From a virus: a DNA stretch of 36,477 bases. This document shows, piece after piece, positions 1-36,477 of the stretch. Positions within the stretch are counted from its first letter, which is position 1, and every line of letters begins with the position of its first letter. The notes below the pieces were generated by a model. The model was not told the DNA's origin, ran no database searches, and saw only the letters and a list, made by a program, of their open reading frames with translations. A program made the translations under genes and the position numbers. Location of the stretch: positions 1 through 36,477 of IMG/VR virus record IMGVR_UViG_3300034418_005035. The stretch is one strand, 5' to 3'.

Positions 1-2
1 GC

Positions 3-185
3 CCGGTCGACCATGGCACCACGCCCGGCCCGGATGCCGAGAACATCCACGACGCACTGCGGGCCTATCTGGTCGACTACATCGGGCAGCATGGCAGCCC
101 GGCCGATGGTGTGAAGAATGCGGCCCGGATTCTGTCCGAGGCTGCGACGTTGTGCGAGGCTGCGGACGAGCCCGCTACCGTGTGA
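3..185 (+). CDS. C-terminal part of an Ala-rich protein, cut by the window edge
   Basis: The frame is open from the window edge to TGA at 183-185 and encodes about 60 residues rich in Ala, Asp and Gly (for example GVKNAARILSEAAT). No start codon is visible, so the 5' end lies outside the window. Its composition and GC-rich codon use match the gene that runs off the right edge from 36,026, and the two may be pieces of one gene in a circular or permuted genome. A direct join of the window ends would put them out of frame: 2 bases mod 3 would have to be missing. No family was recognised. It is followed at once by a terminator-like pair of hairpins. Confidence 0.6.
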   Translation, partial: PVDHGTTPGPDAENIHDALRAYLVDYIGQHGSPADGVKNAARILSEAATLCEAADEPATV

Positions 186-190
186 CCTAG

Positions 191-231
191 CGCACTTAGT
201 GCGACGGCCCCGGGCTACGGCCCGGGGCCGT
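191..231 (+). terminator. tandem hairpin terminator after the first gene
   Basis: A small hairpin (CGCAC-TTA-GTGCG, 191-203) is followed directly by a perfect 12-bp stem, 204-215 paired with 220-231, closed by a TACG tetraloop. The second stem is almost all G and C. Only a short T-poor tail follows (TTCTG), as is common in high-GC actinobacterial terminators. It lies 6 bases after the stop codon at 183-185. Confidence 0.7.
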
Positions 232-580
232 TCTGCGTTCTGGCCCCATGTCTGGCCCGGTGTGGCCCGGTGTGGGGCCGTTGTCATGTCTGCGGGGCCG
301 TGTGGCCCCGTGTGGGCTGCCACCGTGTGCCCGCATTGGGCCCTAGGTGGCCCCGTGTGGCCCGCTATGGGCGGGCCCGGTGTCTAGTACCGGGCGATTA
401 TCCGCGGCCCGTGTGGGGCCGTGTGGGCTGCGGGCCGTGTGCGGCCCGGTGTGGTGGCGTGTGTGGGCCCCGGCCCCGTGACCGTTGGCCCCGTTGCCGT
501 GTCCCTGCAGGGACGGCCCGGCATTCTGCCGGTGTGTCGGTCATGGTGTATCTGTTGGGGTGGCCCGTAGCGTTGTCGTC
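232..580. other. GC-rich noncoding stretch with repeated TGTGG/GGCC words
   Basis: About 350 bases without a convincing gene. Between 240 and 480 the words TGTGGCCCG, TGTGGGGCCGT and GTGTGGGC recur in irregular order, giving a very high density of GGCC. Reading frames here have shadow-like composition (long runs of Arg, Pro, Trp and Cys). Near the right end sit an imperfect copy of the dispersed palindrome (500-514) and a perfect small hairpin CCGGCA-TTC-TGCCGG at 518-532. It could be a replication origin, a packaging site or only a decayed regulatory region; the sequence does not decide. Confidence 0.45.
500..514. repeat. dispersed palindrome, copy 1 (imperfect at one end)
   Basis: TGTCCCTGCAGGGAC followed by G instead of A, so the last base pair of the 16-bp palindrome TGTCCCTGCAGGGACA is lost. 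The core CCCTGCAGGG is intact. A perfect hairpin (518-532) follows 3 bases later. The other copies are at 854, 2426, 5219 and 35811. Confidence 0.8.
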
Positions 581-790
581 ATGTTGGAACATGTAGCAAT
601 GCGAGAGGGTGCCGGGTATGTGGATGTTGGGGTGGCGTGGTGTCGCCCGTTGGGTGTTGATGATGACGGGGCCGACCGGTATGTGGTTTGTTTGGTTGAT
701 GGTCGCCGGTCGTTGGTGTCTTTGTTGGGATGGGCTCCGGGTGTGGTGGTGTCGATGACCCCACCGGTGCCCGTGTCTAGTGGGACTTGA
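581..790 (+). CDS. small hypothetical protein (69 aa)
   Basis: ATG at 581 opens a 69-residue frame that begins MLEHVAMREGAGY and ends with TGA at 788-790. The middle alternates acidic residues with Val/Leu runs and looks like a small beta-rich domain; the codon third positions are G/C/T-rich as in neighbouring genes. The same frame is open back to 485, but that extension is Cys/Pro-rich and crosses the palindrome copy, so the later start is preferred. There is no clear Shine-Dalgarno sequence. The stop codon overlaps the -35 box of the next promoter. No family was recognised. Confidence 0.4.
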   Translation: MLEHVAMREGAGYVDVGVAWCRPLGVDDDGADRYVVCLVDGRRSLVSLLGWAPGVVVSMTPPVPVSSGT

Positions 791-815
791 CGAACTCTGG
801 TTGGGGTGGTAATCT
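787..815 (+). promoter_or_regulatory. early promoter P1 (TTGACG-17-TAATCT)
   Basis: The -35 box TTGACG is at 787-792 and TAATCT at 810-815, 17 bases apart. The context CTTGACGAAC is shared with the promoter at 2314. The predicted start lies near 822, just before a stem-loop (823-842). It would drive the gene set beginning at 911. Confidence 0.65.
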
Positions 816-822
816 GTAGTTA

Positions 823-842
823 GTGGTTGGGGGACCAGCCAC
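823..842 (+). other. stem-loop at the 5' end of the P1 transcript
   Basis: GTGGTTGG (823-830), loop GGGA, CCAGCCAC (835-842) form an 8-bp stem with one G-U pair. It starts within a base or two of the predicted RNA start. The same arrangement is seen at 2351 and 35,981. A 5'-terminal hairpin may protect the RNA from decay, or be a protein-binding or attenuation element. Confidence 0.55.
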
Positions 843-853
843 ACCGAACCGGG

Positions 854-869
854 TGTCCCTGCAGGGACA
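854..869. repeat. dispersed palindrome, copy 2
   Basis: A perfect 16-bp palindrome TGTCCCTGCAGGGACA lies in the P1 leader, about 32 bases downstream of the predicted RNA start and 42 bases before the start codon at 911. The position suits a roadblock operator or an RNA structure. Confidence 0.9.
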
Positions 870-910
870 GCAAGTCCCGCAGTGACACCCACAAGCAACG
901 GAGGGACACC

Positions 911-1036
911 GTGAAGAACAAACAAACGAAACGAAACAACAAGCGGTGCGACCATCTGGTCGCACGACGCAAGACCGGTCACAACATGTGGGAGTGCCGT
1001 TGCGGTGCGACCATCGTCCACTTGGAGGAAATGTGA
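911..1036 (+). CDS. small zinc-finger-like protein (41 aa)
   Basis: GTG at 911 follows a good Shine-Dalgarno sequence (GGAGGG, about 6 bases upstream). The 41-residue product starts with a basic stretch (MKNKQTKRNNKR) and has CDH and, after about 16 residues, CRC, so a Cys/His metal site is likely. The stop TGA at 1034-1036 overlaps the ATG of the next gene (TGATG), showing translational coupling. It is one of at least seven tiny Cys-rich proteins in this genome. Its function is unknown; nucleic-acid binding is only a guess from the basic N-terminus. A longer upstream extension of the frame (from 827) crosses the palindrome and is rejected. Confidence 0.65.
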   Translation: MKNKQTKRNNKRCDHLVARRKTGHNMWECRCGATIVHLEEM

Positions 1037-1920
1037 TGAGCAAGACACACCTAGCCTCGGCGCAGGCAAAGTTCTGGGTGGTCTCCCACCTAGTTGGCGG
1101 GGGACAAAACCCAAAGATGTTCACCAAGCAATCGCAGTCCGCAAAGACTGCACATAATGCAGAGTGGACAGATAAGTTGGAGCAGATCGTGATGTATCTG
1201 CCGCAGGCGAACCGTGGTCGCCAACTCTTTGACGAGTTGGCATCGCCCCGTCTGGTCATGTTGTGGGACTCGTTGGGTGGCAAGCATCGCAACGTGTGCA
1301 GCCATTCGACACCGGGATGTCGGGCCGCATGCCTCGGTAACTCAGGCCACCTAGGCATATCTGGCGGGGCTGCGTCCCGTGCCATGCTGGCCCGGTACGT
1401 CATGCTCTGCTTGTTCCCGTACGACTTCTGGTTGCTGGTCGACCATGAGATTGGCCTAGCCAAGAAACGTGTGGCCCGGTGCGGCAAGACGTTGGTGTGT
1501 CGTGTCAATGGCACGTCCGATCTGGATGTGGTGACCGAGGCGTACGTGGGTGACGAGTCGATTCTGTCTCGTCATCCGGACGTGATGTTTCAGGACTACA
1601 CGAAACGCCCGCTGGTCAGGTCGGGGTGGCGCACGATTGTGCCGAACTATTATCTGGTGCGGTCTGCGACCGAACGTGATGACCGTGCCATGTTCGATGA
1701 GCATGAGGGTAACGTCGTGGTGCCAGTCAACTTACCCAAGGGTGCGGCGTTGCCTGACACGTTCATGGGCAGACCCGTCATCGATGGCGACGTGCATGAC
1801 TTGCGGTGTGCTGATACGCCACGTGACGAGCGTGGCAACTATGCGGTGCTGGTCCGTGTCAAGAAGCGTGCGGATGGCAAGCGTCCGGATACGCACGGGT
1901 TCATTCGGGAGGTGAAGTGA
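1036..1920 (+). CDS. Gp88-family phage protein (294 aa)
   Basis: The product resembles the phage Gp88 family. Conserved marks are three clustered cysteines near residues 88, 95 and 99 (CSHSTPGCRAAC), the strand motif CRVNGTSDLD near 155-164, the QDYTKRP motif, NYYLVRSATERDD, and the C-terminal VIDGDVHDLR. These follow one another in the family's usual order and length. The biochemical role of the family is not established, although it is common in phages and plasmids. The start ATG at 1036 overlaps the preceding stop; an extension back to 946 would overlap the previous gene in another frame and is not used. It is the second gene of the P1 unit. Confidence 0.85.
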   Translation: MSKTHLASAQAKFWVVSHLVGGGQNPKMFTKQSQSAKTAHNAEWTDKLEQIVMYLPQANRGRQLFDELASPRLVMLWDSLGGKHRNVCSHSTPGCRAACLGNSGHLGISGGAASRAMLARYVMLCLFPYDFWLLVDHEIGLAKKRVARCGKTLVCRVNGTSDLDVVTEAYVGDESILSRHPDVMFQDYTKRPLVRSGWRTIVPNYYLVRSATERDDRAMFDEHEGNVVVPVNLPKGAALPDTFMGRPVIDGDVHDLRCADTPRDERGNYAVLVRVKKRADGKRPDTHGFIREVK

Positions 1921-2174
1921 TGAGAAACGTCATCGACAACCGCTACGACCGCCAGCGTGGGCAGTTCCAACTGGCACTAGCCGAGATCACAGACTCCGCA
2001 CCTACCGGCCCCGATTGGGATGAGTTTCGGGACGAGTACGTAGCGATGGTGCGGCTTACCGACGACGCCGACACTCCTACGTTCGACAAGGTGTGGAACG
2101 ACACGCTGCTCGTCGCACGGAACGCTCTCCGTGTTTGGGGCGGCTACTCGTACGGAAAGTGGGAGGTGATGTGA
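1920..2174 (+). CDS. hypothetical acidic protein (84 aa)
   Basis: ATG at 1920 overlaps the stop of the previous gene (TGATG). The product is an 84-residue protein rich in Asp, Glu and aromatic residues, with no signal peptide or membrane segment (MRNVIDNRYDRQRGQFQ at the start, WGGYSYGKWEVM at the end). It is coupled on both sides by one-base overlaps, so it belongs to the P1 operon. No family was recognised. Confidence 0.7.
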   Translation: MRNVIDNRYDRQRGQFQLALAEITDSAPTGPDWDEFRDEYVAMVRLTDDADTPTFDKVWNDTLLVARNALRVWGGYSYGKWEVM

Positions 2175-2317
2175 TGGTCAGGGAAGTGTTCGGCCATTAC
2201 CGTCCACCACAGGTGTGCCACAGGTGCAGGCGTATGCATGTGCGTGGCAGTGGTGAGTGGCCGGTCGTTGTCACGGTGTGTCCGAAGTGCGACCGTTCAC
2301 GTCCGGCCCCGACTTGA
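2174..2317 (+). CDS. small zinc-ribbon protein (47 aa)
   Basis: ATG at 2174 overlaps the preceding TGA. The 47-residue product has two CxxC knuckles, CHRC near residues 15-18 and CPKC near 37-40, separated by about 20 residues, the layout of a zinc ribbon. It is basic overall. The 3' end overlaps the -35 box of the next promoter (2314). It is the last gene of the P1 unit. Small ribbons like this often bind nucleic acid or polymerase, but here nothing shows the target. Confidence 0.7.
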   Translation: MVREVFGHYRPPQVCHRCRRMHVRGSGEWPVVVTVCPKCDRSRPAPT

Positions 2318-2343
2318 CGAACCCATTTAGTTTCGTCTAGTAT
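2314..2343 (+). promoter_or_regulatory. early promoter P2 (TTGACG-18-TAGTAT)
   Basis: TTGACG at 2314-2319 and TAGTAT at 2338-2343 are 18 bases apart. The context CTTGACGAAC is identical to P1. RNA would begin near 2350, exactly where a stem-loop starts. It drives the DUF932-family gene at 2467. Confidence 0.7.
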
Positions 2344-2350
2344 TTAGTTC

Positions 2351-2388
2351 GTGGCCGGGGGTCTATGTCCCCTTGGGCTCCCGGCCAC
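2351..2388 (+). other. stem-loop at the 5' end of the P2 transcript
   Basis: GTGGCCGGG (2351-2359) pairs perfectly with CCCGGCCAC (2380-2388) around a 20-base loop that can itself pair through GGG/CCC runs. It lies at the predicted RNA start, as after P1. Confidence 0.6.
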
Positions 2389-2425
2389 ATCAACACCTAG
2401 GGGACAACAAACAATCAACCACAAG

Positions 2426-2441
2426 TGTCCCTGCAGGGACA
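2426..2441. repeat. dispersed palindrome, copy 3
   Basis: Perfect TGTCCCTGCAGGGACA, extending by one more pair to 2425-2442, in the P2 leader 26 bases before the start codon at 2467. Confidence 0.9.
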
Positions 2442-2466
2442 CAACAACGAATGAAAGGGGAGCCCA

Positions 2467-3429
2467 ATGGCTTTCTTCCGTACAAACCAAACCGGCCGGG
2501 TAACTGGCAACGTCATGCTTAGCCGTGATGACATGCTTCCGGTCGGCACACATTCCAGTGCTGTCGACATGGCTCTGGATGCCGGAGCGAACTTCGTTCC
2601 GGTCAAGCATCCGCTGGTCCATCCGTCGGGTCACACACCGGAGAACCGTGGTACACCTACGGCGTACAGTGTGTGGAACGAATCGGTTGACCCGCCTGCG
2701 TTGCTGAACCCGGCGGTGTCGCACGGTTACCCGGCGACCCCGTACATGCAGACCATCGACATGGTGGAGGCTGCGTTCCCGAACAGTTGCACCGGTCTAG
2801 CGATGATCGAACACGGCAAGGTGCTGGTGGTCACGTTGGAGTTGACCGGCGCGGTTGACCTTGGTGGTGGCGACATCGTCAAGCCGTGCCTGATGGTGAC
2901 TGACTCGCAGGACGGCAGCCGGTCGACCCAGATTCACTCGTTCATGTACCGTGCAGCGTGCGAGAACGCCCAGTCGTATGACTCCAAACTGTTCTCGGCA
3001 CGTCACACCAAGAACCACAGCGTGATCATCGCATCGTGGGCGACGTACATTTCACGGGCTCAGGATTCTTGGGACACGTTCCTTGGTCGTGCCAAGCAGA
3101 TGCGTGCGATCACGTTTGACAGTCGTTCGCAGGCGAAGGACTTTCTGTTCAGGGTTATCCCGATGCCGGAGCGTGACCCGAAGGACACGTGGCGTGGCTA
3201 TGCGTCCAAGTTCACCCGTTGGGAGAACAAGGTTGATGCGATCATGAAGCGGTACGACTACGAGTCCGACGAGTTCGGTCACAATGCGTGGTGCATGGTG
3301 CAATCGATTCAGGGCTGGGAGTATCACGACAAGACCAAGGGCAACTTCGCCAAGCAGGTCGATGTGGTCACCGACCCCGGCACCAAGCAGGCTGTCACTA
3401 TCCGTGCGGAGCGTCTCGCTCTCGCCTGA
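2467..3429 (+). CDS. DUF932-family phage/plasmid protein (320 aa)
   Basis: ATG at 2467 follows the Shine-Dalgarno sequence AGGGGAG. The 320-residue product resembles the DUF932 (phage/plasmid-like) family: the core has RAACENAQ followed by RHTKNH, a beta-rich N-terminal half with an HGKVL/VTLEL segment, and a helical C-terminal part with conserved Trp. The family is common in actinophages and large plasmids; its role is not settled. It is a single-gene unit: its own promoter (P2), a structured leader with the palindrome, and a strong hairpin terminator at 3438 behind it. That suggests high and separate expression early in infection. Confidence 0.8.
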   Translation: MAFFRTNQTGRVTGNVMLSRDDMLPVGTHSSAVDMALDAGANFVPVKHPLVHPSGHTPENRGTPTAYSVWNESVDPPALLNPAVSHGYPATPYMQTIDMVEAAFPNSCTGLAMIEHGKVLVVTLELTGAVDLGGGDIVKPCLMVTDSQDGSRSTQIHSFMYRAACENAQSYDSKLFSARHTKNHSVIIASWATYISRAQDSWDTFLGRAKQMRAITFDSRSQAKDFLFRVIPMPERDPKDTWRGYASKFTRWENKVDAIMKRYDYESDEFGHNAWCMVQSIQGWEYHDKTKGNFAKQVDVVTDPGTKQAVTIRAERLALA

Positions 3430-3437
3430 CAAGATGT

Positions 3438-3466
3438 CCCGGTCACCCCGCTTCGGGGTGGCCGGG
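3438..3466 (+). terminator. hairpin terminator after the DUF932-family gene
   Basis: CCCGGTCACCCCG (3438-3450), loop CTT, CGGGGTGGCCGGG (3454-3466): a 13-bp stem with one G-U pair, starting 8 bases after the stop codon. No T-tract follows. Confidence 0.75.
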
Positions 3467-3513
3467 CAGCAATAAACATCCAAACAACATTGCCTTCTAG
3501 GAGGGGGCTCATC

Positions 3514-3945
3514 ATGGATGAAATCCAAATCACTGTAAGCAAGATCGGGATCGCAAAGCCCGATGCGCCAGCGGACAATCGTGGGCGCAAGAAAGGTTCC
3601 GGCCAGATCCAGCGTTTCATTGAGACGCAAGTGATCCCGTTGCTGGATGTCATCAACGATCCGGTGAACAACGGCATCGTGCAGGAGTCTGTGTGCAAGG
3701 CTTCGTGGGCCCGGTACGAGTGCCGGTTCCCCGAGTTGGAGTTCACATTCTACAACCCGCATAAGGTGATGACCGAGCCGGGCCGTTTGGCTTCTTACGC
3801 CAGCACCCTCGGGCAGCGGTGGATCGCCGCGAAGTATGCGACACGTCACGACGTGTGCATCACCCGCAAGCAGCAGACAGAAGATCGTCCCGCTGTGGTT
3901 GAGGCGTGCCGCAACATGACCGGGTTCTTGGGAGGTGTGCGATGA
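3514..3945 (+). CDS. hypothetical protein (143 aa)
   Basis: ATG at 3514 has a strong Shine-Dalgarno sequence (AGGAGGGGG, 6 bases upstream), which decides against the longer frame from 3490. The product starts MDEIQITVSKIGIAKPDAPA and continues with RGRKKGSGQIQRFIE, a basic patch, then a mixed alpha/beta body with a conserved-looking aromatic FTFYNP. It has no membrane segment. Its stop overlaps the start of the next gene (ATGA). It opens a run of tightly coupled genes that extends to WhiB. No family was recognised; a DNA-associated role is possible from its basic N-terminal part but not shown. Confidence 0.75.
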   Translation: MDEIQITVSKIGIAKPDAPADNRGRKKGSGQIQRFIETQVIPLLDVINDPVNNGIVQESVCKASWARYECRFPELEFTFYNPHKVMTEPGRLASYASTLGQRWIAAKYATRHDVCITRKQQTEDRPAVVEACRNMTGFLGGVR

Positions 3946-4250
3946 GCGGACATCCCACGTTCATCTATCACCGTCCGTCCGGTGTGGCACGCCCGTTGGA
4001 GGGCTGCGAGTTGATCCACCCGAAGATCAAACCTGAGATCATCGAAGGGTTCCCTGCTTTGCATGTGGACGACACGTTGATCCGCGGCGAATCACTTGAT
4101 TCGTTGCTGATGGACAAGGTGCTGATGGAGAACTACATCCAGCAGATCGACCAGCCCGCAGCAGGCAGCCCATCGAAGTTCAGGTTCACCGTTGAGGTTG
4201 ACCTGTCGTACAACGTGCGTGTCGTTGACAGCGAGACGTTCGATGGTTGA
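3942..4250 (+). CDS. hypothetical protein (102 aa)
   Basis: ATG at 3942 overlaps the preceding stop by four bases (ATGA). The 102-residue product (MSGHPTFIYHRPSGVARP at the start) ends in a beta strand-like segment KFRFTVEVDLSYNVRVVD. It is acidic and soluble, with no signal peptide. It also overlaps the next gene by 8 bases. No family was recognised. Confidence 0.7.
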   Translation: MSGHPTFIYHRPSGVARPLEGCELIHPKIKPEIIEGFPALHVDDTLIRGESLDSLLMDKVLMENYIQQIDQPAAGSPSKFRFTVEVDLSYNVRVVDSETFDG

Positions 4251-4401
4251 GTCGTGCGGCTGCAAGTGGGCCGACGACGGCGCACCCGTCGACATGTGCG
4301 AGCAGCATTGCCCACCACATGACGACGGTATCCCTACGTTTGAATATTTAGCGGCAGTTATTGCCGGGAAAGGACCATTGTCCGATGACTACTACGAGTG
4401 A
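4243..4401 (+). CDS. small Cys-rich protein (52 aa)
   Basis: ATG at 4243 overlaps the end of the previous gene by 8 bases. The 52-residue product has CGC near residues 5-7, then MCEQHCPPH, giving four Cys and nearby His that could bind one metal ion, followed by an acidic tail. The overlap with the next gene is 17 bases. Its function is unknown. It belongs to the set of tiny metal-binding-type proteins scattered through the genome. Confidence 0.6.
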   Translation: MVESCGCKWADDGAPVDMCEQHCPPHDDGIPTFEYLAAVIAGKGPLSDDYYE

Positions 4402-4597
4402 TGTACCAGAGTGGGAATTCTTTCTCACTATCGCTGATGCGAAGGCACTGTCTCAGGCGGGGCAGACGTTGCTGACCAGTTGGCAGCGTCTTGACGAACC
4501 GTCGAAGTCCCAACTGAAACAGCAGCGACGGCTGGCCGAGGCGTTGGAACGGTTCGTTCCGCAGGTCACCGATGTTCTGTATTCGGAGCCGTCATGA
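4385..4597 (+). CDS. hypothetical helical protein (70 aa)
   Basis: ATG at 4385 starts MTTTSDVPEWEFFLT. The 70-residue product is mostly predicted helix (KALSQAGQTLLTSWQRL, then QLKQQRRLAEALERF). It overlaps the upstream gene by 17 bases and its TGA overlaps the next ATG (ATGA). No family was recognised. Confidence 0.65.
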   Translation: MTTTSDVPEWEFFLTIADAKALSQAGQTLLTSWQRLDEPSKSQLKQQRRLAEALERFVPQVTDVLYSEPS

Positions 4598-5052
4598 GTG
4601 GCTACTACTGGGGGACGGCTGGGTGGCAGGATGCTGCTGCCCAGTCGGCCTCCCGTGAACGAGCAATCGATGAGGCATCCGACGGCACGCTGTCGAAACG
4701 CTTATCGAAAGTGTTGGACTTCGTGTACCGGCAAGGAACCATAGGTGCCACGTTCCGTGACATCGATGAAGCCCTAGGCACCCATCACGGCCAGTCTTCT
4801 GGTGCGTTGACGAACCTGCACAAGCAGGGGAAGATCGCACGGTTGGCTGTGTATCGCAAGCCGGGTCAGCCTCGTTGCTCCGTGTACGTTCACGCCGATT
4901 ACGCCGACATGTTCGATGCCGACGAGTTGTACCGGACACCTGCCGAGACGAAGTCTCAGCGGCTGGTCCGTGAGGCCCGCGAGTTGGAACGTGTTATCGT
5001 TGATTTGCGTGACGAGATCGCTCACCTGAAGCGTCGGCTGGGTGAGTCATGA
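4594..5052 (+). CDS. winged-helix DNA-binding protein with C-terminal coiled coil (152 aa)
   Basis: Residues about 35-100 fit a winged helix: helices around RLSKVLDFVYRQG and FRDIDEALGTHHGQ, recognition helix SSGALTNLHKQGKIARL, then a beta wing ending CSVYVH. The segment HHGQSSGALTNLHKQGKIARL-R is typical of small actinophage HTH proteins that resemble MarR/ArsR-type regulators. Residues about 118-150 form a charged coiled coil, suggesting a dimer. It may regulate phage or host genes, and it is one of several candidates for binding the dispersed palindrome. The start overlaps the preceding stop (ATGA). Confidence 0.75.
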   Translation: MSGYYWGTAGWQDAAAQSASRERAIDEASDGTLSKRLSKVLDFVYRQGTIGATFRDIDEALGTHHGQSSGALTNLHKQGKIARLAVYRKPGQPRCSVYVHADYADMFDADELYRTPAETKSQRLVREARELERVIVDLRDEIAHLKRRLGES

Positions 5053-5600
5053 GGTGGGCGGTAGTGGCCGTCGCCGTACTGATGGCGGGATGTGCATCAC
5101 AGGACACAACAACCCCTCCTGTGGAATCCACTTACCCGTTGGAGTTGGTGACGACCACGTCGGTGCAGGCTCAGGCTCGGGAGGCCCGGCCTGCACCGGC
5201 CGCCCCCACCACTACAAGTGTCCCTGCAGGGACACCCAGCACGGTTCCTCCGGTGACAACGACGTTGCCGGGGGGGATGTGTTCCCAGTGGTTGGATGAT
5301 GCTGTCGCTATCGGTTGGCCGATTAGCGAGATTGAAACTGTTGACTATCTGATTCATCGTGAGTCACGATGTGACCCTACGGTTATCAACACCAGCGATC
5401 CGCGTGGTGGTAGCCGTGGGTTGATGCAGATCAATGGGCATTGGTGCCGTCCGAATCCTTCGTACGGTGTTGATGTTGGTTGGTTGCAGGAGTTCGGAAT
5501 CTTGAACGAATGCGACGACCTTTATGATCCGCATGTCAACTTGCAAGCAGCCTTAGTTATTTGGCTTGAGTACGGCTATGAGCCGTGGGGAATGTCATGA
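5049..5600 (+). CDS. lipoprotein lytic transglycosylase (SLT-like) (183 aa)
   Basis: The N-terminus is a short lipoprotein signal, with hydrophobic residues 3-12 and the lipobox LMAGC (Cys15 becomes lipidated). Residues about 18-75 are a Thr/Pro/Ala-rich linker. The C-terminal domain has SLT lytic-transglycosylase features: the catalytic-type Glu in HRESRCDP (about residue 105), the GLMQIN motif (124-129), and a helix DPHVNLQAALVIW. The enzyme would cleave glycan strands of peptidoglycan from the outer face of the membrane. Its place among early genes is unusual for a lysis gene; superinfection exclusion or wall remodelling are alternatives. The linker codons contain copy 4 of the dispersed palindrome. 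The start ATG overlaps the previous stop. Confidence 0.85.
   Translation: MRWAVVAVAVLMAGCASQDTTTPPVESTYPLELVTTTSVQAQAREARPAPAAPTTTSVPAGTPSTVPPVTTTLPGGMCSQWLDDAVAIGWPISEIETVDYLIHRESRCDPTVINTSDPRGGSRGLMQINGHWCRPNPSYGVDVGWLQEFGILNECDDLYDPHVNLQAALVIWLEYGYEPWGMS
5219..5234. repeat. dispersed palindrome, copy 4 (inside a gene)
   Basis: Perfect TGTCCCTGCAGGGACA (18-bp palindrome with flanks, 5218-5235) within the linker codons of the transglycosylase, where it encodes SVPAGT. It is the only copy well inside a coding region, in a place where sequence changes would be tolerated. Confidence 0.9.
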
Positions 5601-5731
5601 CAACAAAACAAACGTGGGTGTGTCCCGCATGCGGGGTCACCGTCACAACACAAGTAAAACTTTCCCATCCTCCGACGTGCAGCAAGCACACGGGCGGTGG
5701 CCGACTGATGAAGGAGAAGACAGATGGCTGA
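5597..5731 (+). CDS. small zinc-ribbon-like protein (44 aa)
   Basis: ATG at 5597 overlaps the transglycosylase stop (ATGA). The 44-residue product has CPAC near residues 9-12 and, after a beta-like stretch, TCSKH, giving a C-x2-C ... C-x2-H metal site. It ends at TGA 5729-5731 and overlaps the next gene by 8 bases. Tight coupling on both sides supports that it is real in spite of its size. Confidence 0.6.
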   Translation: MTTKQTWVCPACGVTVTTQVKLSHPPTCSKHTGGGRLMKEKTDG

Positions 5732-5924
5732 GACAACGATCCACGATTTCGTTGACTACGAACAGGTCGGTGACTACGTGATCAGGGAACACAAGACTGA
5801 TCCGTGTATCGCTATGGCGATGTCGATGCGGACTGGTGCCCGCCGCAAGTTTTACGGTGAGTCATGTCTGCATGATGCTCGCCGTTGGGCGAACGACCGC
5901 TGGTGGAAAGAAGGTGTGCTGTGA
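5724..5924 (+). CDS. hypothetical protein (66 aa)
   Basis: ATG at 5724 follows AAGGAGAAGA, a good Shine-Dalgarno sequence. The 66-residue product starts MAETTIHDFVDYEQVGDYVI and ends with a basic helix DARRWANDRWWKEGVL. It may be a small nucleic-acid- or protein-binding domain; no family was recognised. The stop overlaps the next GTG start (GTGA). Confidence 0.65.
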   Translation: MAETTIHDFVDYEQVGDYVIREHKTDPCIAMAMSMRTGARRKFYGESCLHDARRWANDRWWKEGVL

Positions 5925-6124
5925 GACGTGCAACACGTTTGCTGATCGCCGCAGGTGCGGCAACGGTGACGGTGGTGTGGGCCTTGTGGTCACCGTGGTC
6001 ACCGGACGGTGTGGATGAGGTGATTCGTTCTCAGCCGGAGATTGTGCCGGTCACTATTGGATGCTGGTTGTTTCAGTTTCTTTTGGTGTTGGTGTTGATC
6101 AACTGGATTGAGGAATCATCATGA
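5921..6124 (+). CDS. two-helix membrane protein, holin-like in layout (67 aa)
   Basis: GTG at 5921 overlaps the preceding TGA. The 67-residue product has two hydrophobic helices, about residues 7-24 (LLIAAGAATVTVVWALW) and 44-62 (IGCWLFQFLLVLVLINWI), joined by an acidic loop and preceded by MRRATR. Small size, two membrane spans and a basic N-terminus match many holins, but this gene sits in the early region and other holin candidates lie by the terminase. It could act with the lipoprotein transglycosylase three genes upstream, or be an unrelated membrane protein. Confidence 0.65.
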   Translation: MRRATRLLIAAGAATVTVVWALWSPWSPDGVDEVIRSQPEIVPVTIGCWLFQFLLVLVLINWIEESS

Positions 6125-6471
6125 GTTTTGATTTCATTTTCTCTAGGCCGGAGTGGCAGCAGGATGCAGCATGCCGGGGCATGATGCGTGTCGATGACAC
6201 ACCGGAGTTCTTCATCCCGCGTGGTGACCAGAAGCAAATGTTGAAACGTGCCCGTGCTGTGTGCGATGAGTGCACTGTGCAGCAGGAGTGTTTAGATTTT
6301 GCTTTGAGGTTCAACATCGAAGAAGGTATCTGGGGTGGCAAGTCTGCTCGGCAGCGACGTGTGATGCGTGGCGAACTTGGGTTGACTGGTTCTTTGGATA
6401 CGTACGGTCCGGACTTGTCTGCTGCTGCGTTGCAGGCGCAACGCGACCGCGAACGTCTAGGGGGTACTTGA
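6121..6471 (+). CDS. whiB: WhiB-family iron-sulfur transcription regulator (116 aa)
   Basis: The hallmarks of WhiB proteins are present: Cys18, Cys48, Cys51 and Cys57 (AACRG, then CDECTVQQEC) to hold a 4Fe-4S cluster, the GIWGG turn at about 69-73, and a basic C-terminal DNA-contact segment KSARQRRVMRG. WhiB proteins are confined to actinobacteria and their phages and bind the host primary sigma factor, so this gene is the best evidence for the host. In mycobacteriophages such proteins can alter host transcription and superinfection. The start ATG overlaps the preceding stop; promoter P3 begins at its 3' end. Confidence 0.92.
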   Translation: MSFDFIFSRPEWQQDAACRGMMRVDDTPEFFIPRGDQKQMLKRARAVCDECTVQQECLDFALRFNIEEGIWGGKSARQRRVMRGELGLTGSLDTYGPDLSAAALQAQRDRERLGGT

Positions 6472-6497
6472 CGTACTAGCCGGGGGTGGACTAAACT
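6468..6497 (+). promoter_or_regulatory. early promoter P3 giving a leaderless mRNA
   Basis: TTGACG (6468-6473), 18-base spacer, TAAACT (6492-6497). The ATG of the next gene is at 6504, seven bases past the -10 box, where RNA synthesis should begin. There is no Shine-Dalgarno sequence, so the mRNA is predicted to be leaderless. The -35 box overlaps the WhiB stop codon. Confidence 0.7.
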
Positions 6498-6503
6498 GTT
6501 GTC

Positions 6504-6809
6504 ATGATCAACAGCACAGAAAGCCCCCGGCACGTCAAACCTCGCACAGAAGTCAGCGACCAACTTGCCTTAGCAGCAGGACACATTTACGAAGCGTTAC
6601 GCCTAGCAGAACACAGCGACATACGCACCATGATGGGTGAGACAGCGCACATCATCGACACATTGACAACTCTTGTGTCGGACACACACAAAGCCCGTCG
6701 TTTCCGAATCGTGAAACGGCACGAAGAAGGGAACACGTACCGGAAGATGGCCGAAGAGATCGGCATCTCGTATCAGCGTGTTGCCCAGATAGCAAAAGGA
6801 AACAAATGA
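6504..6809 (+). CDS. small HTH protein (sigma-region-4-like helix-turn-helix) (101 aa)
   Basis: ATG at 6504 coincides with the predicted RNA start of P3. The first two thirds are helical (DQLALAAGHIYEALRLAEH); the C-terminus, about residues 68-101, is a helix-turn-helix of the sigma-region-4 type: RRFRIVKRHEEG-NTYRKMAEEIGISYQRVAQIAKGNK. Its small size suggests a regulator rather than a sigma factor. Leaderless translation suits a protein made very early. The stop overlaps the next ATG (ATGA). Confidence 0.75.
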   Translation: MINSTESPRHVKPRTEVSDQLALAAGHIYEALRLAEHSDIRTMMGETAHIIDTLTTLVSDTHKARRFRIVKRHEEGNTYRKMAEEIGISYQRVAQIAKGNK

Positions 6810-7063
6810 AAATGAGAGTGTTCATGTTGGAGCCGCACATGCGGCAGAACAAACCGATGGCCGGATCGTTGGAGTTCCATTACCGGTTCGTCGGACATTC
6901 CTACAGGCCGTATGTGGTCAGAGTGTACCGGATGCTTCGCCAAACAGGGTGCGCCTCATGGGTTGCCCGCCATCTGGTCTGGCAGATGTTGAACGCAGGA
7001 CAACTAGGGGAGGTGGCGACACGTGACGAACGCACGGAAGCCCGGCAGGCCACGGGTTCATAG
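6806..7063 (+). CDS. hypothetical basic protein (85 aa)
   Basis: ATG at 6806 overlaps the preceding TGA; a second possible start, ATG at 6812, is close by. The 85-residue product is basic and aromatic (HYRFVGHSYRPYVVRVYRML), with no membrane segment. The last 13 codons overlap the next gene in another frame, so the C-terminus is unusual. No family was recognised. Confidence 0.6.
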   Translation: MKMRVFMLEPHMRQNKPMAGSLEFHYRFVGHSYRPYVVRVYRMLRQTGCASWVARHLVWQMLNAGQLGEVATRDERTEARQATGS

Positions 7064-7325
7064 CAACGGTCTGTCCGCCGCAGTCGCTGATGAGTACATG
7101 GCAGGTGAAACCATCAGCCGTATCTGCGAGAAGCACAACATCTCACGGTCGACGGTGTACACGTTGTTGCGTCGGCACGGGATCACACCCGAGCGACGCG
7201 CCACCGTTGAACGGGACGAAGTGTCCGACGTGCTGTACGACATCACGGTCGAACAGGAACTGATCGTTGATCAGATGGCAGCCGAAGCCGACCGTTTACG
7301 GTCGGTGCTTGACAGGGGTGATTAG
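7023..7325 (+). CDS. HTH protein with resolvase/transposase-type helix-turn-helix (100 aa)
   Basis: GTG at 7023 follows GGGGAGG. After a basic N-terminal arm with RPRVHS, residues about 24-55 form a helix-turn-helix: VADEYMAGETISRICEKHN-ISRSTVYTLLRRHGI, like the HTH of serine recombinases and small actinophage DNA-binding proteins. The C-terminal 40 residues are an acidic helix (VEQELIVDQMAAEADRLRSVL). No catalytic domain is present, so it is a DNA-binding protein rather than a recombinase. It may be a repressor or replication accessory. Confidence 0.75.
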   Translation: MTNARKPGRPRVHSNGLSAAVADEYMAGETISRICEKHNISRSTVYTLLRRHGITPERRATVERDEVSDVLYDITVEQELIVDQMAAEADRLRSVLDRGD

Positions 7326-7397
7326 AATGGGGATGCCATCAAGGGCAGCCCCCACCGGACACACAGGTGTCCGATGTTCAGTGGGCACGAAGTGCCC
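7323..7397 (+). promoter_or_regulatory. leader with -10-like box and two hairpins before the nuclease gene
   Basis: TTGACA (7309-7314) and TAGAAT (7323-7328) are both good boxes but only 8 bases apart, so they cannot form one standard promoter; TAGAAT alone may serve. Two perfect short hairpins follow: GGACAC/GTGTCC (7357-7372) and GGGCAC/GTGCCC (7383-7397). The Shine-Dalgarno sequence of the nuclease gene comes directly after them. Confidence 0.4.
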
Positions 7398-7412
7398 GAA
7401 AGGGGTAAAGGC

Positions 7413-8225
7413 ATGAAGATCAGAGAAGACGGTGGGGTAGCAATCAGGCAGTCATGGTTGAATGACTTCCTGCTGTGCCCAGAACGGGCACGTCGCAACG
7501 TGGTCGAACCCGATGCGAACATCGGTTCCGACCTGACCGTGATCGGCACAGCGATGCACGCTGTGATCGAACAGGTGTTGTCCGGTGAGATCGATCCCGG
7601 TGCGGCCGCTGAGGCTGCACCGGAAGCGTTGCAGATGGCGGCAGAGGCCGAGCCGTGGAAGTCAACAGGGCTGACACCTGAAGAGATGGTCGGTCAAACC
7701 CGGTTGATGTCGGCTGCGTGGGCCGACAACGTGTACCCGATCATGCCGCCCGGCGGTCAGGTGGAGTACAGGTTTGAGTTCCAGATCGGTGAAGCCGACG
7801 GCACCCCCGTATGGTTTGAAGGAACCATCGACTATGTGGCCCCGAACAACACGGTGTGGGACCACAAGTCTGCGAGCCGCAAGTACCAGCAGTGGGAGAA
7901 GCAACGCTGGGCTGTTCAACCATCCGTGTACTGTGCCGCTGCTGTTCATGACGGGCTGGTCACTCAAGTGCCAGTCAAGTTTTTCTATGACGTGATGTTA
8001 CGTAACGGTGACACGCAGATCGTGGAACTACAACGGGACATCGGGCACATCTCGTTCGTTCGTAAGCAAGCGTTGAGTGCCGCACAGTTCGCGTTGCGGT
8101 ACGGGATGGATAATCCGTGGCCGTTGAACGACCAGTCGGCGTTGTGTTCCCACATCTGGTGTCCGTTCTGGGACACCTGCAAGGGGGCAGACATGTCAGG
8201 GGATGAACTAACATGGAAACCCTGA
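7413..8225 (+). CDS. Cas4/RecB-like PD-(D/E)XK nuclease with iron-sulfur cysteines (270 aa)
   Basis: The motifs follow the RecB/Cas4 order: Cys22 (FLLCPERA), His49 (AMHAVIEQ), Asp140 (EGTIDYV), Asp150-His-Lys152 (VWDHKS), the Q-x3-Y motif at 169-173, and a C-terminal cysteine trio at about 245, 250 and 256 (LCSHIWCPFWDTC). The single early Cys plus three late Cys hold a 4Fe-4S cluster in Cas4 and AddB. The enzyme would process DNA ends during replication or recombination, or degrade host DNA. The start at 7413 (MKIREDGG) is set by AAAGG upstream. It opens the replication block. Confidence 0.85.
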   Translation: MKIREDGGVAIRQSWLNDFLLCPERARRNVVEPDANIGSDLTVIGTAMHAVIEQVLSGEIDPGAAAEAAPEALQMAAEAEPWKSTGLTPEEMVGQTRLMSAAWADNVYPIMPPGGQVEYRFEFQIGEADGTPVWFEGTIDYVAPNNTVWDHKSASRKYQQWEKQRWAVQPSVYCAAAVHDGLVTQVPVKFFYDVMLRNGDTQIVELQRDIGHISFVRKQALSAAQFALRYGMDNPWPLNDQSALCSHIWCPFWDTCKGADMSGDELTWKP

Positions 8226-8392
8226 TCGGATACATCTTCGTTGTTGGTGGCGTGTTGGCTTTCGCCACCTTCTATAAGCCTCACATGAGGGAACCCGGCA
8301 CCCCAAGCCAAAGGTGTCGGGCCAACCGACGTTTTTTACCAGCCGGTAAAAACGTCAACAACCGAACCAAGGGAGGTTCATCACATGGCTGA
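8213..8392 (+). CDS. possible small membrane protein (59 aa)
   Basis: ATG at 8213 overlaps the nuclease stop by 13 bases. Residues about 3-22 form one membrane helix (TLIGYIFVVGGVLAFATFY), followed by a basic tail. The 3' half runs through two strong hairpins and ends inside the start of the next gene (TGA 8390-8392). The membrane helix is convincing; the tail looks noncoding, so the frame may be fortuitous. Confidence 0.4.
   Translation: METLIGYIFVVGGVLAFATFYKPHMREPGTPSQRCRANRRFLPAGKNVNNRTKGGSSHG
8295..8356 (+). other. two hairpins before the gene at 8385
   Basis: CCGGCACC (8295-8302) pairs with GGTGTCGG (8313-8320), with one G-U pair. Then GACGTTTTTTACC (8328-8340), loop AGCC, and GGTAAAAACGTC (8345-8356) form a 12-bp stem with one bulged T. 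They may be an attenuator or terminator between the nuclease and the next gene, or a protective 5' structure after RNA cleavage. The next gene has a strong Shine-Dalgarno sequence, AAGGGAGG. Confidence 0.55.
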
Positions 8393-8828
8393 TCAACAGC
8401 AAATCGGTTTGCGTGTAGGTAACACGTTGACCAACTCACTGAACTACGCAGCGCAGCGTGGTATCGACATCACCACCGACGAGGGTTACGCAGAACTGCA
8501 AACCATCGCCATGGTCATTGTCGAACTCGGCAACTACCTGACCGCAGAGATCGGCGGGCAGGCATCCACCAGCGGTGTTGCCGCTGTCAAGGACATGTTC
8601 CCCGGAACCACCGAAGTGCAGCAGTCCGCTGCAAACATCGAAGTTGCCGGTGCCCAGCATGGCCCGCTTCCCGAGTGGCTGATCGCTGCTTGCGCGAAGA
8701 ACAGCGTCACCAAGGTGTACGACAACCGTGACACCGCCAACGCCACGAACAACCGTCCGTGGTTCAAGGCAGCCGACGGGAGCATGAACGCCAAGGGTCA
8801 GCCCTTCGCGTTCTGGCCGCCGAAGTGA
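8385..8828 (+). CDS. hypothetical replication-block protein (147 aa)
   Basis: ATG at 8385 with AAGGGAGG upstream. The 147-residue product has a helical N-terminal half (LTNSLNYAAQRGIDITTDEGYAEL would be the core, followed by AMVIVELGNYL), an Ala/Gln/Ser-rich middle, and a conserved-looking C-terminal NNRPWFKAADGS ... PFAFWPPK. Between a Cas4-like nuclease and the helicase, a single-stranded-DNA-binding or helicase-loading role is attractive, and the hairpin leader and strong ribosome site suggest high expression. No OB-fold motif is certain, so this is inference only. Confidence 0.7.
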   Translation: MADQQQIGLRVGNTLTNSLNYAAQRGIDITTDEGYAELQTIAMVIVELGNYLTAEIGGQASTSGVAAVKDMFPGTTEVQQSAANIEVAGAQHGPLPEWLIAACAKNSVTKVYDNRDTANATNNRPWFKAADGSMNAKGQPFAFWPPK

Positions 8829-9898
8829 GCGACACCACCAGCCCCGATCTGGCGGCTCGGTGGGAAGAAATGGAGCGGGGCGATCTCACCGAGGTCGCCC
8901 CGTCTCCGTCTCTGCTCCCAGCCCCAGCCCCACTGTTCTACCGTCCACTCAGCGATTCGGTAGGGGACTTTGTCCGTTGGGTACAGACACCGGCTGATCG
9001 CATCTACCTAGGGTTCAACGACATCGACACGCAGATGCGTGGCGTGGCACCCGGCGAGATGCTGCTGATCAACGGCTACTCGCACTCCGGCAAAACATTG
9101 TTCCTGATGGAAATTTTGCGGGCGAACCGTGACAAACCAATCATGTACTTTTGTCCCGATGAGCCACGCACATTGACACTGATCAAACTGGTGTCACTGA
9201 TCACGGGTACACCGGGCCGGATGTTGGAACAGTTGATCGAACAAGACGACCGGGAAACCATCGACATGATCGAACAGACAGCGTCCGAAGAGTTCGGCAA
9301 ACTCGCAGTGTTCGACCAGTTCCTCAGCATGGGAGACATGGATCGTGCAGTTCATGAAACCGCAGACAACATTGGTGAGCCAGCATGCATCGTGTACGAC
9401 TACCTAGAGTTGCTGCCAACCGAAGACAACGTCGCGTCGAAAGCGAACACGATCAAAGCGTTCGCCCGACGGCACGACGTGCCGTTGGTTGTGCTGCACC
9501 AGTCGTCACGCACATCAGGTAAAGACGGTGCGAAGCAAACCATCTCATCCGGTGCGTTCGGTGGCGAACAACAGGCATCACACATCATTGGTGTGCGACG
9601 CAAAAAGTTCGGGATCGAAGCAGAGATCAGAGAGATCGAAGAACGAGCCGCACACGGCTCCGTCTCCGAGATCGCATTGGAGAAGTTAGACATGCTCAGG
9701 GCAGAACTGGAACGCCATTCCAACACCGTCACGTTGAACCTTGTGAAATGCAAACGGCATGATGCCGAACTGGTCGATGACATCGACTACTACATTGAAC
9801 AAGGGACCGGCAGACTCAAAGGGTTCAGACCTTTGTCAACACCTGCTCCCGCACCTCAGGTGGTGTGGGAGGAACCACAACTGGATGGTGGGTGGTGA
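8825..9898 (+). CDS. DnaB/RecA-type replicative helicase (357 aa)
   Basis: The protein is a RecA-fold ATPase. Walker A GYSHSGKT is at about 84-91, Walker B IVYDY at about 189-193 (Asp192), and HQSSRTSGKDG with a following Gln/His-rich GEQQASHIIG corresponds to the DnaB H3/H4 region. The short N-terminal part is unlike full-length bacterial DnaB, so this is a compact phage form. It should unwind DNA at the fork, partnered by the primase that follows. GTG at 8825 overlaps the previous stop (GTGA), which decides the start over the longer frame from 8759. Confidence 0.85.
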   Translation: MSDTTSPDLAARWEEMERGDLTEVAPSPSLLPAPAPLFYRPLSDSVGDFVRWVQTPADRIYLGFNDIDTQMRGVAPGEMLLINGYSHSGKTLFLMEILRANRDKPIMYFCPDEPRTLTLIKLVSLITGTPGRMLEQLIEQDDRETIDMIEQTASEEFGKLAVFDQFLSMGDMDRAVHETADNIGEPACIVYDYLELLPTEDNVASKANTIKAFARRHDVPLVVLHQSSRTSGKDGAKQTISSGAFGGEQQASHIIGVRRKKFGIEAEIREIEERAAHGSVSEIALEKLDMLRAELERHSNTVTLNLVKCKRHDAELVDDIDYYIEQGTGRLKGFRPLSTPAPAPQVVWEEPQLDGGW

Positions 9899-10833
9899 AC
9901 GGTGTCACAGGGGAAACCCTGAGGAAGTACATCGACTTGTTCGCTGGCCGCTCCGACTGTTACGGATCATGGACCGGTGGATGCATCCGCCGTCCTGTCA
10001 GCCCCGACCTGTTCCGTGAACACCTGAACGGTGGCACACAGGTTGGAATCTACCCGGCAATGAACAGGTCAACTGGCACCATCGTCACATGGGGATGCAC
10101 CGACATCGACGTGGATGACTACGACGCGGCGCATCGCATACAAGAAGCGTTCGCCATGAAGGACATCGTCACATGGATAGAGAAAACCCGTAAGGGCTAT
10201 CACGTGTGGCTGTTCCCGACACGTAGCATCCCGGCAGAATCGATGCGTAACGCTTTCCTTGTGGTTCACAAAGTTGCTGACGTGCCACCGACCGAGGTCA
10301 ACCCGAAACAGGTGACGTTGGGAGATGGGCAGGTTGGTAACTATGTGCGGTTGCCGTACCCGAACGACGGTTCAGGTTTGCGGTACATCATGAACGACGA
10401 CCTGACACCTATGGGCAGAGAGTTTTTCATTGAAGAAGCACACGCCAACCGTGTTCCACCACACAAGATTCTGCGGCTTGCCGACATGTGGAAAGAACCA
10501 CCGAAGCAACATGTTGTGATCGACGGTGAAATACCGTCGACACTTCCCGTGTACAAGATGGGGAAACTCACAAGATACGTGTTACGGAACGGACCTAAAC
10601 CGGGCAAAGACAGGTCAACCACAATGTTTTATCTGGCTTGCTGTGCGGCACGTGACGGGCTATCCCCCGAGGAGATAACTGCGGTGCTATACGATGCCGA
10701 TCGTCGATGGGGAAAATTCTCAAATCGTAATGATCGTGAGAAACGGATAGCGCGGACAGTTATGGAAGCCGTGCAGAAAGTAGCGGGCGAAACATGGGAA
10801 GACGCAGGTCGAACAAACGGCCGTTCACAATAA
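9895..10833 (+). CDS. archaeo-eukaryotic-type primase (prim-pol) (312 aa)
   Basis: The first 170 residues fit the archaeo-eukaryotic primase fold: acidic metal motif DIDVDDYD at about 70-77, then the nucleotide-binding KGYHVWLF at about 100-107, and a later basic VRLPYPNDGSGLRYI segment. The C-terminal region, about residues 230-305, is helical, like the PriCT domains of phage primases. It would make primers and, as some members do, may extend DNA. No family A or B DNA polymerase is seen in the window, which makes its polymerase capacity of interest. GTG at 9895 overlaps the helicase stop; the last 40 bases overlap the RusA gene. Confidence 0.8.
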   Translation: MNGVTGETLRKYIDLFAGRSDCYGSWTGGCIRRPVSPDLFREHLNGGTQVGIYPAMNRSTGTIVTWGCTDIDVDDYDAAHRIQEAFAMKDIVTWIEKTRKGYHVWLFPTRSIPAESMRNAFLVVHKVADVPPTEVNPKQVTLGDGQVGNYVRLPYPNDGSGLRYIMNDDLTPMGREFFIEEAHANRVPPHKILRLADMWKEPPKQHVVIDGEIPSTLPVYKMGKLTRYVLRNGPKPGKDRSTTMFYLACCAARDGLSPEEITAVLYDADRRWGKFSNRNDREKRIARTVMEAVQKVAGETWEDAGRTNGRSQ

Positions 10834-11159
10834 CGATCCCCGGCCGACCCCGACCCAAAGGCAGACCACGCCTTGGGCGGGGCGGTCGTGTGTTCACCCC
10901 GAAAACAACTCTGGAAGCAGAAGCAAACATTCGGGACGAATACCTGAAACAGAACGGACCGTTCTACGACCAGCCGCTACAAATAGACATCGTCTACACC
11001 ACACAACAAACAGAAATAACTTTCACCCCGCTCGGGGATCACACCACCAAACTCACAGCCGACGTAGACAACCTTGTGAAGACCACACTGGATGGACTCC
11101 AAGGCGCAGCGTTTGAGAACGACAAGATCGTCATGATTGTCACGGCGGAAAAACGATGA
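10794..11159 (+). CDS. rusA: RusA-family Holliday junction resolvase (121 aa)
   Basis: A small basic protein with the RusA layout: IPGRPRPKGRPR at the N-terminus, a central beta strand, then ADVDNLVKTTLDGLQG and FENDKIV, giving the acidic active-site residues Asp90, Asp92, Asp100 and Asp110. Length 121 is normal for the family. It cuts four-way DNA junctions formed in recombination or replication. ATG at 10,794 lies within the end of the primase gene; the stop overlaps the next ATG (ATGA). Confidence 0.9.
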   Translation: MGRRRSNKRPFTITIPGRPRPKGRPRLGRGGRVFTPKTTLEAEANIRDEYLKQNGPFYDQPLQIDIVYTTQQTEITFTPLGDHTTKLTADVDNLVKTTLDGLQGAAFENDKIVMIVTAEKR

Positions 11160-11653
11160 AGCGGGCAAGCGACGAAATCTTTCGACGTGAAGCCACCATC
11201 GGCCAACAGTACGCCGAACTGGTAGCCGCCCGACTATGTGAGAACGGCATCAACGCTGAAGCAACCGAACTCACATTCGCTGAAACCGAAGAACAAATCA
11301 AAGACTACGAAGATGAACAAGACGTAGTCCTAGACAGCGGACACTGTGTCGAAGTGAAGTCACGCAACCTAGAGTTCGACGCAGACCCCAAGTCATTTCC
11401 GTACACCACAGCGTTCGTTGACACCGTTGCCGGATGGCGGAAGAAAAGAAACAAACCGGTTGCTGTTGTGTTCGTGTCACGCGCAACCGACCAGATGCTG
11501 GTCGTCATGGGAGACACAGATGATCAATGGGGTGCAGTAAAAAAGTTTGATCGAATCCGCAAACATTACGACACCTTCCACACGGTTCCACGTAGAATGC
11601 TGATTAGTTTCGATACAGCAGTCGAACTGATCAAAGAGATCACAAATGGCTAA
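11156..11653 (+). CDS. PD-(D/E)XK-type nuclease, putative (165 aa)
   Basis: The core motif is Asp56 ... Glu66-Val-Lys68 in EQDVVLDSG-HCVEVKSRN, preceded by a helix (IGQQYAELVAARLCENG) as in holliday-junction-resolvase-like and restriction-type nucleases. The C-terminal half continues with alternating strands (AVVFVSR, MLVVMGD). It sits between RusA and the sigma-like gene, so a role in DNA processing is likely. The fold assignment rests on one motif and predicted secondary structure. The stop overlaps the next gene by 8 bases. Confidence 0.65.
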   Translation: MKRASDEIFRREATIGQQYAELVAARLCENGINAEATELTFAETEEQIKDYEDEQDVVLDSGHCVEVKSRNLEFDADPKSFPYTTAFVDTVAGWRKKRNKPVAVVFVSRATDQMLVVMGDTDDQWGAVKKFDRIRKHYDTFHTVPRRMLISFDTAVELIKEITNG

Positions 11654-12470
11654 CCGTCAAATACCAACAGAGTTCTATGGTGACGAAACACCAATGTTTC
11701 GTCGCATCCCAGAGAACCCGATACAGGCATTGATGGAAGCAGACTTCGGACATGAACCAGAAGAATCATCCGAAGAACTAGAACCGCTCAGAGAAATTGT
11801 TGCCGACGCAGTCGACCTGCTACCTGAAGAAGACCGCTGGGTCATCGACGCTGTTTACAGTGAACAACTGTCGTTGCAACAAATCGCTGACCAACTTGGT
11901 GTATCCAAAACACACGTGTTCCGGATACGGAACCGTGCCCTGAAAGCATTGAAAGCAATGCTAAGTTTCGACATGACCATCAGAGAAAGAGTGAACATGC
12001 CAACCACATGGGAAGAATCAGCAGAAGACCTAGTGAAAGCACTTGCTTCCTACTTCGCTGACCCGACACCAATCGACATTGTCAAAGTACGAGAAGAACG
12101 AGACATACTGTTCAGGACAGAAGGCACCGACATCAGGGTGTGGCCTGCCATCGCCTACTCCGCTATCGCTGAACTACGAGACAGAGGCGAGTGGGACAGC
12201 GAACGGATGACCGACCTGCTGGTTTCAAAGCAACGTGACTACGGCCATCAAAACATTCTGCAAGGCGGACTGTTTGGGGTGGCGATCAGGTTGTCTGACA
12301 AGATTGAACGGTACGCCAACCTGATGAAGAAATCCGATGGCAGCCCGGCGAACGAATCAATCATCGACACACTGCTAGACATGGTCGGCTACTGTGTTAT
12401 CGCACAGATGCTCATCGACGGATCATTCATACTTGACCTGAGCGATGAGGGTAACGAAAGGGCTAGTTAG
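11646..12470 (+). CDS. sigma-region-4-like HTH joined to a DUF1599-like domain (274 aa)
   Basis: Residues about 55-106 read as sigma region 4: LLPEEDRWVIDAVY-SEQLSLQQIADQLGVS-KTHVFRIRNRALKALKAML. Residues about 185-262 match the DUF1599 (nucleotide-modification-associated domain 1) pattern: LLVSKQRDYG, GVAIRLSDKIERYANL, ANESIIDTLLDMVGY. No region 2 of a sigma factor is apparent, so it is not a complete sigma; it could be a transcription activator, an anti-host factor, or a nucleotide/DNA-modification regulator. A late-type promoter overlaps its stop codon. This domain pairing is the most unusual in the left arm. Confidence 0.75.
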   Translation: MANRQIPTEFYGDETPMFRRIPENPIQALMEADFGHEPEESSEELEPLREIVADAVDLLPEEDRWVIDAVYSEQLSLQQIADQLGVSKTHVFRIRNRALKALKAMLSFDMTIRERVNMPTTWEESAEDLVKALASYFADPTPIDIVKVREERDILFRTEGTDIRVWPAIAYSAIAELRDRGEWDSERMTDLLVSKQRDYGHQNILQGGLFGVAIRLSDKIERYANLMKKSDGSPANESIIDTLLDMVGYCVIAQMLIDGSFILDLSDEGNERAS

Positions 12471-12471
12471 T
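12450..12471 (+). promoter_or_regulatory. late-type GTAACGA promoter for the endolysin
   Basis: GGTAACGAAAGGGCTAGTTAG immediately before T-ATG at 12,472. It matches the motif at the heads of the leftward late units, in particular the one at 31,414-31,437. It is the only copy before a gene in the left arm and spans the end of the sigma-like gene. Confidence 0.7.
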
Positions 12472-13194
12472 ATGGGTCGCAAGTACACAGGATTTGAAGG
12501 TTACGCCTCCGGCAAACGCAAAGGCACAGAACAGTTCGTCCGAGAGTTTGTCAAGTTCACGGGCGGAGCATTCTTCAACAACGGAACCTACATGCGTAGG
12601 CCGGTCAGAGGTGGCACCAAGCCCAGCATCCACGGCACCGGCCGTGCCATTGATCTCAGTTACCGTGGCGGCACATACCCCGGTTGCGGCGACCGCAAGA
12701 CAGCACTGAAGTGGATCGACTGGCTCGTTGAACACGCCGAAGACCTCCAGATCGAAATCATTGTCGACTACGCCTACAAGCCGTTAGGGCGCGGATGGAA
12801 ATGTGACCGCAACAAGTGGCGCAGATACGCACGGAAAACAATCACCGGTGGCGGCAAATCATGGGCCGACTGGATTCACATCGAAATCAGCCCAGACGTA
12901 GCGGACGACGCAGACTACTACCGTGTCGTGTTCGCAGAACTCAAAGGCAAACCAGCCGAACAAGCACCACCAAAGATGACGTTCGTGCCGTATCGGGGCA
13001 AGCCGATCCGGCGCGGAGAACAAGACCGTGAACTGGTGAAAACGATCCAGAAAGTTGTTGGCGCAAAACAAGACGGATACTTCGGTCCGAAGACCGAGAA
13101 AGCAGTGATGGCATTCCAAGCCAAACACGGGTTGACAGTGGACGGATGGATCGGGGCTCAAACATGGGCAGTGATGGGTCAGATGATTGGGTGA
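12472..13194 (+). CDS. endolysin: M15-like peptidase plus peptidoglycan-binding domain (240 aa)
   Basis: The N-terminal domain has the metallopeptidase signature SIHGTGRAID (His54, Asp61) and a later DWIHIEI (His136), the H ... D ... H zinc set of VanY/M15-type D,D-peptidases, so it should cut peptide cross-links in the cell wall. Residues about 175-240 form a PG_binding_1 domain (LVKTIQKVVGAKQDGYFGP, VMAFQAKHGLTVDGWIG). There is no signal peptide, so a holin is needed for export. The start is ATG 12,472, fixed by the adjacent late promoter, not the upstream GTG/ATG in frame. This is the only clearly late gene on the rightward strand. Confidence 0.85.
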   Translation: MGRKYTGFEGYASGKRKGTEQFVREFVKFTGGAFFNNGTYMRRPVRGGTKPSIHGTGRAIDLSYRGGTYPGCGDRKTALKWIDWLVEHAEDLQIEIIVDYAYKPLGRGWKCDRNKWRRYARKTITGGGKSWADWIHIEISPDVADDADYYRVVFAELKGKPAEQAPPKMTFVPYRGKPIRRGEQDRELVKTIQKVVGAKQDGYFGPKTEKAVMAFQAKHGLTVDGWIGAQTWAVMGQMIG

Positions 13195-13487
13195 GTGCTT
13201 GGGCTGAGGAACTGTTCGGTGATGACGCTGAGGACATCCAAGCCAAAGCAGAACAAATCATCGAAGAAGACGGCATGTCACTACATGTCGCCATGGTCAT
13301 CCCCGTCGCTGCCGCACGGGAATGGATGGAACACTACGAAGAATCATTGAACGGTGTTCCCGAATCAATGGCGAAAATGTTGATGTTCCTAGAGCAGTTC
13401 GCAACCCAAATCGAACAAGGGTTAGAACTAGATGTCGATGAAACCGACATCAGCGGTGAAGACCCAGAAGACTGGGGTTTCGGCTAA
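13191..13487 (+). CDS. acidic hypothetical protein (98 aa)
   Basis: GTG at 13,191 overlaps the endolysin stop (GTGA); ATG at 13,164 is an in-frame alternative. The product is very acidic (EELFGDDAEDIQAKAEQIIEEDG, tail DVDETDISGEDPEDWGFG) and mostly helical. It could be a small chaperone or a DNA-mimic; nothing specific is shown. It is co-transcribed with the endolysin and is the last rightward gene, its TAA overlapping the stop of the leftward gene. Confidence 0.65.
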   Translation: MSAWAEELFGDDAEDIQAKAEQIIEEDGMSLHVAMVIPVAAAREWMEHYEESLNGVPESMAKMLMFLEQFATQIEQGLELDVDETDISGEDPEDWGFG

Positions 13488-16400
13488 CTCGCCATTGCGA
13501 TCTCACGCAACTTACGTAGCGCGTCACGCTGTTCAAACTGTTCACGTCGCCGCTGCGACTCCTGCACCTCAGGTGTCAGATCACGCACATAGCCACCACC
13601 GGACAGCAACGCCGGGATGCCAGTAGCACCCAACAAGTTCTTGATTGCCTTGTCCTCGTTGCGGGAACCCTCACCCGAGTACCGGTTGAACAAACCGCCG
13701 AACGGGTTGACCTGATCCAAGATGTACTCCGTCTTCGGAGTGATCACATAACCATTCGGGCCCTGCTCCGCTTGGCCGGTAGCCAACAGCAACGGCAAGA
13801 TTGCCTGCTGCCATCCTTGTAGCGGCACATACGATTCGTCATCCAACGGGATATCTTTGTACAACTGTTTCCCAGCGAAGTTTTCCACCGCCGCTTTGAT
13901 CAACGGGTTGGAGTCAGCCAAGAACCGGATCGGATCACCCAAACGCTCCACGTCTTCTTCAACACGTGAGAACCCGAGATCAGGACGAGCCCACTGGCCG
14001 ACACCGGGGATGTTGAACGGCAACCGGAACCCGCCACCCTCAGTGAAGTAGTCCGGCACCACACCTGTCTCTTCGTCGTCGGTGCGTATGTTTCGGATCA
14101 CACTGTTGAAACGTGCGTAAGCACGTGGCTTGGTCCACATCTGGGTGACCTGCAACGGCAAGTTGCGAGACATGAACGTCCAGAACGGGAACACCTGACG
14201 TGCGATCCTGTCCACGTTGGAATACTGGCTGTAGTTGAAATGCACGCGGGTGATTGTCGACAAAGCCTCATCAAACGAACCGCCCTGATCAATCACCTTG
14301 ACTGCCAGACCGGCACGCACCCCACTTTCGACGTTCGTACCAACCTTGCGGGAAGTGCGAGTCCCCAACGGGCCTCGCAACCCGACCTCAATCATGTCGT
14401 ACTGACCGGCACCAGAAGCCAACACCGATTCAATGATCGTTTTCTCACGGGCATCCAAACCCTTGATGCCAACATTCCTGTACTTCTTCCAGATGCGGAC
14501 ACCTTCGATCATCTGCATCGAAGACACACCCTCAGACCAGTTCATAAACGAAGCCGACATACCGTTACGAATATGGAACCGGGGAGTCGCAGTCACATAC
14601 GCCTTGAACAACCTTGTGTACGTTTCCCATGCCTTCAAGAAACCAGTGAACGCTTCCGGCTGATTCAACTCCACGATGCGTTGACGCATCCGATACAACT
14701 CGTCAGGCACCGCAACACCCGTGCCTTCAATCATGCGCCAGCCCTCTTCCAACTGGTTCAACATGTCCTCACGGAACTGTGCAGAGTTCTTAGTGTTACC
14801 GGACAACGACTCAAAGAACTTGCCGAAGTTACGGCCCTTGCCGCCCTCGGCAGCGATCTTTGTTTCAATCGAATACGCCTGCAACATGTTCGCGTACGCG
14901 ACCTGAGCGGACAGATCAGACGGGTCCTTAGCGGCCTGACGCAACCCGGCCAAATACCGTTCATCACGGGTCAACAACTCGCCCTCAGGAACATCCTCGG
15001 TCAAGGCGCGTGCTTCACGACGCAGCCGCTTGTTGCCCTGCTCAGGCACCCTGTTCAAGTTCGCTGTAATGTTCGCGGCCGCATCCTCGCCGTTCAATGA
15101 AGGGGCAAAACCCTCATCTGCTGCCTGCCGGACAAGACGTTCCGTTTCCGCCTGTTGTTGTGCAGCACGACCCACTCGTCGCTGCGACGCAGCGACACGC
15201 GGATCAGCAGCACCAGCCCTGATATCCCGTGCAGAACGAGCAAACCCTTCCGCTTGGGCGGTAAGTCTTTGAGCCTCAGACAACAAGCCATCAACAACAT
15301 CGTCAGTTGCCGGATCACCAACACCAGCCTTAGCGTTCTCTAGCGATTGCCGGGTACGTTGCAGTGAAGCCTGTAAGAAAGACACCTCTTGGGGTGTCGC
15401 CGTAGCAGGCGAAATCGACGCAGCGCGAGCATCCAACTTGTCGATCTGATCGTCAAGGTCACGAATCTGCGAATCCATGCGTTGCAAGATTTCATCGACT
15501 CGGCGTTCCGCGCCCGCCCCCAAGCGTGCGGCCCTAGCCTCATCAGCAGCCGCAAAACGCTCCACACGACCAGCCAATGTTTCACGTGCAGACTGTGTTG
15601 ACTCTGCCGCCTGCTGTGCGGCTGCCTGACGGGCAGCACGAATGTCATCGATCCGGTCCGGCACCGTCCCCGCAGTTTCCTCAGCAATCTGACCAGTCAC
15701 CCGTGGAGCCTGAGTGGCCTGACTTGCAGCCCGACCCGGACCAAACAACTGAATCTCGTCCGCATACCGCAAACGACCCAACTCTGCGCTGGCGGAACGG
15801 GCCCAACGCTCCAACAGTTTGTAGCCGTCCTCTTCAACAAACTTGACGGAGCCACCCAACTCTGGGTACAACTCGTTCATCGCTTTGTTGAACGAGAACG
15901 GGTCATCACCTTTTAGTTCTACCTTCTCGTCACCACGAACCAAGAAATCACCTTTATTTTTTTGGCGGGCTTGGGTGATTCCCTCTTGGCTCAGATCATC
16001 AACAACACCAATTGTCTGCTTGATCTCGTCGCCAAGTTCTCCACGTACGACCGTGTCGTACTCGTCGGTGTACACACGTGGCACATAATTACGGCGGTAC
16101 TGAACAGTCGAACCCGCATCCGTCAGTTCATTGATACCGTCATCCAAGAACGTACGGCTCTGCTGGGCAATCGGGCTATCAGGAGCATCAGTCGCCAACT
16201 GGCGAGTCAACTCCTCACCAGACAAACCTTCCTTGCGGCCAGTCTTAGCGATGTCATCAACCTGCTCACCAAAACGGCTCAACGCAATATTACTAGTCGC
16301 CGTGCCACGATCCCCGGCCGCAATATCTTGCAGTCGCAACAGCAACGTATCGGAGTCGCCGCCCTTGACCATCTGGTTGTACAGATCGACTCGTTCACGT

Positions 16401-17149
16401 GGAGACACAGCAGTACGCACACGCTGCCCCAAGTTCGACTGTCCGGCACGCAAACGTGCCGACGACAACGCACCACCAATACCCTCAGCCGCCCGTCGTG
16501 TCCCCGGAATCGCCGCCGTCTCACGACCAGTGAACGGCACACGGAACCTAAGCCCAGCCTGACCAATCTCCGAACCAGTCCCACCAGCCCGAACAATGTC
16601 ATCGAACAACTGGCGTTCACCACGACTCAAAGAGTTCACACCACGCTGGCCGATCTTCTGGATCAACGGGCGGGCCTCATCAACACGACCCACAGCCTGA
16701 GCCCCACGCAACAAATCAGTCGACAACGCTGCACGACCACCCAACGTCGCGGCCTTACCAGCACCCAACGTCAAATATGTGACCGGGTCCAACGCCACAT
16801 CACCAGCAAACCCAATCAGACGATCAACCCACTTGTTACCAGTCGGATCAGGGAAAGCAGAACCAACACCGTACGTCGGGTCTTTCGTCTGCTCCAAAAA
16901 ATCGCTGAACGATGCTTTGGTTTCCGGATCGGAATCCAACAAATCAACCGTCTCACGGATACCCGAAATAATCGCACGCCTAGGCGTATCAATCAATGTC
17001 AACGGGGCAACAATACCCCTAGCCAACGTCCCAAGAAAACCCGGCCCACCAGACTGCTGCTGTGACTGCTGTGCCCGCAACACGTCAGGCAGCCTTGACA
17101 GGCCACGCCCAGAACCCTGATTCTCGTCATCGTACGGAAGGATCGGCAT
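13484..17149 (-). CDS. large internal virion (ejection) protein (1221 aa)
   Basis: This is the longest gene in the window, last in the leftward late unit. The N-terminal 130 residues include a hydrophobic GFLGTLARGIVAPLTLIDTP and DRLIGFAGDVALDPVTYLTLGAG, as seen in large internal or tail-lysin-like proteins of short-tailed phages. The middle (about 500-700) is a long Ala/Arg/Glu-rich coiled coil, and the C-terminal third has amphipathic helices and Arg/Trp-rich patches. Position after nozzle and two other internal-protein candidates supports a role in DNA ejection, analogous to T7 gp16 or P22 gp16/gp20. No lysozyme motif was recognised. Its stop overlaps that of the convergent gene. Confidence 0.7.
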   Translation of the reverse strand: MPILPYDDENQGSGRGLSRLPDVLRAQQSQQQSGGPGFLGTLARGIVAPLTLIDTPRRAIISGIRETVDLLDSDPETKASFSDFLEQTKDPTYGVGSAFPDPTGNKWVDRLIGFAGDVALDPVTYLTLGAGKAATLGGRAALSTDLLRGAQAVGRVDEARPLIQKIGQRGVNSLSRGERQLFDDIVRAGGTGSEIGQAGLRFRVPFTGRETAAIPGTRRAAEGIGGALSSARLRAGQSNLGQRVRTAVSPRERVDLYNQMVKGGDSDTLLLRLQDIAAGDRGTATSNIALSRFGEQVDDIAKTGRKEGLSGEELTRQLATDAPDSPIAQQSRTFLDDGINELTDAGSTVQYRRNYVPRVYTDEYDTVVRGELGDEIKQTIGVVDDLSQEGITQARQKNKGDFLVRGDEKVELKGDDPFSFNKAMNELYPELGGSVKFVEEDGYKLLERWARSASAELGRLRYADEIQLFGPGRAASQATQAPRVTGQIAEETAGTVPDRIDDIRAARQAAAQQAAESTQSARETLAGRVERFAAADEARAARLGAGAERRVDEILQRMDSQIRDLDDQIDKLDARAASISPATATPQEVSFLQASLQRTRQSLENAKAGVGDPATDDVVDGLLSEAQRLTAQAEGFARSARDIRAGAADPRVAASQRRVGRAAQQQAETERLVRQAADEGFAPSLNGEDAAANITANLNRVPEQGNKRLRREARALTEDVPEGELLTRDERYLAGLRQAAKDPSDLSAQVAYANMLQAYSIETKIAAEGGKGRNFGKFFESLSGNTKNSAQFREDMLNQLEEGWRMIEGTGVAVPDELYRMRQRIVELNQPEAFTGFLKAWETYTRLFKAYVTATPRFHIRNGMSASFMNWSEGVSSMQMIEGVRIWKKYRNVGIKGLDAREKTIIESVLASGAGQYDMIEVGLRGPLGTRTSRKVGTNVESGVRAGLAVKVIDQGGSFDEALSTITRVHFNYSQYSNVDRIARQVFPFWTFMSRNLPLQVTQMWTKPRAYARFNSVIRNIRTDDEETGVVPDYFTEGGGFRLPFNIPGVGQWARPDLGFSRVEEDVERLGDPIRFLADSNPLIKAAVENFAGKQLYKDIPLDDESYVPLQGWQQAILPLLLATGQAEQGPNGYVITPKTEYILDQVNPFGGLFNRYSGEGSRNEDKAIKNLLGATGIPALLSGGGYVRDLTPEVQESQRRREQFEQRDALRKLREIAMAS

Positions 17150-18463
17150 TTACTGTGCCCCTCGGCGCAGCGGCCCCGCCGCAGCGCGAGCCACACTACG
17201 AATCTGATCCTGCGACAACCGATAACGCCGCTTGCCACCACCGCCACTAGGAACACTTGGGAAAGAACTAGTCAGGTAATCGCGGTAGATCTCCAACTGT
17301 GCGGCACCGGGAATAGAACCCCTAGCGGCCGCTTCTTGTTCACGCATTCTTGCAGCAGCCTGCAACATGTTTTGCTCTGCGCTATCCTCAGTGATCTGCT
17401 GGCGAATGTTCGCCATTTCAGGTGCAGCCTGTTTGCGGGCCTCATCGGCCGCAGCAAATGTGGCGTACCTTTGCGCCGCTTTCAAATCTGCTTCCAACTG
17501 TGCATTAGTGCCACGGCTACTGGGTGCCCGATCAGGACGCTGGTACAAGCCGCCCGGACGTAAATCGCCAACAGCAGCCCCCACGTTCGCGTCAGAACGC
17601 CCCACACGTTGGATGCCGCCAAGTGGCCTATCGGTCACATCGGCAGCACCAACATTCTCGTCGCTGCGACCCTGCCTCTGAATGCCCCCTGTCCTATTCC
17701 GCAAAGCGAAATCCCTGATACCCTGCTCCATGGCGCGATCAGTAACAACAGGAACACGTGTCGACCTTTCCAACTCCTCCAACTGCGACCTAAGATCAGC
17801 GACACCGGCACCAACCTGCTCCGCCTGCGCCTCCGTCTCACGTGCAGCAGCAGCCAAAGCCTGATCGGGTTGGAACAGCCAAATGTTCGGATCGTTGAAC
17901 GGGCCCGTCAGACCAAGTTCCTCCATGTCAGCACGAACAGCAGTCTCATCACGGGCAACATATCGTTGCCCGTCCATCACAAACGTGTTGCGCTCGGCCT
18001 CAACAGCATCCTGATAAGCCTGCAAGATTCCCGGCAGGGCATTGAACTCATCTCGCTCCGTATCGCTCACATCACGAGGATTGCCCTCAGAATCACGGAA
18101 CACAAGCCCACTAATCGCCGCCAACGCAACATCAGGAGCAATGCCATCAATTACCGACTCGGCAATACTGTTCATCGTCTCCGGCTGGATGCCCAGACGC
18201 GACGCAACACGTCGCATCGCCTCATTCACCTGTTCCTGAATAACCAGCGGATCAGGTCCGTCATACGGCGTGTACGCCAACTGTTGAACCGTGTCAGAAA
18301 TATATTGGGCATCGACACCCGGCATGCCAATAGCAGCCTGAGCCAACAAGTTCTGGGAGAAAGCAAACAGGTTCTCCAAATCGTTGATCTGGTTAGAACC
18401 ACTACCCGTGCCAAGAAAGTCTCTGATCAACGCGGCCTGCTCTTCAGGTGTCAACGGAGGCAT
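17150..18463 (-). CDS. internal virion protein candidate (437 aa)
   Basis: A soluble, Ala/Gln/Arg-rich helical protein. The middle carries a duplicated segment: GGIQRQGRSDENVGAADV is repeated as GGIQRVGRSDANVGAAVG. The C-terminus is Gly/Arg-rich (GGGGKRRYRLSQ). Its start ATG overlaps the upstream stop (TGATG). It lies between another internal-protein candidate and the giant ejection protein, so it probably belongs to the ejectosome. No enzyme motif was recognised. Confidence 0.65.
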   Translation of the reverse strand: MPPLTPEEQAALIRDFLGTGSGSNQINDLENLFAFSQNLLAQAAIGMPGVDAQYISDTVQQLAYTPYDGPDPLVIQEQVNEAMRRVASRLGIQPETMNSIAESVIDGIAPDVALAAISGLVFRDSEGNPRDVSDTERDEFNALPGILQAYQDAVEAERNTFVMDGQRYVARDETAVRADMEELGLTGPFNDPNIWLFQPDQALAAAARETEAQAEQVGAGVADLRSQLEELERSTRVPVVTDRAMEQGIRDFALRNRTGGIQRQGRSDENVGAADVTDRPLGGIQRVGRSDANVGAAVGDLRPGGLYQRPDRAPSSRGTNAQLEADLKAAQRYATFAAADEARKQAAPEMANIRQQITEDSAEQNMLQAAARMREQEAAARGSIPGAAQLEIYRDYLTSSFPSVPSGGGGKRRYRLSQDQIRSVARAAAGPLRRGAQ

Positions 18464-19374
18464 CAGACAGCCCCCACAGAACCAAGAGCCTCACTCATCG
18501 GCATACCAATCTCCTCAGAGAACGCCAACCACAACTCCAACAACGACTCCGGTTCCAAAGTATCCACAATCGGATTCACCATCGAAGTGAACATGTTCAC
18601 CGCAGAGTTCACCGCATTCTGATCGAACACCTGAGAGGACTGAGCAGCCTGAACAACAGCCTGATCCTGAGCGAAATCAAACTCCCGCTGCGCCCGCTCC
18701 GCTGCCGCAGCAGCCTCAGCCTGATCAAACGCGAAACGCTCACCCTGCTGCTGTGCCGCCGTCATAGCGTTGATAGCAGCCAACTCCCGTTCATCAAACC
18801 CGAGACTGGCAGCAATCTGATCACGTGAAATCTGATTGATCACAGCATCCAAATCAGCCATCTCACGTGACTGGGCAGCACCCATCCCGAACTGCTGCGC
18901 CTGAGCCAAAGCAGCCAACTGAGCCAAATCACTGGTCTGTGCGAGATCAATATCGCTCAAACGAGCAGCCCTATTCGCAGCCTCGGACTGGCCCAAAGTG
19001 TCATACACCTGCTGAAGAGCGGCCTGATTCGCCTGACCGAACTGACCCGCAGCACTCTGCAAGTTCGCCGCAGTAGCAGCATCCATCCCCACAGACGGGG
19101 CCGCAGCAGCCTGCGGACCCGGACCAACCGGCCCACGGTAAACCTGAGGAGCAGCCTGAACCCGGTTGCGTGCAGCACCATAACCCGAGCGAGCCTGCCC
19201 AGACGCAGTAGCCGACATGTCGGCCAACTGCTGACCCATCATCGCATAACGATCAGCAACATTCTGACGAGACTGGCGGTTACCAGACAGCAACTGACCG
19301 AACAACTCGTCTGTTCGCTGGCGGGAACCCCCAAGGTTCCCCAAGTAACTTTCGTACGCATCTGTCATAGACAT
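18463..19374 (-). CDS. internal virion protein candidate, Ala/Gln-rich (303 aa)
   Basis: ATG at 19,374 has GGGGAG 6 bases upstream, which favours it over TTG at 19,380. The product is Ala/Gln-rich with long helices (AALAQAQQFGMGAAQ, AAAAAERAQREFDFAQDQA) and a short hydrophobic C-terminus (LLELWLAFSEEIGM). Such Ala/Gln-rich helical proteins are typical of the small ejection proteins of short-tailed phages. It is tightly coupled with both neighbours. Confidence 0.65.
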   Translation of the reverse strand: MSMTDAYESYLGNLGGSRQRTDELFGQLLSGNRQSRQNVADRYAMMGQQLADMSATASGQARSGYGAARNRVQAAPQVYRGPVGPGPQAAAAPSVGMDAATAANLQSAAGQFGQANQAALQQVYDTLGQSEAANRAARLSDIDLAQTSDLAQLAALAQAQQFGMGAAQSREMADLDAVINQISRDQIAASLGFDERELAAINAMTAAQQQGERFAFDQAEAAAAAERAQREFDFAQDQAVVQAAQSSQVFDQNAVNSAVNMFTSMVNPIVDTLEPESLLELWLAFSEEIGMPMSEALGSVGAV

Positions 19375-19376
19375 AA

Positions 19377-19811
19377 TCAACTCCCCATGAACGGGTAATA
19401 GTTCAACAACTCGGCAGCCAACTGGGCGATACTGTTCGCCTTGGCAATCTCCGCTTCCTGAACAGCGGACTCATACGCAGCCTGAGCCTGAGCATCAGAC
19501 AAATTCGCCATATCCAACTGCTGTGCAGTTTGATTACGGATGTCCTGCTCGGACCTGAAAGCCTGCGTACCAAACTCATTACGTGCCTGCTGTTGAAGCC
19601 CGCTGTTTCGCAGCCCACGCTGCGAATACGCGGCAGACAAAGCACCCAGATCACGGTTAGTTTGCTCACCCAGACTACGTAACTCCCTATCGCCACGCTG
19701 CTGAGACAAAAACCGGCTATAGGCGTTCTGAGCCAAGGTCGCGTCACGCTGAGTACGTGCCGACCGTTCACCACGCCCAACGGACAAACCAAGGTTCGCA
19801 AAAGAAGCCAT
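19377..19811 (-). CDS. small internal virion protein candidate (144 aa)
   Basis: The start is ATG 19,811, or the GTG three bases earlier, directly after a late promoter and with no Shine-Dalgarno sequence. The N-terminus MASFANLGLSVGRGERSAR is followed by a long Arg/Gln/Ala-rich helix that runs almost to the end. The size and helical character resemble the smallest ejection protein of short-tailed phages. It leads the four-gene ejection unit 19,811 to 13,484. Confidence 0.6.
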   Translation of the reverse strand: MASFANLGLSVGRGERSARTQRDATLAQNAYSRFLSQQRGDRELRSLGEQTNRDLGALSAAYSQRGLRNSGLQQQARNEFGTQAFRSEQDIRNQTAQQLDMANLSDAQAQAAYESAVQEAEIAKANSIAQLAAELLNYYPFMGS

Positions 19812-19835
19812 CACTAAATAGCCATTTCGTTACAA
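19812..19835 (-). promoter_or_regulatory. late promoter of the ejection-protein unit
   Basis: On the minus strand, GTAACGA is at 19,833-19,827, then six bases and TATTTAGTG, ending at the start codon. The TAA of the upstream 45-aa gene lies within GTAACGA. Confidence 0.75.
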
Positions 19836-19967
19836 GCCGCCCGCATCAAGGCGCGCACGGATACGTTCCAACTCTTGAATCAACGCCAAAATCACCTGCC
19901 GCAACACAGCAGCATCCTCACCCTGAAGGCGACCCAAACCGGGAGGAGTGAACCTTTGATCAGCCAT
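19830..19967 (-). CDS. small helical protein (45 aa)
   Basis: ATG at 19,967 overlaps the stop of the nozzle gene (TAATG). The 45-residue product is MADQRFTPPGLGRLQGEDAA followed by a leucine-rich helix (VILALIQELERIRARLDAGG), suited to oligomerise. The stop is part of the next late promoter. Its short length and good coupling suggest a real accessory structural protein; its function is unknown. Confidence 0.6.
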   Translation of the reverse strand: MADQRFTPPGLGRLQGEDAAVLRQVILALIQELERIRARLDAGGL

Positions 19968-21655
19968 TACAACCTGCTCCTACGCGGGTTGAACTTGAAT
20001 GCGATGCCGTTCACACCCCACGCCTGACCCCCAACACCAGACACCTTCAACTGGACAGCATTAGCCAACCCCAAATTCGTTCCCTTCACCAGATCAGAAC
20101 CCAGATCAGGTTGCACCCACGACTCATAGCCACCAGCAAAAGACGTTCCAGTGAACGTCAACTGGAAATCACGTTGAGAAGTGGAACGATCCCAGTTATG
20201 GAACGTGGACACATCAATCGTTGTGTCCTCACCCAACTGGCGGACCACGAACTCGGGTCGCCGCCAAAACTTTTTGGCGGTCGTCTGACCTGCATCCTGC
20301 CACTTCGTCACATAATACGATTCAAAGTTTTGTGTGGTGCCAGCGATCAGATCATCAGCGGTTTCAGGCACATCGATCTGCAACGCAAACGGCTGCGTAG
20401 GATGCAACACCATCGGCAACCGGCGACCAGAATCATCAACAAACTCCGTGCCCCCAGCAAAACCGTACCCATCAGCCAACGTGTACCGCGACCACGCACC
20501 ACCCTCGCCAACTGTCTGATCCCACACAAACGTCGACGTAGGCACAGAAGCCTGAATCGAACCGTTGAACTTCACATCCACAGAATCAAACGTCACTAGC
20601 GGCTCATCAAAATCTTCCCCCGTTGCCGGATCGACACCGACCGGCAACGACAACATCACCTTACGATCAACCCACGAAACATAGATGCCATCCAAAGACT
20701 CATCATTCATCTCCCCGATCTGAATGATCGGACGCATCTTCTGGAACAAGTCAATAAAACGTGAACCATCAAACGCAAACAAACCATCAGGCCAAGAGAA
20801 CATGAACACAGCAGACTCGGTCGCAGCCACAGCCTTAGCCGACGGCACACCAATCTGATTCGTCAACTGCACCAACTGAAACGTCGTCTCATCAAAACCA
20901 AGGATCGCAAAAATGGCCCGAGGTTTGAACACCAACAACTGGTCACCAAACGACACAATCGCTTTGATGCCACGGCCACCGCCAACAACATCGATGTAAT
21001 CCAACTCACGCCAACACTCAGGATTACCCGGATGAGAAAACCGGACACGGTCCGGGTACGGCACAACCGAACCCGCCCCGTTCCCGTCATACGTATGAGC
21101 AACCCACAAACGATCCGCATGAACCGTCAAATGCTCAGAACGAGGACAATGAGAACCAGACGCACCCACATAATCGTCCTGCCAATCCGTCGCCCCAATA
21201 CCCGAAGCAGTCAACAACGTCGCCGTTGGCGACGCACCAATACCATCCCAACGGAACGCATTGTTCGACTCACCCGCACACCCATAAATATATGAAGTAC
21301 CAGAATTAGACCACGCACCAAACTCGGCACCATCAACAGCGTCCGTTGTCACACCCAAATCAGCGAACGTGTCAGTCTTAGTCCAAAACACCTTGTTGTT
21401 CGCAGCAACAAACAACTGGCGGCTATTACCATCCCAAGCGAACACCCGATGAGGATCAAACGACCCGGAAACAATCGACCCAATAGCCGACGTGTTGTAA
21501 TCCCTGACACCGTTCCGCTGCGAAAACCCGCCACGCGGATCGATATCAACATTCAACAAATCAGGTGACTCATTATCAGCCAACTGGAAAGCATCAGCAC
21601 GATAATTCAAACCACCAGTGAAATCCTGAACCTGAACCGTTTCCAGCCGTGCCAT
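19967..21655 (-). CDS. tail nozzle/stopper-like beta-propeller protein (562 aa)
   Basis: The protein starts with a segment common to phage hub and nozzle proteins (QDFTGGLNYRADAFQLADNESP) and continues as repeated beta blades with Trp/Phe-Asp motifs (FAWDGNSRQLFVAANNKVFW, ADRLWVAHTYDG, DQLLVFKPRAIFAILG, WPDGLFAFDGSRF). This layout fits the tail nozzle or packaged-DNA stabilisation proteins of short-tailed phages (P22 gp10, T7 gp12 class). It follows the head-tail adaptor directly, as in those phages. The start ATG overlaps the adaptor stop. Confidence 0.75.
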   Translation of the reverse strand: MARLETVQVQDFTGGLNYRADAFQLADNESPDLLNVDIDPRGGFSQRNGVRDYNTSAIGSIVSGSFDPHRVFAWDGNSRQLFVAANNKVFWTKTDTFADLGVTTDAVDGAEFGAWSNSGTSYIYGCAGESNNAFRWDGIGASPTATLLTASGIGATDWQDDYVGASGSHCPRSEHLTVHADRLWVAHTYDGNGAGSVVPYPDRVRFSHPGNPECWRELDYIDVVGGGRGIKAIVSFGDQLLVFKPRAIFAILGFDETTFQLVQLTNQIGVPSAKAVAATESAVFMFSWPDGLFAFDGSRFIDLFQKMRPIIQIGEMNDESLDGIYVSWVDRKVMLSLPVGVDPATGEDFDEPLVTFDSVDVKFNGSIQASVPTSTFVWDQTVGEGGAWSRYTLADGYGFAGGTEFVDDSGRRLPMVLHPTQPFALQIDVPETADDLIAGTTQNFESYYVTKWQDAGQTTAKKFWRRPEFVVRQLGEDTTIDVSTFHNWDRSTSQRDFQLTFTGTSFAGGYESWVQPDLGSDLVKGTNLGLANAVQLKVSGVGGQAWGVNGIAFKFNPRRSRL

Positions 21656-22335
21656 CAGAAGTACACCGGGGACTGCCAGCCATTAGACGACTCATGGAAC
21701 CGTCCACCCGAGTACACCAAAGGACGATGCGACGACACCCGCAAAATATCCGAAGCAGCCAACCGGACAGCCTCATCAAACGAATCCCGATAGAACCGAG
21801 CCAACTGGACATCTTCCTGCAACTGGTACAACTGGGCAACCGCGTAATACACCAACGACTGATGCAAACGATCATCAGCATCAACCTGAGTTGCATCGTT
21901 CGCAGTCCAATCCGTTGGCTTGCGGAAACCCCGCAACGCCAACGTGTACGCAGCATCAGGAGTAGGCCAGATGTACAGTTTCTGTTCCCACACCGAGAAA
22001 TGCATCGGACGGCCAACAGTGTCCTGAGTGCCCAACCAGAACGCCTCAGCATCCGCATGGTCAACCAACGTCAACCGGATACCGCCAATGGACCCTTCCA
22101 CAACAGAAGTGATCTCACGAACATCGCCAGAACCAATAGCGGAAATCGTGTAACCCTTCTGCCCATTCACAGTAGACAACGTGTACGACTTCTCCAAGAA
22201 CGGCCAACGCCGTTCCAAAGAAATCATCCGGTCATAACCATCTTTGATGTACATGTTGAGCAAAGCATCCGACACATCGTCGGTATCCATGTCAACAATC
22301 TCACGAACCTTGGAGCGGATTTCAGCCAGATTCAT
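21655..22335 (-). CDS. head-tail adaptor protein (226 aa)
   Basis: The N-terminus MNLAEIRSKVREIVDMDTDDVSDALLNMYIKDGYDRMI is typical of the adaptor/connector proteins that bind under the portal, followed by a beta-sandwich insertion (KGYTISAIG, FSVWEQKLYIWPTP) and C-terminal helices. Its place between the capsid gene and the nozzle gene agrees. ATG at 22,335 has AAGGAG 8 bases upstream and is preferred to GTG at 22,341. Confidence 0.8.
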   Translation of the reverse strand: MNLAEIRSKVREIVDMDTDDVSDALLNMYIKDGYDRMISLERRWPFLEKSYTLSTVNGQKGYTISAIGSGDVREITSVVEGSIGGIRLTLVDHADAEAFWLGTQDTVGRPMHFSVWEQKLYIWPTPDAAYTLALRGFRKPTDWTANDATQVDADDRLHQSLVYYAVAQLYQLQEDVQLARFYRDSFDEAVRLAASDILRVSSHRPLVYSGGRFHESSNGWQSPVYF

Positions 22336-22570
22336 TCTCACGCTCCTTCACATCGCGGGCAATCTGCCTCAAATGACCCATGCAATAATCCGTGCCCTTA
22401 GCCCTATGGCCCTGACACGTCGCATCATTCGCCATACAACGGGTATGACCCGTGTATGGCATCCCACCCGGAGGGGCAGGAGAAGAACCCTTAGCCTGAG
22501 CAGCAGGCCGGGCATCCCGCAAAGCGGGCTCCCCGTACAGGGAGTGGGCAGGAACAGCATTAGGAGTCAT
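22322..22570 (-). CDS. small Cys/His-rich protein (82 aa)
   Basis: Translated from a late promoter without Shine-Dalgarno sequence; the GTG just before the ATG is an alternative start. The N-terminal half is Pro/Ala-rich and flexible; the C-terminal half has CMANDATCQGHRAKGTDYCMGH, three Cys and two His that could bind zinc. It overlaps the adaptor gene. It could be a minor virion or assembly protein; no family was recognised. Confidence 0.65.
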   Translation of the reverse strand: MTPNAVPAHSLYGEPALRDARPAAQAKGSSPAPPGGMPYTGHTRCMANDATCQGHRAKGTDYCMGHLRQIARDVKERENESG

Positions 22571-22594
22571 CACTAATAGGCTGAATCGTTACCC
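22571..22594 (-). promoter_or_regulatory. late promoter of the adaptor-nozzle unit
   Basis: Minus strand GGGTAACGA (GTAACGA at 22,592-22,586), seven bases, TATTAGTG, then ATG. It lies between the capsid terminator and the small Cys-rich gene. Confidence 0.75.
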
Positions 22595-22606
22595 AGATAT
22601 GCGAGC

Positions 22607-22630
22607 GGCGGGGAGCCGAAGCCCCCCGCC
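22607..22630 (-). terminator. hairpin terminator after the capsid gene
   Basis: On the minus strand GGCGGGGGGC, loop TTCG, GCTCCCCGCC: a 10-bp stem with one G-U pair and a stable UUCG tetraloop, 20 bases after the capsid stop codon. Confidence 0.75.
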
Positions 22631-22649
22631 ACCAGCATCACATGGTTGA

Positions 22650-23612
22650 TCAGGCTGTGCGGCCGGTCAACTTGCCCTGACGGCTACGGTTACGAACCGT
22701 GAGGTTGCCGTAGCAGAAGATCAGCGCATAACGGGCATCCATGTTCTCAGGACGGACGAACTCCGTCTGCGAGAACCACTTGCCCGAGTGGCCGACGAGG
22801 GTCAGGTACTTGCTGTTGATGAAGAACATGTTGCCCGAAGGAGCATCCACGTCGTACACCACCGGAGCCGACTTGAACAACAGGTTCTGGAACCCGAGGT
22901 TCGCCTTGTCGGTGTCCGTGTAGCGGAGTTGCGGCGTAAGCAGCGACTCGTACTTCTCAAACAGAGTCTGAGTGGTCAGGATCATGTCCGGATGGTCATT
23001 GCCAACCGAGCAGGTGTTGTAAGCGGTGGTCATGTCCGCAGTGGTCAGCGCACCAGCGGTGCCCTCTTCGTACGAAGCCCAGAACCCGTTGCCTGAACCG
23101 GCCGGATCGATGCCGCCCGCAACAGCGGTCGCATCAATCAGGTTGCCCAGACCGTTCCAAGTCTTGCCCGAGTCGGTGCCACCAGCACCAAGGGTGTCGG
23201 TGCCATCACCGAAGAACATGGCGTTGAAGCCTTCCTTCATGGACTCCTCGGCCTGCATGACCTTGGCTTCCAGAAGGTTGATGATTGCAGCCTCACCGTT
23301 GTTCTTGGCCTCTTCGATGCCCGAGATAGCGATGGACGCAGCGTACTGCTTCCACTCAAACTCGGCCGCCGAAATGCCTTCTTGCGGGGTCAGAGCAATC
23401 GTGTCGTAGCCCGAGTACACACCAACGGTGCTGTTCTCACCGTAGATGAGGGGCTCAACAATCTTGGTGCCGCCATCGACCATGCGAAGGCGACCGTTCT
23501 CCATGAGATGGTTGGTAAGGGGACGTGCATTGAACACGTTGTCGGTCAACTGATCACGGTAGTTCGCAATCGTTGTTGACAACAGTTCGTCAAAGTTGCT
23601 GTTTCCAGCCAT
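22650..23612 (-). CDS. major capsid protein (320 aa)
   Basis: The 320-residue product resembles HK97-fold major capsid proteins: an N-arm (NFDELLSTTIANYRDQLTDNV), a spine-helix region EEAKNNGEAAIINLLEAKVMQAEESMKEG split over residues 97-130, the P-loop-like GNDHPDMILTTQTLFEKYES, and a C-terminal beta segment with MFFINSKYLTLVGH. It has a strong Shine-Dalgarno sequence (TTAGGAG), follows the scaffold gene and has its own terminator, as expected for the most abundant virion protein. Confidence 0.85.
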   Translation of the reverse strand: MAGNSNFDELLSTTIANYRDQLTDNVFNARPLTNHLMENGRLRMVDGGTKIVEPLIYGENSTVGVYSGYDTIALTPQEGISAAEFEWKQYAASIAISGIEEAKNNGEAAIINLLEAKVMQAEESMKEGFNAMFFGDGTDTLGAGGTDSGKTWNGLGNLIDATAVAGGIDPAGSGNGFWASYEEGTAGALTTADMTTAYNTCSVGNDHPDMILTTQTLFEKYESLLTPQLRYTDTDKANLGFQNLLFKSAPVVYDVDAPSGNMFFINSKYLTLVGHSGKWFSQTEFVRPENMDARYALIFCYGNLTVRNRSRQGKLTGRTA

Positions 23613-23629
23613 GGTTTACTCCTAATGGA

Positions 23630-24448
23630 TCAAGTAACGCCGTACTGCCGCTTCGCAGCAGCCCAAGCGTCAGAAACTGAACGGATCGGTGACGTATCTT
23701 CCAAGCCTTGCTCCGCAGCCGAAGCCCCGCCCGACACAATCCCGGCCTCACGCTTCGCATCCAGCACCGCCTGCTCCTGAGCAGTACGGTCACCCGCCAG
23801 ACGTTCAGCCGCTTGAACCCGAGACATCAGCCGGTCAAAAGCCAACTGCTTGTACACGGCCTCCAGATTCGCGGAACCCTCGGCTAACGCCTTGGCTACC
23901 ACTTCCTGAGGGTTGAAATCATCACCGTATGTGGTTTGCAGCCGAGAAACCTCAGCCTCCAAACGCTGGTACGCACGTTCCTGTTCAAACTGTGCGATCC
24001 GGCTATCAAGTTCCTTGACACGTGCGGCAACTGGATCGTCCCACTCGGCATCCCCAGCATCCTCGGTTGCCTGATCGGCAACCTGCTGGGCCTGAGCCTT
24101 CGTCAAACCATAATGGGTTTGAAGAAGATCAATTGTCCTTGCAGGATCGTTCTCCAAAGCCTGTGCCACAGCACTTGCCCACTGGAGGCTCTGTTTTTGC
24201 TGCGCCAATTCCTGCGTCTTACGGGTATAGTCCGCTTGACGGCTGTAACCGGCCACCGCCTCAGACAACGGAACCCGCACGTCCTCACCGTCAACTTTGA
24301 CGACCACATGATGGTCGGCAAACTCGTCAACATTTAGGGTTGGTGCATCCGCCTGTACTTCGACGTTTCCGCCCACATCTTCGACTTGTCCACCTGCCGC
24401 TTCTACGGGGGCGGGGTCTACCACGGGGGCATCTGCTATTTCACTCAC
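23630..24448 (-). CDS. capsid scaffolding protein (272 aa)
   Basis: The acidic N-terminus is Val/Pro/Ala-rich; residues about 45-80 contain VVKVDGEDVRVPLSEAVAGY and SRQADYTRKTQELAQQK, a signature of scaffold proteins next to capsid genes. The remainder is a long coiled coil rich in Ala, Glu and Gln, and the C-terminus is a short basic helix (AWAAAKRQYGVT) that could bind the coat. GTG at 24,448 follows AAAGGA. It directly precedes the capsid gene. Confidence 0.85.
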   Translation of the reverse strand: MSEIADAPVVDPAPVEAAGGQVEDVGGNVEVQADAPTLNVDEFADHHVVVKVDGEDVRVPLSEAVAGYSRQADYTRKTQELAQQKQSLQWASAVAQALENDPARTIDLLQTHYGLTKAQAQQVADQATEDAGDAEWDDPVAARVKELDSRIAQFEQERAYQRLEAEVSRLQTTYGDDFNPQEVVAKALAEGSANLEAVYKQLAFDRLMSRVQAAERLAGDRTAQEQAVLDAKREAGIVSGGASAAEQGLEDTSPIRSVSDAWAAAKRQYGVT

Positions 24449-24469
24449 TTAGAGTCCTTTCGGTTGCTC

Positions 24470-24495
24470 CTAATAATAGAGAAAGATCGTTACCT
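24470..24495 (-). promoter_or_regulatory. late promoter of the scaffold-capsid unit
   Basis: Minus strand GTAACGA (24,493-24,487), eight bases, TATTATTAG. Here the start codon lies about 22 bases further down and a Shine-Dalgarno sequence (AAAGGA) is present, unlike the copies that touch a start codon. GTAACGA overlaps the TAA of the 38-aa gene. Confidence 0.75.
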
Positions 24496-24606
24496 GCGTC
24501 CGTTACGGAACCGGATAAACACCTCTGCGGTGCCCCACGTAATCGCAGATAACACGCCAACAATCCAAGCCGTCACAAGCAACAGAACTTGGAAAAACCT
24601 TTTCAC
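24490..24606 (-). CDS. small membrane peptide (38 aa)
   Basis: GTG at 24,606 overlaps the preceding TGA (GTGA). The 38-residue product is a single hydrophobic helix with basic ends: MKRFFQVLLLVTAWIVG is followed by VLSAITWGTAEVFIRFRNGRR. Overlaps on both sides (a stop shared upstream, the late promoter downstream) support a real gene. It may be a membrane or virion-associated peptide; a signal-anchor is as likely as a secreted form. Confidence 0.6.
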   Translation of the reverse strand: MKRFFQVLLLVTAWIVGVLSAITWGTAEVFIRFRNGRR

Positions 24607-24887
24607 CAGAGGTGCTTGCACGCCCAGTAACGCGCCGACAGAATGTCGGTAGCAGTCGAACACTTATGACGTGCATGGAACGACTTACGGCGAGCCTTAC
24701 CACGCTCCGACTTCGGGCTAGAACCCTCAGTCGTCACACCCTGCTGACCGAACCTGATCGTCTTCGTTTTGCCGTCGCCGTTACGTGCAACAACAATCCA
24801 TGACTTCGTCGGGTGATTCGGTGTCCGCTTCGGCTTGTTGTAGTCCGAAACACCAGCAGCCTTCAACTTCGGGTCTTTCTCAGCCAT
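24603..24887 (-). CDS. small basic protein of the KTIRFGQQG type (94 aa)
   Basis: A 94-residue basic protein. The order KPKRTPNHPTKSWIVVA, then KTKTIRFGQQGV, then KARRKSFHARH and the C-terminal SARYWACKHLW matches a small family seen in marine phages and large viruses, whose function is unknown to me. It is one of four consecutive basic genes between portal and scaffold. The partner genes suggest a role inside the head or in DNA handling. Confidence 0.7.
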   Translation of the reverse strand: MAEKDPKLKAAGVSDYNKPKRTPNHPTKSWIVVARNGDGKTKTIRFGQQGVTTEGSSPKSERGKARRKSFHARHKCSTATDILSARYWACKHLW

Positions 24888-24888
24888 C

Positions 24889-25146
24889 TCACTTCCTCTT
24901 TCTCACCTGACCACCAGCCTTCTTCGCAGCCGGAGTGTTCGACACAAACTGCTTACCTGAACGAGAACCAGCCTGCTTCTTACGGTTCGTCGCCGCCTTC
25001 TCGGCGGCCGACAACTTCTTCCACGCAGCCTCAGGCAAATACCGTGTAGTACCACCAGCACGCTGCGCCTTCTTGCCGTCGCTAGTGGTCCACTTCTCCT
25101 TGGTCCACTTATCCAAAGATTTCTGAGGCTTTTTCTTAGGGCTCAC
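24889..25146 (-). CDS. small Lys-rich protein (85 aa)
   Basis: Very basic (about 20 Lys). The N-terminus is MSPKKKPQKSLDKWTKEKW; the core YLPEAAWKKLSAAEKAATNRKKQ resembles small basic phage/virus proteins of the DUF5872 kind, and the C-terminus ends AKKAGGQVRKRK. Its start overlaps the previous gene. DNA binding or an internal head role is likely from charge alone. Confidence 0.7.
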   Translation of the reverse strand: MSPKKKPQKSLDKWTKEKWTTSDGKKAQRAGGTTRYLPEAAWKKLSAAEKAATNRKKQAGSRSGKQFVSNTPAAKKAGGQVRKRK

Positions 25147-25325
25147 TTGTAACCGCCACCCCTATCCTTGTACTGCTTCGCCAACATCTGAGCCTTACGA
25201 GCAGACCACTCACCCGGCTTACCACCCTTAGACCCAGCCTTGATCTCATTGAACAACCGCTTACGCATAGCAGGCTTCGTGTAATTCCCCGCCTCATTCA
25301 CACGGGACTTCGGTTTACCCGGCAT
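25143..25325 (-). CDS. small basic protein (60 aa)
   Basis: A 60-residue Lys/Arg/Gly-rich protein: MPGKPKSRVNEAGNYTKP then MRKRLFNEIKAGSKGGKPGEW and SARKAQMLAKQYKDRGGGYK. The GNYTKP-MRKRLF ... KGGKPG-WSARKAQMLAK pattern recurs in small proteins of marine phages. ATG overlaps the upstream stop (TGATG). Its function is unknown; charge and context suggest nucleic-acid contact. Confidence 0.7.
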   Translation of the reverse strand: MPGKPKSRVNEAGNYTKPAMRKRLFNEIKAGSKGGKPGEWSARKAQMLAKQYKDRGGGYK

Positions 25326-25465
25326 CAGTAATCCATGTTGTTCCGACGAGCCTGCGACCTCTTAGCCGCAGCCTTCTTCGCCGGAACCTTCTTGGCAGCA
25401 GCCTTCTTCGCTGCAGCCTTACCAGCCTTCGTGTACGGATACTTCTTTCCACCAACCATTGGCAT
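25325..25465 (-). CDS. histone-H1-like Ala/Lys protein (46 aa)
   Basis: ATG at 25,465 follows AGGAG. The 46-residue product is made of AAKK/PAKK units (KAAAKKAAAKKVPAKKAAAK) with a short aromatic head and a basic tail. This resembles the C-terminal tails of H1-like and HU-type DNA-condensing proteins. It is just downstream of the portal gene and coupled to the next gene by TGATG. It may help compact packaged DNA or bind scaffold or portal. Confidence 0.65.
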   Translation of the reverse strand: MPMVGGKKYPYTKAGKAAAKKAAAKKVPAKKAAAKRSQARRNNMDY

Positions 25466-25474
25466 GGTTATCTC

Positions 25475-27274
25475 CTAACTGTTCGGAAGGGCAACGCCCA
25501 TACGGGACGACAAAGCAGCAAGAACTGCGGGATCAACACCCGACAACTCCATCGGGTTAGCGGCAGGCGGAGCCGCCACACCCGCCGGACCAGCCGGGGG
25601 CGGCTCCGACACCCCCGGCGGCAACGGGCCGGGAAGACCCGCCGGACCAGCCGGAGCCGCACCCTGAGGTGCGGGAGGTGCAAGAAACTCGGCCGGATTC
25701 TTGATACCGAACCCGAACTGCAACACGTGAGCGGCAAGCCGCTCCACGTTCACCACACCAGCCGAAGCAAACGGAGCCATCGCATCCACCATCTGCAACG
25801 CCATCTGACGGCGGAACGACTCATTGTTCGGCGCAGTCGAACCAGCCTCCACCTCAAAATCAAACTCGCCGCTGATGTAATCACGATCAAACGTGATCCA
25901 CATCGGCACACCATCAGAACCAGTCAACCGGGCAACCTGCTCACCAGTCATGTACTGCTGCGCCAAAGCAACCATCCGAGACGCAACCTCTTGGATCGCA
26001 CCCTCAATCGTCGCCAACTTGTCAGCAGCACGCGCATTCGCAGCATCCTGCATAATCGCAGCCTCCGTCGCTGTGCGACGAATCTCCGGCAACGCACCAC
26101 GCTGATACTCCGACACACCCGTGATCTGCTCCACATCCCCCTGAATCAACTCAGACTGGTTATAGAACTCCGGCGGAGTAATCACCGCCGGAAACGGAGC
26201 AACAACATTCGTCAACGGTTCATCGGACATCACAGGCACAAGCACATTGTCGTAATCCGACTCCAACGCGCCACGCCCATCAGAATCAAACGCCGACTCC
26301 TTGAACAAATACTTACGGGAGAACCGCTTACGATGGTTCATCATCTGCGTACGAGTTTCATTCAACTCGCGCTGCAACGGCTCAATCGCTTCCAAATCAC
26401 CCAACGGATAGAAATGATCCGGAACGTCATAGTTACGGATCATCACAAACGGATGACCAAACGCATACGGCATCTTCTTCGGAGGGATCAAGAACTGGTC
26501 GCCGCTGTCAGCAAACACTGACATCGTCTTCGACCGAAGATCATAAAACTCCCAAATCTCACAATACGAATGGTTGTCGTCGTGGATGCGCCGCTTACCC
26601 GGCTCATCCACAAACCGTGAACCAGCAGTCGGAGCAACCTCCTCACGCACCTTCTTCGCATAACGCTTATCGGCACGCACCTCAGCCAACGGACGACGAA
26701 TACGTTGTGCGATCCATTTCAAATCACGCATCGACGTAGCATCAGGATCAACAAACACATCGTACGGGGACACCCGTTCAACAAACGGGCGGTCCTCCGT
26801 GATCACAGTGATCGACGTAGACTCGCCACCCTCTTGATCATCCGAATACTCATCGGCCTCAGCAACCCGCTGCTCTTCCACATACCGGTAACCACATTTC
26901 AACCAGCCATGACCCGTCACCAAAAAGTCTTTTACGGCACGACGGAACTCGGGCTTCACCTTGTAATGCCGCCACCAATAGTTGATCACCGCTTCCGTGA
27001 TGATCGCCTTCGGCGCATCATCCGGCTTCGTCGCATTCACCGCAATCTTCGGATAGTTCACCGAAACAGACGGCGCAATCACGTTCACCGTAGAGAACGC
27101 AATGTTGACCAACAGGCGGTCCTCATCGGACGCATACTCGTAATGGCGGCCACGGTACATATCGACAAGACGTTTCCACGTGCTGTCGTACGCTTCCTCA
27201 CGTCGCCACCGCTTAGAAGCATTCAGATGCTTCCGGAACTTCGCCAACTTGTCGGCGTTACTAGGGCGAGCCAT
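25475..27274 (-). CDS. portal protein (599 aa)
   Basis: The protein has portal features: an N-terminal basic region, VSPYDVFVDPDATSMRDLKW at mid-protein, a clip/wing region with FYPLGDLEAIEPLQREL followed by NETRTQMMNHRKRF, and a helix-rich C-terminus ending in a Pro/Gly/Ala-rich tail. Length and order resemble portals of short-tailed phages (P22/T7-like). It forms the DNA channel at one head vertex. ATG at 27,274 overlaps the holin stop (TGATG), so the frame upstream to 27,334 is not used. Confidence 0.85.
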   Translation of the reverse strand: MARPSNADKLAKFRKHLNASKRWRREEAYDSTWKRLVDMYRGRHYEYASDEDRLLVNIAFSTVNVIAPSVSVNYPKIAVNATKPDDAPKAIITEAVINYWWRHYKVKPEFRRAVKDFLVTGHGWLKCGYRYVEEQRVAEADEYSDDQEGGESTSITVITEDRPFVERVSPYDVFVDPDATSMRDLKWIAQRIRRPLAEVRADKRYAKKVREEVAPTAGSRFVDEPGKRRIHDDNHSYCEIWEFYDLRSKTMSVFADSGDQFLIPPKKMPYAFGHPFVMIRNYDVPDHFYPLGDLEAIEPLQRELNETRTQMMNHRKRFSRKYLFKESAFDSDGRGALESDYDNVLVPVMSDEPLTNVVAPFPAVITPPEFYNQSELIQGDVEQITGVSEYQRGALPEIRRTATEAAIMQDAANARAADKLATIEGAIQEVASRMVALAQQYMTGEQVARLTGSDGVPMWITFDRDYISGEFDFEVEAGSTAPNNESFRRQMALQMVDAMAPFASAGVVNVERLAAHVLQFGFGIKNPAEFLAPPAPQGAAPAGPAGLPGPLPPGVSEPPPAGPAGVAAPPAANPMELSGVDPAVLAALSSRMGVALPNS

Positions 27275-27468
27275 CAGAGTTCCCCACCCGGCTGCGACAA
27301 CCAAGCCTGAGCCGTACGAGCCGCAAGGTTCCACACCGCAACAAGACCAGCAACAGCAGCAGCCTTGAAGAACGAAATGTCAACAACAGCAGCGGTCAAC
27401 GGCGCAGCCGTAGCCCCCGCAACAAACGTGGCAGCAGCCCGCTTCAACGCTTCACGATATTCCATCAT
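27274..27468 (-). CDS. r1t-type holin candidate (64 aa)
   Basis: ATG at 27,468 overlaps the preceding stop (ATGA) and follows AAGGAGA. The 64-residue product starts MMEYREALKRAAATFVAGAT and has two hydrophobic helices, about residues 13-28 and 34-55, split by an Asp, the pattern of phage r1t-type holins. It would let the endolysin reach the wall. Endolysin and holin are therefore in opposite arms, linked by late promoters of the same type. Confidence 0.75.
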   Translation of the reverse strand: MMEYREALKRAAATFVAGATAAPLTAAVVDISFFKAAAVAGLVAVWNLAARTAQAWLSQPGGEL

Positions 27469-27668
27469 CTCTCCTTGCGATCCAGATGCCACTCAATGTG
27501 ATCATCAACTCGTTCCGACACGTGATCAACTTTCCGGTCGATCTGATGCAACAAACTGGCGTTCGACGCATGATCCCTGTTGTTCTCACGCCTAGTGCGT
27601 TCAATCAACGCCACCAGCACGCCGCTGGGGGCGGCCAACGCAATAACGATCTGCGCCCACGTCGGCAT
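27465..27668 (-). CDS. membrane-anchored coiled-coil protein, lysis accessory candidate (67 aa)
   Basis: ATG at 27,668 begins MPTWAQIVIALAAPSGVLVALIERT, one membrane helix, followed by a charged helix (LLHQIDRKVDHVSERVDDHIEW). Directly before a holin, such single-span proteins are often antiholins or second holins. Its stop overlaps the holin start. The longer frame upstream is a shadow of the zinc-ribbon gene. Confidence 0.65.
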   Translation of the reverse strand: MPTWAQIVIALAAPSGVLVALIERTRRENNRDHASNASLLHQIDRKVDHVSERVDDHIEWHLDRKER

Positions 27669-27669
27669 C

Positions 27670-27897
27670 TCACACCCACTTGTTCCCGACGTATTCGATG
27701 TTGCGGCCCTCACGCTTCGCGGAATCAATGATTTCCCGCTCTTGCTCTTTGATCGTCTTGTCGTGAAACATCTGCTGCCCCTGCTGGAAACCGAACCGGA
27801 TGCTCCCCACATGGCATTTGAAACACACCGCCCCACGCTTCGGAATCACATCAAACGTGAACGTACGGCCGCATTCCGTGCAATTTAGAGAACCCAT
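27670..27897 (-). CDS. zinc-ribbon protein (75 aa)
   Basis: Starts at ATG 27,897 (or GTG 27,900) right after a late promoter, with no Shine-Dalgarno sequence. Residues about 6-30 form a zinc ribbon with CTECGRTFTF and CFKCHVG. The C-terminal half is a charged helix. It is the first gene of the holin-portal unit. Ribbons of this type may bind nucleic acid or an assembly partner; its role is unknown. Confidence 0.7.
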   Translation of the reverse strand: MGSLNCTECGRTFTFDVIPKRGAVCFKCHVGSIRFGFQQGQQMFHDKTIKEQEREIIDSAKREGRNIEYVGNKWV

Positions 27898-27921
27898 CAC
27901 TAGATAGCCAGATCGTTACCT
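27898..27921 (-). promoter_or_regulatory. late promoter of the holin-portal unit
   Basis: Minus strand AGGTAACGA (GTAACGA at 27,919-27,913), six bases, TATCTAGTG, then ATG. The TAA stop of the large terminase lies inside GTAACGA. Confidence 0.8.
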
Positions 27922-29493
27922 GTTGGAACGGGCGTTGTGCGCGCCGATTGGCACCCTTTTGAACGCAGAATCCTCATCAATCTGAAAACGCTCAAACCAT
28001 CCAAGACTGTACTTCGGAAGATTCTGTTCGCCCCGATACTCCGGCAACCACACATACTTCAACATCTGCCAACAGATCGCTAAAGACATCACACGGTCAT
28101 CATGCGGAGAACCATGCGTCCGACCATTCTGATCCCTGATAAAAGCCTTCAACTCCGCCACAGTCCGAGAACAATAGATACCGATTTCGCTATCACGAAT
28201 AGCGGCAGACAACTCGTCAATAGCCAACGGCTTCGTAGCCGAAGTTGTTCGCCAACCCAACGTCTCCGTAGCCTCCGGATTCCTCTTCTGCAACTTGCGG
28301 GTACGGTACAGATTCCTGTACCCGTACCGCTGCGCCGCTTTCAACGTCGTCAACCCATGGTTGTTGTTCTCAATACCCAACAGCCCCGTGTTGTACAACC
28401 AGCCGATCTCACACAACAACTCACCAAACAAATCCGGTTCAATATGCCCATGCCAATGAGCAACAACATCACCAGAATGGGCATCAACAACATGACACGA
28501 CGAATAGTCACCATGGCCCAAACCCTCAGCCACGTCAGCCCCCAACACGTACACACCCTGAGGTTCCGGATCAGCCCACACAGCGAACTCCCCATCGCCA
28601 GACTGACGCAACTCCGTATGCTTAGGAGAGAACGTGTGTAAATAGCCGCGCCACGGCTCCTGAGGTTCGATGCTGACCAGACGGTCAACATCAAACACAG
28701 GGTTACCAGATTTGATAAACGCCTCTTCCGCTGAACGCGGATACTCCTGATGCAACTGCCATGACGGCATCGACTTCAACTTTGCCGCATACCAATCATC
28801 ATCACGATCACCAGCAGACCACGGGAAAAACAAACCAGCGAAACCATTGTTCCCGGACTCCGCACCAACCCACAACTGGTGGAAAAAGTTCCCAGAACCA
28901 TTCGCCGTGCTGAGACAGATGACACGGCCACCAACGTCAGCAATCGGCTCAATCGAAGCCCACGCCTCCTCAGGGTTCGGCAAGAACGCCATCTCATCCA
29001 CAACCACCAGATACACCGACTCACCACGGGCAGGATCATTCCCGCTAGGCAGCGACTCAATCGCAGACTCATTCGCAAATGTCATCTTCAACTGGTTATC
29101 CACAACCAGATCGGGGCCACGTTCTTTCATCCAGTCCGGCAAAAACTTGTACCCATACTTCGACTTCTGCAACAACTTCGCAGCCTCACGCTCAGTACGA
29201 GACAACATGACCACAAACCGGTCACCAAAAAAGAACGTCAACCAAAACGAATACGCAGCAGCAACCGTAGAAAAACCGATCTGACGGGCCTTGAGAACAA
29301 CCGAATAACGGTTGTTCATCCAATGATCAATCGTCTGCTCCTGCGCTTCACGCAAATCAAACTTGATGCGGCCATCCTGAGGATGTTTGATATGCCAATA
29401 GTTCCGGCAAAAATAGGCAAACCCCTCGGCGGGGTCATCCCCACCGACACATCTGCGCCACTCACGTTCATTCAACAGTTCGTCTAAGTTCAA
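27916..29493 (-). CDS. terL: terminase large subunit (525 aa)
   Basis: The ATPase half has Walker A KARQIGFST (about 68-76) and Walker B VVVDEMAF (about 163-170). The nuclease half has Asp320 in LGADVAEG, Glu375 in GIENNNHG and the pair Asp465-Asp466 in PHDDRVMS, the three acidic positions of the RNase-H-like terminase nuclease. The motor cuts concatemers and pumps DNA through the portal. TTG at 29,493 overlaps the previous stop (TTGA) and fits the coupled style of this unit; no ATG is near. Confidence 0.92.
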   Translation of the reverse strand: MNLDELLNEREWRRCVGGDDPAEGFAYFCRNYWHIKHPQDGRIKFDLREAQEQTIDHWMNNRYSVVLKARQIGFSTVAAAYSFWLTFFFGDRFVVMLSRTEREAAKLLQKSKYGYKFLPDWMKERGPDLVVDNQLKMTFANESAIESLPSGNDPARGESVYLVVVDEMAFLPNPEEAWASIEPIADVGGRVICLSTANGSGNFFHQLWVGAESGNNGFAGLFFPWSAGDRDDDWYAAKLKSMPSWQLHQEYPRSAEEAFIKSGNPVFDVDRLVSIEPQEPWRGYLHTFSPKHTELRQSGDGEFAVWADPEPQGVYVLGADVAEGLGHGDYSSCHVVDAHSGDVVAHWHGHIEPDLFGELLCEIGWLYNTGLLGIENNNHGLTTLKAAQRYGYRNLYRTRKLQKRNPEATETLGWRTTSATKPLAIDELSAAIRDSEIGIYCSRTVAELKAFIRDQNGRTHGSPHDDRVMSLAICWQMLKYVWLPEYRGEQNLPKYSLGWFERFQIDEDSAFKRVPIGAHNARSNR

Positions 29494-30404
29494 CGGGGCA
29501 CCCTGACCGAATAGTTAGTGTTCCGACGGAACGGTGACTTACCCGGATGTTCCAACTGGATAGGACGGGTCTTCACCAACGCATTCCAATACGTCCCCTC
29601 GTTCTTCCACAACGCACCCAAATAACCGCCCTGACCAGCACCCCCAGCGTCCCGCAACACGGTCCGCAACCTGATCGCGGACTCGCCAGAAACACCAGCA
29701 GAAGTCGACTCCCTAAGAATTGTTCGCAGGCGTTCCGCCGTGCTGGAACCCTGACCTGAACCGGTCAGAACACCAAACGTCTCCCTAAGGGTCGAAGCCT
29801 GATCACCGGTCGTTGCACCACCTTGCCCTGTAGCAGTCCTGAATGCCCCCAGAATCGCATCAAACGTCGATCCGGACGTACCGGACGACACAGTCGTCTG
29901 GAACGTCTCACGAAGCCTGAGAGCCGTCTCAGAGGAAACACCGGCAGTAGCAGCAGAACCAAACGTCTCCCGCAGGAATGCGGCAGCCTGAGAGCCGTTA
30001 GCGAACTCGTCAACAGTTTGGAATGTTTCCCGCAACCGGACAGCAGAAGAACCACCAACACCCGCCTCTGTGGCGGACCTGAGAACAGTACGGACACGTG
30101 TCGCCGTCTCAGAAGACGACGACACACCCGAAGCCGAACGAGACACGGCGCGCAGCCGCACAGCCGAAGAAGACCCAACACCAGTACCGCTGGCAGTGTC
30201 CGACACGGTTCTGAGACGGGTCGCAGACGACCCGCCAACACCAGAACCAGAAGCCGTCACCTGATAGACAACCGTCCCCCAATAAGACTTGTTGCCCCCA
30301 TACTCAATGCCGGGATCAGCGTAAGCGTTCTCTACCGATTCCTCATAGTAAAACGACGACTGGTCGTAATCGACCCCGCCGTCGTTATACAGGACATCAG
30401 CCAT
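29490..30404 (-). CDS. virion repeat protein with RLRTV/LRETF units (304 aa)
   Basis: After about 55 unique residues the protein is built of about ten imperfect units of some 20-22 residues. Each has a short amphipathic stretch (SSATRLRTVSDTA, SSAVRLRETFQT, SETALRLRETFQT) followed by a Gly/Ser-rich linker (SGTGVG, ATAGVS, TSAGVS). The last 50 residues are a different, Trp/Tyr/Arg-rich tail (WKNEGTYWNAL). It lies between the collar fibre and the large terminase and is probably a tail or head surface protein. I do not recognise the repeat. Confidence 0.65.
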   Translation of the reverse strand: MADVLYNDGGVDYDQSSFYYEESVENAYADPGIEYGGNKSYWGTVVYQVTASGSGVGGSSATRLRTVSDTASGTGVGSSSAVRLRAVSRSASGVSSSSETATRVRTVLRSATEAGVGGSSAVRLRETFQTVDEFANGSQAAAFLRETFGSAATAGVSSETALRLRETFQTTVSSGTSGSTFDAILGAFRTATGQGGATTGDQASTLRETFGVLTGSGQGSSTAERLRTILRESTSAGVSGESAIRLRTVLRDAGGAGQGGYLGALWKNEGTYWNALVKTRPIQLEHPGKSPFRRNTNYSVRVPR

Positions 30405-30411
30405 AACGGCC

Positions 30412-31413
30412 TCAGTCGTCTACACGAATCATGAAGTTCAAAACAAAATACGGTTGAACCACATCAACATTGAAAGCCGTACCGTCACCCGTGCTGTCAG
30501 AAGTCACCGTCGCGGGACCGTTCGTCGACAAACCGGTCTTGGGTTGTGTTGAATAATCGGCCTTGTCATCCGTTGAAAGATCGGTCTTATCGTAGGTAGA
30601 TAAACCAGTTTTTTCTTCCGTATTGAACGCAGGCTTGTCTGACACCCCACCAGAAATCGTGATAGCCGGAGTTTTGCTATCGGTAGTAAAAGCGGCTGCG
30701 TCAGTTGCCGAACCTCCGCCGTGACCAGAAGCGGCACCACCAAAAGTACCAGCGTTGGTACGCACAACAATGCCTCCGGAATGGCTATGGGAGCCCTGAG
30801 ACGCGGTGATGTTGTGGCCGTGTCCATGAATCGGAACAGAGTGCAAGTGATTGGGGATGCTGTGGTTGTGGTTAGGAATCGTATGGGCATGATTCGGCAT
30901 CGTATGGGAGTGATCCGCAACGGTATGACTGTGATTCACACCATGCGTATGACCCGGAAGATTCGTCACAGCCAACGTAATCGAATCAGTCGCAGAACCA
31001 CCCGAACCACGCAACGAGTAACCCGTGCCAGAACCAACCGGCACACGCTGACGCAAATCCGGCAACGTGAACGTCCCACCAGACACCCCGAACACCGCAG
31101 CCAACAACGGATAATCCGCATAATCAACCGTCTGACCCTGACACAACAACCAGCCGGTCGGTGCAGCCGAACCAGCAAACATCGACACCGTACCCACCGG
31201 AGCGTTCTTCTCCGCCTGAGCCATCCGGTAATCCAACGACGAAGTCACCGCGCTGGAATCAACACCAACCTTGGCTTGAAGGGCACTCAAAGCGTCATGG
31301 ACGTTTGAGTGCATCGTCGCATGGCTGACACCACCAGACGGACCAGTTGATAACTGGTCCGAACCGGTCGGGTTCACATACGTATCAAGAGAGCCGGGAA
31401 AACTGGTTGCCAT
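30412..31413 (-). CDS. tail fibre with collar domain, fibre 3 (333 aa)
   Basis: The N-terminal 65 residues (MATSFPGSLDTYVNPTGSDQ ... HSNVHDALSALQAKVG) are shared with two other fibre genes here and should be the tail-attachment module. Residues about 75-135 are a phage tail collar domain (VGTVSMFAGSAAPTGWLLCQG, LPDLRQRVPVGSG). A His-rich repeat follows (HTHGVNHSHTVADHSHTM and similar), like the metal-binding HxH strands of T4-type short fibres. Near the C-terminus KTGLSTYDKTDLSTDDKADY repeats in seven-residue steps. It recognises or stabilises at the cell surface. Confidence 0.8.
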   Translation of the reverse strand: MATSFPGSLDTYVNPTGSDQLSTGPSGGVSHATMHSNVHDALSALQAKVGVDSSAVTSSLDYRMAQAEKNAPVGTVSMFAGSAAPTGWLLCQGQTVDYADYPLLAAVFGVSGGTFTLPDLRQRVPVGSGTGYSLRGSGGSATDSITLAVTNLPGHTHGVNHSHTVADHSHTMPNHAHTIPNHNHSIPNHLHSVPIHGHGHNITASQGSHSHSGGIVVRTNAGTFGGAASGHGGGSATDAAAFTTDSKTPAITISGGVSDKPAFNTEEKTGLSTYDKTDLSTDDKADYSTQPKTGLSTNGPATVTSDSTGDGTAFNVDVVQPYFVLNFMIRVDD

Positions 31414-31437
31414 ACTTATTCAGCCGTTTCGTTACCC
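31414..31437 (-). promoter_or_regulatory. late promoter of fibre 3
   Basis: Minus strand GGGTAACGA (GTAACGA at 31,435-31,429), six bases, TGAATAAGT, then ATG. It is a weaker match in the AT block but very close to the endolysin copy. Confidence 0.7.
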
Positions 31438-31469
31438 GACGGTTCACCAGTAGTGCTAGAAACAGCCAT
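31416..31469 (-). CDS. possible 17-residue coupling peptide
   Basis: ATG at 31,469 overlaps the chaperone stop (TGATG) and the frame MAVSSTTGEPSGNETAE ends with TAA two bases before the fibre-3 ATG. It covers the late promoter. It may only carry ribosomes from the chaperone gene to fibre 3, or be fortuitous. Confidence 0.25.
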   Translation of the reverse strand: MAVSSTTGEPSGNETAE

Positions 31470-31732
31470 CAGTTGGCCTCCGGTGGGTCAGGGAACTCTA
31501 CGTTCGGCCAGTCAGGATGAGCAGGTAAATCACGCAACTCCTGACGGTACGCGATCCACGCATCACGATCACCGGGAGCATCAACAGCGACACGCCAGTC
31601 AGATTGACTGAGTAGCGCATCCCGTTCATTACGCTTCATCGAAATATCAAGTTCAGTTGTGTCGAATAGAGCGTCGTCTTGCTCTTCTTCCCAAACTTCT
31701 CCTGTCGCGGCATCATGTATTGTATTTTTCAT
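31469..31732 (-). CDS. tail fibre assembly chaperone B (87 aa)
   Basis: The C-terminal half has the phage tail-assembly-chaperone signature: KRNERDALLSQSDWRVAVD, then DAWIAYRQELRDLP and PDWPNVEFPDPPE. ATG at 31,732 overlaps the fibre-2 stop (TAATG). These small proteins fold or mature the fibre encoded just upstream. The 5' half is distinctly AT-richer than the 3' half, so the gene may be a recombination product. Confidence 0.8.
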   Translation of the reverse strand: MKNTIHDAATGEVWEEEQDDALFDTTELDISMKRNERDALLSQSDWRVAVDAPGDRDAWIAYRQELRDLPAHPDWPNVEFPDPPEAN

Positions 31733-33321
31733 TATGCCACTCCATAAATCTTGACCGACCCGTATGGTGCCCCATTGTAGAATTGTATTCCGGTGATGTC
31801 CGATGTTGTTGCACAATAACCATGTGCCCACAAAGAATAAACATCATTGCCCCCCACATCGTGACCCGCGGAGGATATGTGAAAAGATGGGTGATCTCCG
31901 GTGTGTGGGCCCGTTATGTCCATGACCATTCCACCATACGGGTAGTACGAGCCAAAGATAGCAACTGAGGCCCCCTGACCATTTTGCCTTCCGAAACTTC
32001 CGTCAAGAAAGTATGCCGAGTAATAGCCAGAAGTGATTGCTGTATTGCTGCTATTTACGAACCTAAAGTAGGTCCATGTTGTATTTCCGTTTTGCGCTGC
32101 GTCTATAATTATCCTGTAGTGGGTCCAATTGCTACCGAAGACGTTCAAGAACGTGCTCGTCCCCCCGCCTAAACTTCCGGCGTACACTAGGGCCATGCCA
32201 ACTTGTGCGCCTTTTGTTCTCAGGTAGCCCTGTGCGTTGATGTCACCGTTGGCATCCAACGTGTACGACGGCGAGTTCGTGCCTATGCCAACTTTTCCAT
32301 CAGGCTTGAACGAGGTATTGAGACTAAAAGCCGACCCATTGTAGTGAAAAAGAGATAATACGTCCCCTTCAAGTTCCCGAGGGCCGTTTAGATGCCAATA
32401 AGAATTATCGTTATTGGAATGAAAGTTGATGTCATTAGGGTAATTTCCCGCTCCCTCTAGATGCAGCCTCCCACCGTAGTGAAAGATATCAGACGATGTT
32501 CCGCTAACTCCAACGTATATGTCGTCCCCAGCACCACCCAATCTGGCTCGTCCGTTTACATCAAGTTCGTAGGCTGGTGACGCTGTACCGATACCGACAC
32601 GATCATTCGTTGAATCAACATGCAACGTATCCGTGTCAATAGTCAAACCACCAGCAACAATATTGTTCGGCACATCATTAGAACGACCAGCACCCAACAC
32701 CAACACCTCACCAGTGGAAGCATCAGCCCGAACCACACGCCCAATCTTCTGCACCAACTCCGACGCACCCGTCGGACGCACATTCGTCAAACCACCCGAC
32801 ACCGCGACATACAAACTGTCATTCACCGAATACGACGACGTATCCATCTGACGGATAACACCAATAATTGTCGCAGAACCCTGAGCATTATCAGCCAAAG
32901 TTTCATCCAACAAACCCAACGCAGGCATAGTGCTGGCTGTGCCAGCCAACGAAGCCTGCACCTCCACAGCCCCCGAAGCCCCAACAGAACCAGTCGCATA
33001 CACAGGAGTGCCCTTAGACAAAGACCCACCCGAAGTATTCTTCACCCGAATGTGAGTCGGCCCCTGAAGATCACCCACAAACTCTGTTGCCGTGACAGTA
33101 CCGTCAACCTCCAACTCCGTTGAAGGTGACGTAGTGCCAACACCAACACGCTCATTGACATCGTCAATATGCAAAGGTGCCCCATCCAGCAGAGCGGTTT
33201 CGATTGCTTCAACAGCCGAGTTGACGTTCGTATGTAGAACGTCGTGAGGCGGGTTGTCCAGCCGGTCTGTTGCTAGGGGGTCGGGGAATGAGTCGACGGA
33301 GGTCGGAAAGTTCGTAGTCAT
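31732..33321 (-). CDS. tail fibre 2 with VGIGTxSP repeats (529 aa)
   Basis: The N-terminal 45 residues (MTTNFPTSVDSFPDPLATDR ... HTNVNSAVEAIETA) match the attachment module of the other two fibres. Three segments of the type RVGVGTTSPSTELEVDG, RVGIGTASPAYELDVNG and KVGIGTNSPSYTLDANG recur at about residues 58, 244 and 346, a known motif of beta-helical phage fibres. The C-terminal 180 residues are Tyr/Gly/Asn-rich beta sheet and probably bind the receptor. DNA for the C-terminal half is markedly AT-richer than the N-terminal half, a sign of module exchange. Confidence 0.85.
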   Translation of the reverse strand: MTTNFPTSVDSFPDPLATDRLDNPPHDVLHTNVNSAVEAIETALLDGAPLHIDDVNERVGVGTTSPSTELEVDGTVTATEFVGDLQGPTHIRVKNTSGGSLSKGTPVYATGSVGASGAVEVQASLAGTASTMPALGLLDETLADNAQGSATIIGVIRQMDTSSYSVNDSLYVAVSGGLTNVRPTGASELVQKIGRVVRADASTGEVLVLGAGRSNDVPNNIVAGGLTIDTDTLHVDSTNDRVGIGTASPAYELDVNGRARLGGAGDDIYVGVSGTSSDIFHYGGRLHLEGAGNYPNDINFHSNNDNSYWHLNGPRELEGDVLSLFHYNGSAFSLNTSFKPDGKVGIGTNSPSYTLDANGDINAQGYLRTKGAQVGMALVYAGSLGGGTSTFLNVFGSNWTHYRIIIDAAQNGNTTWTYFRFVNSSNTAITSGYYSAYFLDGSFGRQNGQGASVAIFGSYYPYGGMVMDITGPHTGDHPSFHISSAGHDVGGNDVYSLWAHGYCATTSDITGIQFYNGAPYGSVKIYGVA

Positions 33322-33594
33322 TTAGAAGTCCCCCGGTGGAGTTGGCGGCACAGCATCTTCTGGCGAAAGCACATTTGTTATGTCTCTCAACTGCTGCCTA
33401 TATTCCTTCCAAGCATTTCTCCGCTCGTCTGACATGCCGTTGTCTGGTATCTGCGTCCAATCACATTTTGCCAATGCTGCATTACGCCAAAACCTAATCC
33501 ATTCCCACTTTGTGCTTTCGTCCCATAGCACTGGATTGCCATTTTCGTCGTATGTCTGCGCCTCTAACGGTGGGTTGAAATCACTAAATGCCAT
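33322..33594 (-). CDS. tail fibre assembly chaperone A (90 aa)
   Basis: The sequence NAALAKCDWTQIPDNGMSD followed by RRNAWKEYRQQLRDITNV fits the phage tail-assembly chaperone family. It lies between fibre 1 and fibre 2, ending one base before fibre 2, and is paralogous in layout to chaperone B. The whole gene is AT-richer than most of the window. A weak Shine-Dalgarno sequence (GAGAGA) precedes ATG 33,594. Confidence 0.8.
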   Translation of the reverse strand: MAFSDFNPPLEAQTYDENGNPVLWDESTKWEWIRFWRNAALAKCDWTQIPDNGMSDERRNAWKEYRQQLRDITNVLSPEDAVPPTPPGDF

Positions 33595-33606
33595 CTTTTA
33601 TCTCTC

Positions 33607-34461
33607 TCAGGTCTTGATGATGTAGTTCAAGGCAACGTATGGCTGAAGATTGTTATGGGCGTTGCCGCCTCCGGTGTTTTGGTTGGTTGCAGTCGTACTG
33701 TTGTTTGTAGCGGTTGTGTTTTGATTGGTCGCTGTTGCACTATTCACCGTTACACCAGAACTAGACCAGCCACCACCAGAACTTCCCGACGTAGATAGAG
33801 TGTTAGTCCAGTAATAAGCGTTTGCGTACGTATTCGGGTCTAACTGTACGCCAACATATCCAGTAGCCCCTGACCATCGCGCTACCTGAGCGTGGACGTG
33901 CCCGCCGTTGCTTGTAGATGCACCGTGAGAGTGCGAATTCTGCGTATGGGTATGTGCATTCTGCGTATGGGTATGCGAATTCTGCGTGTGGGTGTGAGAC
34001 GGCATCTCGCTAGTGATGAGAATATGAGACTTCTCGCCACCAGAATCGCCCAGATTATCGAAGTCAGCATCCGTCGGATCAATACCTACAGGGACCCTGC
34101 CCTTCATGTTCGGCAAGTTGAACGTAGTGGAACCGTCACCAACCCCGTACGTTGTACCCAACACAGCAAACAATGTTGCGTAAGTGGTTCTGCTGACCGC
34201 AGAACCATCACACACCAACCAACTCGCATCAGGGCTAGAGGCCCCAGCAAACGGGATAACTGAACCCACCGGCATCGCTGACCGGACCAAATAGTCCAAC
34301 GACGAAGTCACCGCCGAACCATCAGCACCAACCTTCGCCTCAAGAGCCTCAACAGCATCATTCACATCAGCATGCTGAGAAGCATGCGGAACCGAAGCCA
34401 GCGTATCGCTGGTCGTCGGATTCGTAAAAGAATCAAGCGAAAACGGAAAGTTCGTAGCCAC
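33607..34461 (-). CDS. tail fibre 1 with collar domain (284 aa)
   Basis: GTG at 34,461 starts the shared attachment module (ATNFPFSLDSFTNPTTSD ... HADVNDAVEALEAKVG). Residues about 67-130 are a tail collar domain (MPVGSVIPFAGASSPDASWL, FNLPNMKGRVPVGID). The HTHTQNSHTHTQNAHTHTQN block is a His repeat for metal-linked trimer strands. A second Thr/Asn repeat (ATNQNTTATNNSTTATNQNT) comes before the conserved fibre end NLQPYVALNYIIKT. Its partner is chaperone A. Confidence 0.85.
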   Translation of the reverse strand: MATNFPFSLDSFTNPTTSDTLASVPHASQHADVNDAVEALEAKVGADGSAVTSSLDYLVRSAMPVGSVIPFAGASSPDASWLVCDGSAVSRTTYATLFAVLGTTYGVGDGSTTFNLPNMKGRVPVGIDPTDADFDNLGDSGGEKSHILITSEMPSHTHTQNSHTHTQNAHTHTQNSHSHGASTSNGGHVHAQVARWSGATGYVGVQLDPNTYANAYYWTNTLSTSGSSGGGWSSSGVTVNSATATNQNTTATNNSTTATNQNTGGGNAHNNLQPYVALNYIIKT

Positions 34462-34463
34462 CG

Positions 34464-34847
34464 TCAGTCAAGCGTCAACGTAAGCGACGTGATCGTAAAC
34501 GTGTCACCAGCAGCAACCGTCGAAGACGAGTTGAACGCACCAGTCCACACACAATCATCAGTCGGCTCACCAGACCCATCAACCGCATTCCCATTCCACA
34601 ACGACCAATGCGTCAACGTCTCCGCCGTCGACACATTCGTCCACGAAACAGACGAAGTCAAACCCATCGAACCACCAGAAGCAGCATTGAACGAACACGC
34701 CTTGAGCGTGTTCTCCCCAGCCGCATTCGCAGTCCCATCCTCACCCGGATCACCCGTATGCAACTTCAAATACGGAGACGACACAACAAAAGCCGTACCA
34801 CCAACCGCATCCAACAAAGCGTTCTCAGCGAAGTTACTAATGCTCAT
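34464..34847 (-). CDS. phage tail fibre-associated protein, LHTGDPG type (127 aa)
   Basis: The N-terminus MSISNFAENALLDAVGG followed by YLKLHTGDPGEDGTANAAG marks a widespread small structural family found next to tail fibres. The remainder is beta-rich (SVSWTNVSTAETLTHWSLWN) and ends in a strand. ATG at 34,847 overlaps the stop of the small zinc-ribbon gene (ATGA). It is likely a virion surface or tail protein. Confidence 0.75.
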   Translation of the reverse strand: MSISNFAENALLDAVGGTAFVVSSPYLKLHTGDPGEDGTANAAGENTLKACSFNAASGGSMGLTSSVSWTNVSTAETLTHWSLWNGNAVDGSGEPTDDCVWTGAFNSSSTVAAGDTFTITSLTLTLD

Positions 34848-34975
34848 TCCTGCACATCCTTAGGAATCTTAGGTTGCGGCTCACCGTCGCAACAACTGTC
34901 TTTAGCCCCACACGAAGGACACCTCCACCGACACTGAGTCGGCGGATACTCCATGCCGCACGCATAGCACTCCAC
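34844..34975 (-). CDS. small zinc-ribbon protein (43 aa)
   Basis: GTG at 34,975 is the last base group of a late promoter, so the mRNA should be leaderless. The 43-residue product has CYAC, then CRWRCPSCG and SCC, giving four or more Cys in ribbon spacing (MECYACGMEY at the start). It overlaps the next gene by four bases. There is no ATG alternative near the promoter, which supports GTG as the start codon used in the related copies. Confidence 0.65.
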   Translation of the reverse strand: MECYACGMEYPPTQCRWRCPSCGAKDSCCDGEPQPKIPKDVQE

Positions 34976-34997
34976 TAAGAAAGCCAAATCGTTACAC
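34973..34997 (-). promoter_or_regulatory. late promoter before the zinc-ribbon/fibre unit
   Basis: Minus strand GTAACGA (34,995-34,989), six bases, TTTCTTAGTG. The small-terminase TAA lies in GTAACGA and the GTG start codon is the end of the motif. Confidence 0.75.
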
Positions 34998-35420
34998 CGC
35001 CCTCAGCCGAGAATCCCGCTCACGGGCAGCCATAGCACCAATCAACTCATCCAACTCCTCATCAGACAACTGAGCAGCCTTACGATCAGTCTTCACCTCA
35101 ACCTGAGCAGGAGCCATCTTATCCATCGCCTGCAACCACAACTGAGCCGCCCTAACATCCCCATCCAACGCCCGAGCATGCAACGTATCCAACACGTTCT
35201 GCGTGCGCTCAGGCGACCCCTGAAACGCCCTAGAACGCTGCTCCCACTCCCGAGCAAACACATCCTTCTTCTCCCACCGCCTCAGGGTCGACACGTCGAC
35301 ACCTAGGTGGTCAGCGAATCCTTGCTTAGACGCGGGGTTCCGTTCACTGGGTGCGGTACATAGCCAGTCCAGATACTGTTGCTGCCGTCTGTCCAGCCCC
35401 AAATCTTCTTCATGTGCCAT
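34992..35420 (-). CDS. terS: terminase small subunit, probable (142 aa)
   Basis: It is the first gene of the virion arm. Residues about 30-50 form a helix-turn-helix (SKQGFADHLGVDVSTLRRWEKKD), as in the DNA-binding domain of small terminases. The C-terminal half is helical (VLDTLHARALDGDVRAAQLWL) and ends in acidic SDEELDELIGAMAARERDS, the pattern of oligomer-forming small terminases. It would recognise the packaging site. Other genes separate it from the large subunit, an uncommon order. ATG 35,420 or GTG 35,423 is the start, without a Shine-Dalgarno sequence. Confidence 0.75.
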   Translation of the reverse strand: MAHEEDLGLDRRQQQYLDWLCTAPSERNPASKQGFADHLGVDVSTLRRWEKKDVFAREWEQRSRAFQGSPERTQNVLDTLHARALDGDVRAAQLWLQAMDKMAPAQVEVKTDRKAAQLSDEELDELIGAMAARERDSRLRAV

Positions 35421-35445
35421 CACTAGATAGGCAAGATCGTTACCC
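35421..35445 (-). promoter_or_regulatory. late promoter of the virion arm
   Basis: Minus strand GGGTAACGA (GTAACGA at 35,443-35,437), seven bases, TATCTAGTG, then ATG. It is the head copy of the leftward module. Confidence 0.8.
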
Positions 35446-35500
35446 CGATCTTGCCCGCAAACAGTTCACTTCGGCACGACGCAAACCAGCCCCCATTGAT

Positions 35501-35524
35501 GTAACGATGTCACCTATAAGTAGT
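35501..35524 (+). promoter_or_regulatory. rightward copy of the late promoter motif
   Basis: GTAACGA (35,501-35,507), seven bases, TATAAGTAG: a good match on the plus strand, back to back with the copy at 35,421-35,445. RNA would start near 35,523 and reach the small gene at 35,568 and perhaps the early promoter region. Confidence 0.65.
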
Positions 35525-35567
35525 TTCCCGTGGAGGGGGGGACTACAGGGGGGGAGGAGATAGTGGC

Positions 35568-35684
35568 ATGCCTCCGTACCTGAAGATTGACGGAGTCAAT
35601 CACCGAACAGCCAAGCACATGTCACGGGGTAACCCGGAACGGGTAACCCCGAAACAGAACAATACCGAACAGTTCATATCCTGA
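35568..35684 (+). CDS. small basic protein (38 aa)
   Basis: ATG at 35,568 has a strong Shine-Dalgarno sequence (GGAGGAG, 8 bases upstream) and lies about 45 bases after the rightward late promoter. The 38-residue product (MPPYLKIDGVNHRTAKHM at the start) is basic and polar. GGGGTAACCCG and CGGGTAACCCC within the gene form an imperfect inverted repeat. The combination of promoter, ribosome site and stop codon suggests a real late gene; no family was recognised. Confidence 0.5.
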   Translation: MPPYLKIDGVNHRTAKHMSRGNPERVTPKQNNTEQFIS

Positions 35685-35944
35685 GAACCGTAAACCGGAC
35701 GACCCGCAGGAGTCCCTTCATCGGTGCGTGGGTGGGGGGCCCATGCGCCCCCTCGCAGGCCCGGGTGTTCGATCGATGACTGGCAGGAACCGGCCCCGCC
35801 ACTGGCCCGGTGTCCCTGCAGGGACACTGAACCGGCCCCAACTAGCCACACCACGACAGCGGGCAGCGGGCAGCACGACCGGGCAGTGCCGAGGGTGTCG
35901 GCGGGCGGGCGGGCATGCTGCGGGGAAGAATGTCGGGGCAGGTC
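35685..35944. other. GC-rich intergenic stretch upstream of the early promoter
   Basis: No convincing gene. It holds a complete copy of the dispersed palindrome (35,811-35,826), short repeats of GGGCAG and CGGG (35,858-35,930, for example GGCGGGCGGGCGGGC), and G-runs near 35,728-35,760. Reading frames on both strands have shadow-like composition. It may hold an operator, an origin or the packaging start. Confidence 0.4.
35811..35826. repeat. dispersed palindrome, copy 5
   Basis: Perfect TGTCCCTGCAGGGACA, with flanks an 18-bp palindrome (35,810-35,827), about 120 bases upstream of the early promoter at 35,945. Confidence 0.9.
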
Positions 35945-35975
35945 TTGACAGTGCCCGGGTGTGTGTGCGCATAAT
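35945..35975 (+). promoter_or_regulatory. early promoter P0 (TTGACA-19-CATAAT)
   Basis: A perfect -35 TTGACA (35,945-35,950) and CATAAT (35,970-35,975), 19 bases apart. The start near 35,982 coincides with a stem-loop. It drives the HTH gene at 36,026. Confidence 0.7.
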
Positions 35976-35980
35976 GTCTA

Positions 35981-36002
35981 CGTCGGGCAACACCGCCCGG
36001 CG
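35981..36002 (+). other. stem-loop at the 5' end of the P0 transcript
   Basis: CGTCGGGC (35,981-35,988), loop AACACC, GCCCGGCG (35,995-36,002), with one G-U pair. It has the same position as the hairpins after P1 and P2. The Shine-Dalgarno sequence AGGGAG comes 10 bases later. Confidence 0.55.
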
Positions 36003-36025
36003 CATACACAAGGGAGACACCCACA

Positions 36026-36477
36026 ATGAATGATGAAACAATGAACACGCTCGGCGAGGCCGCTACCGCTTACCACGGGGCCGAGACCGACCATGCGGCC
36101 GCTACTGCGGCCCTGCTATCGGCGCAGTCCCGGATGACTGAGACCCGGCCGGTCTACTACGGGGCTATTGCCGGGGCCATTGCCGAGAATGCAGGCGTGC
36201 GAGACATTGCCCGCACTGTCGGCGCAGCGTGTGGACGTTCGAAGACTGCCGTGGAGCGTGACATCGCCCGGGTGGTGGTCATGACTGCCACCGGGTGGGA
36301 CGATGCACAGACCGTGACCGAGACACCGAACGTCGGGCAGAAGAACGGCCCCACATGTTCGGCGTTGAAGAGTGCGGCCGATGGTGCCGAGAATAAGACG
36401 GCCGCCCGGGCTGCTGTGCGGGCGTTGTATGCGGCCCCGGTTGATGGTCCCGACACCGAAGACACCGAGGGTGAAGA
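36026..36477 (+). CDS. Ala-rich HTH protein, 3' end beyond the window
   Basis: ATG at 36,026 follows AGGGAGA. At least 150 residues are encoded, with no stop before the edge. The protein is very Ala/Thr-rich (NTLGEAATAYHGAETDHAAA). Residues about 55-85 read as a helix-turn-helix (NAGVRDIARTVGAACGRSKT, then AVERDIARVVV), which suggests a DNA-binding regulator. It is driven by its own promoter and a structured leader. Codon use is extremely G/C-rich (70% in one 60-base line I counted). The first gene in the window could be its C-terminal part. Confidence 0.7.
   Translation, partial: MNDETMNTLGEAATAYHGAETDHAAATAALLSAQSRMTETRPVYYGAIAGAIAENAGVRDIARTVGAACGRSKTAVERDIARVVVMTATGWDDAQTVTETPNVGQKNGPTCSALKSAADGAENKTAARAAVRALYAAPVDGPDTEDTEGE

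Follow-up and report, generated by a model that had tools for sequence, protein, structure and literature searches.

The gap that separates the divergent late and early transcription units of a phage genome carries a 20-base element, G7-ACTACA-G7, and on balance we lean towards the interpretation that this sequence is the core of a replication origin, coupled in this phage to a late promoter. The DNA analysed, hereafter called the window, is the whole 36,477-bp stretch of a virus record (G000). Within it, the element resides between a rightward promoter-like sequence and a 38-codon open reading frame (Table 1), and two of the three G7 runs present in the entire window belong to it.

The two ends of the window are found joined in a near-identical phage (L003, positions 3930-3943), together with about 14 bases that are absent from the open window record. 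Since this locus bridges both ends, the genome map is probably a circle of about 36.5 kb. Late structural genes are arranged leftward from the gap, and the rightward unit encodes a WhiB-like protein, an exonuclease, a DnaB-like helicase, an archaeo-eukaryotic primase, RusA, a sigma-70 region 4 protein and an endolysin. The window represents a podovirus-like phage, and its host, judging from the WhiB-like gene, is probably an actinobacterium. Perfect or near-perfect palindromes of the GTGTCCCTGCAGGGACAC type are located at window positions 499, 853, 2425, 5218 and 35810. Six matches with three or fewer mismatches were found where 0.02 are expected, and these copies probably serve a phage regulator as operators. 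A possible early promoter with a wide, 19-nucleotide spacer was absent from the output of our promoter scan, which permits spacers of 16-18 nucleotides.

Table 1. Features of the late/early gap and its flanking units, in window coordinates.
Feature	Position	Strand	Details
Late structural genes	35,420 to about 13,484	leftward	portal, major capsid, terminase
Early and replication genes	about 36,027 via end join to about 13,487	rightward	
Sigma-70 region 4 domain protein	11646..12470	+	Pfam Sigma70_r4, 7.6e-10
Terminase small subunit (terS) gene	34992..35420	-	142 aa, start ATG at 35,420; PHROG hits (best 1.6e-6) and family alignment
Putative leftward late promoter, GTAACGATCTTGCCTATCTAGTG	35421..35443	-	leaderless, abuts terS ATG; GTAACGA at 35,437-35,443
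Rightward promoter-like copy, GTAACGATGTCACCTATAAGTAG	35501..35523	+	exact GTAACGA at 35,501-35,507
Double G-tract element, G7-ACTACA-G7, GGGGGGGACTACAGGGGGGG	35535..35554	+	20 bases; candidate replication-origin element
GGAGGAG, possible ribosome-binding site	35553..35559	+	8 nt before ATG at 35,568; overlaps end of G-tract element
38-codon frame, MPPYLKIDGVNHRTAKHMSRGNPERVTPKQNNTEQFIS	35568..35684	+	ATG at 35,568; limited to near-identical phages
Palindrome, GTGTCCCTGCAGGGACAC	35810..35827	+	perfect, 18 bp; member of dispersed early-region set
Possible early promoter, TTGACA-N19-CATAAT	35945..35975	+	read from sequence; ahead of early gene at about 36,027

The sequence GTAACGA occurs nine times in the window compared with 3.3 expected, a number reached in 2 of 100 shuffles. 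Eight of the nine copies precede late genes and share the general form GTAACGAWNNNNCTNNNTAGTG, such that the motif is common to the starts of several late genes. Most copies abut a start codon and have no ribosome-binding site, and we read those with a start codon directly behind them as leaderless late promoters. The late gene behind the copy at position 24,493 has a short leader, and a plus-strand copy at 12,451 precedes the endolysin gene. The promoter at 34,995 ends in TAGTG, and its GTG opens a small zinc-ribbon frame (VECYACGMEYPPTQCRWRCPSCGAKDSCC..., 34845-34973, minus strand) that, as read from the sequence, is apparently leaderless as well. The sigma-70 region 4 protein is a candidate reader of these promoters.

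Two oppositely oriented GTAACGA copies are located in the gap itself, and they differ in how well they resemble the remainder of the set. Using a matrix built from seven sites, from which the leftward gap copy was held out, this copy scores 18.2, versus 10.4 for the best position lacking GTAACGA. It is thus a convincing candidate for the leaderless late promoter of terS. The score of the rightward copy, 9.7, is inside the noise, and 5% of random positions score at least as high as the part that follows its GTAACGA. Yet its conserved form, GTAACGATGTNNCCTATA, recurs in diverged relatives (L009/L190 and L010/L191), and rightward GTAACG boxes opposite terS are conserved across the family. In one relative (L353, plus strand, 13,688), the box is found 15-20 nucleotides ahead of an ATG, which is the spacing observed at leaderless late genes. 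A short rightward gene follows the box in most relatives checked, and its product is usually rich in lysine and arginine, with a net charge of +10 to +15. The back-to-back late promoters proposed in a first-pass annotation therefore hold convincingly for the leftward copy, whereas the rightward one is weak on the matrix but conserved in relatives. Late transcription rightward out of the gap, which the same annotation had proposed, is plausible because of these conserved boxes and the short genes behind them. In one clade (L011, L013, L014, L203, L233 and L237), a GAGAATCATTCTC-type inverted repeat is present between the divergent boxes.

Pattern scans for G7-ANTAYA-G7 identified at least 120 viral contig stretches, and the narrower pattern G7-AYTAYA-G7 was found on 32 genome contigs, whereas the scrambled, composition-matched spacers TAAYYT and AYATYA yielded no matches between G7 runs. 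In the collection scan, the element occurs once per contig among the matches listed. Searches that did not employ the motif gave similar outcomes. A double G-run resides upstream of terS in 53 of the 68 TerS relatives that have enough upstream sequence, and G-runs are absent in the other 15. The variants at this location include G7-AGGGTAGGGA-G7, G6-AGGGGTAGGGGA-G6 and G6-AACCTATAGGA-G6, usually with GTAACG just upstream. In three loci upstream of terS (L190, L194 and L196), the G-runs are about 25-28 nucleotides apart and enclose an inverted-repeat-like insert such as GCGAACGAGCGGAGCGAGTGAGC. Likewise, all 45 testable marine T7-like loci, which were collected by TerL similarity with a query that itself came from a motif-bearing locus, carry a double G-run 22-43 nucleotides past the end of the terL match. 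The isolate P-SCSP2 has no G-runs. The T7-type RNA polymerase family PF00940 is present in three of three marine T7-like records tested and absent from all 12 window-type records tested.

One isolate carrier was encountered, Mycobacterium phage Kumao, in which the element occupies the divergent gap between gp43 and gp44, in the middle of the genome and far from its ends. DNA searches for isolates matching two loci returned nothing for L123 and, among the matches listed, only methyltransferase matches for L107. A CRISPR spacer in Chelatococcus caeni (TCTCTCGTCCCCCTTGGGGGGGACTATAGGGGGGG, L176) contains the element, an indication that DNA invading the hosts can carry it. The element has no match in Rfam, and neither its string nor a description of it was found in a search that covered open-access papers and may therefore have overlooked an earlier account.

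Outside the terminase-linked groups, the element resides within genes, and the identity of these genes points towards replication. When 46 element-overlapping ORFs were scanned against PHROG, the leading hits were replication initiation, primosomal, DnaD-like loader and O-like families, with phrog_270 matched in 11 of the 46, and DnaB helicase was matched in 9 of 47 nearby ORFs. Depending on strand and frame, the element DNA encodes PPIVPP, PPIIPP, PPYNPP, GGDYRGG or GGTIGG. Because the element is retained while reading frame and strand change, the constraint acts on the DNA. Several initiator-gene loci carry arrays of about three element units. In some initiator-gene copies (L152, L154, L155 and L174), the element is preceded by a run of Cs (CCCCC...GGGGGGGAC), and one strand of such a sequence could fold into a hairpin, with a third G tract in addition. 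Unlike these carriers, the window has its element outside the initiator and helicase genes.

The two G-runs of an element are equal in length in 204 of 224 distinct elements (element tallies, here as elsewhere, count related sequences more than once), compared with a mean of 147 and a maximum of 164 in 10,000 shuffles. Tract lengths of 7/7, 8/8 and 9/9 occur within a single clade, and several element variants are mirror-symmetric about the central TA. This matching of run lengths, together with the mirror symmetry, suggests that the G tracts pair with each other in a quadruplex, a hybrid quadruplex or a purine triplex. In addition, the order of the spacer is specific, as AYTAYA is common and AYATYA is absent, which suggests that a binding protein or a TpA-dependent step is involved rather than structure alone. 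An RNA energy model predicts a quadruplex of -14.5 kcal/mol for isolated G7-N6-G7 RNA, but the same model predicts that, within the window RNA, the quadruplex loses to an ordinary hairpin.

Strand asymmetry is supportive of an origin in the gap, but is not decisive. The minimum of the detrended cumulative GC skew of the window is at 35,494, which is 41 nucleotides from the element, and gene direction changes there too. In the T7-like genome G014, for which only the right-hand piece was considered, the minimum at 34,669 is 5 nucleotides from the element at 34,674, whereas in G013 the distance is about 680 nucleotides. The skew is higher to the right of the element than to its left in all 21 T7-like loci. 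Third-position skew in terL was dropped as a discriminator because it is negative in T7-like phages and also in the element-free isolate P-SCSP2.

A sequence of events that could link these features can be outlined. A late-type promoter just upstream, as is found in the window and in most TerS relatives, would direct RNA synthesis rightward through the G tracts, or starting at them. Supercoiling or transcription could then permit the equal tracts to pair and form a purine triplex or a quadruplex, the latter possibly an RNA:DNA hybrid. Opening of the AT-rich centre, with exposure of the C-rich strand, would yield a site that could serve as the entry point for a replicative helicase and primase or for an RNA primer. 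In mitochondria, both transcription and replication are known to be influenced by hybrid quadruplexes that form at G tracts (PMC5027508). Priming by transcription cannot be a general mode of use, since the G-rich sequence can be on either strand in initiator genes.

The origin interpretation is favoured because the element is specific and recurrent, is present in initiator genes, has equal tracts and is near a skew minimum. Several observations weigh against it: the skew minimum coincides with the switch in gene direction, the negative terL skew is shared with the element-free P-SCSP2, G-runs are missing both from the 15 TerS relatives noted above and from P-SCSP2, the G-rich sequence can be on either strand in initiator genes, and the specific spacer order points to a binding protein rather than to structure alone. 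We know of no mapped origin that has this element. A broader proposal, which we offer tentatively, is that G7-AYTAYA-G7 might be an undescribed origin module common to tailed phages with unrelated replication machineries. Such a module would work mainly through a DNA structure for which two G tracts of equal length flanking a TpA centre are necessary, and a late promoter would fire it in podovirus-like phages.

In terminase-linked phages, the element also occupies the site where packaging would begin, and it might instead be a signal that terminase recognises or cuts, in which case the virion genome would have its ends at the G-runs. Consistent with this possibility, the element is beside terS or right after terL in the groups described above, and six viral contigs (L193, L230, L239, L268, L282 and L295) end within its 20 nucleotides. 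However, these contigs end at differing bases (after GGG, G6, G7ACT, G7ACTA or G7ACTATAG4), and this variability is more readily explained by problems with the sequencing or assembly of G-runs than by a defined cut. Given also the initiator-gene location in other phages and the mid-genome location in Kumao, a packaging signal seems unlikely.

Somewhat less probable still is a role as a roadblock or pause site for transcription, at which nascent RNA and the G-rich strand would form a quadruplex, as at mitochondrial CSB II, and halt polymerase in the gap that separates late from early genes. The G-rich strand is indeed the non-template strand for the rightward promoter or for terL in terminase-linked phages, and the quadruplex predicted for the isolated RNA would suit this role. 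In contrast, the element is found in either orientation within initiator coding sequences, where a stop would truncate the gene, and the competing hairpin in the window RNA argues against this function as well. The motif may nevertheless serve more than one of the origin, packaging and roadblock roles.

The first-pass annotation had favoured a different view, in which rightward late RNA expresses a 38-aa peptide, or itself acts, to regulate the early operon. The GTAACGA copies, the GGAGGAG sequence and the frame are all present where they had been placed, the frame is uninterrupted and preceded by GGAGGAG, and the conserved rightward boxes with small, mostly basic genes behind them in relatives would accord with such a peptide. 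The GGAGGAG sequence, which had been taken for a ribosome-binding site, overlaps the end of the double G-run element, itself overlooked, and it offers weak evidence for such a site because some of its letters belong to a G7 tract. The frame is intact in L003-L006, which share about 94% or more DNA identity over this part and differ by one amino-acid change (P3S). A tblastn comparison across all collected loci detected no homologue outside near-identical phages, the next relatives included. The small genes of relatives are unrelated to the frame, and most of them are far more basic than it (net charge +3). Translation of the frame is thus not supported by conservation, and a peptide regulator, now a very improbable explanation, was dropped as the main reading. 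Finally, although some relatives lack the element, the notion that it is a chance or relic G-rich tract without a role downstream of a late promoter is barely credible given the null result with scrambled spacers and the concentration of the window's G7 runs within it.

If the element is part of an origin, then a 20-base string would mark the start of replication in many uncultured phages from sequence alone. It would also be a rare case in which the same DNA is used by phages that have different initiators, helicases and primases, in this instance O-like proteins with DnaB, an archaeo-eukaryotic primase and T7-type machinery. The equality of the tract lengths makes a structural mechanism directly testable.

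Comparisons with known systems reveal both likenesses and differences. In podovirus-like and T7-like phages, the element separates terS or terL from the early region, much as a terminase cos or pac site would, but it is inside replication genes elsewhere and mid-genome in Kumao, so that terminase adjacency does not extend to all carriers. The sequence ACTATAGGG resembles the start region of T7 promoters, and the leftward promoters of relatives end in CCTATAGGG before the ATG. Unlike T7-class promoters, however, the element is found once per contig among the matches listed rather than at many genes. A T7-like promoter was set aside because window-type genomes lack PF00940 and the genes of P-SCSP2 and G014 are not preceded by repeated copies of CTATAGG.

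Mitochondrial CSB II forms a hybrid RNA:DNA quadruplex and is read by the single-subunit polymerase POLRMT. Its G tracts are likewise paired and close to a promoter, at a place where RNA encounters G-rich DNA, and the phage G7-AGGGTAGGGA-G7 variants are similar to it. In contrast, the window phage is without such a polymerase (PF00940 in 0 of 12 window-type records), and the phage element retains its AYTAYA centre. The lambda origin has four iterons and an AT-rich stretch and is not known to contain a G7-N6-G7 element. It differs also in that a single element is here common to phages with unrelated replication proteins and, in the window, is located outside an initiator gene. Nevertheless, lambda-type origins reside inside gene O, and several of the element classes described here similarly occupy the interdomain linker of O-like or replisome-organiser genes, which often adjoin a dnaB helicase gene.
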